A model generated the notes under the pieces. The model was not told the DNA's origin, ran no database searches, and was given only the letters and a program-made list of their open reading frames with translations. 43,448 nucleotides of DNA from a virus, in IMG/VR virus record IMGVR_UViG_3300046321_000209, positions 1 to 43,448 of that record, one strand, 5' to 3'. Made by a program: the position numbers and the translations under genes. Shown one piece after another: positions 1-43,448 of the stretch. Position 1 is the first letter of the stretch. Each line of letters begins with the position of its first letter.

Positions 1-737
1 GCAAGTACATATGCTTCTTCGAGTACACCACAGAGTCGAATTTCTGGCGTAGAATTATAAAATTTTACCTTAGATGCCTGAACCTCTGCACCATCCAACA
101 AATAGTAGGTATACGCCGGTTTCTGCAGGATTGCTACGGCTGAATGTAGATCGTCATGGCAATATTTGTACTCAACGCCATCACCAGAGAAAAACTCTTT
201 GGTTGATTTCATCAGGCTAGGGTGCGAATAACTATATGTTTCCCCCATGCGCTTCGTATATAATTCTTGATGATGCTCGTGAATACATGCACCCATAGAC
301 CGCAGTGTATGAATATCTTCCATCGTCTTCAGGAAGTACGGCGAATTACGCAGATACCGATGCGACATTTTCAGCATATACAAAATGTCAGATGATGGGT
401 AATACTCTAAAATCAAAGTAGAGTACCCAGTAAAAGCACTCTTAGTAAGAGTGCTCACATCATCGACGATCAAATTCAGAAGTTCCTCCGAAAGTGACCC
501 TGACCACGCAATTTCCCCCTCGATAATTAGAATACAACCACCAGAATCAATCTTAGTGATCAACTTATTTCCACCAGATGCTGGGTACTGTGCGATGATC
601 TTACCACCACAATCTTCAGCTTTATGTTTGCAATATTTGATAATGTCATCATAAGAACCGACAATATCCAAGTCTTTTGGGGTTCGGGGTGGCAGGAATC
701 GAGCCAGTGCCGTCGACCCAATGATGGCGATTTTCAT
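1..737 (-). CDS. Nucleotidyltransferase-like protein, 3' end off the window
   Basis: The reading frame opens with ATG at 737 and runs without a stop to base 1, so at least 245 residues are present and the C-terminus is missing. The N-terminus reads MKIAIIGSTALARFL followed by a KDLDIVGSYDD segment. A glycine-serine turn followed by a D-x-D motif is the active-site arrangement of the nucleotidyltransferase superfamily (a Gly-Ser loop plus metal-binding Asp pair). I infer that family from the motif only; the substrate is unknown. The gene starts one base after the stop of the 111-residue gene upstream, so the two are probably co-transcribed from the promoter at 1114-1143. It is too short for the ordinary gene finder only because it is cut by the window edge. 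Confidence 0.7.
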   Translation of the reverse strand, partial: MKIAIIGSTALARFLPPRTPKDLDIVGSYDDIIKYCKHKAEDCGGKIIAQYPASGGNKLITKIDSGGCILIIEGEIAWSGSLSEELLNLIVDDVSTLTKSAFTGYSTLILEYYPSSDILYMLKMSHRYLRNSPYFLKTMEDIHTLRSMGACIHEHHQELYTKRMGETYSYSHPSLMKSTKEFFSGDGVEYKYCHDDLHSAVAILQKPAYTYYLLDGAEVQASKVKFYNSTPEIRLCGVLEEAYVL

Positions 738-738
738 A

Positions 739-1074
739 TCAGTAGCAGTTAGATGAAGACCATGAATCAGACGACTGAAATTCTTCTTCTGTAGTAGGCG
801 CAACAAATGGAACACCCGCCTTGGTAGCAATTTCTTGTGCAGTTTTCATCAACTCTTCAATTTTTGCGAGGGCAGCTTTTTGTTCAGCCTCACGAGAGTT
901 GATATTGTCAACAACTGTAGCTCGGCGAGTATATGCACAATTGATTGTAGCTAAAAATGCATGAAGATCGGCGCCTAGATATGAGTCTAGCTCACCCTCA
1001 GACCATTCAGCCTTAGTTGTTCCCAGAATGCTGATGATGGAATGAATGCACGACAGGTTAGTATTAGTTTTCAT
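739..1074 (-). CDS. Hypothetical early protein, 111 aa
   Basis: I do not recognise this protein. It is mostly helical in appearance, with an Ala/Glu/Lys-rich stretch around residues 62-90 (EAEQKAALAKIEELMKTA) that could form a coiled coil, and a Ser-rich acidic tail. The ATG at 1074 has a good Shine-Dalgarno (AAGGAAA) a few bases upstream. It is the first gene behind the sigma70-type promoter at 1114-1143 and is followed after one base by the nucleotidyltransferase-like gene. Confidence 0.7.
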   Translation of the reverse strand: MKTNTNLSCIHSIISILGTTKAEWSEGELDSYLGADLHAFLATINCAYTRRATVVDNINSREAEQKAALAKIEELMKTAQEIATKAGVPFVAPTTEEEFQSSDSWSSSNCY

Positions 1075-1104
1075 AAAATTTCCTTTTGGTTAAGTTATTG
1101 TGAC

Positions 1105-1143
1105 TTAGGGTCTATTATACCCTAAAATTTGAGTAGGGGTCAA
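1105..1143 (-). promoter_or_regulatory. Early promoter P1 with dyad over the -10
   Basis: Read on the minus strand, TTGACC (1138-1143) and TATAAT (1114-1119) are separated by 18 bases. A perfect inverted repeat, TTAGGGT (1105-1111) and ACCCTAA (1119-1125), brackets the -10. The TGA stop of the upstream Cys-rich gene is the TGA inside the -35 TTGACC. It drives the 739-1074 gene. It is one of seven related promoters in the first 6 kb. Confidence 0.8.
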
Positions 1144-1349
1144 CATTTATTTTCACTTACAGTGTTCAATTTATTTCTGTAATCAAATATGAAGGCGAAC
1201 GCTTCAGAGAGTCGTTCATTTGCCCCAACAATTTCTTTAGAATTATCGACACGGGGCAACCCTCGATTGCTCATTTCACACGGGCAATAAGGTTCGCCGA
1301 GTTGTGGCCCCATACACGCACAGGGTGATGGCGTATTATTTTGATTCAT
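1140..1349 (-). CDS. Small Cys-rich protein, 69 aa
   Basis: No known family is recognised. The start is taken as ATG at 1349, which overlaps the TAA of the preceding gene by one base (TAATG). An in-frame GTG at 1361 would add four residues. Residues 9-25 carry two Cys-x-Cys pairs (CACMGPQLGEPYCPCEM), which looks like a small metal-binding knot; this is inferred from the spacing only. The remainder is a hydrophilic helix. It is the last gene of a five-gene overlapping operon (2677 down to 1140), and its stop codon is embedded in the -35 box of the next promoter. Confidence 0.65.
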   Translation of the reverse strand: MNQNNTPSPCACMGPQLGEPYCPCEMSNRGLPRVDNSKEIVGANERLSEAFAFIFDYRNKLNTVSENKC

Positions 1350-1582
1350 TACACCCACCACTTAATTGTTGTAACCTGTTTAGCCTTTTTCTCGGCGAGC
1401 ACATATTCCTTATACTTCTTGAGTTGTTCTAGTGCGTACTCTTCTGATGGTGCGACCGAATACTGATCTGCGTAAATTCGGGGCCACCAAGAGAAAATCT
1501 TATCGTAACTCATATCTAAATATTCTTTGTGGAAGAATCCACGCTCGATCAGATACTTGTCGCCAATTTTAATTAGTTTCAT
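1349..1582 (-). CDS. Hypothetical protein, 77 aa
   Basis: An unrecognised small protein, rich in Tyr, Lys and Trp (FSWWPRIYADQYS in the middle, ending TTIKWWV). The ATG at 1582 overlaps the TGA of the preceding gene in an ATGA junction, so it is probably translationally coupled. No signal peptide or membrane segment is seen. The operon position places it with the Cys-rich paralogues on both sides. Confidence 0.65.
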   Translation of the reverse strand: MKLIKIGDKYLIERGFFHKEYLDMSYDKIFSWWPRIYADQYSVAPSEEYALEQLKKYKEYVLAEKKAKQVTTIKWWV

Positions 1583-1965
1583 TCAAATTTCTCCTTCAAT
1601 CTGAGATATTCTTTGTGCTCTGGTGAAGTTTTAACTTCTAGCTTTTGTTTGATTTTATGTCGAACATCAGCACTAGACCTATGAATCGAGAACCCACAGA
1701 TTTGTACAACATCGAGTACTTCATCGACGGTGTACATTGGTTCACCCAGTTGCACAGTTGATAAATCTTTAGTGAATTTGACTTCTTTCCAGACGCCATA
1801 TGTACAATCATCATTTAGTATATCACATAGAGAATCAGCGGCGGCGTTACGTGGTTGGCCGACACAACCATTGCAGACATGATCTTCATGAATCTTTTCA
1901 TACTCCACGGTGGAGTATGAAAACTTTTCATACTCAACACCATCAATAATTCTATTAGCACTCAT
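1579..1965 (-). CDS. Cys-rich small protein (CNGCV family), 128 aa
   Basis: The N-terminal half is clearly related to the 165-residue protein encoded at 2180-2677. Both begin with a basic/hydrophobic strand and DGVxYE, then have CNGCV, a downstream LC and another Cys, and end the domain with KEVK. Here the ligands would be the two Cys of CNGCV (about residues 32-35), LCDIL and DDCTYG. A four-Cys spacing of this kind suggests a small zinc-binding or disulfide domain. Phages often carry small Cys-rich proteins of this general type, but I cannot name a function. The C-terminal half is a helical tail without Cys. ATGA overlaps link it to both neighbours. Confidence 0.65.
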   Translation of the reverse strand: MSANRIIDGVEYEKFSYSTVEYEKIHEDHVCNGCVGQPRNAAADSLCDILNDDCTYGVWKEVKFTKDLSTVQLGEPMYTVDEVLDVVQICGFSIHRSSADVRHKIKQKLEVKTSPEHKEYLRLKEKFE

Positions 1966-2183
1966 TTCTTACTCCAAACAAAAACATCGGTACTTGCACC
2001 CATGTGCAAAACATCATCTGTTCCAAACATTGTACAGAATGAGTACATACCATCTAAGTGATGGAATTGAATCTTTAATTCGGGGTTGAATACTGGAGAC
2101 ACGATGGAGTGTCTAGGGCAGTCATACAACTTTACTGGTTGTGTTCCCTTATCAAAGTCTTTTAGATCAATTTCTGAGATCAT
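1962..2183 (-). CDS. Hypothetical protein, 73 aa
   Basis: An unrecognised small protein lying between the two Cys-rich paralogues, with ATGA start/stop overlaps on both sides. The sequence looks like a compact beta-rich domain (KIQFHHLDGMYSFC and DVLHMGASTDVFVW). Two Cys and several His residues are present without an obvious metal-binding spacing. Function unknown. Confidence 0.65.
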   Translation of the reverse strand: MISEIDLKDFDKGTQPVKLYDCPRHSIVSPVFNPELKIQFHHLDGMYSFCTMFGTDDVLHMGASTDVFVWSKK

Positions 2184-2677
2184 ACTTCCACCTCAACTTC
2201 TTGTGTTTCTGTTAACCAATATCGAAAGTGTGGTTGGGTGGCGAACTCTTCTTGCGTGTTGTGATGTACATGAAATTGATGTGTTGCAATATAATCACCC
2301 GAGCAGTCTCCCATTATAGCAAGGCGATATGTCAATTTAACGGTATCTGGTTTTACACGATACATCCCTGGATTTCGTGTAACTCGTTCAACCGCAAAGG
2401 AATCAAAGATGCCAATGGCAATAAACTTTTGACCACCATTAAACTGAATTTGCTTACCTTCGACAATTGCTAGCAAGAGAGAGTTTAGATGTGGGTCTAG
2501 TTGATTTTGTTCTTTTTTCACAATCTTTACTTCTTTCTGGATAGAGTCGTCGCACATGCCACCCAAATTCGTGCATAGGGCGTCGTCATTGTCTGCAACA
2601 CAACCGTTGCATGAACGTGGGTCAATTGACTCAACAGTTTCATAGTCAACACCATCAACAGTCTTAATTGTTTTCAT
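2180..2677 (-). CDS. Cys-rich protein (CNGCV family) with extra C-terminal domain, 165 aa
   Basis: This is the first gene of the five-gene operon behind promoter P2. The ATG at 2677 is preceded by AGAGGAAA. Residues 1-50 match the paralogue at 1579-1965: TVDGVDYE, CNGCV, ALCTNL, GGMCDD, then KEVKIVKK. The remaining 110 residues form a separate beta-rich region (QIQFNGGQKFIAIGIFDSF and following), absent from the paralogue. A Cys-based metal-binding role for the N-terminal domain is an inference from conserved spacing. No catalytic motif is visible. Confidence 0.7.
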   Translation of the reverse strand: MKTIKTVDGVDYETVESIDPRSCNGCVADNDDALCTNLGGMCDDSIQKEVKIVKKEQNQLDPHLNSLLLAIVEGKQIQFNGGQKFIAIGIFDSFAVERVTRNPGMYRVKPDTVKLTYRLAIMGDCSGDYIATHQFHVHHNTQEEFATQPHFRYWLTETQEVEVEV

Positions 2678-2697
2678 TTTGATTTCCTCTCGTTTCG

Positions 2698-2741
2698 CTT
2701 GCTCTTAGGGTCTATTATACCCTACATTGGAGCAAGGTCAA
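2698..2741 (-). promoter_or_regulatory. Early promoter P2 with nested dyads
   Basis: On the minus strand TTGACC (2736-2741) is followed after 16 bases by TATAAT (2714-2719) and then AGACCCTAAGAGCAAG. Two nested inverted repeats surround the -10: TAGGGT/ACCCTA immediately around it, and CTTGCTC (2698-2704)/GAGCAAG (2730-2736) further out. It drives the five-gene operon 2677-1140. Confidence 0.8.
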
Positions 2742-2830
2742 CAATTTATTTGAAATAACTTAGAACTACTGGAAAGGTTGCTGTGCACTACCCACCATTC
2801 TGCTGAATTCTGCTGATTTGTACACAAAAA

Positions 2831-3007
2831 CTATGGAATATTACTAGCAACATACCCAATCATACCCAACAAAACTACTACAAAAAAGAGTCCGAAGTTG
2901 TGGGTGCGTCTCAGATCCCTGTTAGTGGCTGCTAGTCGGTTATGAAGATCTAGGATATTCTCATTTTGGTTAGACACCAACTTAGTTAACCATTCTAGAT
3001 CATCCAC
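2831..3007 (-). CDS. Small C-terminal membrane-anchored protein, 58 aa
   Basis: The start is set at GTG 3007, preceded by GGGGGAG at normal spacing. Longer in-frame starts would overlap the phosphatase gene by 150 bases, which is unlikely. The N-terminal 38 residues are a charged amphipathic helix (NENILDLHNRLAATNRDLRR), followed by a single transmembrane segment (about residues 39-56, GLFFVVVLLGMIGYVA) close to the C-terminus. This is a tail-anchored topology. The function is unknown; an inner-membrane early protein is plausible. It overlaps the upstream gene by 8 bases. Confidence 0.65.
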   Translation of the reverse strand: MDDLEWLTKLVSNQNENILDLHNRLAATNRDLRRTHNFGLFFVVVLLGMIGYVASNIP

Positions 3008-3530
3008 AGTGAGTCTCCCCCAGTAGGGTAGACCGCTGCTCAGCAATATTGAAGATGTTCTCGAGTGCAGCTCTGGTAGAGGCGTCGGATGTGTGATGAA
3101 TGCCCCACCCACCTGCTTCCTCCCACCTGTGAATGTTGTCGATACGATCATCGATCAGTACACTGATCGCACCAGGAACAATGTGTTTTTGTTTGTCTCG
3201 AGCCAGACAGACAATTGTCTCCACACTTCCCAAATTATTATGCACCCATTTACGCTTGTCACGTTCAGCGAATGGAAGCCTGTCAGTTCGAGGGCGGCCA
3301 GTGATTACACGAATCGTTACATTGTTGGGAACATTCGATGCGCATCGGAACAACTCAACCATGGGAGGAATGGTTGGCAAATCAGCAAAGAAGGAAGGAG
3401 TCTTCTCAATATTTGACCAGAGCTCCCCACGAGCATCGTCGATGTGAGGTGGTACATCAAACAGCTTGATGTAGTGGCCGTCGAAGTCTGCCAATACACC
3501 ATCAAGATCAAATGCAATATCAATTTTCAT
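3000..3530 (-). CDS. HAD-family phosphatase, 5'(3')-deoxyribonucleotidase-like
   Basis: Residues 3-16 carry the HAD motif I (IAFDLDGVLADF), with the nucleophile and acid/base Asp pair. VITGRPR gives the motif II Thr, and LIDDR near residue 150 gives the motif IV acidic pair. The length (176 aa) and the DGVLAD signature match NT5C-type deoxyribonucleotidases, which dephosphorylate dNMPs. In a phage, such an enzyme could trim nucleotide pools or salvage modified nucleotides. The substrate assignment is inferred. The start is ATG 3530, where the HAD core begins; the open frame extends upstream but would overlap the previous gene. It is the middle gene of the operon behind promoter P3. Confidence 0.8.
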   Translation of the reverse strand: MKIDIAFDLDGVLADFDGHYIKLFDVPPHIDDARGELWSNIEKTPSFFADLPTIPPMVELFRCASNVPNNVTIRVITGRPRTDRLPFAERDKRKWVHNNLGSVETIVCLARDKQKHIVPGAISVLIDDRIDNIHRWEEAGGWGIHHTSDASTRAALENIFNIAEQRSTLLGETHCG

Positions 3531-3538
3531 ATTATGGG

Positions 3539-3730
3539 TTATGTTATTTGTTCTCGGGTCCAGATGAACTGAGTCGAAGCAGGAACCCACTTGAACTCGA
3601 ATCGCTTGTGGGCGGGTTTGTAAAAATCTGTGCAGATGCAGAACCAACCCTTATCGGTGCTAAATTCCACCGTTTCAGCGAATTTACTGATCTGCACAAT
3701 CGCACCTTCAATTGTCTTTGCTATCTGCAT
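3539..3730 (-). CDS. Hypothetical protein, 63 aa
   Basis: An unrecognised small protein with alternating charged and aromatic residues (WFCICTDFYKPAHKRFEFKW), probably a small beta domain. The ATG at 3730 has GGGAG upstream. It is the first gene after promoter P3 and is followed after 8 bases by the HAD phosphatase gene. Confidence 0.65.
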   Translation of the reverse strand: MQIAKTIEGAIVQISKFAETVEFSTDKGWFCICTDFYKPAHKRFEFKWVPASTQFIWTREQIT

Positions 3731-3755
3731 GATGTATATCTCCCTAGTAGGGTCA

Positions 3756-3784
3756 ATTATACATCACATTAAGTGATATGTCAA
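3756..3784 (-). promoter_or_regulatory. Early promoter P3, consensus sigma70
   Basis: On the minus strand this is TTGACA (3779-3784), a 17-base spacer and TATAAT (3756-3761), a perfect match to the bacterial sigma70 consensus, followed by TGACCCTA. It lies 26 bases upstream of the 3539-3730 start codon. Confidence 0.85.
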
Positions 3785-3803
3785 CCTGTTTAAGGGTACA
3801 ACA

Positions 3804-4535
3804 TCATATGATCGATTGCTTAGTTTTTCCCTTCGTACGAGCGCCGCCAACGTTATAAAAATACGTCGATGCGCCCAATTTTGTCATCGACAACTCGACC
3901 ATGAATTTCTGAACGATCGTGTCGCGAGACTTGTCCACAGATTTTGTGTAAATTTCGGTAGCCAATTGCTTCTTAGTAGGACCAACCTTAGTCGCTCTAG
4001 CAAGTGATACGGTACTTGAGATTATTACTGATGCTATCTTTGTGGCCTTTGGTGCCTTACCACTCTTCTCGCCACCCGATGCATAGAAGTACGTCTGAGC
4101 GCCGGCTGCCGATGTCCCCAATTCCTGCATGAACACCTTGATTACATTCACCTTAGACTTATCCGTCAGACCAGCATAGATTCGCTTAGCGATGTCGGAT
4201 TTAGTTTCCAATTTGGGTTTGGTAACTTTAACTTTCTTAACTTCGACAGCTTCTGGCTCATCACCATCGACAATTGCTTGAGCAACTGGTTCAGCAAACA
4301 ACCACGGGTGCCGCTCTTTGAGTGATCCTGCTTTAGTCACACCGACACGGAAATTAGGAGTCAGGCCGGCGATTTTGTCGACCATCATATATCCCAACAC
4401 ACTGTGCGCGAAACCTTGAGTCTGGAGCTCTGCTGCTTCAGGATCGAGATCTCGGATAATAGCATTCAGCTCTGTCCGAGACATCATGCGAGTAGATTCT
4501 AAGTATTCGTTAATTTCACGCAATGCTGACGACAT
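3804..4535 (-). CDS. Protein with two tandem GAxTYFY repeats, 243 aa
   Basis: The C-terminal half consists of two clearly related segments of about 50 residues, 111-160 and 187-236. Each contains TK..(I/L)A..IY, DKS+, V/I-K-F-M.EL, then GAQTYFYASGG or GASTYFYNVGG and a Lys-rich end. They are joined by a basic linker (residues 160-186). The N-terminal 90 residues are helical and unrelated. Repeated helical domains with basic linkers fit a DNA-binding or chromosome-associated protein, but I do not recognise a named family and infer this only from composition. The ATG at 4535 has AGGAG upstream. It is the sole gene behind promoter P4. Confidence 0.75.
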   Translation of the reverse strand: MSSALREINEYLESTRMMSRTELNAIIRDLDPEAAELQTQGFAHSVLGYMMVDKIAGLTPNFRVGVTKAGSLKERHPWLFAEPVAQAIVDGDEPEAVEVKKVKVTKPKLETKSDIAKRIYAGLTDKSKVNVIKVFMQELGTSAAGAQTYFYASGGEKSGKAPKATKIASVIISSTVSLARATKVGPTKKQLATEIYTKSVDKSRDTIVQKFMVELSMTKLGASTYFYNVGGARTKGKTKQSII

Positions 4536-4564
4536 TTGTATTCTCCTATTAGGTACACTTGCTC

Positions 4565-4602
4565 TTAGGGTCTATTATAACTATGATTTTACCAAAAGTC
4601 AA
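4565..4602 (-). promoter_or_regulatory. Early promoter P4
   Basis: On the minus strand this is TTGACT (4597-4602), 17 bases, TATAAT (4574-4579), then AGACCCTAAGAGCAAG, the same downstream box as P2. Only the downstream half of the dyad (TTAGGGT, 4565-4571) is kept. The TGA stop of the 53-residue gene upstream is the TGA of this -35 box. Confidence 0.85.
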
Positions 4603-4760
4603 CAGTCTTCTGAGGACTCGATACATGTTGAGGCACTGATATCAACACACTCCCAGTCAAAATATCGACCACTATCTATTTCGTGTTGAGCATCTTCAAA
4701 ATTGTTTGCTGATATAGTAACTACTTCTTCCAGTGTTCGAGTAACTGTATATGTTGGCAT
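4599..4760 (-). CDS. Small acidic protein, 53 aa
   Basis: A short frame from ATG 4760 to TGA 4599 encodes a protein starting MPTYTVTRTLEEVVTIS and ending with a Cys-containing acidic tail (ECVDISASTCIESSEDC). The beginning (YTVTRTLEEVVTI, then a helix NFEDAQHEI) resembles small phage proteins with a beta-alpha arrangement. No strong ribosome-binding site is seen. It follows the 72-residue gene after 15 bases and probably shares its transcript. Its stop lies inside the P4 -35 box. Confidence 0.55.
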   Translation of the reverse strand: MPTYTVTRTLEEVVTISANNFEDAQHEIDSGRYFDWECVDISASTCIESSEDC

Positions 4761-4775
4761 GATATTTGGTGTTAA

Positions 4776-4994
4776 TTAAGCTTTGTTGTAGTACACGACG
4801 ATGACATATCCAACAATATTGGGGGATTCTTCGATTTTAACTTCCCCAGACTTTCTGTAACAGTATGCAGCGAGCAGTGCGTCTTGGAGTGTGGCCACGT
4901 GAACGGATATGTAATCACTTTCGAGTGCGACTGGGGTTACTACCACTGAGGCATGTTGTTCGCCAAATTTAGTGTGAAGGGTGATTGGTTGCAT
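4776..4994 (-). CDS. Hypothetical protein, 72 aa
   Basis: An unrecognised small protein. It looks like a beta-strand-rich domain with a central helix (ISVHVATLQDALLAAYCYRK) and a hydrophobic C-terminal strand (IVGYVIVVYYNKA). The ATG at 4994 is preceded by AGGAA. It is the first gene after promoter P5. Confidence 0.65.
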   Translation of the reverse strand: MQPITLHTKFGEQHASVVVTPVALESDYISVHVATLQDALLAAYCYRKSGEVKIEESPNIVGYVIVVYYNKA

Positions 4995-5027
4995 CTAGAA
5001 GTTCCTGTATGATTGCTCTTAAAGTCA

Positions 5028-5055
5028 ATTATACCCTAAATTTGAGTAAGGTCAC
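5028..5055 (-). promoter_or_regulatory. Early promoter P5
   Basis: On the minus strand the -10 is TATAAT (5028-5033) and the -35 is GTGACC (5050-5055), one mismatch from the other copies, with a 16-base spacer. The downstream sequence TGACTTTAAGAGCAA keeps the conserved box. It drives the 72-residue gene at 4776. Confidence 0.75.
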
Positions 5056-5059
5056 CAGA

Positions 5060-5209
5060 CTATTTCACAGGTTTGCGATTCAGGACCATTTTACGATCAA
5101 GTGCAGCATCACGCTCACAAAACAACTTTTGCACGTAGTGATCGTTCATATTTTTATCCGTGCGCAGTTTCAATGTCGTATCGATGTCCGAAATCGCATA
5201 GTCGCACAT
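5060..5209 (-). CDS. Hypothetical small protein, 49 aa, start uncertain
   Basis: From ATG 5209 to TAG 5060 the frame encodes a hydrophilic helical protein (MCDYAISDIDTTLKL at the start, ERDAALDRKM near the end). The same frame stays open upstream to the TAA at 5291 and encodes a Cys-containing stretch (TKCTIQKCQNCIKTKF) without any ATG, GTG or TTG start. The real gene may therefore be longer and begin through a frameshift from the overlapping 5154-5270 frame. No clear ribosome-binding site precedes 5209. Confidence 0.45.
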   Translation of the reverse strand: MCDYAISDIDTTLKLRTDKNMNDHYVQKLFCERDAALDRKMVLNRKPVK

Positions 5210-5270
5210 CTCGAGTGTGTACGTCGAGAATTTCGTTTTTATACAGTTTTGACATTTCTGAATAGTACAT
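5154..5270 (-). CDS. Small ORF with good RBS overlapping the next frame, 38 aa
   Basis: The ATG at 5270 follows GAGG at about nine bases, the only good ribosome-binding site in this interval. The product (MYYSEMSKLYKNEILD and so on) stops at 5154 after 38 residues. The alternative frame over the same DNA has better protein character, with a Cys cluster and then a long helical segment. This is either a true small gene or the 5' part of a frameshifted gene continuing in the 5060-5209 frame. Confidence 0.35.
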   Translation of the reverse strand: MYYSEMSKLYKNEILDVHTRDVRLCDFGHRYDIETAHG

Positions 5271-5290
5271 TTTGTATTTTCCTCAGTTGA

Positions 5291-5500
5291 TTATGCAACA
5301 CTATTCACCAAGCACTTTCCTTCCTCTACCCACTGCTCCACACTCATGTTACTGAGGTATTTGACATACACTATCTGGTTCTCGTAGATGGAATTTGCAT
5401 CAAGATCATCATACACAAAATACCAATACCCAGTGCCTTTGTACAAAGCCAAGTTTGGGTTGCCAATCTTTTTGAGAATTACAGAGGTTGAAGTAGTCAT
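5291..5500 (-). CDS. Conserved-type small phage protein, 69 aa
   Basis: The central segment (LALYKGTGYWYFVYDD) and the end (MSVEQWVEEGKCLV) follow a pattern I know from many small phage proteins: a Gly-Tyr-aromatic strand, an acidic turn, a strand and a terminal MS/T-x-x-x-W helix. The family has no assigned function. The start is ATG 5500; the ribosome-binding site is weak. It is the first gene after promoter P6. Confidence 0.65.
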   Translation of the reverse strand: MTTSTSVILKKIGNPNLALYKGTGYWYFVYDDLDANSIYENQIVYVKYLSNMSVEQWVEEGKCLVNSVA

Positions 5501-5528
5501 GGTTGAGATAGAGTTGGTTGATATTACG

Positions 5529-5556
5529 AGTATACCCTATTTTACCACAACGTCAA
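5529..5556 (-). promoter_or_regulatory. Early promoter P6, divergent -10
   Basis: On the minus strand this is TTGACG (5551-5556), 16 bases, TATACT (5529-5534). The bases upstream of the -10 keep TAGGG, but the conserved GACCCTAAGAGCAA box is lost (CGTAATATC instead). The promoter lies inside the 3' end of the 5537-5863 gene, whose last codons are encoded by the -35 and spacer. Confidence 0.65.
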
Positions 5557-5863
5557 CACTTATTTTGGAATAAAAAGTGTTGCAGTCAGCCTTAATTTCA
5601 TCTAGGCGCTGGAGAACTTGGTACTGCTGCGTCGCAACTTTCTTCTCCGTACACTTACCAGTTGAGGTCATATACACTTTCGAAAAGTCTAAAAAGGGTA
5701 CGTGTGTAGCCATGCCCGACTCTACCACGAAACGACTCGCGAAAGTATAGATTGTACCACTCGCACTCTTGCGGGTAATGATACGTAGTTGGGTACCATC
5801 AACTCGATCGATCTTAGTTTCCGCTACCCAACCAACAGAACTCTTGACTGTAACAATTCCCAT
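5537..5863 (-). CDS. Hypothetical protein, 108 aa
   Basis: An unrecognised protein. Residues 1-70 look like a beta-rich domain (VTVKSSVGWVAETKID, RIITRKSASGTIYTF), followed by a helix (TQQYQVLQRLDEIKAD). The ATG at 5863 is preceded by GTGGGAG. It is driven by promoter P7, and its 3' end contains promoter P6. Confidence 0.65.
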   Translation of the reverse strand: MGIVTVKSSVGWVAETKIDRVDGTQLRIITRKSASGTIYTFASRFVVESGMATHVPFLDFSKVYMTSTGKCTEKKVATQQYQVLQRLDEIKADCNTFYSKISVDVVVK

Positions 5864-5905
5864 TTAAAAATCTCCCACTGTTGCGTTCGTTTGCTTATAG
5901 GGTCA

Positions 5906-5933
5906 ATTATACACCAAATTCCAATAAGGTCAA
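5906..5933 (-). promoter_or_regulatory. Early promoter P7
   Basis: On the minus strand this is TTGACC (5928-5933), 16 bases, TATAAT (5906-5911), then TGACCCTATAAGCAA, close to the conserved downstream box. It lies between the primase gene stop (5944) and the 108-residue gene it drives. Confidence 0.8.
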
Positions 5934-5943
5934 CGGTTACTTT

Positions 5944-6939
5944 TCAATTAGTTTTAACCCAGTGTCCTAGTTTCATTCGAGCAGCAAATTCACTATCGAC
6001 TATGCCCTGGGCTATAGCTGTCTCTAAATACATGCTGCCATATTTGCACAGGGCTTCATTCAAGTCCCCACACGATCCAATATCAGGAAAGCTCAAGGTA
6101 AAGCCAGCAGCCAATGCTTGCTCAGCCATACACTTACCATTAACATCTTTATTCGGTACAATAATTTTCCGTCCTCGGACCTGTTTCAGTTTATGGATGT
6201 GATATTTCGAGAATGTGCTCCCAAGAAGAGCGATTCCATTCTCGACTGATAGCGCATCCAGCGCACCCTCACACACAACCAGATCTGAGTCGGAGAATAT
6301 TTTACTGGCGGTCAGGTTAAAAATGACATTCGTCTTCTGGTAGATTGGCGATTCCCATCGCTTGCGGTCGGGGGTGCCAGCGATATCACGACCCTGAAAG
6401 AATGTTGGTTGTTGTGTCGTGGGGCTCTTGCTTATTAATATTAGTCGATTCACCCACTTACCCGCTACTCTGTCTGTCACCATGAACTCCGATGAGTTCA
6501 GTTGTATTCTCCGAGAGTTCAAATAATCAACATACCGGCCGTCCAATTGCGTGTCCAGTGGTCTGAAGAACGTTGGAAGTTCGATTGTTGCAGGTTCACT
6601 GAGATCGGGGTGGACACTAGGACTAACAGTTAGTGGACTATCACTCGCGAATGCTGAGAATAACAGCGACTTACATTGATCAAGTATCCCAAATTCAGAG
6701 AGAACCTGAGCCATCTTTTCTGAGAACTGTCGAGAGCCAGGCTTGTATCCAGCAGTACTCGAGCAGTTGAAGCAGTGATAGCTACCTCCCCCACCTTCAA
6801 ATTTCCACCCACCACGAGTCTTTTTGTCACGACAAAGAGGGCAGTGGAGCGTGTACCAACCAGACGGGGAACGGGATCCTAGGATCCCGTTTGTGGACAG
6901 TATTTGTTCGAGTGAGTCACCAGAACTTAGGAGAACCAT
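5944..6939 (-). CDS. 61: DNA primase, T4 gp61-like
   Basis: This primase would make RNA primers for lagging-strand synthesis with the replicative helicase (T4 gp41 type). The N-terminus has a zinc ribbon, CPLC at residues 33-36 and CFNC at 56-59. A TOPRIM-type core follows near residues 215-275 with VVCEGALDALS (the catalytic Glu) and GRKIIVPNKDVNG (the acidic pair, here N-K-D). The length of 331 residues matches T4 gp61. The ClpP-like gene ends three bases upstream of the ATG. The downstream neighbour is the promoter-dense early region. Family assignment rests on the zinc ribbon plus TOPRIM order. Confidence 0.88.
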   Translation of the reverse strand: MVLLSSGDSLEQILSTNGILGSRSPSGWYTLHCPLCRDKKTRGGWKFEGGGGSYHCFNCSSTAGYKPGSRQFSEKMAQVLSEFGILDQCKSLLFSAFASDSPLTVSPSVHPDLSEPATIELPTFFRPLDTQLDGRYVDYLNSRRIQLNSSEFMVTDRVAGKWVNRLILISKSPTTQQPTFFQGRDIAGTPDRKRWESPIYQKTNVIFNLTASKIFSDSDLVVCEGALDALSVENGIALLGSTFSKYHIHKLKQVRGRKIIVPNKDVNGKCMAEQALAAGFTLSFPDIGSCGDLNEALCKYGSMYLETAIAQGIVDSEFAARMKLGHWVKTN

Positions 6940-6942
6940 AAT

Positions 6943-7623
6943 TTATTGTGTTTCCGAAATTTCTTGCGAGGGTTGAGTTTTAGGTGGCTTTGGAATCTTC
7001 TTGATTTTACTATCGCTTGAATTACCCTGCGCAGATTGTTTTGCAAGGTCTTTCAGTCGCTTCTCAATCAAATCAGACATCAACCAAAGCTCTTCACCAT
7101 TATCAATTTTCTTGATTTCTTCAGTTGTTAAGAACTTCGAACAAATTTTCTTGACTAAATTGGAGTACTGGCGCTTATATGCAACGATTTGGCGGTCAAC
7201 ATCCGAACTCTTGCCATAGAACCCACCACTGAATGTGTGGAACATCAACATTGTGCAATCATGTACCACATACTGATGCCCAGCTAAGAAAATAATTGCA
7301 GCCATACTACTTGCGCTGGAATCTAGAACTGTGGTTACGGTGGCACGAGATTCTGCAATTGCACTACAGATCGCAATTCCAGTGTCGAGCCGTCCACCAT
7401 CTGAATTGAGGTAGATTGTAATATCATCGTGAGCCTCGGCGGTACGGATCGTGTTGATCATTTCCACATAATTGCCCGGCGCGCCAATTGGACCATACAA
7501 GTAGTATGGGTGTTGCTTCACAGGGATTACCCGCGACAGACTCTGTTTGTATACAATGTTGATTGGCGCATCGACCTCATCTTCAATATCATCACCAGAT
7601 GTATTTTTTGAAATTTTATTCAT
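6943..7623 (-). CDS. ClpP-like serine protease
   Basis: The sequence follows the ClpP/crotonase-fold protease pattern: NSDGGRLDTG (compare SPGG), the nucleophile Ser106 in SSASSMAAIIFLAGH, and the catalytic His129 in LMFHTFSGG. The 23-residue Ser-His spacing is close to that of bacterial ClpP. The 45-residue C-terminus is a disordered, Lys/Pro/Ser-rich tail (KIPKPPKTQPSQEISETQ), longer than usual. ClpP normally needs a ClpX/ClpA unfoldase. None is encoded here, so it would act alone, dock to a host ATPase or process phage proteins. It lies directly upstream of primase rather than in the head cluster, so a prohead protease role is not indicated by context. The RBS is AGGAA. Confidence 0.85.
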   Translation of the reverse strand: MNKISKNTSGDDIEDEVDAPINIVYKQSLSRVIPVKQHPYYLYGPIGAPGNYVEMINTIRTAEAHDDITIYLNSDGGRLDTGIAICSAIAESRATVTTVLDSSASSMAAIIFLAGHQYVVHDCTMLMFHTFSGGFYGKSSDVDRQIVAYKRQYSNLVKKICSKFLTTEEIKKIDNGEELWLMSDLIEKRLKDLAKQSAQGNSSDSKIKKIPKPPKTQPSQEISETQ

Positions 7624-7661
7624 TCTCGCGCATTCCTTTGTGCCAATATAGGTGCAGTAAT

Positions 7662-8216
7662 TTAAGTTCTCGTGTAGTCGACGAAGACAAAATCATCTTC
7701 ATCAAACTCACCAACTTTATTTACAGGCACAAATTGCGAAGAAATTGCTTTAATAGGGTAGAACACATCACAATCATCAGTGTTTTTTACGACTGTCATA
7801 TAGCAGTGAGTGGTAAATGGCAATGTTTCCACGTAGAGGTAGTATCCGCCAATCACAAATACCGTTTCACCATCCTCCATGATGTTGACATCACGAAGTC
7901 GTCCTACACTGGGGATCTTGGTTGCGTGTTGAGGTGCGAAATCTTCGGTGTTGCTGACAACATAACACTTCCGGCCAGGTAGAAATTCTGTACCTTTTTC
8001 TTGTGCGATTCGCTCAATATCAAGGTACGTCTTTCGACCCATGACAACAGTGTGCCCATGAGTGAGTTCTTTGAACCGCTTTAGATCTTCACTGATGTAC
8101 CAGGGTTGTTTACCATCTTTGCCAATTCCACCATATGAATTGACACTGACAATGTGCTTGAATCCATTTTCAATAGTCAGTGCGTTGAGGGTGGGAGTTT
8201 GGGTTTGGAATATCAT
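7662..8216 (-). CDS. Dihydrofolate reductase
   Basis: Reduces dihydrofolate to tetrahydrofolate with NADPH, supporting dTMP synthesis. The family core is clear: GGIGKDGKQPWYISEDLKRF (Met20-type loop, Pro-Trp, and the acidic catalytic residue in SEDL), then HTVVMGRKTYLDI (the cofactor-binding Gly-Arg-Lys-Thr), and VFVIGGYYLYVETL (the GG motif). The length of 184 residues is normal. The first 15 residues precede the core strand. The ATG at 8216 immediately follows the TAA of the upstream 54-residue gene, suggesting translational coupling; no separate RBS is seen. No thymidylate synthase is present in this window. Confidence 0.93.
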   Translation of the reverse strand: MIFQTQTPTLNALTIENGFKHIVSVNSYGGIGKDGKQPWYISEDLKRFKELTHGHTVVMGRKTYLDIERIAQEKGTEFLPGRKCYVVSNTEDFAPQHATKIPSVGRLRDVNIMEDGETVFVIGGYYLYVETLPFTTHCYMTVVKNTDDCDVFYPIKAISSQFVPVNKVGEFDEDDFVFVDYTRT

Positions 8217-8381
8217 TTAATATGGGGTGTGGGGAATGTAAGTGGTTGTACCCACATTCGGGGGAACCGCAATGTTGTTCAATTGGTAGATTCTGTTTGT
8301 AGTAATAGAAGCATCGATCTCAATGAGTTCAGTGGTAAGTTGATCGAGTGGTGTAGGAAAATCAAATTCTAGTTGTGTCAT
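8217..8381 (-). CDS. Hypothetical small protein, 54 aa
   Basis: A short frame from ATG 8381 to TAA 8217 starts MTQLEFDFPTPLDQLTTELI and ends with a Pro/Thr-rich tail (GTTTYIPHTPY). It fits exactly between the Acb1-like gene (3-base gap) and the DHFR gene (its stop is directly followed by the DHFR ATG). This supports it as a genuine coupled gene. Function unknown. Confidence 0.6.
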   Translation of the reverse strand: MTQLEFDFPTPLDQLTTELIEIDASITTNRIYQLNNIAVPPNVGTTTYIPHTPY

Positions 8382-8384
8382 GGT

Positions 8385-8864
8385 TCACTCTTCCAGTTTG
8401 GAGTGGTATTCACTAGTAATCATAATTTTTGGTAGCGTCGAGATATCTGGTAGATCGCCGGACCACTCCTTGGAGAGAGTGATGTGGGGGCGATATTCGT
8501 CGTAGTCGTATTCAGCTCCATGGTCCATATATTCACTGAAGCGCTGCGATGCGTATGGGCAATCCACGAGTACCACAAGCAGTTTGGTCTTAGAGTTAGT
8601 AGTCTCAAATACATCAAACTTAATCGGTACGGCTTCCACATTCTCTAGGTCAACACCAAGGGTGGTCCAATCATACTCGAACGGGGTCTTAGAATATGCA
8701 GTCGTAATATGCAGATCGTGCTCTTCATCTACCTCAATATTATGGTTGAGTGCCCACTTCTCGATGGCAGCAGTACTGGTAGCACTTAGTGAGAGTGCGG
8801 CATAATCCCCGGCGGGTTTCTTCGCTTCTAGTAGCAACTGGAGCTTCTTAATAAACTCAAACAT
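8385..8864 (-). CDS. 2H phosphoesterase, Acb1-like (candidate anti-CBASS)
   Basis: The protein has the two H-x-T/S motifs of 2H phosphoesterases: H52-I-T54 in DLHITTAYS and H127-I-T129 in YRPHITLS. The size (159 aa) and the sequence around the second motif (GAEYDYDEYRPHITLSKEW) closely resemble my memory of T4 gene 57B (Acb1, about 152 aa). That enzyme hydrolyses the cyclic oligonucleotide signals of CBASS and so blocks host abortive defence. The N-terminal helix (FIKKLQLLLEAK) is also like the T4 protein. The general 2H assignment is firm. The Acb1 subfamily call is a family-level inference, and a tRNA/RNA-processing 2H enzyme is the alternative. It overlaps the exonuclease gene by 8 bases. 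Confidence 0.78.
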   Translation of the reverse strand: MFEFIKKLQLLLEAKKPAGDYAALSLSATSTAAIEKWALNHNIEVDEEHDLHITTAYSKTPFEYDWTTLGVDLENVEAVPIKFDVFETTNSKTKLLVVLVDCPYASQRFSEYMDHGAEYDYDEYRPHITLSKEWSGDLPDISTLPKIMITSEYHSKLEE

Positions 8865-9441
8865 TTGAATCTAGCGCCTTAGTGAAAACTTTCTTAATCA
8901 TGCGGACCGCTTTAAGCGCTGCACGTGCGTCTTCGAGTGCATTGTGCTTATCACGGATCACATTGAACATTTCGAACAGCTCATTCGAATCTTTCGTGTT
9001 GTATAATACACTCCCGACAGAGTGAGAATCGATGCTGTGCCCCGATAACTTAATTGCCATATCGTACTTGTTGAACCACTGAGCGATGAAGTGGCGATCA
9101 AAAGTATCTACGTTGTGCCCACCTAGTGTGAGTGCTTTGTTAGTATCGAAGTTGTTACCTAGGAATTCACAGAAGGTAGTGAGTGCTTCTTCTTCAGATA
9201 CTCCGTGTTCACTAAGGTGATCCTTGGACATACCATGAACAGCCTGTGCTTCGCTGCTCCATGCACTTGTGCCGTTGTAGTGAATCTCGACGTAGAATGT
9301 ATTACCTTCTGCCCAATTTTTAGAATCAGTGACTACTGCACCTAGTGATACAATTTGATATTCATAGTCGTTACTCCGATCCATCACCGTGCCTCGACTA
9401 TATCCACTAGTCTCGACGTCCAAAAATAGTACTTTGCTCAT
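8857..9441 (-). CDS. DEDDh 3'-5' exonuclease, DnaQ-like
   Basis: A single-domain exonuclease. The first acidic pair is in VLFLDVETSG (D8, E10), the second Asp is in GGHNVDTFDRHF, and the His-x(4)-Asp motif is in HNALEDARAA, giving the DEDDh set. The length of 194 residues fits DnaQ/RNase T-like enzymes. It could act as a proofreading, RNA-degrading or end-trimming exonuclease; the polymerase in this window carries its own exonuclease domain. It lies just downstream of the homing endonuclease gene and overlaps the Acb1-like gene. Confidence 0.85.
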   Translation of the reverse strand: MSKVLFLDVETSGYSRGTVMDRSNDYEYQIVSLGAVVTDSKNWAEGNTFYVEIHYNGTSAWSSEAQAVHGMSKDHLSEHGVSEEEALTTFCEFLGNNFDTNKALTLGGHNVDTFDRHFIAQWFNKYDMAIKLSGHSIDSHSVGSVLYNTKDSNELFEMFNVIRDKHNALEDARAALKAVRMIKKVFTKALDSNV

Positions 9442-9485
9442 ATGTTGTTAATATCTCTCGAAAGGTTGGTTTATCGCACTCACAA

Positions 9486-11465
9486 TTACGAATGTGGTGG
9501 CCAGACAAATTTAAGTTGCCCCGAATCATATATTTTTGAGTACTTGTTGGCAAACATAATTTCTTCTTCCGTCATTGTGACTGGACAGTCTGGAAATAAC
9601 GCCCTCAACTTATGCTTTTGATATTTTAACCGCGACTCTAGTGTTATACAATCTTTTGTGTACCAATAATTAGGAGCCGTGGCGCCGCAATAACCAAACC
9701 CCATTTTTGCATACACTTTGCCGTCACTCCATCTCCTGTTTGCATATGACACTACAGAGGTTGGCTGATGCTCTTGTACAAAATGCTTAAACATTTTAGA
9801 CATTCCCCCCACCACCGTGTGATGCAGAATAGTACACGATCTCAACAGCTCCCACTGCACAGATTTATCGTACCTGGATCGACCAAATGACATTACAGAA
9901 ACTAACTCGCCACAATTGAGCAGCGCTACATTAACTACATTCCCAACACATTTACCCTGTAAGTGATTTTTATCAAAAAACTCATCTGCAGTGCGTTTAT
10001 CGACTGTTGTTATTGTAGTGTGCCTGCCAAAGATTTTAATAGAGTGTCCGAGTGAGTTGGCGATGACTGATTTCCATTTGGGATTATTTGCGGCATCAGT
10101 CCACTCTGCATCCCAAATGTGGAATAACTTCAAACCAGCGGATGAGCAGGCTTCTGTTTTTTGTACGTGTCTAGTTGCATTGTGTGTATCGCGTGGTACA
10201 TTCGATGAGTGCCAATATACACCATTCAACTCAAATGCTGCTTTTTTGTCGACGCACAACACATCCAGTTCTTTTCGATTCAGAACAACTCTATCATTCG
10301 GAACAGACGTAGGGCACAACGATTGAATATACGCGAACAATTCCTTTTCTGGCTTTGATGTCCCTCCTTGACACTTGATGCACCCAACATTGAACAAGCG
10401 ATAATTATTGAATGTTGGATGAAACAGCCCATGTGTGGCACAGCGGATGTTAATTTTTGTGTTGATGCCTACCCAATCCTGAGGGGACACAATCTCATGT
10501 GTATGTCCTCTGGTGTCGGGCAGTAAAATCAACTTCAAGTATTTTTGATACGAACCACTTTTTAATTCGGTTTCACGTTCTACTTTGGTTCGATATTCAA
10601 TCCCGTACATATCACAATATTTTGCAACAGTAAGGTCACTAACCCCGAGCTGCTTCGATACACCTGCCAGGGAATTACCGGTCATCATTTCAGCAAGTAG
10701 TGTAGCATCTAACAGTGCAGGAACGCGTATGGTGAGTGCGTCTGTTGGTGTATTTCGCGATATCTCTCGTCTATGAGGCAACTGTGCGTGATATGGCACT
10801 CCAAAACGCTTAATATTGTATTGTTCCTTTGAATATTTGGTGTCTTCATCTGGCCGTGTTATCCCACATTGCTGCAATGCGAGATTGATAGCAATATAAG
10901 TGACATTCCCCAGTAGTTCCGCAATTTCACTACACATCAACCTATCTATACAGTACAGTTGGCGCAATTCCTCTTCAAATACTCCAGCTATTGAATACCT
11001 GGAAATTCCAAGTTGCCGCAGCCTGTGTTGTATAGCTGCATGGGACAATGAGGTTATCTGCCCTACATCTGCACAAGATTTCCCAGCCTTCAACCACCCC
11101 TTCACAGTAGCGCGGTCTGGAATCACATCGACAGCTCTTGTGCGGCCGGTTGGGCGACGTGACGGAGATAGTATTTGTTCAGTAGTATGGGCACCTATAC
11201 CAAATTTTTCCTGAACTTTAGTGAACGTCAAGTTATCTACAGTGTACGCAACCACCACACGCTGTACAAACGCTGGATGGTCATTTCGCTTACTGATGTT
11301 ACACTTGCTAAGTGCTTTTCGTACCGTGGGTGTACCGACAGGTAACTCACAGCATATTTTCACTTGCTCGACAGTCAACCTATCAACGTTGAGCAGCCAA
11401 TCGATCAATCCAATATTTTTCTCTACAAACTCGTATGCGGATGCACATCGAGTCGAATCAAACAA
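9486..11465 (-). CDS. Large homing endonuclease with helix-turn-helix array
   Basis: A free-standing homing endonuclease of the EDxHD/Vsr-like type is the best reading. Numbering is from a TTG at 11465. The N-terminal 250 residues contain at least four helix-turn-helix-like units (for example SHAAIQHRLRQLGISR and SDLTVAKYCDMYGIEY). Next comes a C..H..C..C zinc-like motif (GCIKC). A nuclease core follows at about 371-455: KPEKELFAYIQ, ELDVLCVDKKAAFELNGVYWH, LKLFHIWDAEW. A GNAT-like C-terminal domain spans about 490-600 (NVALLNCGELVSVMSFGRS). The frame is open to an ATG at 11618, but that start would overlap the dCTP deaminase gene by 161 bases. A start near the deaminase stop is more likely. 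The gene separates the deaminase and exonuclease genes, as expected for an invading selfish gene. Confidence 0.82.
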   Translation of the reverse strand: MFDSTRCASAYEFVEKNIGLIDWLLNVDRLTVEQVKICCELPVGTPTVRKALSKCNISKRNDHPAFVQRVVVAYTVDNLTFTKVQEKFGIGAHTTEQILSPSRRPTGRTRAVDVIPDRATVKGWLKAGKSCADVGQITSLSHAAIQHRLRQLGISRYSIAGVFEEELRQLYCIDRLMCSEIAELLGNVTYIAINLALQQCGITRPDEDTKYSKEQYNIKRFGVPYHAQLPHRREISRNTPTDALTIRVPALLDATLLAEMMTGNSLAGVSKQLGVSDLTVAKYCDMYGIEYRTKVERETELKSGSYQKYLKLILLPDTRGHTHEIVSPQDWVGINTKINIRCATHGLFHPTFNNYRLFNVGCIKCQGGTSKPEKELFAYIQSLCPTSVPNDRVVLNRKELDVLCVDKKAAFELNGVYWHSSNVPRDTHNATRHVQKTEACSSAGLKLFHIWDAEWTDAANNPKWKSVIANSLGHSIKIFGRHTTITTVDKRTADEFFDKNHLQGKCVGNVVNVALLNCGELVSVMSFGRSRYDKSVQWELLRSCTILHHTVVGGMSKMFKHFVQEHQPTSVVSYANRRWSDGKVYAKMGFGYCGATAPNYWYTKDCITLESRLKYQKHKLRALFPDCPVTMTEEEIMFANKYSKIYDSGQLKFVWPPHS

Positions 11466-12003
11466 TACCAGCTCTGGTGGTCCAATCTGAGTCGAGTGAG
11501 TGATTGTATCCGCCTGAATATTCTCCAACACTATCAGACTTGACGAACAGGATCTGGCCAACCCTTGTTCCTGGGGCGATGTGTGCTGTTGGTCCATTAT
11601 TGTGTAAGCTAAATCCAATGTGGCCGGTGTATTTACTGTCGTACAGCCCAGACGTTAAAAATATACCGTTTCTGTTAAGAGTAGACCGAACGACTAGTAG
11701 TGCTGCCACCTGGGTGGGGATATTCAAATACATATTAGACAAGCAGTCTACAGTACAACCTGCAGGTATTTGCAGTGATTCTATCCCATCAACATTCTGT
11801 TTTGGTGTAATCTGTGTTGTTGACCGCATTTTTTTATGTGAATTACTTAACCGGAACTCGTCGAGGGTGTTGAAATAAAATGCTTTATCTAACGTAAAAT
11901 CTAAAGCATTGGGTTGGATACTGTTGGTACTCAACCAATCGTATGTTGCATCTGTGTGGGTGATCCAACCTTCAGCAATTGCCGTCTTAGGAGATATGAT
12001 CAT
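11458..12003 (-). CDS. dCTP deaminase / dUTPase-family enzyme
   Basis: A trimeric dUTPase-fold enzyme that converts dCTP to dUTP or dUTP to dUMP. Visible motifs are QPNALDFTLDKAF near the N-terminus, VVRSTLNRNGIFL (the phosphate-binding Arg-Ser), SGLYDSKYTGHIGFSLHN (the nucleotide-binding Asp/Tyr/Gly motif), APGTRVGQILFV and YSGGYNH near the C-terminus. The length of 181 residues and motif order fit Dcd better than a short dUTPase, but I cannot decide between the two activities. The start overlaps the DpdA-like stop (ATGA). The downstream end overlaps the start of the homing endonuclease gene. Confidence 0.85.
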   Translation of the reverse strand: MIISPKTAIAEGWITHTDATYDWLSTNSIQPNALDFTLDKAFYFNTLDEFRLSNSHKKMRSTTQITPKQNVDGIESLQIPAGCTVDCLSNMYLNIPTQVAALLVVRSTLNRNGIFLTSGLYDSKYTGHIGFSLHNNGPTAHIAPGTRVGQILFVKSDSVGEYSGGYNHSLDSDWTTRAGIV

Positions 12004-12851
12004 TTTTGATAGTGGTTGAATGTATTTGAGATGATGCTTAGATTGTGGTCGATAATACTAGTATCTTTATTGGTGTGTGTTTGGAAGTTGACTTCTGGCA
12101 CGTACTTCTTCTCAACTGGTGCCCACGATTCGGTGAACTGATTATACGGTAAACCACAATGTCCAAGCCACACGGGATTAGAGCTATCAAGAGTGTCGAC
12201 CAGCCCCATTCCTAGTAGTGCTGGTAATTCTAGACCCGGATTGAGCAATCCCAACCAGTGAATATGCTTGTGGTAGAATGCCTCAGTGCGCTTAGCGTCT
12301 TGTCGAAGCCAATTGCTGATACGGTCTGCTGCCACAACACGAACATACGATTTTGGAATATTTGGAATAGCGATTGGATGAGCAAGAATAGACATTCCAA
12401 TTACGTCGATGTCTGTATTAAACAGCGCCCACTCAAAACTGCGCAACCAACCATCCCAGTCGCCTGGAGCACTTTGGGGTACATAAAATGTCTTAAATCC
12501 CGCCGTGCGAAATACTGGAATATATTTTTTTGCTGCATCAATTGTAATATTAGCACTTTGCCCAGGATAGTCCGGCAATACCAAGATGTCAGCTCTCACA
12601 TCTCGGCCGATTTGAATTAGACGGTCGGGATTGTATGGGATTCCCAATTCGAATGCTCCATTATCTGCGATATATGTTTCATTTGGTAATTTAGAATTCT
12701 TGTAGAATTCTACATATTCAGGGTCGTAGTATACAGACTGAGGATCGATCAGGTGAGCCAACAACAAGTGGAAATCTGACTTGTTGTGGCGAGCATACTT
12801 CGACAGATATGCTGTCGGTGCGATTGTGCAGAATTGAGGATTATGTTTCAT
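12000..12851 (-). CDS. DpdA-like 7-deazaguanine DNA transglycosylase
   Basis: The protein resembles the TIM-barrel tRNA-guanine transglycosylase relatives found in phages (DpdA). These swap guanine in DNA for a 7-deazaguanine derivative. Features, numbered from ATG 12851: ADNGAFELG (D63), LVLPDYPGQ (D94), FYVPQSAPGDWDGW, DVIGMSILAHP, HIHWLGLLNPGLELP (198-210) and VDTLDSSNPVW (219-229), the position of the nucleophilic Asp in TGT enzymes. FolE and QueD, two enzymes of preQ0 synthesis, are encoded at 19.5-20.8 kb and support the role. QueE and QueC are not in this window. A start at 12860 is also possible. A tRNA rather than DNA substrate cannot be excluded. Confidence 0.75.
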   Translation of the reverse strand: MKHNPQFCTIAPTAYLSKYARHNKSDFHLLLAHLIDPQSVYYDPEYVEFYKNSKLPNETYIADNGAFELGIPYNPDRLIQIGRDVRADILVLPDYPGQSANITIDAAKKYIPVFRTAGFKTFYVPQSAPGDWDGWLRSFEWALFNTDIDVIGMSILAHPIAIPNIPKSYVRVVAADRISNWLRQDAKRTEAFYHKHIHWLGLLNPGLELPALLGMGLVDTLDSSNPVWLGHCGLPYNQFTESWAPVEKKYVPEVNFQTHTNKDTSIIDHNLSIISNTFNHYQK

Positions 12852-13074
12852 GTTTAGCATCAGGGGTAATTAACTTCTTAGCAATTGCTGCCATCTTGGT
12901 GACCGTCGTGGTATCAAACAGGCCCGGAAACATGACAACTCCATCAACCACTATACACTTAGTCTGTTTTGTGTTTCTCAGGTTGATCAAAAATAATTCT
13001 ACATCACACTCTGGAAGTTGATATTGGATTTTTTTCCGAAGTGTTGCGAACTCGATTACTGTGCGTGATTGCAT
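12841..13074 (-). CDS. Hypothetical protein, 77 aa
   Basis: An unrecognised small protein with a beta-strand/helix pattern (CIVVDGVVMFPGLF, then TVTKMAAIAKKL). The ATG at 13074 directly abuts the stop of the upstream gene, and its end overlaps the DpdA-like start by about 11 bases. It is part of the long overlapping operon that begins at 14163. Confidence 0.65.
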   Translation of the reverse strand: MQSRTVIEFATLRKKIQYQLPECDVELFLINLRNTKQTKCIVVDGVVMFPGLFDTTTVTKMAAIAKKLITPDAKHET

Positions 13075-13455
13075 TTATACCTTGCGTCCCATTGTTGAAA
13101 AATCATTACGATCGGTAATTACCTGATAAGCTCCTTTATTACAAATTGGAGCTATCGTTACTACTGAGGTGAGTTGTTTGCTGTGAATTGGTTTGGTACC
13201 GTTCCCTACCTGTGAACCAAAAGACTTGATTTTGGTTGTGCTTGATTCTCTCGGTGGTGATGAAAAGAGTGCTCCAATCCAAGGTACCTTATAGTCGGTT
13301 AGTGGCTTTTTAGGAGCGTGGGTTGCAGTAATTTTATCCCACGAAGTTTGTAACTCTCGCTGAGCTTTAGTTAGTTTCTTTGGGCGGGGTGATGTAGATT
13401 TGATCATGGTAGTGCGTGTACCATACACCAGTATCATACCTGGTTTCAACCTCAC
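13075..13455 (-). CDS. Conserved-type phage protein (KAQRELQxSWD family), 126 aa
   Basis: The segment LTKAQRELQTSWDKITATHA followed by a basic, low-complexity middle and an end with HSKQLTSVVTIAP and NDFSTMGRKV matches a small-protein pattern I know from many phages. The family has no assigned function. The GTG at 13455 overlaps the upstream TGA (GTGA). Internal ATGs exist, one of them directly before KSTSPRPKKLTKAQRE, so the N-terminus is uncertain by up to 17 residues. The length and pattern suggest a basic, partly disordered protein, possibly nucleic-acid associated. Confidence 0.65.
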   Translation of the reverse strand: MRLKPGMILVYGTRTTMIKSTSPRPKKLTKAQRELQTSWDKITATHAPKKPLTDYKVPWIGALFSSPPRESSTTKIKSFGSQVGNGTKPIHSKQLTSVVTIAPICNKGAYQVITDRNDFSTMGRKV

Positions 13456-13772
13456 CAGGTATTGACTGTAGTCGGAGTATTGAGTGCTGCTTGTTGCTCG
13501 ATCAACTTTTTCTTTTCGGCGATTTCACTTGCTCTATCGAAGGCCGACGAATCTAGCATCTTCAGCGTACCGATCGCACGAAGTCTTGTCATACCACCAA
13601 GTACCGGATTAGTCGATAAACAATCTGCTAACAGCAACTCATATAGTTTGATGCGCTGGCCAATTTGTATCTGAGTTATCTGTTCGGGGGGTAGCGCGTA
13701 TAATGCGATGACTAGTTTGTACCACGCAAAAAATGTTGCTGGAGATAGAATCAGCTTAGTCTGATAGACCAT
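13452..13772 (-). CDS. Hypothetical protein, 106 aa
   Basis: An unrecognised all-helical protein. Residues 8-30 (SPATFFAWYKLVIALYALPP) are hydrophobic with aromatic residues, but not a clear transmembrane helix. The middle is amphipathic (QRIKLYELLLADCL) and the C-terminus charged (ASEIAEKKKLIEQQAA). The start overlaps the previous gene by 17 bases and the stop overlaps the next GTG start. Confidence 0.65.
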   Translation of the reverse strand: MVYQTKLILSPATFFAWYKLVIALYALPPEQITQIQIGQRIKLYELLLADCLSTNPVLGGMTRLRAIGTLKMLDSSAFDRASEIAEKKKLIEQQAALNTPTTVNTW

Positions 13773-14163
13773 TGATTTTTACAAATGTTAACTTATCACG
13801 CGGATCTCCAATGCTCCATACTTCAACTGACTGCTCCCCATCAACACTCTTCTTGGCTAAATTTTGGATGTCTGTTGCTGCCATAATAGCCGCGTACACA
13901 GTGTCGCTTTGTTTAGCCAACAAATTTCGTTTGTATATCCAGAGTTCTGTATATCTATTGGCGTCTTCTTTGCGTTTGTACACCAAGTGAGCATCTTTGA
14001 CTACCCGGATCGTACCTTGGCGGTTCAGGTCTTCTGGTGAGGGGATTTCTGTGTCGTCAGAGTCACCTTCATTAGATAGTGTAGGCTCTTTCGAGAGTTG
14101 AGTTGAAGTGAGCTGCGTAAAAGATACCAGTTCTGCCTCGTGTAGGATTTGTTTGATACGCAT
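13756..14163 (-). CDS. Hypothetical protein, 135 aa, first gene of the operon
   Basis: An unrecognised protein with an N-terminal helix (MRIKQILHEAELV), an acidic, probably disordered middle (NEGDSDDTEIPSPEDL) and a C-terminal alpha/beta region (YTELWIYKRNLLA to TFVKINGLSD). The opening resembles T4-like virion or accessory proteins that begin with a short amphipathic helix, but this is weak evidence. It starts the overlapping series running down to the dCTP deaminase and lies opposite the plus-strand gene at 14274. Confidence 0.65.
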   Translation of the reverse strand: MRIKQILHEAELVSFTQLTSTQLSKEPTLSNEGDSDDTEIPSPEDLNRQGTIRVVKDAHLVYKRKEDANRYTELWIYKRNLLAKQSDTVYAAIMAATDIQNLAKKSVDGEQSVEVWSIGDPRDKLTFVKINGLSD

Positions 14164-14273
14164 GAGTAGGATCTACAGTAAAATATTTGTAATTTTATGG
14201 TCTATTTACGCTGTAGTACAGTAGCTACACAACTAAGTACAACCATACTCATACCACAACAGCATTCAAAATA
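14164..14273. promoter_or_regulatory. Divergent intergenic region with palindromes
   Basis: These 110 bases separate divergent genes. A perfect odd palindrome, CTGTAGTACAG, lies at 14211-14221, adjacent to the palindrome GTAGCTAC (14221-14228). CTACAG at 14173-14178 and CTGTAG at 14211-14216 form a wider inverted repeat around an AT-rich stretch. A weak late-promoter-like GTAAATA (minus strand, 14203-14209) lies 40 bases upstream of the minus-strand gene. No strong sigma70 promoter is seen. Confidence 0.4.
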
Positions 14274-14606
14274 GTGAAAACCGAGCAAACGCTAATTCGT
14301 AACGGAAAGACATATACATTCTTCCCTGACATTTTGATAGATGACCATGTCAAGGGCTTTTTGGTGGATATATCCAATTCTGTCATACTAAAGATCATAT
14401 CAGAGCTGTGGGTAAACTACAACCGAACTTGCGTGAGTGATGCTGCTAATCCACACTACTTCAGTATATCAATTGCTGAAGTAGTGTCAGATGGTGATAA
14501 TCAAAAATTATTTGAGTATTACGTAGCGCTGCCAACTAACCAGGTCATAACAAGTGGTGAGCCACTTGTGTCATTTTGCTCTATTGTTAAAAAACACCGC
14601 ATGTAA
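14274..14606 (+). CDS. Hypothetical plus-strand protein, 110 aa
   Basis: A single plus-strand gene in an otherwise minus-strand region. It starts with GTG at 14274 (MKTEQTLIRNGKTYTFFPD) and encodes a compact alpha/beta-looking protein without recognised motifs. Its 3' end overlaps the 3' end of the convergent minus-strand gene by 36 bases. No strong ribosome-binding site or promoter is visible. Its isolation and the palindromic upstream region suggest separate regulation. Confidence 0.6.
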   Translation: MKTEQTLIRNGKTYTFFPDILIDDHVKGFLVDISNSVILKIISELWVNYNRTCVSDAANPHYFSISIAEVVSDGDNQKLFEYYVALPTNQVITSGEPLVSFCSIVKKHRM

Positions 14607-14900
14607 TCTCGATGGGGACTCTGAGATTTTTTGAGAGAGTAAGCTGTTACCCAATTCAGTAAATTCGGGTGGGTCATCTGCAGTAACAATCCCTTGCTCT
14701 ACACACATTGTTTCAAAGTTGCTGCTCAATGATAATTCGTGTGCCGTGGCGTCTACGGTCAATAGACCAGCTCGTGCAAATGTGTCCGTAAACGCTTGAG
14801 TCTTACGATTCATCATCGCCGAACTATACCCATCACCCGACGAGTCTCTGGATGCCCAGAGTTGGGCCAAGAGAACCTTCTGGAGATTGGATAGTGTCAT
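14571..14900 (-). CDS. Hypothetical helical protein, 109 aa
   Basis: An unrecognised protein with a winged-helix-like N-terminal pattern: helix (LQKVLLAQLWAS), helix with MMNRKTQAFTDTFARAGLL, then a short hairpin and helix. A small DNA-binding or virion-associated fold is possible, but no family is evident. It overlaps the upstream gene by 4 bases (ATGA). Its end runs into the convergent plus-strand gene. Confidence 0.6.
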   Translation of the reverse strand: MTLSNLQKVLLAQLWASRDSSGDGYSSAMMNRKTQAFTDTFARAGLLTVDATAHELSLSSNFETMCVEQGIVTADDPPEFTELGNSLLSQKISESPSRLHAVFFNNRAK

Positions 14901-15271
14901 TTTGACTTTTTGGAGTTGCGAGGTACCAAGTCATCGCCGACCTTAAATGCTGTAGTATCAGCATCCTGGATAATTTCATATGTCGTGCTGTCTATTGGTG
15001 GTGATTTCTTTGGGACTTTTTTGTCAAAAAGCGACTTGAGTGTAGGGACTGGATTACTCGGTTGGGGTAGCTCGTCCAAGAATTTTCCAAAAGTGTCAAC
15101 ACTTTCTGTTACGGCTAGTTGTTGTTGATACTCGTCGATAATAGGAAACGCTTGTACTACACTGTTGCGTGTATCAGTCGAAATTTGGTCGGCGACATGG
15201 CGGTCAAGTGTCACACTGTGGATGGTATTATTAACCATCACAATGTATGCGGAAGTAGAGGTAGAAGGCAT
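14897..15271 (-). CDS. Hypothetical late protein, 124 aa
   Basis: An unrecognised protein with a beta-strand start (AYIVMVNNTIHSVTLD), a helical middle and a Lys/Pro-rich linker (DKKVPKKSPPID), ending in KKSK. A late-type promoter (TCTAAATA) lies 26 bases upstream of the ATG, so it is probably a late gene. The next gene is coupled through an ATGA overlap. Confidence 0.6.
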   Translation of the reverse strand: MPSTSTSAYIVMVNNTIHSVTLDRHVADQISTDTRNSVVQAFPIIDEYQQQLAVTESVDTFGKFLDELPQPSNPVPTLKSLFDKKVPKKSPPIDSTTYEIIQDADTTAFKVGDDLVPRNSKKSK

Positions 15272-15296
15272 ATATGTATATGTGAATGTATTGTAC

Positions 15297-15304
15297 TATT
15301 TAGA
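15297..15304 (-). promoter_or_regulatory. Late promoter, TCTAAATA
   Basis: This is an octamer matching the T4-type late element at six of eight positions on the minus strand, 26 bases upstream of the start codon at 15271. The TAA stop of the 105-residue gene is part of this element. Confidence 0.55.
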
Positions 15305-15617
15305 GGTAAAGCTCCCACGACTTGTGGAGAATACCTGTTCCTGTCTTTGAAATTTTATATGAGGCTTTCTTCACCAATTGATCAACCAAATACTGTGTCT
15401 CAGCTATCGTTTTCTTGTCTTCGGCGGTAAATGTTAGTACTTTTCGCTGATATGGAGGCAGTTTGATAATTTCTTCAAACTTTTTATTGCTTGGTATAGC
15501 AATTGCGAGTTTATTTTTAGTATTGAATGCTAACATACCAACAGCAAATCCAGCAGCCATCTGGAGCAGGGTTCCTGATAGTGAGGAGGCTTCTTGAAGT
15601 ACTGTGTCTAATTTCAT
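15300..15617 (-). CDS. Small membrane-associated protein next to spanins, 105 aa
   Basis: One hydrophobic segment (about residues 16-31, GTLLQMAAGFAVGMLAF) is followed by a charged, helical C-terminal domain. The ATG overlaps the o-spanin stop (ATGA), so it is co-translated with the lysis genes. A role in lysis (holin-like or regulatory) is possible from context only. The single weak membrane segment and long soluble part are not typical of a classical holin. Confidence 0.6.
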   Translation of the reverse strand: MKLDTVLQEASSLSGTLLQMAAGFAVGMLAFNTKNKLAIAIPSNKKFEEIIKLPPYQRKVLTFTAEDKKTIAETQYLVDQLVKKASYKISKTGTGILHKSWELYL

Positions 15618-15907
15618 TTTGGGGCTACTCGTGATGCATTTACCCCACCTAACAGAACTTCTAGTTGATTTGCGTATGTTTGCAGTTGAAGTATCGTGAT
15701 CTGATACGCACGCACAACTACCTCAGGAGGCGTATCAGGCGCAAGTGTTGTAAGTTCAAGTGTTGGTCTAGGTGGGACTTCGATTACAGGCTGTGGTATT
15801 ACTACTGGAATGTCCACAGTCTGTGTCTCGACTCGAACCAATCCACCAGTGGTGCTACATCCGAGTAGTAGCGATACTAGTAGTGTGCTTACAATTATTT
15901 TGACCAT
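15614..15907 (-). CDS. o-spanin, Rz1-like outer-membrane lipoprotein
   Basis: The N-terminus is a lipoprotein signal peptide, basic residue then STLLVSLLLGC, with the lipobox LLGC and the lipidated Cys at residue 17. The mature part (about 80 residues) is Pro-rich (IPVVIPQPVIEVPPRP), as in outer-membrane spanin subunits, and ends with a short helix. It overlaps the i-spanin gene by 13 bases, the usual paired arrangement. The pair spans the periplasm and disrupts the outer membrane at the last stage of lysis of a Gram-negative host. Confidence 0.85.
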   Translation of the reverse strand: MVKIIVSTLLVSLLLGCSTTGGLVRVETQTVDIPVVIPQPVIEVPPRPTLELTTLAPDTPPEVVVRAYQITILQLQTYANQLEVLLGGVNASRVAPK

Positions 15908-16323
15908 TTGAGTGCTTCTTTATCTTTAAGAGCTTCCAGAGCCTGTGTACACGTCTGGGGCTGAGTTGGTTGTGCTCTGAGAGCGGCTATGGTTCGTTCT
16001 GATGCTGCGAAGCGCTCCCGAGCGATTGACTCAGCGCTACTAATTTTAGTCTGTTGATCTTTTGTAGCCTTACTCAATTTTTCAATTGCAGTATTTTGGA
16101 TAGCCAGTGATGTTTTGAATTGAGTAGCTTGAGTAGCATTTAGCTCTTGAGCTACGGTGAGTTCTGTCGCTTGTTGATGCAACTTCACTTCAAGTGAATC
16201 AATCTCTCTGTGCGCGATTTTTAGCGCTGTGTACATACCAAAGATGACCGCTGAGACTGCGAGTGCAGCCCAGACAGCCATTGGTACTCGTTTAAGAGCA
16301 GCTAGTATTAGGGTAATAGTCAT
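15895..16323 (-). CDS. i-spanin, Rz-like
   Basis: A type II inner-membrane protein with an N-terminal transmembrane helix (about residues 13-35, VPMAVWAALAVSAVIFGMY). A long periplasmic coiled coil rich in Gln, Ala, Glu and Thr follows (LEVKLHQQATELTVAQEL and onward). Length 142 aa, typical of Rz. Immediately downstream is the lipoprotein partner. A late-type promoter, GATAAATA, lies 28 bases upstream of the ATG, fitting expression at the end of infection. Confidence 0.85.
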   Translation of the reverse strand: MTITLILAALKRVPMAVWAALAVSAVIFGMYTALKIAHREIDSLEVKLHQQATELTVAQELNATQATQFKTSLAIQNTAIEKLSKATKDQQTKISSAESIARERFAASERTIAALRAQPTQPQTCTQALEALKDKEALKWSK

Positions 16324-16350
16324 TCCTGAAGTCCACGAAGGTTGTGGTAC

Positions 16351-16358
16351 TATTTATC
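16351..16358 (-). promoter_or_regulatory. Late promoter, GATAAATA
   Basis: This matches the T4-type late element TATAAATA with one mismatch on the minus strand, 28 bases upstream of the i-spanin start at 16323. Confidence 0.65.
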
Positions 16359-16368
16359 CCTACATTGT

Positions 16369-19300
16369 TCAGAAAGAAAATTCTGATTCGTAGGCCTTAC
16401 TCTGGCGAGTCGGTACTTGTCTGGGAATTGAATCAAACATATTATGCAACATATTATCGACCAACATTCCGACGTGGCGTTGGCGATCGATTCTATCAAC
16501 AAATTCGTCTTTGAACCACTGAGGAATCAGCTCCTCGTCTGTTGGAACAGCAATCGCCTTAAACATGCGGCCGGCGTGTTCCATATCATACTTCAACTTG
16601 AAAATCTTAATTTTCATGCCACTCGAAATTAATAGCGATTCAGTGTCGCTGGCGGCTTGTCTAAAATCATTATATAGAATCGATGCTGATACGTGGCCAG
16701 GCAGTCGGGTGGTCGGGAAGTCTCGGAACGTGGCTGTGTACTGTTCAATTCCTTTGATACCTTTTGGAAGGCCGAGATCCATCAGATCAATTTCGTCGAT
16801 CATCTCATCTCGATACTCCATAATAAAATCATCGAGTTCAGTATCCGAAGCACCAGTCAGCATTTTGTGGCACGTAGATCGCAGGAATGCCTTGACAGGG
16901 CGGGGTGTAGTAGTCTTGCGCATGTCGACCCCCATAGCCTTCAATTCATCCTTAGCCTTACCTTCTTTGTCGATCACATGGATGACATATCGCTTCTTCT
17001 GAATGAAGAACCCTCTGTCTGCGACCAATTCTCTTCCTGATGATAGCAGGGTATCGAAACCAGGTGTGCATAAGAATGCAGTACGACAGAACTCAGGTAG
17101 AGAAGCGTTTAATTCATCACCAATAGCATCCGCAAGTTTGATAATTTGTTTACTTGATAGTGCGCGGTCGCCTATGAGTGGCTTTAGGGTAACATAACCT
17201 GAATCAGTATCCCCGGCTAGTAAACATGGGGATGCTATTTCACCTCGTAGGGCACGAGGATCTTCATCATCAACAATCGGATCAATGTTGTAATTACCAT
17301 CAATAATCTCACACAATTTCCGACACTGATGCCTAAGCAGGGCACGTCCGGTAGCAGTAATACTCTGTCCCATTCGCTTATCATAATATCGGAAGTTTTG
17401 ATTCAGTAGTGCACCATAAAATGAATTTAATTTTATCTTCAGGATGTAAGACTGCATTTCATTATATACCGCAGAATACTGCGCATCAGCCAGTAACTTT
17501 GACAACTCATCTACACGCGATTTGCTGATATTGCCGCCAGCTAGTTCTGCACTGATCATCACTATATCACCAAGCGCAGTTGAGTGTAGCTTTTGGTGTT
17601 GTTTTCTAGATGTGTACCATCCCGACAACAGTGCAGGGATGATACCGTGCATACTTTGATCAAATACAGTCCCGTATGATGATATGCTCCACTTATTAGC
17701 AACAAACAGTGACTTCCAACCAGTCATTGTCTTAGTCTCAACTGAACCATCACGCTCCCATCTGAATGTCAACTCGTCGTCAATATTCTCATCGAAGCAT
17801 CTCCATGCATCCCCATTACTAACAAACTGTCCTTGAATTGTTTCAGGACTAACATTCAGCAGCCGTGCACATGTTGGATACAGGGAGCTAAAATCGAAAC
17901 ATACGATCCACTCCTGCATTCCTGTTTGTGGAACCAACACATATGCGCCGGCTGCTTGGCCTTGTTCATCTAACTGCTTCGTATCAGGCACGCGCATTCC
18001 AAGCTCATACCAACAGTAGTTGTTCACTGACATCTCTGCAGCCCGAACAGTACCAACAATATTCTTGAAGTGACATGTAGACTGGTGGATAAACGCATTT
18101 GCTTGAGCAATGAATTTATACTTCTTATCTAACTCTCGAAGAATTTCCGTGTCGCGGCAATTATAACGCACGAACTTACTGAAGTTATTGTTATACAGAT
18201 GATGTAAGGTACCTTCGTATTCAAGCTTCTTGAACCGCTCACCCAAGTGGTCTTGTGAAACAGTTTCCAAGTTCCATGAGTCTCGATCCTCTACAGTGAA
18301 CTTCTTGAATAACTCCATGTAGTCGAGCGTAACGCGGCCATCAAACTGAACAAACAATTGCTCCTGAAAAAATACTTCCTTTGTCTGGAACCAAGGTGGT
18401 TTACCTTTAGGGAACGACATCATTTGTAGCCACTCCTTGCCTAGGACAATTTCAACTCGTTTAGCAAAGTATGGATCATCGAATCGTGAAGAGTTCCAAC
18501 CGGCCAATAGATCAGATTGCTGAATCTCCTCAACAGAGCGAGTTAGCAACTCAGTCTCATTCTTACAGAATACAATTTCTACTTTGGATTCAATATCATC
18601 AAAAAGACTGTAGTCAAACAGTTCTTCGATGTTGCATCCTGTCCAAGACTTCGGAGGAACGGAAAAGATTACGTACTCATCCTTCCATGTGTGGTAGAAG
18701 GCGATTGAGTTTAGTGGTGCGTACGGATTGAGTGGTGAGCTGAACCCGATTGGTCCATCGTATGTGTACAGTGAGTTTTTAATTGCTACCCACTTTTTTA
18801 CTGGCTCGTCCCACACCTCCATGTCAGGATCGCTCCTGTATTCTTGAAGATCCCAGACTGCAGCTTCAAATGATTCACCACCCTGTTGTCGGATCTTAAT
18901 TTTATGATCTGAGTCATACTTCTTGGGGCGGTAGTCAACCTCAATGTCGTAGTATGTTGTATTGACGTGGGGTAGCTCACACTTGTAATACAGTGCACTA
19001 AGTGCCTTGAGCTCTGGAGGGATGTCACTCTCGAATAACTCAAGATCGATGGGCTTGCTGTCGATAAATTTCGAAAACTCTTTTTTGTTATCGAACTCGA
19101 GTTCATATAGATCATCACCAAACATTGAGCTATGCTTTCGGGTGTCGTCGAGTGCCCGAGTGGCCAGACCTAGGAATTTCTTTAGAACAGAATCGGGGGT
19201 ACCCTCTTCTACACTATCACTAAACTCGGTGTGGTATCTATACCAATCACTACACTTGATGAAGCAATTGTACTGCGCTCGTACTGTCTTGATTGTGGGA

Positions 19301-19374
19301 GCAGGACTATCTGGCGTGCGTCTCTGCTCCCAGATAGTGATGTTATCGAAATGGCGGCTGGCGGCAAGGTACAT
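16369..19374 (-). CDS. 43: DNA polymerase, family B (T4 gp43-like)
   Basis: The replicative polymerase with proofreading. Exonuclease motifs are YYDIEVDYR (D143, E145), GWNSSRFDDPYF (about 292-303) and FVRYNCRDTEIL (about 401-412). Polymerase motif A is DFSSLYP (494-500). Motif B is KIKLNSFYGALLNQNFRYYD and motif C is LLAGDTDSGYV. At 1001 residues it is about 100 longer than T4 gp43 (898). Much of the extra length lies between Exo I and Exo II (about residues 150-225) and there is no sign of an intron or intein. The C-terminus is a short basic/polar tail that may carry the sliding-clamp peptide. It lies downstream of a terminator at 19401-19432, so it needs its own promoter, which I could not identify. 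The RBS is weak. Confidence 0.96.
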   Translation of the reverse strand: MYLAASRHFDNITIWEQRRTPDSPAPTIKTVRAQYNCFIKCSDWYRYHTEFSDSVEEGTPDSVLKKFLGLATRALDDTRKHSSMFGDDLYELEFDNKKEFSKFIDSKPIDLELFESDIPPELKALSALYYKCELPHVNTTYYDIEVDYRPKKYDSDHKIKIRQQGGESFEAAVWDLQEYRSDPDMEVWDEPVKKWVAIKNSLYTYDGPIGFSSPLNPYAPLNSIAFYHTWKDEYVIFSVPPKSWTGCNIEELFDYSLFDDIESKVEIVFCKNETELLTRSVEEIQQSDLLAGWNSSRFDDPYFAKRVEIVLGKEWLQMMSFPKGKPPWFQTKEVFFQEQLFVQFDGRVTLDYMELFKKFTVEDRDSWNLETVSQDHLGERFKKLEYEGTLHHLYNNNFSKFVRYNCRDTEILRELDKKYKFIAQANAFIHQSTCHFKNIVGTVRAAEMSVNNYCWYELGMRVPDTKQLDEQGQAAGAYVLVPQTGMQEWIVCFDFSSLYPTCARLLNVSPETIQGQFVSNGDAWRCFDENIDDELTFRWERDGSVETKTMTGWKSLFVANKWSISSYGTVFDQSMHGIIPALLSGWYTSRKQHQKLHSTALGDIVMISAELAGGNISKSRVDELSKLLADAQYSAVYNEMQSYILKIKLNSFYGALLNQNFRYYDKRMGQSITATGRALLRHQCRKLCEIIDGNYNIDPIVDDEDPRALRGEIASPCLLAGDTDSGYVTLKPLIGDRALSSKQIIKLADAIGDELNASLPEFCRTAFLCTPGFDTLLSSGRELVADRGFFIQKKRYVIHVIDKEGKAKDELKAMGVDMRKTTTPRPVKAFLRSTCHKMLTGASDTELDDFIMEYRDEMIDEIDLMDLGLPKGIKGIEQYTATFRDFPTTRLPGHVSASILYNDFRQAASDTESLLISSGMKIKIFKLKYDMEHAGRMFKAIAVPTDEELIPQWFKDEFVDRIDRQRHVGMLVDNMLHNMFDSIPRQVPTRQSKAYESEFSF

Positions 19375-19400
19375 TGAATTTGGTACTGAATTAGAAAATG

Positions 19401-19432
19401 AAAAACCTCACCTAGCATTATCAGGTGAGGTT
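19401..19432 (-). terminator. Rho-independent terminator after queD
   Basis: A 10-bp perfect stem, AACCTCACCT (19404-19413) with AGGTGAGGTT (19423-19432), and a 9-base loop. On the minus strand the stem is followed by a T-rich run. It lies between the queD stop (19454) and the polymerase start (19374), ending the folE-queD transcript. Confidence 0.8.
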
Positions 19433-19453
19433 TGGGTGTGGGCTAGGTCGTGA

Positions 19454-19957
19454 TTATTCAGCAAATAGATCCTCATTCCACTCGCGGTGCCCTTCTCGGA
19501 GCGCCATGTTGGTTTGAGTTTCACGAATTTCAACTTTGTAGCACCAGATGCGTTCTGCTTCGGTGGCCCCTAGATAATCGGGGATGTACACACCATTCAT
19601 GTATTTGTACAACATATCTGCCAATAGCTCACACCCTACATGAGGAACAACCGTCAGATCCAACAATCCATCATCATTCATCTGCTGGTAACGCCTGAGA
19701 TCTGGGTCGTCGGCGGCGATTAGAGTTTTGTGGTCAAACTGGTCCTTGAGAATTTGCTTGAGCTCTTTGAACCCAGAGAAGTCGGCTACCCAGTTTCGAC
19801 GATCGAGAGTATTGGACCCAAAGTAGAATTTAATCGATAGACTATACCCATGGTTTTTAGAACAATGGGTATCTGCCCGCCATTGTTTGTAGGCTACTGG
19901 AAACTCGTCGATGTATTCTTTAGTGGATGTAAATTTATAGGCAACTGGTTGGTACAT
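19454..19957 (-). CDS. queD: QueD-like 6-carboxy-tetrahydropterin synthase
   Basis: A 6-pyruvoyl-tetrahydropterin synthase-family enzyme: in 7-deazaguanine synthesis QueD converts dihydroneopterin triphosphate to carboxy-tetrahydropterin. The zinc-binding pattern is visible in WRADTHCSKNHGYSLSIKF (His, then His-Gly). The partner residues are in WVADFSGFKELKQILKDQFDHK, followed by PHVGCELLADMLYKY with the C-terminal catalytic segment. The start is ATG 19957 with AGAGGA upstream; the frame extends further but with an Arg-rich artefactual leader. The gene starts one base into the stop of the 54-residue gene and is co-transcribed with folE. The length of 167 residues is somewhat longer than bacterial QueD. 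Confidence 0.85.
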   Translation of the reverse strand: MYQPVAYKFTSTKEYIDEFPVAYKQWRADTHCSKNHGYSLSIKFYFGSNTLDRRNWVADFSGFKELKQILKDQFDHKTLIAADDPDLRRYQQMNDDGLLDLTVVPHVGCELLADMLYKYMNGVYIPDYLGATEAERIWCYKVEIRETQTNMALREGHREWNEDLFAE

Positions 19958-20121
19958 TATTGGGAGTCCTCTTCTTCTTGAGTAGGAGACTCTTCGGCGT
20001 CTACCCACTCGTGTTTGTGTTGTTTAATTCCGAAGATTCGATCCCAACCATCTCGATACGAATCAGATGGTGTTTTTGAGATCAGCGCGTCCCCAGTAAT
20101 ATCGTTATGGGCTGTTGTCAT
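19957..20121 (-). CDS. Small conserved-type phage protein (NDITGDxLISK), 54 aa
   Basis: The short frame from ATG 20121 encodes HNDITGDALISKTPSDSYRD, then GWDRIFGIK and an acidic Glu-rich tail. This NDxTGDxLxSKxxSDxYRDxxDxIFG pattern is a very widespread small phage protein of unknown function. It overlaps the folE stop (ATGA) and the queD start (TAATG), so it is translated within the folE-queD operon. Confidence 0.75.
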   Translation of the reverse strand: MTTAHNDITGDALISKTPSDSYRDGWDRIFGIKQHKHEWVDAEESPTQEEEDSQ

Positions 20122-20810
20122 GCTAATTTTTGACGGGCGATGGCTAAAAATTCAGAACGAACGCTGGCATTCTCAATAAACTTTCCACTCATCGCACAGG
20201 TAGTCGTGTCAGATGCAGTATCTCTTGCACCTCGAGTAGACATACACAGGTGGGCCATGGAAGCAAACACCGCAACGTCTTCTGATTGAGTTACAAATTT
20301 AACTGCTTCTAAGATTTGATGAGTCAAGCGCTCTTGAACTTGTGGTCGTGCAGCGAAGAAGTTCGCAATTCGACTCAACTTCGACAATCCAAGCACTTTA
20401 TCTGTTGGAATGTAAGCAATCACGATTGAGGGTTGATTTAAACCGCCCGCAGGAATTATGGATAAAAGGTGATGTTCGCATTGGGAAGCCGCTGAAACTG
20501 CGACTGCAACAAACTCCTCAGGAGCGGACATTTTATTATTCACAGTCGTACATTTCGGAAAGTTGTTATAGTCCAATCCCCACATCATGTCATCCACCCA
20601 CATCTTAGCTACTCGCATCGGGGTCTCAGTCAGACTGTCATCCGTCAAGTCCAATCCCAGCGCCTCAAGCATCGCCTTAGTGCTAGCTTCAATTACGGCT
20701 ATTTTATCCGATCTTGAACTAGTTACCTGACTTGTGGTAGGGGTCTCGAGTCCAATTGCCTTCAAGTGGGCGTGTACTTGGAAACCAAGTGCTTTGTCTG
20801 TGCTTGCCAT
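20118..20810 (-). CDS. folE: GTP cyclohydrolase I
   Basis: Converts GTP to dihydroneopterin triphosphate, the first step to folate and 7-deazaguanine. Motifs: LTETPMRVAKMWVDDM (substrate side), SQCEHHLLSI with the first Zn ligands Cys and His, IPTDKVLGLSKLSRI, RPQVQERLTHQI, and SMAHLCMSTRGARD with the third Zn-ligand Cys. The 230 residues cover the whole family; a 40-residue leader precedes it. It is the first gene of the folE-small ORF-queD operon. Together with QueD and the DpdA-like protein, it suggests a base-modification role rather than folate supply, although both uses are possible. Confidence 0.95.
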   Translation of the reverse strand: MASTDKALGFQVHAHLKAIGLETPTTSQVTSSRSDKIAVIEASTKAMLEALGLDLTDDSLTETPMRVAKMWVDDMMWGLDYNNFPKCTTVNNKMSAPEEFVAVAVSAASQCEHHLLSIIPAGGLNQPSIVIAYIPTDKVLGLSKLSRIANFFAARPQVQERLTHQILEAVKFVTQSEDVAVFASMAHLCMSTRGARDTASDTTTCAMSGKFIENASVRSEFLAIARQKLA

Positions 20811-20832
20811 ATTGTATGTTCTTTCTATATTG

Positions 20833-21114
20833 TTAAATTAATTGAATGCCTGAAACTTCTTGCAGGTATTGTTTTTCAAATTCTGGATGAGGTGCGTGCT
20901 TCAACACCACAAACTTGGTGTCAAGATCAAAGTCTTCCGCATTGTTATTAGCCATAAAGATGGGTAACAGTGCCATCCCAGCACCGCCTTTGCCGTCTGG
21001 CACCAGTTGAATCTTGCGAACTTTTTTTAGGCTGAGTTTGTCCGTGCCAAATGATCCTGAATCCTGGGCGATCCATTCTACTCCGGTTGTCAATAAAATT
21101 GAAACTACTTGCAT
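20833..21114 (-). CDS. Hypothetical protein, 93 aa
   Basis: An unrecognised protein with a beta-rich N-terminus (VVSILLTTGVEWIAQD) and a Gly-rich loop (PDGKGGAGMALLPIFM), ending in a helical segment with EFEKQYLQEVSG. The ATG at 21114 is preceded by AAAGG and lies 2 bases downstream of the P-loop protein's stop. It looks co-transcribed with that gene and possibly with folE. Confidence 0.6.
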   Translation of the reverse strand: MQVVSILLTTGVEWIAQDSGSFGTDKLSLKKVRKIQLVPDGKGGAGMALLPIFMANNNAEDFDLDTKFVVLKHAPHPEFEKQYLQEVSGIQLI

Positions 21115-21116
21115 AC

Positions 21117-21671
21117 TTATAAACCTTTCTTTCTACTAATTTGTTGTTTGGTGATGTATCTCAGTACTGTCTGATATTGCGTATCATTTTTCGGATCAAA
21201 CTTAATTCTAGGGATGTCATTGTCTCCCAAAAATGTATCCACCGCCGAATCGACAGCAAGTGCTTCATGGTACGTTTGGTTCCGACCAATTGGCTCGTAG
21301 GGCAACTGCCCTCGGTCAATGAGTAGATTCAGGTTATCATAGCTTGAAAAAAGTTTGTGGACAAGTGCTGAAAATTCTGCATGTGGGTACCCAGCGAGAG
21401 AGGTGGCATATACAATCGGTAGGTTGATTGGCGAATCGCATACAACAACGTCACACTTGGCGTGTACCGTTCGGAGTGCCCTGTGCTGGCCAGCAAAGCA
21501 TAAATCAGGTTGATCGAACACATCTAGATGTCCCCACCAAGCTGCATCTTTTACGTATTCACTAACGTACTCCACATTTAGTCCTCGGAGTTTAAGATCG
21601 CTAGTTAGACGCAGCGCTGTTGTAGTCTTACCGGCGCCGGGGCCGGCATATAGGTTAACTACTAGAGACAT
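21117..21671 (-). CDS. P-loop ATPase/kinase-like protein
   Basis: Walker A is GPGAGKTTTALRL at residues 9-21 (start ATG 21671, preceded by AAGGG). A Walker B-like segment is CDVVVCDSPINLP. Further features are IDRGQLPYEPIGRNQTYHEA (a lid-like Arg region) and a terminal helix. The layout resembles the AAA/NadR-kinase-like small P-loop proteins common in T4-superfamily phages. A ribosylnicotinamide kinase or nucleoside kinase role is a guess. The reading frame is open to 21695 upstream, but that start would overlap the previous gene by 41 bases. Length 184 aa. Confidence 0.75.
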   Translation of the reverse strand: MSLVVNLYAGPGAGKTTTALRLTSDLKLRGLNVEYVSEYVKDAAWWGHLDVFDQPDLCFAGQHRALRTVHAKCDVVVCDSPINLPIVYATSLAGYPHAEFSALVHKLFSSYDNLNLLIDRGQLPYEPIGRNQTYHEALAVDSAVDTFLGDNDIPRIKFDPKNDTQYQTVLRYITKQQISRKKGL

Positions 21672-21885
21672 TAACCAACCCTTTGCTATATTCATACACA
21701 GATTGAAAGAATCCAGTTGCGTGGAGCAATGGCCAATCGGTTCCTGAACTCTCTGGGGAGAACACTGATATCATGTTACTTGCGGTGTCGCTTGCCCATG
21801 TGCGGTGACTAGTTGCAAATCCCCCTGTCGATTGAGATCGATTGAGAAAATCTTCGATGTTTTGTTGTGTGATTGAATAATTCAT
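21655..21885 (-). CDS. Hypothetical protein, 76 aa
   Basis: An unrecognised small protein with several Ser/Thr and aromatic residues (NYSITQQNIEDFLNRSQ, then DWPLLHATGFFQSVYEY). No membrane segment. The ATG at 21885 overlaps the methyltransferase stop (ATGA), and its 3' end overlaps the P-loop gene start by 17 bases. Confidence 0.55.
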   Translation of the reverse strand: MNYSITQQNIEDFLNRSQSTGGFATSHRTWASDTASNMISVFSPESSGTDWPLLHATGFFQSVYEYSKGLVNVSSS

Positions 21886-22553
21886 TTGATTTGGCCCAGT
21901 AGTGTATAACGTTGATATGCTGAACAGTATAGTGTATTACACGAAATGATGTCAACAGAGTGGCGTGATTGTTCTATTAAATCGAATATTGAATTACAAC
22001 AGTTTATGTGATCAGGGTAGTCGAAAGCGTTGTTGCTCTGAAGCAGTACAGTCTGGCCGCTGACCAATTCTTCTAACCACAGCTGCAAATCACTGATGTG
22101 TTCTGTACTTGTGTTTATTACCACACCATAATCACCATACAACGGAAACGTGTACATGTCTCCTGTGACAGCCGAGAAGTGATTGGAGTTGCCTACATAA
22201 TCATGAGCGATATCCCGCACGCCAGGGTCTATGTCTAGTGATGTGACGTGCAATGATGGTTTCTTGTACAGCAATAATTTAGCCAGGGTACCATACCACC
22301 CGCCTGTGATGATGGCTGTATCGTGGTCCAATCCTGTGTTAACCAACATATCACACGCGACAAGTTTACTAGCAAGTTGGCCATCTGATAGCGCGTCTCT
22401 AATACAATCGTGGGAAGATACCCTACGCGGACTGTGATACAGCTCTCGGATCAGATCAGTTGTAATATTTGCAGGAATTGCAGTCGATGCTAATAGTTTG
22501 TCAGCATACGACTCTGTTAGGTGAACGTTTATTCGAGAATCACGGGTTGTCAT
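21882..22553 (-). CDS. Class I SAM-dependent methyltransferase-like protein
   Basis: A Rossmann-type methyltransferase. The SAM-binding glycine motif appears as AIITGGWYGTLAKLLL near residue 80, followed by the acidic ribose-binding residue at the end of strand two (LHVTSLDIDPGVRDIA). GDMYTFPLYGDYGVVINTSTEHI gives the post-motif IV region. The last third (LLQSNNAFDYPDHINCC) is a typical helical cap. The substrate is unknown. It is the last enzyme of a co-oriented cassette of two glycosyltransferase-like genes, overlapping the upstream one by 14 bases, so a sugar or glycan-modifying role is plausible but unproven. Confidence 0.75.
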   Translation of the reverse strand: MTTRDSRINVHLTESYADKLLASTAIPANITTDLIRELYHSPRRVSSHDCIRDALSDGQLASKLVACDMLVNTGLDHDTAIITGGWYGTLAKLLLYKKPSLHVTSLDIDPGVRDIAHDYVGNSNHFSAVTGDMYTFPLYGDYGVVINTSTEHISDLQLWLEELVSGQTVLLQSNNAFDYPDHINCCNSIFDLIEQSRHSVDIISCNTLYCSAYQRYTLLGQIK

Positions 22554-23259
22554 GTGTGTCCAGCCATTGGGTAGTGAGCCAGGCGAAGTTATTAATCAGT
22601 GTAGGATCAATCTTCTGAGAATACCATACTTGTGCGGCACTGATTCCAGCGTGATATGCATCGTCAAACTCTGTATTTGGTTGTTCGGTTATCCATCTAC
22701 TCAGTCGCTCGAGAACGTCCCGATACTCTAAGCTTTTTAGCAGGTCATCGTGGGACAATAAGGTCTCGATTGTAGTTTTTTGGCGGAATAATTTGAACAC
22801 TTCACGAGCAGTAGCCCTATATGTATGTAGTGGGGTCTGATCAAAGTGGGTTATGCTAATCGGTCGTGACTCCATATACTTGATTCCAGCTCCACGAGTT
22901 GAACAGAAGTCTACCCAATGGGTAGGCTTGTTTGTCGTCAGCATAGCTGTGTTGAATAACTTGATTCCACCATATCCATATACACACCCATTGACGATAT
23001 TTTTCGTTGGCCAGATATGGGTATATTGTCGGTCCCAGGGTGCTGGCACAAAATCAAAGTCAAAATCAGGGAGTGGTTCATTGTCACCGTCGATTATATA
23101 GAACATCTCAGTCCGACTAAGTTTTGCTGCAGCATAATGAGCATTATCAATTCCCTGGACTCCAGAAACTCGCTGAATATACGGGAATCTAGATACGAGC
23201 TGAGCAAAAGTCTCATCTGCTCTAGGTTCATCATAACTGATAAAAATGATATCAAACAT
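22540..23259 (-). CDS. Glycosyltransferase-like protein, paralogue A
   Basis: Homologous to the neighbouring gene at 23261-24184: both start with an ISYDEP or ITFDEP strand and contain a GVQGID/GVLGFD loop with AHxAA. Both also carry a DGDN motif (YIIDGDNEP here, a DxD-like metal site) and VYGYGGIKLF or VYGNGGVKIW. These features are typical of a family of glycosyltransferase-like phage proteins with GT-A-type fold. Nucleotide-sugar specificity cannot be read. It starts two bases after the stop of paralogue B. Length 239 aa. Confidence 0.7.
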   Translation of the reverse strand: MFDIIFISYDEPRADETFAQLVSRFPYIQRVSGVQGIDNAHYAAAKLSRTEMFYIIDGDNEPLPDFDFDFVPAPWDRQYTHIWPTKNIVNGCVYGYGGIKLFNTAMLTTNKPTHWVDFCSTRGAGIKYMESRPISITHFDQTPLHTYRATAREVFKLFRQKTTIETLLSHDDLLKSLEYRDVLERLSRWITEQPNTEFDDAYHAGISAAQVWYSQKIDPTLINNFAWLTTQWLDTHDNP

Positions 23260-23260
23260 A

Positions 23261-24184
23261 CTACACCAGGGAGCTTTCGGTTACCATTGGATTGGGAAAT
23301 GTCGGGTGGCGGGGCTGGCATCTCTTAAAAAATGCACTCTGTTCACTAGTAAAGTCTAAGAATGCTATCCCTGTTTTTTGTTCGATGATTTTACCGTATT
23401 CGTAACACATCAAATCGAGTGTGTCGTCTGAGTGTGCCGTGTTTATATACGAGTGCGCAAATTCCCCAAACGCAGCATAATCCCTGACAATCGCCAAATC
23501 GCCCCTGTGTATGTTGGTATACCACATACCCACGCGTGTGCCTAGTATCGCTGATCGGCCGTGTTCAACATCTCGGCCGATGCTTCCCCATACCAACATC
23601 TTGTTCAGGTTGGGGGCATACATTTTGCGTTCAATATCTTCTACCTGATCAACCAACTCTCCATGGTCTAGTGTCATCTTACATCCTTCTCTAAAACCAG
23701 CCCGGAACGCTTGCAGTGGCGACGAAGTGATGTGTGTGGTTGAGTATACATTATTCAGTTGGATATACGTATCTGCCCAACAAAAATCGAGCGAATGGTG
23801 GCCCTTTCCAGTAGGACTATTTTCGTGCGTCTGCATATCTAGGATGTACTGCTTAGGCCAGATCTTAACTCCACCGTTACCATACACCAGACCATTCAGC
23901 GGGTTGATGCTGTTCCACGAAAGTACGCTATTCCTGTATTTGTCTTGAATGTTGAGCTCAAGTTCAAAAAACTTCGGGTGCACAGTATTATCACCATCAA
24001 CGGTAATCAGGTAGTCTGTGTCAGAAGCATTAGCGGCGGCTTTGTGGGCAGAGTCAAAACCCAACACACCATCCACGCGCTTAGACCAGGGTGCTATCTC
24101 TTGGAGATTCGCCCAGTTGTATTCTTTGTTCGGTTCATCAAAGGTGATATGAATGACATCTAGTTCATTTGTATTTAAAATCAT
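23261..24184 (-). CDS. Glycosyltransferase-like protein, paralogue B
   Basis: A longer paralogue (307 aa) of the previous protein. Matching elements are HITFDEPNKEYNWANL, VDGVLGFDSAHKAAAN, YLITVDGDNTVHPKF (DxD-like) and GLVYGNGGVKIWPKQ. After these it has a FCWADTYIQLNNVYSTTH block and a helical C-terminus absent in paralogue A. The start is ATG 24184, which overlaps the upstream TGA (ATGA). An upstream in-frame ATG would overlap that gene by 46 bases. The tandem pair arose by duplication, since they share order and spacing of motifs while the sequence is only partly similar. Confidence 0.7.
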   Translation of the reverse strand: MILNTNELDVIHITFDEPNKEYNWANLQEIAPWSKRVDGVLGFDSAHKAAANASDTDYLITVDGDNTVHPKFFELELNIQDKYRNSVLSWNSINPLNGLVYGNGGVKIWPKQYILDMQTHENSPTGKGHHSLDFCWADTYIQLNNVYSTTHITSSPLQAFRAGFREGCKMTLDHGELVDQVEDIERKMYAPNLNKMLVWGSIGRDVEHGRSAILGTRVGMWYTNIHRGDLAIVRDYAAFGEFAHSYINTAHSDDTLDLMCYEYGKIIEQKTGIAFLDFTSEQSAFFKRCQPRHPTFPNPMVTESSLV

Positions 24185-24648
24185 ATGTTGGTAGAGTATG
24201 TTGTTAGTTGGTGAAAGTTGCTCCACACAGAGCAGGTGCGTAGTAGATTCAATTGTGTAGGAGTTATGTGTTCCTGTGAAGTTGAGGATAGCGTATACAC
24301 AATTAGCATGTTGGTGGTTGGATATACAAAATATACCGATACTTCAGGTAGAGTCGAGTCTAGTGTTAACTGCCCATTGGATGGGTTGTATATAATGCTA
24401 ACATCGGCGTTTGACGTACTATTGTGTAACTGCTGGCCGGCCCCGGGTTTGGGTATCGGTTTTGGAACAATTGTGTGTGTTGGGGTATTCTGTACACAAT
24501 ACCGTCCACAAGCAGTAGGATCTTCCGAGAGTGTGTAGTATGTCTCAGGATTGCAGATCGGCACGTAGGTAACACCATCCAATCCATCTACAACGCTTAG
24601 TGATACCCCAATGATCGCCCCTGAATAGGAAGATATAATAGCTAGCAT
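24181..24648 (-). CDS. Hypothetical protein, 155 aa
   Basis: An unrecognised protein. The N-terminus (MLAIISSYSGAIIGVSLSVV) is hydrophobic. The rest is Thr/Ser/Pro-rich and probably beta-structured, with three Cys near residues 33-51. The start codon lies just after the 24651-25337 stop, and its own stop overlaps the GT-like gene. Its place in the cassette suggests a linked role, perhaps in the surface or tail, but this is only context. Confidence 0.5.
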   Translation of the reverse strand: MLAIISSYSGAIIGVSLSVVDGLDGVTYVPICNPETYYTLSEDPTACGRYCVQNTPTHTIVPKPIPKPGAGQQLHNSTSNADVSIIYNPSNGQLTLDSTLPEVSVYFVYPTTNMLIVYTLSSTSQEHITPTQLNLLRTCSVWSNFHQLTTYSTNI

Positions 24649-24650
24649 GA

Positions 24651-25337
24651 TTAAACGTTGGTTGATGAGTGGTATATACTATCGAGTATTGGGGTGTGCA
24701 CTACTTTATTTGCATGAACCAGGACAGTGCCATTGAGTAATACTTGGTTCGACTCAACAAAATTTAGTATTCGATAATCAGACAATATACCTTCGCCCAG
24801 AGATTTAGCAACAATTGCGCATATTAGATTAGTATCCCTGGAACGAAAATTAGGAGGCAACAACTGAATAGCACACTGTGCCCAATTTCTACCGACAAGT
24901 TTGAGAGTATCAAAAAACAAATTACACGTGTCTGTTGCTGAAAACAAGATTTGACGAGCATTTAGTTGGGGTAAATTATTCTCTACATATTTGCTCTCGG
25001 ATGTGTTCAGTGATCCAAATACAATAAAATCCGATGATTGTACCTGATCAACAATCGATTGAATAAACTCATCGGGCATTGTAGAAATTTCAGTGAGGTC
25101 TAAAAATAGCGTAGTACTGAATCTAGTAATCAGTGGAAGTTGCCACAAGATTTCATATTGATCCTCCGTCCAAGGTTGGTGGGGAGCATACACGGTCGCC
25201 CACGATCTGTAGTTAAGTTCGGAATTGTGAGCAGTAATCAAGAATTGTACGCACTGGGTGGTAGCAACTCGGTTGAGGATTGTCGTGATCAAGTCTACTT
25301 GGTGCTGACTGTGTGCTAGTAACAAGTACCCAATCAC
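24651..25337 (-). CDS. Hypothetical protein, 228 aa
   Basis: An unrecognised alpha/beta protein. The pattern of strand-loop-helix at the start (IGYLLLAHSQHQVDLITTIL), a strand with acidic end (TTLFLDLTEISTMPDEF) and a later SSDFIVFGSLNTSESKYVEN segment could be a Rossmann-like or GT-B-like fold. No diagnostic motif was found. Its start overlaps the upstream stop (ATGA). It belongs to the coupled cassette. Confidence 0.6.
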   Translation of the reverse strand: MIGYLLLAHSQHQVDLITTILNRVATTQCVQFLITAHNSELNYRSWATVYAPHQPWTEDQYEILWQLPLITRFSTTLFLDLTEISTMPDEFIQSIVDQVQSSDFIVFGSLNTSESKYVENNLPQLNARQILFSATDTCNLFFDTLKLVGRNWAQCAIQLLPPNFRSRDTNLICAIVAKSLGEGILSDYRILNFVESNQVLLNGTVLVHANKVVHTPILDSIYHSSTNV

Positions 25338-25894
25338 TTGATAGTACCTCGTGTTACTAGTACAACAGAATCAGCTCGGACTATGGAATTTGCAGCGATA
25401 ATGTACATGTTAGTTGTTTGTTGGGCAATCGAATCAACACAGCGGAGGACCCCTACAGGGAAATCAATCAGATTATCTGTAGGGCTAAGCATGTGTGATG
25501 CGATTGATATGGCAGCACTGTCACTGCAAGCAACATTAAGGTTTAGTAGAGTTTGAAAGTGCTGGAAATTTTCACGGACGAATTTGGCGTACTCGAATAT
25601 TAGCTGAGCAACTGGTATATCATTCAGTAGAAACACGCGGGTATCGCATAGAGATATTGTACGGGCTTGGTCCACGTAAAAATCGAGTTGTGGGTTGGCG
25701 TGTGATGACTTGATGCAATAGTTGTAGTTTGATAATCCAATTGAATTGTCTAAAATTGCCGGTGCGGTTATTGAATTGTCTACTGTGATCAGCAGTCGAT
25801 CAAATGCAGTTCCATGATCATCGAATAAGGATAGCAGGTCTTCGCCGGCGTGGTAACTAAAATTAATTTGAGATATCGACGAGCGCTTTGACAC
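25334..25894 (-). CDS. Hypothetical protein, 186 aa
   Basis: The start is set at GTG 25894, which has GAGG seven bases upstream. A longer in-frame start would overlap the preceding gene by more than 100 bases. The product has an alpha/beta look (FDRLLITVDNSITAPAIL; TRVFLLNDIPVAQLIFEYAK) with three Cys. No motif is recognised. It is coupled to the downstream gene by an ATGA overlap. Confidence 0.55.
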   Translation of the reverse strand: MSKRSSISQINFSYHAGEDLLSLFDDHGTAFDRLLITVDNSITAPAILDNSIGLSNYNYCIKSSHANPQLDFYVDQARTISLCDTRVFLLNDIPVAQLIFEYAKFVRENFQHFQTLLNLNVACSDSAAISIASHMLSPTDNLIDFPVGVLRCVDSIAQQTTNMYIIAANSIVRADSVVLVTRGTIK

Positions 25895-26219
25895 TACGGG
25901 CACCTCGGAGTTTAGTGTATTGATTGAAGTAAGCATTGGTCTCAAACGCCCATGTCTGATACCACTGCTCATTTAGAGCAGCGAGGTCATCAATTCGAAT
26001 CGGTGTTCCACGATCATCAATGAGTACAGTACTGGTATGCCCTCTTGATAGCTCTAGTGTATTGAACAATATCCGTTGCTCCGTTATCTTAAACAGACCC
26101 CCATTTACTGCTGTGGTAGTTCCTTGGACAAATTTACTCTTTAATAGTGACACTGAGTCCGCAAAACTGATATTGTATTTCGCGAGTGATATAAATTCTT
26201 CAAACTTTTCAGGAGACAT
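25863..26219 (-). CDS. Hypothetical protein, 118 aa, head of cassette
   Basis: An unrecognised protein with two helical halves and a basic middle, with the segment STVLIDDRGTPIRIDDL resembling a small beta-hairpin. The ATG at 26219 follows a strong hairpin at 26228-26280. Transcription must therefore pass this hairpin or start after it. No obvious promoter is visible in between. Confidence 0.55.
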   Translation of the reverse strand: MSPEKFEEFISLAKYNISFADSVSLLKSKFVQGTTTAVNGGLFKITEQRILFNTLELSRGHTSTVLIDDRGTPIRIDDLAALNEQWYQTWAFETNAYFNQYTKLRGARSVKALVDISN

Positions 26220-26227
26220 AATGTAGA

Positions 26228-26280
26228 AACAAGAAAACCCTGTTATTGATCAAATTTTGACCATACAGGGTTTTCTTGTT
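26228..26280. terminator. Long 16-bp stem, likely bidirectional terminator
   Basis: AACAAGAAAACCCTGT (26228-26243) and ACAGGGTTTTCTTGTT (26265-26280) form a perfect 16-bp stem with a 21-base loop. The stem itself carries the A-rich and T-rich tracts. It lies directly between the stop of the fibre gene and the ATG of the gene at 26219, and may end fibre transcription or act from either side. Confidence 0.65.
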
Positions 26281-26293
26281 GGGGGGAAGTGTT

Positions 26294-27529
26294 TTAGAAA
26301 ATACCAACCGATGAGCTGGTTGGATATGAAATGCTAGGATTGCTGTAACATACTGAGCTCATGCGCGTAAGTGTGAACTGACTATTCAAATATCCACTGA
26401 CCGCGCCGGCCTCATTATCGATAAAAGCGATGGTGAGCGTTAACACATTGCTGTTTAGGCGACCTGATATGATCACTGTTTCTGCGGCGGATGAATATCC
26501 ACCCGAATATCCAGATCCACCTGAAGTGGAACCCAACAGAACTTGATCTGTCGATGTTAGTGCATTGAATGCTGTCGATGTTAGTGTGGCGTTTGGAAAA
26601 GAGCTCAGTAGTGATGCCCAAGCGAGATCATGTGTATTTGTTGGACTAGACAACTGACCATTCCAGGTAATTCTACCGCCCGTTGCAAAAAATCTACTTG
26701 CAGCGTTGGCATCAGCGAAAGTAAAACTAACAGTGTGCGTGATGGTGCCGTCCCACGAGGTTAGTCGAGTTGCACCTGCTGATGGTGGACTGAGCGTCTC
26801 GAAGCAAGAAGGGTTGATGGTTGATGACGACAGCGCTGAATTCAACAAAGTTTGCAACTTATTGTATTCTTTCAGTACTGTAACAATGCCACAACGTGAA
26901 TCAGAACACACACGATAGTTGTTATATGTTACGGCTGCTATAGCTGTAGGTGAGACGTTCTTGGTAAACGCAAGTTGTTTAATGCGATTGATCAGAGTTT
27001 GCCATTGAGTATCAGTAATCTTGACGATACTAGGTGGGGTAGGGAATGGTAGTAGGGCTGTCTGTCCAGATGCCAGGGCATCGGCGTTGAATAGTGCGAC
27101 CAGATCATCATATTCACACACCCCCGCGACAGCGATACAAACGGTATTAATCCAAGCACTACCATCATAGTAGTACAGACCGCCCGTACTTGGGTTATAC
27201 CAAAGACTGTTAATAGAAGCTGGGGCAGATGTGCCGACGTGGATGCCAGAGCCAATTGGGTGCCAGATGGCATCCACACCATAGAATTTTGGAACACCGG
27301 GGGCTGTGCCAGTATCTAACCAAATCTGACCCGGTGTTGGATTGATAGGAGGAGAGCTCCTAGCAAAGTGCTCCAACATCTGCAAGAAGTTTGTCCAGAT
27401 TGCTTCTTGATACACTGGCGAGCGATATCCCAACATCGTAAGCGAAGTGCTGACATCAATACCAAGTGGTTGGATTGATATCGGGGATTTTGTTGGGTCG
27501 CTATATTCGACCGAATAGGTTCCTGGCAT
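26294..27529 (-). CDS. Fibre-like virion protein with shared N-terminal domain, 411 aa
   Basis: Residues 1-72 are clearly related to the N-terminus of the protein at 28001-29137: MPGTY(S/T)V, then STSL, GYRSPVY, EHFA and NPTxGQIW. This arrangement is one I know from fibre or structural proteins of T4-like phages, where it is probably the attachment module. After a second Trp-rich unit (IWHPIGSGIHVGTSAPAS) the sequence changes to a long Ser/Thr-rich region with four Cys. It ends in a beta-rich, Ser/Gly-rich C-terminus (TSGGSGYSGGYSSAAE), typical of receptor-binding tips. A late-type promoter lies 29 bases upstream. Binding target unknown. Confidence 0.7.
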   Translation of the reverse strand: MPGTYSVEYSDPTKSPISIQPLGIDVSTSLTMLGYRSPVYQEAIWTNFLQMLEHFARSSPPINPTPGQIWLDTGTAPGVPKFYGVDAIWHPIGSGIHVGTSAPASINSLWYNPSTGGLYYYDGSAWINTVCIAVAGVCEYDDLVALFNADALASGQTALLPFPTPPSIVKITDTQWQTLINRIKQLAFTKNVSPTAIAAVTYNNYRVCSDSRCGIVTVLKEYNKLQTLLNSALSSSTINPSCFETLSPPSAGATRLTSWDGTITHTVSFTFADANAASRFFATGGRITWNGQLSSPTNTHDLAWASLLSSFPNATLTSTAFNALTSTDQVLLGSTSGGSGYSGGYSSAAETVIISGRLNSNVLTLTIAFIDNEAGAVSGYLNSQFTLTRMSSVCYSNPSISYPTSSSVGIF

Positions 27530-27557
27530 GATTTATTATTTTCCGCGGTAGTTCGTA

Positions 27558-27565
27558 TATTTAGT
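27558..27565 (-). promoter_or_regulatory. Late promoter, ACTAAATA
   Basis: Six of eight positions match the T4-type late element, 29 bases upstream of the fibre gene start at 27529. Confidence 0.55.
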
Positions 27566-27575
27566 CGTTGTGATC

Positions 27576-28004
27576 TCAGACTGGCGTCAATGCAACTCGA
27601 GCTAAAATCCTAAGTTCATCTGCAGTCACGCCAAGTTTTTTGCACAGTGCTTGCTCAGCTTTTAGGGCAGTAGATTGTGCTAGTGCAGCTTCTTTGTTTT
27701 GGGCTTTGACAATCTTATCTTGCTCTTTTTGTAGCTTAGTATATGTTGGTTTGTCGACAACCCCAACGCCTGGGAATTTTCCAGGGTAGTAGTTGACCAT
27801 ATCTGGACGGGTTATTTGTTGTTTCAACTCGTTGAAACGAGATTCACTGACTTCATTGGGCATATACCCAAGAAACGGTTCACCATCAGCAGTACGCATC
27901 ACTCCAACCCAGTTGCCGGAGTTGTCTTGAGTGTAGCACGCTAGAGTCAATCCGGTTCCGTGCAAATCATTGAGTTCACCAAGTGTATAATATTTGACTA
28001 TCAT
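27576..28004 (-). CDS. Hypothetical protein between two fibre genes, 142 aa
   Basis: The N-terminal half is alpha/beta (GLTLACYTQDNSGNWVGVMR) and the C-terminal half is a Lys/Gln/Ala-rich helix (KLQKEQDKIVKAQNKEAALA) that could be a coiled coil. The coupled position directly after one fibre gene (ATGA overlap) and before the other fits a fibre-assembly chaperone. That role is inferred from location only, as no family motif is visible. Confidence 0.55.
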   Translation of the reverse strand: MIVKYYTLGELNDLHGTGLTLACYTQDNSGNWVGVMRTADGEPFLGYMPNEVSESRFNELKQQITRPDMVNYYPGKFPGVGVVDKPTYTKLQKEQDKIVKAQNKEAALAQSTALKAEQALCKKLGVTADELRILARVALTPV

Positions 28005-29137
28005 AAGTATGCTCCACCTCTCGTTGCTTTAACTTTAAGCCCCATATTACCATGAATAACAGCAAGGCCTGACCATGGGCGGCTTTGGTACAACACACAC
28101 CACCACTGAGCGTATATCGTCACTGTTTGTCCAGGATTGAGGATCTTCACAAATCTGGCGCCGGATACAGTTTCTTCTGTATACACATCAGTACCACCTG
28201 CAGCTCCTCTTGTATTGAGCCCAAGTGAGTCAATATCTTGTCTCATTGTACCTTGATCAGACGAGGTGTTGAATGCAGTCGGCATTGTGATATTGAGATT
28301 TTCACCAATATTATACACAAACCCCACTGTCGAGCCTGGTAAGTTGTATGATAAGTTGCCGTTGCCCGTGAGATCTGCTTCGAGAAGTACCGGTTCAGAG
28401 GTAGGGTTTGTGTAGGAATATGTTAGATACGCCGGGGGGTTGCCGGGGTTGATGTCGACAGAACCTACTTCTGTTGCGAAATCTCGGCCTCGGAAAATCG
28501 CGACTCCATTGGTGTATCCGGTTGCACCTACAGCCAGGCAGATCCCAGCTCCTACAAGAGTATTTGGGTTTGTTACCCAAACTGTTGGTTGGTTGGTTGG
28601 CATCTGGACTGGCCACACAACCTGCCACGTTAGGTTATTGTCGCAGATTAGCAGGCGGTTTGATGAGGTGTCGTGCCATAATAGACCCAACTCAGTTGCT
28701 GGTTGGGTATAGCTGACAACAACCTCCTCAGAGATTGGCCATACTAGTTGCCACACTCCTGTGGTGTCGCATACTCGGAGTTGGTTTGAGGTTGTACTGT
28801 GCCAGAGCAGCCCAGTTTCAGTTGCTGGTTGGTTAGGACCGACAACAACCTCCTCAGAGATTGGCCATACTAGTTGCCAGATATCAGCCGAGTCATACAA
28901 CTTCAGTTGTTGGTTCAGTGTGTCGTACCAAATCTGCCCCTCTGTAGGATTGACCGGAGCATAATTGCTTGCAAAGTGCTCCATTGTGTGGAGCATGTTT
29001 TCCCAAATTAGTTCACCATACACAGGAGAACGATATCCCACCATCTTGAGAGATGTGGAGTGATCGAAACTCAGAGGTGGTATTACGATGCGTGGTTTAG
29101 TATTGTCGCTATGATCAACGGTATAGGTACCTGGCAT
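28001..29137 (-). CDS. Fibre-like virion protein with triplicated repeat, 378 aa
   Basis: It shares the N-terminal 72 residues with the neighbouring fibre protein (MPGTYTVDHSD, HSTSLKMVGYRSPVY, EHFA, NPTEGQIWYD). Between about 70 and 185 there are three copies of a 40-residue unit: WQLVWPISEEVVV twice, then WQVVWPVQ; between them QPATE(T/L)GLLWH(S/D)(T)TSN(Q/R)L. The repeats probably form a beta-rich stalk. The C-terminal 190 residues are beta-rich (GNGNLSYNLPGSTVGFVYNI). A late-type promoter, CATAAATA, lies 25 bases upstream. Likely part of a tail fibre; the exact location on the virion is inferred. Confidence 0.7.
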   Translation of the reverse strand: MPGTYTVDHSDNTKPRIVIPPLSFDHSTSLKMVGYRSPVYGELIWENMLHTMEHFASNYAPVNPTEGQIWYDTLNQQLKLYDSADIWQLVWPISEEVVVGPNQPATETGLLWHSTTSNQLRVCDTTGVWQLVWPISEEVVVSYTQPATELGLLWHDTSSNRLLICDNNLTWQVVWPVQMPTNQPTVWVTNPNTLVGAGICLAVGATGYTNGVAIFRGRDFATEVGSVDINPGNPPAYLTYSYTNPTSEPVLLEADLTGNGNLSYNLPGSTVGFVYNIGENLNITMPTAFNTSSDQGTMRQDIDSLGLNTRGAAGGTDVYTEETVSGARFVKILNPGQTVTIYAQWWCVLYQSRPWSGLAVIHGNMGLKVKATRGGAYL

Positions 29138-29148
29138 ATTATGTGGTC

Positions 29149-30375
29149 TTAGTTAGACAGATATTTATGCAAGTCCTGTAGACCACCAATCTTGTTACCT
29201 TCTGGGTCAACTAACTGTGGAAACGTACGAGCTGATGGAAACATCTCACTGTATTGTTCCCGTGTAAAGTCAACATCCAACATCTTAGAAGTGAATTGTC
29301 TGCCTTTGTTAGTCAGTAGTGCTTTAGCTTGGTCACACTGGGGACAACCTGGTTTGGAATACACAGTAAATTCCGAGAGTTTGGTTCTAGTGTCGGCAAC
29401 TTGAGTACCCCCCCAGACATCACCCCAATCACCGGTTAGTGCACCCTTTGCGTAATCTGTAACTTTTTGTTCAAAAAAGTTAGTGTGCGTCACCCCTAAC
29501 ATTCCATCAACCCAAGGCAGTGGATTTTTCTTGACTTTGAAAATGCCCTTCATCCCTAGTGAGATGAACCGGCGGTCAGCGATGTAACGAATATACTTCT
29601 TAACATCCTCTTTCGTCAACCCCTCTTGTGGATCAATACCAAACGCGAGGTCGATAAACTTATCCTCCAATTCTACCATCTTTTCACCAACAGAATATAG
29701 TTGCGATTTTAATTCATCAGTCCAGATGTGTTTATTTTCTTTGACGAATTCGCGAAATAGCTTAATCATACTTTCGGTGTGGAGCGATTCATCTGCAATC
29801 GACCAAGCGATAATTTGACCCATCCCCTTCATTTTACCGAATCGTGCAAAGTTCAGTAACATCACAAATGAACTAAACAGTTGCATACCCTCGGTAAATG
29901 CAGAGAATACAGCAATTTGTTGTGCTACAGAATTTTCATCTTTAGAAATAAACGATTCAATATAGTCATGTTTAGCTTTCATTTCCTCATACTGAAGAAA
30001 CTCATTGTAAGTCGTCTCCGGCATCCCAAGGGTTTCGATAAGGTGCGAGTACGCAGCAATATGAATAGATTCTCGTGCAGCAAAAGATGACAACATCATT
30101 CGAACTTCTGGTTGAGGGAAGTTTGGTAGATAATTATTGACATACGCGCCAGCAACATCAATATCGCCCTGCGTAAAGAATCGGAAAATGTGGGTCAGGA
30201 ATGTTTTTTCTGACTCGGATAATTTAGACTTCCAATCCTTTACATCCTCCATCATTGGGACTTCCGTATGCAACCAATGCATCTGTTCGGATTCTAAAAA
30301 TGCATCAAACGCCCAGGGATATGAAAATGGCTTAAACATATCGCGTTTATCGGTTAATTTTAATTTAGTTTTCAT
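29149..30375 (-). CDS. nrdB: Class I ribonucleotide reductase beta subunit fused to glutaredoxin
   Basis: The small, radical-carrying subunit of RNR. The iron ligands are all visible: D71 (in FTQGDIDV), E102 and H105 (RESIHIAAY), E162 (FTEGMQLF), E196 and H199 (ADESLHTES). The radical Tyr is Tyr109, four residues after H105, as in class Ia enzymes. Uncommonly, the last 75 residues (334-408) are a glutaredoxin domain with redox motif CPQC (344-347), cis-Pro in TFPQL and GGLQDL near the end. The fused Grx would deliver electrons to the alpha subunit directly. The start is ATG 30375 (AAGGA RBS), just after the nrdA stop. An NrdB-glutaredoxin fusion has been described in Facklamia ignava as I recall. 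Confidence 0.94.
   Translation of the reverse strand: MKTKLKLTDKRDMFKPFSYPWAFDAFLESEQMHWLHTEVPMMEDVKDWKSKLSESEKTFLTHIFRFFTQGDIDVAGAYVNNYLPNFPQPEVRMMLSSFAARESIHIAAYSHLIETLGMPETTYNEFLQYEEMKAKHDYIESFISKDENSVAQQIAVFSAFTEGMQLFSSFVMLLNFARFGKMKGMGQIIAWSIADESLHTESMIKLFREFVKENKHIWTDELKSQLYSVGEKMVELEDKFIDLAFGIDPQEGLTKEDVKKYIRYIADRRFISLGMKGIFKVKKNPLPWVDGMLGVTHTNFFEQKVTDYAKGALTGDWGDVWGGTQVADTRTKLSEFTVYSKPGCPQCDQAKALLTNKGRQFTSKMLDVDFTREQYSEMFPSARTFPQLVDPEGNKIGGLQDLHKYLSN
29162..29169 (-). promoter_or_regulatory. Late promoter, CATAAATA
   Basis: Seven of eight positions match the T4-type late element TATAAATA, 25 bases upstream of the start at 29137. It lies within the last codons of nrdB. Confidence 0.6.
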
Positions 30376-30376
30376 T

Positions 30377-32191
30377 TTATCCTTCGCACGCGATACACGT
30401 TTCACCCATTATCAATGCTGCCATATCAATTTCGTCCTCTATTTTTCTGCGTTCCAATTTTTGACCAACCTTATCTGATTTTCTCAATTTAGATGACCTC
30501 ACATAATATAAAGATTTTAGACCTTGTTTCCATGCCCGAAAATGCACAGCATGTAGATATTTCACATTCACATCCGGCCTAAAAAACAAATTTGTTGACA
30601 TTGCTTGATCGACAAACACTTGGCGATCAGCGGCTTGTTCTACGATCCACCGCTGGTCAATTTCTGGGGCGGTCTTGAATACAGCCTTAGTATGATCATC
30701 CATCCACTCTAAGTGTGATACTGACCCATCATTTGAAATAATAGAAGCCCACGTATCATCGTACCAAGATTCGGATTTCCCTGATGCATATTGTTTAATC
30801 AATTTGTCTAGGTTCTTATTTTTATTGACAAATGCTCCGGATGTGGTGTCTTGTCTGTATGCGTTTGCTGAATATGGTTCTGCAGAGGGTGATGTATTCC
30901 CCATAATAATTGACGATGATGCATTGGGTGCAATCGCCATGACATGTGAACACCTACGAACAATTCCATAATCTGATGCATCTGGGCATGAACCACGTTC
31001 GTTCGCAAGTTGTATATTTGCAATATCTAATTTTGTTCTGATATGACGAGAAATTCTGATATTGGTTGATTTTGCAATCGCACCCTCAAACTCGATATCT
31101 TTCGCTTGTAGGTAGGAATGATATCCCAATTCACCCACACCAACCGATCGTTCTCGCATTGCAGAAAATTTTGCACGAGCAATTGTATCGGGCGCATTAT
31201 CGATAAAGTATTGAATAACATTATCTAACATTTCTAGAACATCTCGGAGGAATAGTTCATCCTTAGACCATTCATCAAAGTATTCGATATTGACTGAGCT
31301 GAGGCAACACACTGCAGTGCGCTCCTTAGACGTTGCCAACGCAATCTCGGAACAGAGATTTGACCCTTTGATAGACAAACCTGCCAATTTTTGGTATTCT
31401 GGCAGAGCATCATTTGCGTGGTCAATGAACCACAAATATGGTTCACCAGTTTGCATCCTGAGTTCCAAAATTTTCATCCACAACGCCTTCGCGGATACCG
31501 TATCTACGATCTCACCATTGTGCGGCTGGATTAGGTTCCACGAGTCGTCCGCATTTGGGTCTATCATACATCGTTCGATGATTTCCATAAACTTGTTTGG
31601 AATGTTGATTCCATGATTCAAGTTTAGGGTTCTCATGTTTTGATCACCCGTTGGTTTTCGCATCTCCAAGAATTGAATAATATCGGGATGTGAGATGTCT
31701 AGATATGCCGCATATGAGCCCCGCCGAGTAGAACCTTGTTTGTACGCAAGAGACGATGCGTCGTATGTTTTGAGGTGAGGCATTACGCCGGCAGATTTTT
31801 CATCTGCACCTCGAATACCAACATGCACCCCAACACCACCACCCATCATTGATAGCCAGTTAGTTTCCGCCAGGTTGTTAATCAGACCCTCTGATGAATC
31901 ATCTAGGTAATTCAAAAAACATGAAATTGGGAGTCCTCGAGGATTTCTCCCAAATGCTAAAATTGGGGTTGAGTAACTCAGCCAATGCTTGCTTGCGTAA
32001 TCGTACAATCGCTGGGCGTGGTCAGGATTACTTGAAAATTGTTTGGATACCTTCGCAAATCTCTCTTGGGGACTAACTTCGTCTGAAGTCATGTACGATT
32101 CCCGGAGGCGTTGTACACCAAGTTGGCCGAATAGCGAGTCTCGAGTGTAATCTAGTACAACTCCATCAAGTTCTGTGGGGGCTTCTTGCAA
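30377..32191 (-). CDS. nrdA: Class I ribonucleotide reductase alpha subunit
   Basis: The catalytic subunit, reducing NDPs to dNDPs. Motifs include the redox Cys in LPISCFLN (C91), the GSNLCSEI catalytic Cys/Glu loop, a second redox Cys in AVCCLSSVN and the C-terminal CIACEG pair that is reduced by glutaredoxin. At 604 residues it lacks the N-terminal ATP-cone of E. coli NrdA (761 aa), so dATP feedback through the cone is not expected. The frame starts with TTG at 32191 (GAG 8-10 bases upstream); no in-frame ATG lies nearby before the first conserved residues. The NrdA-NrdB pair is separated by one base. Confidence 0.94.
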   Translation of the reverse strand: MQEAPTELDGVVLDYTRDSLFGQLGVQRLRESYMTSDEVSPQERFAKVSKQFSSNPDHAQRLYDYASKHWLSYSTPILAFGRNPRGLPISCFLNYLDDSSEGLINNLAETNWLSMMGGGVGVHVGIRGADEKSAGVMPHLKTYDASSLAYKQGSTRRGSYAAYLDISHPDIIQFLEMRKPTGDQNMRTLNLNHGINIPNKFMEIIERCMIDPNADDSWNLIQPHNGEIVDTVSAKALWMKILELRMQTGEPYLWFIDHANDALPEYQKLAGLSIKGSNLCSEIALATSKERTAVCCLSSVNIEYFDEWSKDELFLRDVLEMLDNVIQYFIDNAPDTIARAKFSAMRERSVGVGELGYHSYLQAKDIEFEGAIAKSTNIRISRHIRTKLDIANIQLANERGSCPDASDYGIVRRCSHVMAIAPNASSSIIMGNTSPSAEPYSANAYRQDTTSGAFVNKNKNLDKLIKQYASGKSESWYDDTWASIISNDGSVSHLEWMDDHTKAVFKTAPEIDQRWIVEQAADRQVFVDQAMSTNLFFRPDVNVKYLHAVHFRAWKQGLKSLYYVRSSKLRKSDKVGQKLERRKIEDEIDMAALIMGETCIACEG

Positions 32192-32211
32192 TTTATTAGT
32201 CTCTTGTGTGG

Positions 32212-32643
32212 TTATGGGTGATGAAATACTGGTGTATTTGCCGCAAGCAACAAATTCAACCCAGAAGCGTCTCGGTACTCGGAAATGTAGTGGACTTCCG
32301 AGATTTTACAACGAATGATCAATGTGGCGCAATCAACACAAGGTTGTAGCGTCAAGTATATAACCGAACCTTCAAGTGCTTCTGGGTTGGTGTCTAGTAA
32401 CTTTTTAATCGCATTCAATTCCGCATGAATAACGTGTGGGTGAGTTGTATTTGCTGAGTCTTCACAACAATTATCAGTCCCTGTTGGTGTACCATTCCAA
32501 CCCTGACTCACAATTTGGCCATTCTTTACAACAATGCACCCAACCTTCTTGCGAGTGCAATGTGACATTACAGATACTGATTGAGCTACGGATAACCACA
32601 TGTTGTGGTACCGTCGTTCCTTTTCGGTGAAGTGGTGGCGCAT
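32212..32643 (-). CDS. cd: dCMP deaminase
   Basis: Deaminates dCMP to dUMP, feeding dTMP synthesis. The zinc-binding HAE motif is in VIHAELNAIKKLL and the second ligand pair in LQPCVDCATLII (PCxxC). The length is 143 aa. An N-terminal helix with HNMWLSVAQSVSVMSHCTRKKVG precedes the core strands. In T4-type phages the enzyme is allosterically controlled by dCTP/dTTP; no such site can be judged here. It is upstream of nrdA with a 20-base gap and transcribed together. Confidence 0.95.
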   Translation of the reverse strand: MRHHFTEKERRYHNMWLSVAQSVSVMSHCTRKKVGCIVVKNGQIVSQGWNGTPTGTDNCCEDSANTTHPHVIHAELNAIKKLLDTNPEALEGSVIYLTLQPCVDCATLIIRCKISEVHYISEYRDASGLNLLLAANTPVFHHP

Positions 32644-32843
32644 GGTGTGAGATAATACGAGGTAGGGAGAGTTGATGAGTCAGAAACAGTGGATCTATTT
32701 AGTAGTCGGATGGGGGCATCATGCACCAAAACTAACCTGTTTTCAACATTATAAATAGCCAGGAGTATAGTACTCAGTAGGTAGCTTCACAGTTATCTAC
32801 AATCTCTGTTCAATCAACCCATTACCTCAGTAAGTCTACACAA
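32644..32843. other. Divergent intergenic region, 200 bp
   Basis: This separates the divergent dCMP deaminase gene and the plus-strand late gene. It holds a plus-strand late promoter TATAAATA (32750-32757), a minus-strand CTAAATA (32696-32702, 53 bases upstream of the deaminase start) and a weak minus-strand TATTAT-like -10 near 32653. No gene is apparent. Confidence 0.5.
32750..32757 (+). promoter_or_regulatory. Late promoter, TATAAATA, plus strand
   Basis: A perfect T4-type late element on the plus strand, giving a leader of about 75-80 bases before the start at 32844. It is the only strong plus-strand late promoter seen. Confidence 0.7.
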
Positions 32844-33170
32844 ATGGAAACTCAATTCAACACTCAACGTCCTGCATTCAATTCCGAGGCAATGACAAAT
32901 AAATTATCGGCGATGTTTCGAGGCGCGACCCGAACAATGCTGTTCACTAACACCAACTTACAAAAACTCCAAGTAAAGTTTTGCTATTTTATTGATGATA
33001 TTCAGAGAGGCCCTGCATACGATCAATCCAAACTCAGCATGTTTGTACTGCAATGGATCAACGACATCGGTAGGTCCCTAACCGAGGCGGGAACAAACAA
33101 TTCTTCCATCGATTCAGCTGTGCGGCGTTTACTTCAGCCTGAATATGAACACCGTAACTACTACATCTAA
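32844..33170 (+). CDS. Hypothetical plus-strand late gene, 108 aa
   Basis: A lone plus-strand gene between divergent minus-strand blocks. The protein is helical and polar (FCYFIDDIQRGPAYDQSK, LQWINDIGRSLTEAG), without a membrane segment or motif I recognise. It has a perfect late promoter upstream and a terminator immediately downstream, so it is a self-contained late unit. Possibly a virion or assembly protein. Confidence 0.65.
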   Translation: METQFNTQRPAFNSEAMTNKLSAMFRGATRTMLFTNTNLQKLQVKFCYFIDDIQRGPAYDQSKLSMFVLQWINDIGRSLTEAGTNNSSIDSAVRRLLQPEYEHRNYYI

Positions 33171-33171
33171 C

Positions 33172-33199
33172 AAAAAAGCCGCTTGAAGCGGCTTTTTTT
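33172..33199. terminator. Bidirectional rho-independent terminator
   Basis: A GCCGC/GCGGC stem with loop TTGAA, flanked by AAAAAA on the left and TTTTTTT on the right. It ends the plus-strand gene at 32844-33170 and the minus-strand tube gene, whose stop codon (33198-33200) overlaps it. Confidence 0.9.
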
Positions 33200-34034
33200 A
33201 TGATTGGGGTTCTGTCGCGAGATCTCGGCGGATGGGGTATTCGACTGGTCCCACCATTTGGGAGATCTCAGGGTTCTGTTCGAACGGTACTCCTATATCT
33301 AATCGAAACGTATCATAATCAAACGCCATCTTCATTAGCGAATTGTCAACACCAGCCTCCATAGACAGTTCATCAAGTTCTATCGTATTAATTCTAGGGT
33401 TTATGAATGTGTATTGATTAAAGGTTCGGCCGAATCGATATACGTGAAATAATTCGATAGTCTTGATCAAGCGAAGGGGGGTACCAGTGCCTGGTACCCC
33501 CAGTGGCCCGAAACTAACCCCATAGACGTTTGGCGATATTCTACTTGGATTGCCCGGCTCTGAGTAGTCAGCACCTTCGAAGTCATAATCATATTGCCCA
33601 ATTTCAAGTGGAGTGTTTACAGTGACGTTTGTAAGCGGACTTTGGAGCCGAATTACATTTGCGTAGAAATTCATCATCTGATTCGCCGAATCATCATAGA
33701 ATGACATTGTGATGGGATCGTATGTTGTTCGTTTGGGAATGCCGGTCCGCATTCCGTATAGATTTACATCATCGTGTTCAAACTTTGGGTGTGGGCGACT
33801 TGAAGTTTGGGTTAGTAGCGAAAATCGGCCGGCATCACATATACTGTCGTATGGATGGTTCATCGTTATCCGCGTGACAAATAGGAATTTATGCTTTGGA
33901 AAGAACTTATCCAAGTCTCGAGCATACGCTGATGCGTCCCGCACCACTGCATTGGGGGGCGGTGGAGCTGTGGATGTCATGCCAGTAGATACAAACGATC
34001 GTTGATTTACTGATGGGATTCTTGGGTCAGCCAT
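33198..34034 (-). CDS. Tail tube-fold virion protein (tube or tube-adaptor)
   Basis: Length 278 aa. Strands such as FPKHKFLFVTRITMNHPY, FSLLTQTSSRPHPKFE and TTYDPITMSFYDDSANQMMNF resemble the tail tube fold shared by T4 gp19/gp54-like proteins. That fold is a beta-barrel with a helix between strands and substantial insertions. Together with the gp5- and gp48-like genes next door, this makes it a tube or baseplate-tube protein, but the exact T4 counterpart is uncertain. Late promoter GATAAATA is 33 bases upstream. The N-terminal 30 residues are Pro/Ser-rich. Confidence 0.6.
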   Translation of the reverse strand: MADPRIPSVNQRSFVSTGMTSTAPPPPNAVVRDASAYARDLDKFFPKHKFLFVTRITMNHPYDSICDAGRFSLLTQTSSRPHPKFEHDDVNLYGMRTGIPKRTTYDPITMSFYDDSANQMMNFYANVIRLQSPLTNVTVNTPLEIGQYDYDFEGADYSEPGNPSRISPNVYGVSFGPLGVPGTGTPLRLIKTIELFHVYRFGRTFNQYTFINPRINTIELDELSMEAGVDNSLMKMAFDYDTFRLDIGVPFEQNPEISQMVGPVEYPIRRDLATEPQS

Positions 34035-34066
34035 CTGAGATGTAGTTCAATGTTGAATAGGCATCT

Positions 34067-34074
34067 TATTTATC
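34067..34074 (-). promoter_or_regulatory. Late promoter, GATAAATA
   Basis: Seven of eight positions match TATAAATA on the minus strand, 33 bases upstream of the tube-fold gene start. The TAA stop of the spike gene is part of the element. Confidence 0.65.
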
Positions 34075-35662
34075 GGCGCCATCTCTCATCTCTAACCTTA
34101 TGTTCACGGCCAACCATCGGATCGTCGTAGTCATACTTAGGTTCTAGGGAATTGTCGTTGAGCGTTCCTGTGCGTGCCCAAGGTTCGTGATGTGGGTACC
34201 TACTTGGCCAGAAGCAGTCTAATGGGTCAGCTTTGGAGGCGGTTGGAGAGGTTGGTGCTTGAGGAGATGTTGGTGCTTGAGGTCCATTCATATCTATTCG
34301 AGAGGCACTTTCTGTAATATTTCCACCTGCTGATTCGGTTATGTTTCCTGTGGCACTTTCTGTAATATTTCCACCTGCTGATTCGGTTATGTTTCCTGTG
34401 GCACTTTCTGTAATATTTCCACCTGCTGATTCGGTTATGTTTCCTGTGGCACTTTCTGTAATATTTCCACCTGCTTTGTGAGTGATATTACTGCCAGCAC
34501 TCTCGGTAACACTTTTAGCAACATTGTTGATCAGGTTACCGCCTGCGGTGTGCATAATGTCCCCGCCGGCAGTCATTTGGATATTTTTAACAGCATCCAA
34601 GAAAATACTACCCTCGGTTTTTAAGTGAATACTATCATAAGCAAACAATCTCACCGTAGATTCGCCAATCAAATTGATATCAGGCGCGTTTACGGAAATT
34701 TTAGTCGTCGAGAACAATTCAACACATCCGTCCTCATCAAACTCCATCCAATTATTACCCTTGCATGTATTGATGTAGATACGTTCATTAGTATCATCCA
34801 AGATAATTTGGTGACCCGCTGAGGTTCGGAACCGCATGCGGCAATTCTCTATCCTGTCGTCCATAGCAATAGAGTGAAATCCAGGAGTTGTCCAGGTGTA
34901 CACTGAGCTATCAGGTGTGTCAGCATCGGTTCTATCCATCGTCTCGGCCATACCTTGGACGACGAGAATAACAGTACCATCTTCTTGAGTAAACTCAACA
35001 ATCTCATCATCTGTGACGTTACATGGGCTCGGATCGAGATAATTATCAAATATTGCGGTTGCTTGGTAATCAGCTCCACGTGTTCGCCACTCAAAATTGT
35101 GGTCCCGTCGCTCAAATGCCTCAGTTTGATTATCGAAGATAGGTTGGATGGGCTCTTCTGTTCCACTCAGTGGCCCATATGGGGCCCCAAGTGGATGAGG
35201 GACATTACCCTCTTCATCCTCATAGAAGAACCTGCCGTGTGGGAGTGTGTTGGTAGTGAGTTGGTCGTATATACAACCGATCCACAGTCGTTGAGTTGGA
35301 TTACCATCAACACACACCACTGCAACTGTAGCGCCTGGTTTTGGGATACCCCACATACCGTACGTTACCGGACCATTTGTCAAATTCTTTTCTATCTCAG
35401 CGCTTGGCCCACGCTTGAGTGTTGAGGTCGAAGTTCCGGCGAGGGGGGAGCAATACGTGCACAGTGGTAGATCTTCATAGTCATCTTGCGACATATCCAC
35501 CGGATCCCCCAATTCAGGGCAATGAACGTACAGTCGACCCATCTGTTGAGGGTCTTGTGTCGACACTACCCTGCCCAGGGTAGTGCCATAGAATAATTGT
35601 CCTCCTCTATGAGAGCTGCTGTCGATGAGTTGATTGCGAGTAGTATTGAAAAAATCTGCCAT
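34070..35662 (-). CDS. 5: Baseplate central spike protein, gp5/VgrG-like
   Basis: The N-terminal part is an OB-fold domain like T4 gp5 and VgrG: LGRVVSTQDPQQMGRLYVHCPELG, then KPGATVAVVCVDGNPTQRLWIG. A middle region (ENCRMRFRTSAGHQIILDDTN, INTCKGNNWMEFDEDGC) and a beta-helix stalk follow. The stalk is a run of GGNITESA/TGNITESA repeats at about residues 390-450, ending before a Pro/Ala/Thr-rich tail. No lysozyme domain like that of T4 gp5 is seen; a peptidase is encoded by the next gene. This is the membrane-piercing needle of the contractile tail. The ATG is at 35662, 4 bases after the hub stop. Confidence 0.82.
   Translation of the reverse strand: MADFFNTTRNQLIDSSSHRGGQLFYGTTLGRVVSTQDPQQMGRLYVHCPELGDPVDMSQDDYEDLPLCTYCSPLAGTSTSTLKRGPSAEIEKNLTNGPVTYGMWGIPKPGATVAVVCVDGNPTQRLWIGCIYDQLTTNTLPHGRFFYEDEEGNVPHPLGAPYGPLSGTEEPIQPIFDNQTEAFERRDHNFEWRTRGADYQATAIFDNYLDPSPCNVTDDEIVEFTQEDGTVILVVQGMAETMDRTDADTPDSSVYTWTTPGFHSIAMDDRIENCRMRFRTSAGHQIILDDTNERIYINTCKGNNWMEFDEDGCVELFSTTKISVNAPDINLIGESTVRLFAYDSIHLKTEGSIFLDAVKNIQMTAGGDIMHTAGGNLINNVAKSVTESAGSNITHKAGGNITESATGNITESAGGNITESATGNITESAGGNITESATGNITESAGGNITESASRIDMNGPQAPTSPQAPTSPTASKADPLDCFWPSRYPHHEPWARTGTLNDNSLEPKYDYDDPMVGREHKVRDERWRR
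34305..34475. repeat. 48-bp tandem repeat, 3.6 copies
   Basis: Three perfect copies of a 48-base unit (34305-34448) and a 27-base partial copy. Each encodes 16 residues (two NITES units of the spike beta-helix). Exact DNA identity suggests recent slippage or copy-number change. Confidence 0.9.
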
Positions 35663-35665
35663 TGT

Positions 35666-38065
35666 TTACTTTGGTATTTTCTTATATGGAATGAGTTTAG
35701 GGCCGCCATTGTTTCGTGTGACTGACCTGGGGCGCTTTTGGTTAGTCGATACATGGATCCAGACACTCTTGTTTGGGAGAGATTCGAAGATAACCTGTGT
35801 GAACGGAATACCCGAAGATATAATCTTCTCCAAGAAAGCATCTTGGTCAGATGCAGCGAAGCTTGGACACACAATATCTGCTGCTAGTCCAACTAGGTGA
35901 TCTGATGTTAATGCGCCTTTAACCTTAGCATTAACGTGGTGGTTTCTGTAGCCACTGTTAATTTTGACAGGGAAGCCTAAGTACTGTTGCAGCTGTTGTA
36001 GATAGTTAATTGTTGATACAATATTATCCAAGTGCTCTTGAGACTCAGGGAAGTTGTCCTTCTGCCAGTTCTTAACTTGAGATGTCTGCAACATTCGACC
36101 TAGCGTGAAGTCTTCAGTAACTTTTGTCTCTGCAGATACGCTAGCAAGCAAGAATTTGCCACTCAGCGAAGTCTGAGGAACAATCCCGGGGATTTTCTTA
36201 ATCTCAGATGTTACGGTATCGTCTCGAGCTGCTTCCAGTTCAACTGGAACATCTTTCTTGCTTTGTGGTTTACCAGCGGCTTCACCACCGACTGGTTGGT
36301 CATCACGCGTGGTCTCAGCGACTCCAGTCATCGGAAATGCTAAAATTTCTAATTCATTCTTATACTGACCATCAGCAAAGATTGATGTAATCTTAATCAC
36401 CGACCAGACCCCCTCATACCAGAAATCGTCAAATGTTGGTATTTCCTCACGAGAAGCGCCAGTTTTAGTGTATGATGATGGCATCTTGACGTGAATCTTG
36501 ATGTATGGGATTGCGCTGTGGAGATCAACATCAACTTCACCGTCGTATATGAGTTTAGGGTCAACATTGAACATCGAGAACCAAGCAGGATTGCCACGTA
36601 CGGTAATTGTCGCGGCTGACTTTGCAATGGCAACTGATATCGTCTCAGATATCAGATTCTTATACTGTGTGATCAGAACATCCATCTCAGAGTTACGCGT
36701 TCGTACGGTGTCAGACATTACAGCTACACCCACACATGCGTTATCGGGGATTTGTTTGGCTGGATCTCGCTCTTTAGTCAAAAATGCGGCTTCTTTTGCT
36801 CTCGATACACCGTCACGAGTTAGCGTAGGACTCCGATATGACGTACTCAGATTTTGATTGGTTGTCACAGTTTGAAATAGTGGGAAGCCTTCATCTACTA
36901 CCATATCAAACGTTTCAATGTCGGTGTTCTTGCCTGTGAAAATATAATCATAATGCAGTACATTCGCAGTTTCCTGTAGACTCTTGTCTTCAGATATTTG
37001 TTTATGATCACCAACTACAAATGTTGGGGTAATTCGATATACAACCTCAAAGCTTGTTTTTGTAGTGTATATTGTAGACACAATTCGATATGTCCATGAT
37101 TTCCCAGGCACCGCGGCGATTGCTTGTTCCGCGTATTGTTTACACGATTCAAACGCTAGCCGAATTGCACCCTCGATTGCAACACTTTGTCCCACTGTAA
37201 TCGAGTTGGATTGCCCTGAACCTTGAGAACGTACAGATTTGTCTTCGGTTATAGACCAATCAGATGCTTCTGATATCCTAGGATCAAAATCTATAAAATA
37301 GCTAGCAACCCGTTTATTCCCCACACCCCCAAACATTTGTTTACAATTTTTCAGTGCATCTTCGGAGTAAGCATCAGCGATGGTATCCATTGCCTCACCT
37401 AGATTGCCACTACCTCGAATATTAATACCACCAGCGCTGGTGGATATATTTGGATGGAACGCAGCATTGTTGACCACTGGGGCAAGAGACAATGTGTAGA
37501 CCGTACCTTGTTCACTGATCTGCGCCTTAGATTTTATGATATGGAAGTACATCGGTGCGACATTCCAGATCGTTTCAATTTCACCTGTGTCGGTGTACCC
37601 AACGAACACAGTCTTCAACACATTCACATTATCCTGAGGTAAGCCACCTAGATCCAAACAAGCTTGTCTGAATATATTGGCAAATCGAATGCCGGCGGGT
37701 TCTTGGACGATCATCTCCGCTTCGGTGATAGTTACATTTGATGTCCCTAAGCTCATCTGAGGTGAGCCAGGTTGAGCAGTTGTGATGAGCTTTTCAATAA
37801 TCACATCAGCATCATGCACACCATTGACTAGGATAACACAATCAGGACCCGCTGGGGTGGTCAGCAGGCGATTGCCGTACTCATCTTTAGGTGTCGGGTC
37901 GGCGATAATTTGCTTCAACAGTTCCTGGTCCAAAAACACCTCAGCCGCGCGTTGGGTACTATTGGTCATTCCCCAGATGTGGAAGTAGGAGTAGGACCTA
38001 AATTGGTCAAGAGGATTTGTAAATCTCTCCCGAGTACTGGCTGGGGCGGATGGTAATATGCGCAT
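35666..38065 (-). CDS. Baseplate hub-like protein with C-terminal M15 peptidase
   Basis: A 799-residue protein. The large N-terminal part is beta-rich and without a detailed family match. Its place between the spike and the tail-tube cap, plus its length, suggests the hub (T4 gp27 position). From about residue 660 it has a peptidase M15A-like domain: KINSGYRNHHVNAKV, ALTSDHLVGLAADIVC (the Zn-binding His and Asp) and SVWIHVSTNQ (the third His). Such an enzyme cleaves peptidoglycan cross-bridges and would let the tail penetrate the cell wall. Fusing the lytic activity to the hub instead of the spike (T4 gp5) is unusual. The start is ATG 38065. Confidence 0.75.
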   Translation of the reverse strand: MRILPSAPASTRERFTNPLDQFRSYSYFHIWGMTNSTQRAAEVFLDQELLKQIIADPTPKDEYGNRLLTTPAGPDCVILVNGVHDADVIIEKLITTAQPGSPQMSLGTSNVTITEAEMIVQEPAGIRFANIFRQACLDLGGLPQDNVNVLKTVFVGYTDTGEIETIWNVAPMYFHIIKSKAQISEQGTVYTLSLAPVVNNAAFHPNISTSAGGINIRGSGNLGEAMDTIADAYSEDALKNCKQMFGGVGNKRVASYFIDFDPRISEASDWSITEDKSVRSQGSGQSNSITVGQSVAIEGAIRLAFESCKQYAEQAIAAVPGKSWTYRIVSTIYTTKTSFEVVYRITPTFVVGDHKQISEDKSLQETANVLHYDYIFTGKNTDIETFDMVVDEGFPLFQTVTTNQNLSTSYRSPTLTRDGVSRAKEAAFLTKERDPAKQIPDNACVGVAVMSDTVRTRNSEMDVLITQYKNLISETISVAIAKSAATITVRGNPAWFSMFNVDPKLIYDGEVDVDLHSAIPYIKIHVKMPSSYTKTGASREEIPTFDDFWYEGVWSVIKITSIFADGQYKNELEILAFPMTGVAETTRDDQPVGGEAAGKPQSKKDVPVELEAARDDTVTSEIKKIPGIVPQTSLSGKFLLASVSAETKVTEDFTLGRMLQTSQVKNWQKDNFPESQEHLDNIVSTINYLQQLQQYLGFPVKINSGYRNHHVNAKVKGALTSDHLVGLAADIVCPSFAASDQDAFLEKIISSGIPFTQVIFESLPNKSVWIHVSTNQKRPRSVTRNNGGPKLIPYKKIPK

Positions 38066-38074
38066 AAATTATAG

Positions 38075-38356
38075 TTATTTTACTCTGGATGGGTGAGGTA
38101 GTACCATATATCGCCCAGGAAAAATCTCTTCGATTGGGTCGATAATATTATTGTATTGGAATAGTAACCACAACATGTTATCTTTCCCATATAGCTTGAA
38201 CGTAACTAAACTAGGTCTCAACGCTTCCTCGGGAGAAATTTGGATAATTACATCGTCGCTCCTCCGAGGCAGTAGAGTCCGAACCCAAAACCCAGTTCCC
38301 ACAGAGTTTGTTTCTACCGTCCCCCCAAACCCATACCGTGTTTTATTGCTTACCAT
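38075..38356 (-). CDS. 53: Baseplate wedge protein, gp53-like
   Basis: A short protein (93 aa) with an acidic first half and the C-terminal signature LWLLFQYNNIIDPIEEIFPG followed by a strand (YMVLPHPSR). This LLxxxNxIxDPxxxxxxG pattern is the LysM-like gp53 element of T4-type baseplates (position next to gp48 and hub also fits). T4 gp53 is longer (196 aa), so this corresponds to a short form. Overlaps the gp48-like gene by 7 bases. Confidence 0.6.
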   Translation of the reverse strand: MVSNKTRYGFGGTVETNSVGTGFWVRTLLPRRSDDVIIQISPEEALRPSLVTFKLYGKDNMLWLLFQYNNIIDPIEEIFPGRYMVLPHPSRVK

Positions 38357-40197
38357 CCTAACATCCTACCTTGCTTAAATGCTTCAATATCAAAGTTTTC
38401 CACTTCACGAGGTGAGTGGGTTTCAGATAGTGTCATCGTGAGAGACATGATTGTGGGGAATGGAACGCCTTCGGATGTCGGAATGTAATCAACATCGTTT
38501 GGATATTCATACGTTAAGTTCTCCAGTACGACGGGGATTTTATTTATATTCTGAGCTGAGGTACCGTCTGGGTCTGAGTAACCATACAAATAGAGTACCA
38601 TTGGTGGTGCTCCCAACATTTTAGATTCTGCAGCAAGGTTTGCTGAAGATTGTGCTTGGTTGTTCCGGACTACAGCCGCTTCTGTGGATACTGCTGGTTG
38701 TGTTGTTTGAGGGGTGGTTGCGGCGGATATATTGGCATCAAGAGGACTCTCGAAGTTGCCATAATAATTACCATTAGCATCCGAGTACCCCGCCGCTGGA
38801 TCGTTGGTTATTGCTAGTTGCTCAAATAGTCGATTCAAGACACCTGGTTGATTCCGAACACTCCTTGCTGATGTGTCTAACTTGGTCGGTAATATCGCTG
38901 AAAGTACTCTATCAACAGTGGATGTCTGAGAATCATTCGCTTGTGGTTGATTGATCGCTTTCTGTAAAAGGATGTTGACCAGCTGCTCGTTATTGGCAAT
39001 TAGTGGGGTCGTGACTCCTTGGACTGATGTTGTGGTTACGGGGGATGGTTCTGAGTGATTCGACGAGGGACGGTAACCACTATGCAGTTGGAGAAACGCT
39101 TCCTTCGCTTCTGTTGCGTATTCCTCTAAACTCTTAGGTTGCGCTGTCTGGATGTCTGCTGGAGGGAGTGGTTCGGATAATTGGTTGCTTGTTGGGGTTG
39201 GAGCATCTAGGGCGCCAGGGCCTACAATACCAAAGTACGGCTTGAGCCAACTCCGTAACTTATTGAGATCTCGGAGATTCTCACTGGCTTCCTCGAATGT
39301 TCGAGAGAACAACTTAATCTCGGTTATATTAAACACACGCGTTGGGTTGCCTTTGAAGAATACGAAACTAGTTGGCATGTGGGTGGGAGCGAGGGGGGTA
39401 TACAACGCCACATCAGCTGTCGATATACGAGGTTGTGCTTTGAACACAAACTTGTCCGTCGGGATTAAGGTCGGCACCAAAAATACTTTACCAAAATCCG
39501 GATCAGGAACATCACCAGCAGGTTGGGCAGCGTTTTGCGCCTGGATTTCGGCTTGTCGGAATTGTTCGCGGGCGGTGGTTGTTGGATCGTCGACTAGACC
39601 TGATTGGATCGATTGCAATATAAGACCGGCTAATTCTTGTTCTGGGTATGACGGACCGACACCGAGTGTTGTACTGAGTGTGGGAGAATCGTAAGAAGAC
39701 GCGCGATCCAGCGCTGTTGGGGCTATGGTAGTCATGAGAGTTTGTTGTACTGTGGCTACCACATCAGCCGTAAACTCCGAAAACTGGGGGGCTGATAGGG
39801 TAGTAGAGCCCAGGGCTACTATCGACCCAGCAAGTGATCCGACAAACGCGTTTGTTATGCTATTAGTAATTAGCCCAATACTAGGGGTTGTGATCCCTAG
39901 AGCTTTGGCGTTTGTTGAGATTTGTGCGTGTGTGTCCGAGAATACAGCATTTGTCGCCGCGTTTTTAAATTTCGACGTTGCAACATCAACTGCTGTCCCT
40001 ATTGTGGGCCCGAGAATCGCAACACTGTTGGTAACAACAGTAGTTGCGATCTGCATGATTGGAACCTGAGCTTGGGTAGGAACCCTCAGAGCATTTATTG
40101 AGGTCGTCGACACAGGTACTGTCGTGGCGGTGGGTGAGTTGCCGTAAATATTGATAGATTCGTTAAGTCCATCAGCGAATGCGCGGGTCGTAGCCAT
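38350..40197 (-). CDS. 48: Baseplate tail-tube cap, gp48-like
   Basis: The start is ATG 40197, overlapping the upstream TGA (TGATG). The 615-residue protein has a very hydrophobic/Thr-rich N-terminal third. A middle domain begins FKAQPRISTADVALYTPL. The C-terminal domain has APPMVLYLYGYSD, IPVVLENLTYEYPNDVDYI, PFPTIMSLTMTLSETHSP and ends FDIEAFKQGRMLGW. That ending is the one I associate with T4-like gp48, which caps the baseplate and initiates the tail tube. T4 gp48 is 364 residues, so this is longer. Confidence 0.72.
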   Translation of the reverse strand: MATTRAFADGLNESINIYGNSPTATTVPVSTTSINALRVPTQAQVPIMQIATTVVTNSVAILGPTIGTAVDVATSKFKNAATNAVFSDTHAQISTNAKALGITTPSIGLITNSITNAFVGSLAGSIVALGSTTLSAPQFSEFTADVVATVQQTLMTTIAPTALDRASSYDSPTLSTTLGVGPSYPEQELAGLILQSIQSGLVDDPTTTAREQFRQAEIQAQNAAQPAGDVPDPDFGKVFLVPTLIPTDKFVFKAQPRISTADVALYTPLAPTHMPTSFVFFKGNPTRVFNITEIKLFSRTFEEASENLRDLNKLRSWLKPYFGIVGPGALDAPTPTSNQLSEPLPPADIQTAQPKSLEEYATEAKEAFLQLHSGYRPSSNHSEPSPVTTTSVQGVTTPLIANNEQLVNILLQKAINQPQANDSQTSTVDRVLSAILPTKLDTSARSVRNQPGVLNRLFEQLAITNDPAAGYSDANGNYYGNFESPLDANISAATTPQTTQPAVSTEAAVVRNNQAQSSANLAAESKMLGAPPMVLYLYGYSDPDGTSAQNINKIPVVLENLTYEYPNDVDYIPTSEGVPFPTIMSLTMTLSETHSPREVENFDIEAFKQGRMLGW

Positions 40198-40775
40198 CAA
40201 ATTTCACCCAGGCGCTTTTTGAGCAGCACAAAAAGCGCCTGGGTGCTTGGTCCTGCTACGATTGATTTAAATGTTGGTAAGTCGTCAGCCGCCACAGCTG
40301 CTCTAGCTTTTGATGATGATAGTCCCGATACCGCATCAGAGTCTGGATCTCTAGACAGCGCCACAACATCAGGCATAGTTTTTTGATGATCGCCAAATAT
40401 TTTACTCGACATTACTTTGTATTGTGCTGTTCTATCCGAACCACACACAATTAATTCACACTCACGGCCACTTTCTTGTATCGCAAGCATTGCGGCGAAG
40501 GCATTTTTTACTATCAATATCTCTATCGTATTGCCATATATAGATACAAGTTGTTTTTTTCGTTCGGGGCCGGTTAATAGCTTACCTGTCTCCAATCGCT
40601 CCACATCAACAACACAAATGACCGGTGTACATTTTCGGGCGGTACATTCAGCAATCAATCTATCGATCATTTTTTGATGACCTTTCGTTACTGGGGAAAA
40701 CTTCCCCACCACAATGCCAACGGGTGAGTTGCGGCCTTCGAATAGGCGTCTGGGCATCAAAAATGAGAGGAACAT
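40197..40775 (-). CDS. Nucleotidyltransferase (cytidylyltransferase-like fold)
   Basis: The N-terminal active-site segment GIVVGKFSPVTKGHQKMID matches the HxGH-type loop of the nucleotidylyltransferase superfamily (FAD synthetase, PPAT, NMNAT). A second signature is near the C-terminus: GLSSSKARAAVAADDLPTF, similar to the ISSTxxR motif. In T4-like phages, a protein of this family is often encoded next to baseplate genes, but its substrate is unknown. The 192-residue protein would be produced late (TATAAATA 28 bases upstream). The first 15 residues are extra; an alternative start is the Met at 40757. Confidence 0.8.
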   Translation of the reverse strand: MFLSFLMPRRLFEGRNSPVGIVVGKFSPVTKGHQKMIDRLIAECTARKCTPVICVVDVERLETGKLLTGPERKKQLVSIYGNTIEILIVKNAFAAMLAIQESGRECELIVCGSDRTAQYKVMSSKIFGDHQKTMPDVVALSRDPDSDAVSGLSSSKARAAVAADDLPTFKSIVAGPSTQALFVLLKKRLGEI

Positions 40776-40802
40776 AGATAGATGGATATAGGTGCGATCC
40801 CA

Positions 40803-40810
40803 TATTTATA
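40803..40810 (-). promoter_or_regulatory. Late promoter, perfect TATAAATA
   Basis: A perfect match to the T4 late element on the minus strand, 28 bases upstream of the nucleotidyltransferase start. It probably serves the baseplate genes down to the hub or spike. Confidence 0.8.
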
Positions 40811-40891
40811 GCACCACCATGTTGTGACCTAAATGTTCTCCGGTGTATACATTATTGAGACCTGCATAATACTACGAAAGATATTTAACCA

Positions 40892-41533
40892 ATGGCAATA
40901 CAACTACTACCAGCAACGCTGATTGAACTTGAGGCGCAAATGCTTGATGAGGGAGTTGATGGGCTTGACGGCATTCCAGAGGTAATCGCTAGCGATTACC
41001 TGACTCCAAGTTTAGCTGTAGGGGATACAGTCACCGTGGCGGCGGTTAAGATCAAAAAACCTCAGGCGTATGTGAATAATAAGGCGTTGTTGGAGGAATT
41101 TGATATCAGCATCAAACAGGACGCCATGACACCCAAACTTGCAAAAATGGTTATGATGATTTGCCAGAGATATGCTCGCAAGGTTAATTTTGCAAGTTAC
41201 ACATACAACGAAGATATGCAAGGGTTTGCGATGATGAATCTAGTGAAGTCGTGGCGGGGATTTAACCCACAGAAGTCACAAAATCCGTTTGCATATTTTA
41301 CTACATGCGTAACCAATTCATTCTTGCAGTACTTAAATCACGAACGCAAACACAGAAATATCCGGGATGCGCTATTGGTTGACAACGGTTTGGATCCATC
41401 ATATACTTTCACTGAAGCTTATAATACACCAGAACCCCCTGATGTATCACCACAAACCCCACCCGAAGTTGATGTAACCACTAATGGCACCACCAAACCA
41501 AAGAAACCAAAAAAAGCGTCCTCAACTAAATAA
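40892..41533 (+). CDS. 55: Late-transcription sigma factor, gp55-like
   Basis: It recognises late promoters (TATAAATA) with host RNA polymerase core and needs the sliding clamp. The conserved core includes YVNNKALLEEF, DAMTPKLAKMVMMIC, RKVNFASYTYNEDM (sigma region 2-like) and QKSQNPFAYFTTCVTNSF, with LNHERKHRNIRD after it. T4 gp55 is 185 aa; here 213 because of a Pro/Thr/Lys-rich C-terminus. No clear promoter or ribosome-binding site is seen upstream. It is the first gene of the plus-strand replication/recombination block. Confidence 0.85.
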   Translation: MAIQLLPATLIELEAQMLDEGVDGLDGIPEVIASDYLTPSLAVGDTVTVAAVKIKKPQAYVNNKALLEEFDISIKQDAMTPKLAKMVMMICQRYARKVNFASYTYNEDMQGFAMMNLVKSWRGFNPQKSQNPFAYFTTCVTNSFLQYLNHERKHRNIRDALLVDNGLDPSYTFTEAYNTPEPPDVSPQTPPEVDVTTNGTTKPKKPKKASSTK

Positions 41534-41534
41534 A

Positions 41535-42566
41535 ATGCTACTGTTTACCGACTACCATGTCGGTAAATCTCGTGACCTATTTTATACTACTAACACACTA
41601 GAGTATATGCAATGGTTGGTATCACTTGTCGAGAGTGATCCAACCATTGACTGTATCGGGTTCTTGGGAGACTGGCACGAATCCCGGAGTCACTTGCATG
41701 TCGATACGCTGAACCTTTCGTATAAATTAGCAACGGCACTCAACGATCTTGGGTTGCCAATTTACTTTGTTGTTGGTAATCATGATTTATTTAATAAACA
41801 CTCACGAGATATACACAGTTGCGTATTTTTCAACAAGTTTGAAAATTTCACGATAATTGACCAACCTACTATATTCCCCGAATTTGACAAGAGTGCTCTG
41901 TTTTCCCCATATCTGTTTCATAATGAGTACGATTTTTGCTTACTCAAACAACCAGCAAAACATTTGCTTGGGCACTTCGAGTTCAAAGATTTCATCATAA
42001 CTGGTTATAACACCAAGATGGATCATGGACCAGATGCTCAACAATTGTCGGAATACACGAGTGTGTTGTCAGGACACTTCCACAAGAGACAGACAACAGG
42101 AAATGTTACTTATATAGGCAATACATTCCCAACTTCTTTTGCTGATGCTAACGATACCGCTCGTGGGGCATGTACGTACCAATTTGATACTGGGCAGATG
42201 GTATACCACAACTGGATAGATGGTCCTAGGTACTTCAAGACAACTCTGAGTGAGTTATCGAGTGGTAAGGTTGCCCGGGAAGTAAATGAAAAGACGTTTG
42301 TCAGATGCATGGCAGATACACCTATCACATACGAAGAGCACAATGTGTTGAGGGATATGTTTATTAAGCAACTTGGAATTAAGTCATTGGCTATTGAGGA
42401 AGATAAGACTGAGGCTAAGCAAATTCTAGGCGAAACACTATCAGGAATATCACAAGACGAACTCAGTAAATCTACGGTAGATGAGCTCGTCCACAAAATG
42501 TTAAGCCAAATTGCTGTTGAGAAGATTGACAACAAGGCGCTGATTGAAATATACAAAACCCTTTGA
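41535..42566 (+). CDS. 47: Recombination endonuclease subunit gp47 (SbcD/Mre11-like)
   Basis: A calcineurin-like phosphoesterase forming the nuclease subunit with gp46. The motifs are MLLFTDYHVGKS (D-x-H), FLGDWHESRSH (GDxxE), VVGNHDLFNKHS (GNHD) and SGHFHKRQ (GHxH). The length of 343 residues is like T4 gp47 (339). The start is ATG 41535, just after the gp55 stop (41533), where the active-site strand begins. An upstream in-frame ATG at 41484 would overlap gp55. Confidence 0.95.
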   Translation: MLLFTDYHVGKSRDLFYTTNTLEYMQWLVSLVESDPTIDCIGFLGDWHESRSHLHVDTLNLSYKLATALNDLGLPIYFVVGNHDLFNKHSRDIHSCVFFNKFENFTIIDQPTIFPEFDKSALFSPYLFHNEYDFCLLKQPAKHLLGHFEFKDFIITGYNTKMDHGPDAQQLSEYTSVLSGHFHKRQTTGNVTYIGNTFPTSFADANDTARGACTYQFDTGQMVYHNWIDGPRYFKTTLSELSSGKVAREVNEKTFVRCMADTPITYEEHNVLRDMFIKQLGIKSLAIEEDKTEAKQILGETLSGISQDELSKSTVDELVHKMLSQIAVEKIDNKALIEIYKTL

Positions 42567-42582
42567 TTCCACAACATATCCA

Positions 42583-43448
42583 ATGCTAGTAATTAAATCA
42601 ATTTCTTTCCGCAATTTTCGCTCGTATGGCAAAGTTGCTACCAACATCAACTTCAACGTTCCAGGGACAACCCTAATCATTGGTAAAAATGATGACGACA
42701 AGACAACGAATGGTCAAGGCAAGACGTCTATCTTGTTCTGCTTAACGTGGTTGTTCTACGATAAAGTACTCGATTCACTCACTAAAGATGAGTTAATCAA
42801 CAACATCAACAAACAAGACTTGCATGGCGCAGTGGACTTTTCTATTGGCGATGTCGTATATCACATCGAGCGGTGGCGAAAGGGAGGTAAAGGATTCAGA
42901 GAGAATGGGGTCAGTATTTCAGAGAATGGTATCGACATTACTCCAGCGAGTGCCGATCATACCAATACACTGATCGAGAAGATTGTTGGAATTGACTTCG
43001 ACTTGTTTTCGCGGATTGTAGTGTTTAGTGCGACAAACAAGAGCTTTTTTGACTTACCCACCAATTCTCACTACGAATCTAATCAGACAGATATGATCGA
43101 GCAACTGTTCGATCTCCAATCACTGTCCATTAAAGCTCAGGTACTCAAATCTCAGATCAAAGTTACCGAACAATCGCTGTTAACCCAACAGACCATAATC
43201 GAAGCAACTGCTAAACAAATCGCTACTCACCACGATTTGATTACAAAGGCAAAAACTAGGTCTGTTAGTTGGGAGAATCAATCAAAACTCGCTATCAATC
43301 AGTTGACCACTGATCTAGATTCAATCAAGGGTGTTGATTTTGAGTATGAAAAGAAGTTGCACGCTACTGTAAATGAGCTCCAGAAAGTGAAATCAGAGGT
43401 CAAGCGAGGTGTAGATAAAGTAACTTCCACAATATCCGATCTGATTCG
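42583..43448 (+). CDS. 46: Recombination endonuclease subunit gp46 (SbcC/Rad50-like), 3' end off the window
   Basis: The ATPase/coiled-coil partner of gp47. From ATG 42583 the N-terminus is LVIKSISFRNFRSYG. The Walker A region reads LIIGKNDDDKTTNGQGKTSI (G-K-N..G.GKTS) and the following FCLTWLFYDKVLD helix is typical of SbcC/Rad50. DLFSRIVVFSATNKSF contains the Q-loop/ATPase core. The long coiled coil begins around residue 190 (QVLKSQIKVTEQSLLTQQ). The open frame ends at the window edge, so the 3' half with Walker B is missing. It is 16 bases downstream of gp47. Confidence 0.95.
   Translation, partial: MLVIKSISFRNFRSYGKVATNINFNVPGTTLIIGKNDDDKTTNGQGKTSILFCLTWLFYDKVLDSLTKDELINNINKQDLHGAVDFSIGDVVYHIERWRKGGKGFRENGVSISENGIDITPASADHTNTLIEKIVGIDFDLFSRIVVFSATNKSFFDLPTNSHYESNQTDMIEQLFDLQSLSIKAQVLKSQIKVTEQSLLTQQTIIEATAKQIATHHDLITKAKTRSVSWENQSKLAINQLTTDLDSIKGVDFEYEKKLHATVNELQKVKSEVKRGVDKVTSTISDLI

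Follow-up and report, generated by a model that had tools for sequence, protein, structure and literature searches.

Organization of the operon

The window analyzed here is a whole virus record of 43,448 bases from IMG/VR. The phage appears to be large, and its DNA polymerase is, as far as protein comparison can tell, nearest those of T4-like jumbo phages; 2550 phage records matched this polymerase, and the top match among the best 20 was jumbo phage XacN1 (37% over 79% of the protein). Five overlapping ORFs occupy the minus strand between 2677 and 1140 and encode proteins of 165, 73, 128, 77 and 69 aa, exactly where a sequence-only reading of the window had placed an operon of five genes. The genes and the elements around them are the following:

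2714..2741, minus strand: sigma70-like early promoter, TTGACC-16-TATAAT, in front of gene 1
2180..2677, minus strand: gene 1, 165 aa, with an N-terminal C4 domain at residues 1-54 (Cys 23, 26, 35, 42) and an EGKxIQ...YRVKP module at about residues 51-111
1962..2183, minus strand: gene 2, 73 aa, an F-x-H-[LVI]-D-G-M-Y-S-[FY]-C protein
1579..1965, minus strand: gene 3, 128 aa, with an N-terminal C4 domain at residues 1-66 (Cys 31, 34, 47, 54) and an unrelated C-terminal part
1894..1938, minus strand: repeat within gene 3, two direct 15-base copies at gene positions 28-42 and 58-72 (14 of 15 letters alike) with an inverted copy between
1349..1582, minus strand: gene 4, 77 aa, no family recognized
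1140..1349, minus strand: gene 5, 69 aa from its ATG, a CPC microprotein with C-x-C-x-G-P-x2-G-E-P-x-C-P-C-x-M (Cys 10, 12, 22, 24)
1114..1143, minus strand: next promoter, TTGACC-18-TATAAT, which overlaps the end of gene 5 and lies upstream of the gene at 1074-739

The genes had been described as linked throughout by ATGA overlaps; three of the four junctions are of this kind, while the remaining one reads TAATG. Shine-Dalgarno-like letters were seen by eye upstream of starts 1-4 and are weak at start 5; gene 5 also has an alternative GTG start at 1361, which would give 73 aa. The early promoter that had been proposed to drive the operon is indeed found as one sigma70-like site in front of it (2741-2714). 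The strict pattern TTGAC-N16..18-TATAAT has four occurrences in the window, where shuffles have 0.10, and a looser scan for promoters over the first 6 kb gave no enrichment (17 sites against 14.5 +/- 3.4 in shuffles). Within these 6 kb, a regular expression without shuffle control marked seven early-type promoter-like sites on the minus strand (1114-5933), among which are three promoter copies of about 50 bp that are 81-86% alike. By eye, a TAGGGT...ACCCTA inverted repeat flanks the -10 box at both 2741 and 1143.

T4-type phages have early promoter-stem-loop (PeSL) cassettes. The window resembles them in that early promoter cassettes recur between its small gene modules, but differs in that a crude, simple scan of the minus strand detected no terminator-like site near the promoters at 2741 and 1143. 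PeSL cassettes of T4-type phages are the subject of at least part of PMC4503421.

L001, a near-identical IMG/VR contig, shows three differences over the 12,535 of 28,554 bp that were compared. Its version of the 165-aa gene (L001 5001-5498; window 2677-2180) has TAG in place of CAG as codon 47. This stop falls after the four Cys codons, so that a short C4 peptide could still form while the C-terminal module would be lost. It may be an assembly error; if genuine, it would speak against an essential role of the 165-aa gene. Two further contigs, from one metagenome and about 95% and 88% identical to the window near their end, both stop at window position 4394, within the gene at 3804-4535 and 1.7 kb upstream of the operon, which is consistent with a variable region. 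Elsewhere in the window, a 710-aa ORF on the minus strand (9486-11618) sits between other genes; by eye it is a candidate homing-type endonuclease.

A four-cysteine domain in two copies

The products of genes 1 and 3 share a CNGCV motif and had been suspected of being paralogous, and so they proved: the 165-aa and 128-aa proteins are 36% identical over 66 aa (BLASTP E=2e-6 in this single comparison), and their similarity score was reached by 0 of 5000 shuffles, likewise by 0 of 5000 with Cys positions fixed. The similarity is confined to residues 1-54 and 1-66, respectively, and the C-terminal parts differ, hence it was the small Cys domain that was duplicated. What the comparison shows is an N-terminal four-cysteine (C4) microdomain of about 55 residues in two copies with unlike C-terminal parts attached. 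These were the only C4 copies that a relaxed motif search of the window detected. The DNA stretch TTGATGGTGTTGA has the same letters in both, which suggests that the duplication is not very old. The repeat inside gene 3 probably arose as a 30-bp palindromic template-switch insertion that lengthened a loop; the RNA around it has a predicted fold of -24.3 kcal/mol, compared with -12.8 in shuffles (z -4.0).

None of the five operon proteins had been assigned to a characterized family, and Pfam agreed, with no family at E up to 1. Nor did gene 2, the two C-terminal parts or the two Aeromonas phage proteins described below match any Pfam family, here at E up to 10. PHROG matches at E 0.019-0.47 were not counted as evidence. 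PDB sequence searches on the C4 side had a best E of 0.47 or worse and found no solved relative. AlphaFold2 models of the two C4 proteins, built from two-row alignments, reached a mean pLDDT of 33.7 and 43.4 and lent no support to a metal site.

When the 165-aa domain was compared by tblastn with 50,697 phage records, 10 records were returned at E up to 10, all of them Aeromonas phages, with a best E of 0.1. The 61-aa protein of PVN02 then led to an 11th record, ZPAH140. The proteins of these two phages follow the window domain in their G-x2-Y, C-x2-C and L-C-x2-L-x3-C elements and keep all four Cys, and each short ORF overlaps the next gene, as in the window. They differ in being 61-aa hypothetical proteins that stand alone, without a C-terminal module, and PVN02 (Chaseviridae, Pahsextavirus) belongs to a virus family other than that of the window phage. 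The ZPAH140 ORF (ON364344.1, 45181-45363) carries no annotation in its record. Invariant in all four C4 sequences, two from the window and two from Aeromonas phages, are the four Cys, G9, Y12, L34 and L38; the cysteine layout C-x2-C-x8(12)-C-x6-C, with L preceding the third Cys, is likewise found in each. The PVN02 and ZPAH140 proteins are 52% identical, the 12th lowest value among the 49 of 61 tested proteins that had a match (median 64%; the other 12 had none), and with an NG86 dN of 0.38 and a saturated dS of 2.55 their gene looks to be under constraint.

A profile of the two Aeromonas proteins ranked the 165-aa ORF first of the 490 window ORFs (E 7e-5), a rank that lacks full independence, because PVN02 had itself been retrieved with the 165-aa protein. 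The 128-aa ORF came second of 490, at E 0.37 and in a slipped alignment. With Cys positions fixed, the score of the 165-aa copy was reached in 0 of 5000 shuffles against PVN02, itself picked with this copy, and in 10 of 5000 against ZPAH140. The 128-aa copy was not significant against the two proteins, whether in plain shuffles (185 and 199 of 5000) or Cys-fixed ones (472 and 580 of 5000), and the Aeromonas link therefore rests on the 165-aa copy.

Chance likeness to the Aeromonas proteins, the window copies then being a local duplication without a wider family, is nevertheless unlikely in our judgment. It would fit the database E of just 0.1, the choice of PVN02 as best pick of 50,697 records, by which later tests are biased in its favor, and the fact that pattern and profile scans yielded no further relative. 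It fits poorly with the Cys-fixed shuffles, including those of ZPAH140, which was not picked with a window protein, with the first rank of the 165-aa ORF, and with a match that begins at the start of a short ORF in both.

The C4 profile gave no convincing match in six large phages (XacN1, RAS14, Phosso, Atu_ph07, SCTP-2 and Yut2) chosen from the polymerase matches; the one partial match, in Atu_ph07 (E 0.017), lies in a frame containing three stops. Two DNA pattern scans of IMG/VR returned 6 and 10 stretches. One of the 6 was the near-identical contig, and the remaining 5 and all 10 were judged by eye on their translation to be chance. Profile-derived scans of viral and genome contigs returned the near-identical contig or nothing. 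Among tblastn matches to C4, those in S-SSM7 (an oxygenase in the RefSeq copy), in PPpW-3 (on the strand opposite to the annotated genes) and, judged from the listing, in Klebsiella and Azobacteroides were also dismissed as chance. Among the collections searched, Aeromonas phages alone provided convincing C4 relatives beyond the near-identical contig, and the link to them is weak.

The C-terminal module and genes 2 and 4

The C-terminal module of the 165-aa protein resembles an ORF of the gut phage scaffold MT835610 (38% over 63 aa; pairwise E 2e-7, database E 0.5), with which it has the core EGK-IQ...YRVKP in common. A profile of five EGKxIQ...YR[VI]KP ORFs, the one of MT835610 among them, ranked the 165-aa ORF first of 490 (E 0.003), one of the five having been found with the window protein. 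These proteins, from Stenotrophomonas phages S72 and StenR_269 and from gut phage scaffolds, match the C-terminal half of the 165-aa protein but lack the C4 domain, and are hypothetical or unannotated in their records. With the C4 proteins of Aeromonas phages on one side and the EGKxIQ ORFs on the other, both halves of the 165-aa protein thus have stand-alone counterparts. For gene 2, one relative (41.7%, E 3e-4; core F-x-H-x-DGMYS-x-C) turned up in Podoviridae sp. ctYwJ313, and for gene 4 none was found in the libraries searched.

The CPC microprotein family

The protein of gene 5 had been set apart from the other two cysteine proteins for its arrangement of cysteines, and its motif is in fact a different one, C-x-C-x-G-P-x2-G-[EDQ]-P-x-C-P-C-x-M. 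A DNA pattern for G-P-x2-G-x-P-x-C-P-C found 23 stretches in IMG/VR, namely the near-identical contig and 22 others. The flanking C-x-C-x and x-M lay outside the search pattern; 19 of the 22 stretches have both and three have neither, a bimodal distribution as expected of a real family. The latter three (L075, L077, L078) were counted as misses. The full signature is accordingly present in the 69-aa protein of the window and in 19 of the 22 others, which amount to at most 18 different proteins, as L068 and L076 encode the same 78-aa frame. An alignment of 17 rows was made from the window protein and 16 of the 19, without L060, L066 and L076. Every row keeps the same four Cys, two G, three P and one M; the pattern itself had fixed the second C-P-C and G, G, P, P, and had left the first C-x-C and the M free. 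The CPC profile matched 20 of 28 records, i.e. the 19 and the window, mostly by construction, and none of the eight other phages searched.

Pfam, PHROG and NCBIfam offered no family that more than one of the 17 members matched at E up to 0.1, the best single match being NF041120 (E 0.0011), and no PDB chain matched. Four CPC motif strings did not occur in the literature searched, and a literature search on both the C4 and the CPC families found nothing. For CPC, tblastn was of little use: a match in Fireman was ruled out on reading the sequence, and Caulobacter and ssRNA phage matches were ruled out from the listing.

Two cultured phages, Planktothrix phage Pag-Yong1 and Synechococcus phage MinM2, encode one and the same 77-aa CPC protein (CFCIGPQPGEVKCPCVL), whose gene is immediately upstream of that for the large terminase subunit. 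It has the core C-x-C-x-G-P-x2-G-x3-C-P-C of the IMG/VR proteins, but lacks the P before C-P-C and has L in place of the M of the other members. The MinM2 record labels this protein a RusA nuclease, the Pag-Yong1 record a hypothetical protein. The records OQ594354.1, OL906435.1 and PP438419.1 (MinM2, Pag-Yong1 and Planktothrix phage Pra-JY27) are each 65,014 bases long.

C-terminal tails vary among the CPC microproteins, both in IMG/VR contigs and in Pag-Yong1/MinM2. In L067 and L072 the tail carries a further W-x-C-P-x-C...C...C stretch reminiscent of a zinc finger. Nine chosen ORFs near CPC genes were scanned in eight of the 19 contigs, and gave a terminase large subunit (L059, L073), PhoH and a ClpP-like protease (L065), thymidylate synthase (L063, L064), DNA methyltransferase (L067, L069) and an ORF without match (L074). 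The neighbors examined vary, and therefore none of them indicates a function. C4 and CPC were seen together in the window and the near-identical contig only; in the 19 CPC records the C4 profile made two partial matches (E 0.0025 and 0.0105). In sum, gene 5 belongs to a recurrent, unnamed phage microprotein family separate from C4, and is better supported in this than the C4 copies.

Possible function of the operon

The four cysteines, whose conservation the sequence-only reading had named as its test together with a metal site in the structure, are invariant in 4 of 4 C4 and 17 of 17 CPC sequences. Small zinc proteins are well known, and small size together with four conserved Cys points to a zinc-stabilized fold; zinc binding by the Cys proteins is likely on these grounds. 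In the explanation that we favor, and to which as a whole we give a probability of about one half, the operon is one transcription unit within a variable early region, encoding zinc-site microproteins that are accessory host-adaptation genes. Each set of four Cys would form a zinc site and thereby fold a module not large enough to have a hydrophobic core, and the early promoter and overlapping genes would ensure co-production soon after infection. Somewhat more speculatively, these early-made modules might bind host proteins or nucleic acid, and the C4 copies might carry their two unlike C-terminal parts to partners of a single kind. The operon genes are most likely accessory for host adaptation, not essential. 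It is also conceivable, at well below even odds, that the CPC proteins are an undescribed family that would bind metal via its two C-x-C pairs, act on one conserved host target and be mobile, working here alongside a duplicated C4 adaptor; such mobility would take it into the early regions of large phages, next to terminase genes and into further settings.

The operon genes could instead be accessory ORFs close to neutrality, reshuffled along with early promoter cassettes and lacking a strong function in most hosts. The stop in the 165-aa gene of the near-identical contig, a natural one on this account, would fit such a picture, as would the two contigs that break off at 4394, the repetition of the promoter cassettes, the palindromic repeat tolerated by the C4 domain of gene 3 and the lack of relatives of gene 4 in the libraries searched. 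Yet all four Cys are retained by both copies in the window and by the two proteins of Aeromonas phages, dN is well below dS in the Aeromonas pair, and the strict motif occurs in 19 of 22 CPC stretches, and we hold near-neutrality to be possible, at somewhat under one chance in three.

More doubtful is that the Cys serve not as a zinc site but as disulfides, a redox pair or a small Fe-S site. C-x2-C and C-x-C pairs are found among redox and Fe-S proteins, and the YfhL ferredoxin model matches the 165-aa protein very weakly (E 0.034), though with 14.5 bits this match stays far below the NCBIfam cut-off of 86 bits for this 4Fe-4S ferredoxin. Furthermore, no redox partner gene was recognized among the operon genes, and structural disulfides are disfavored in the reducing cytoplasm of bacteria.

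Least probable is an anti-defense set in which the Cys proteins inhibit a host immune system: anti-defense genes are typically small, driven by early promoters and located in variable regions, but none of the five proteins has a PADLOC match at E up to 1 (weak counterevidence, as PADLOC lists defense and not anti-defense proteins), and one cultured phage has its CPC gene immediately upstream of that for the large terminase subunit, a setting that is not defense-like. The earlier suggestion of a host-takeover or anti-defense role thus found no backing, either in PADLOC or in any telling neighbor; the observation from which it started is confirmed, and its interpretation is partly supported.

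Significance

The operon consists of ordinary variable early genes and one unnamed microprotein family (CPC), and the two C4 copies represent a domain duplication with few known relatives. To our knowledge, most early phage genes are nameless. The CPC family is the part of the operon worth following, with a concrete handle in its strict 17-residue signature, found on 19 IMG/VR contigs in varied gene contexts and unrecognized by Pfam, PHROGs and NCBIfam. If the target of CPC is conserved across hosts, this would account for the retention of so short a motif. The C4 pair, for its part, illustrates the reuse by a phage of one microdomain with two different tails inside one operon.
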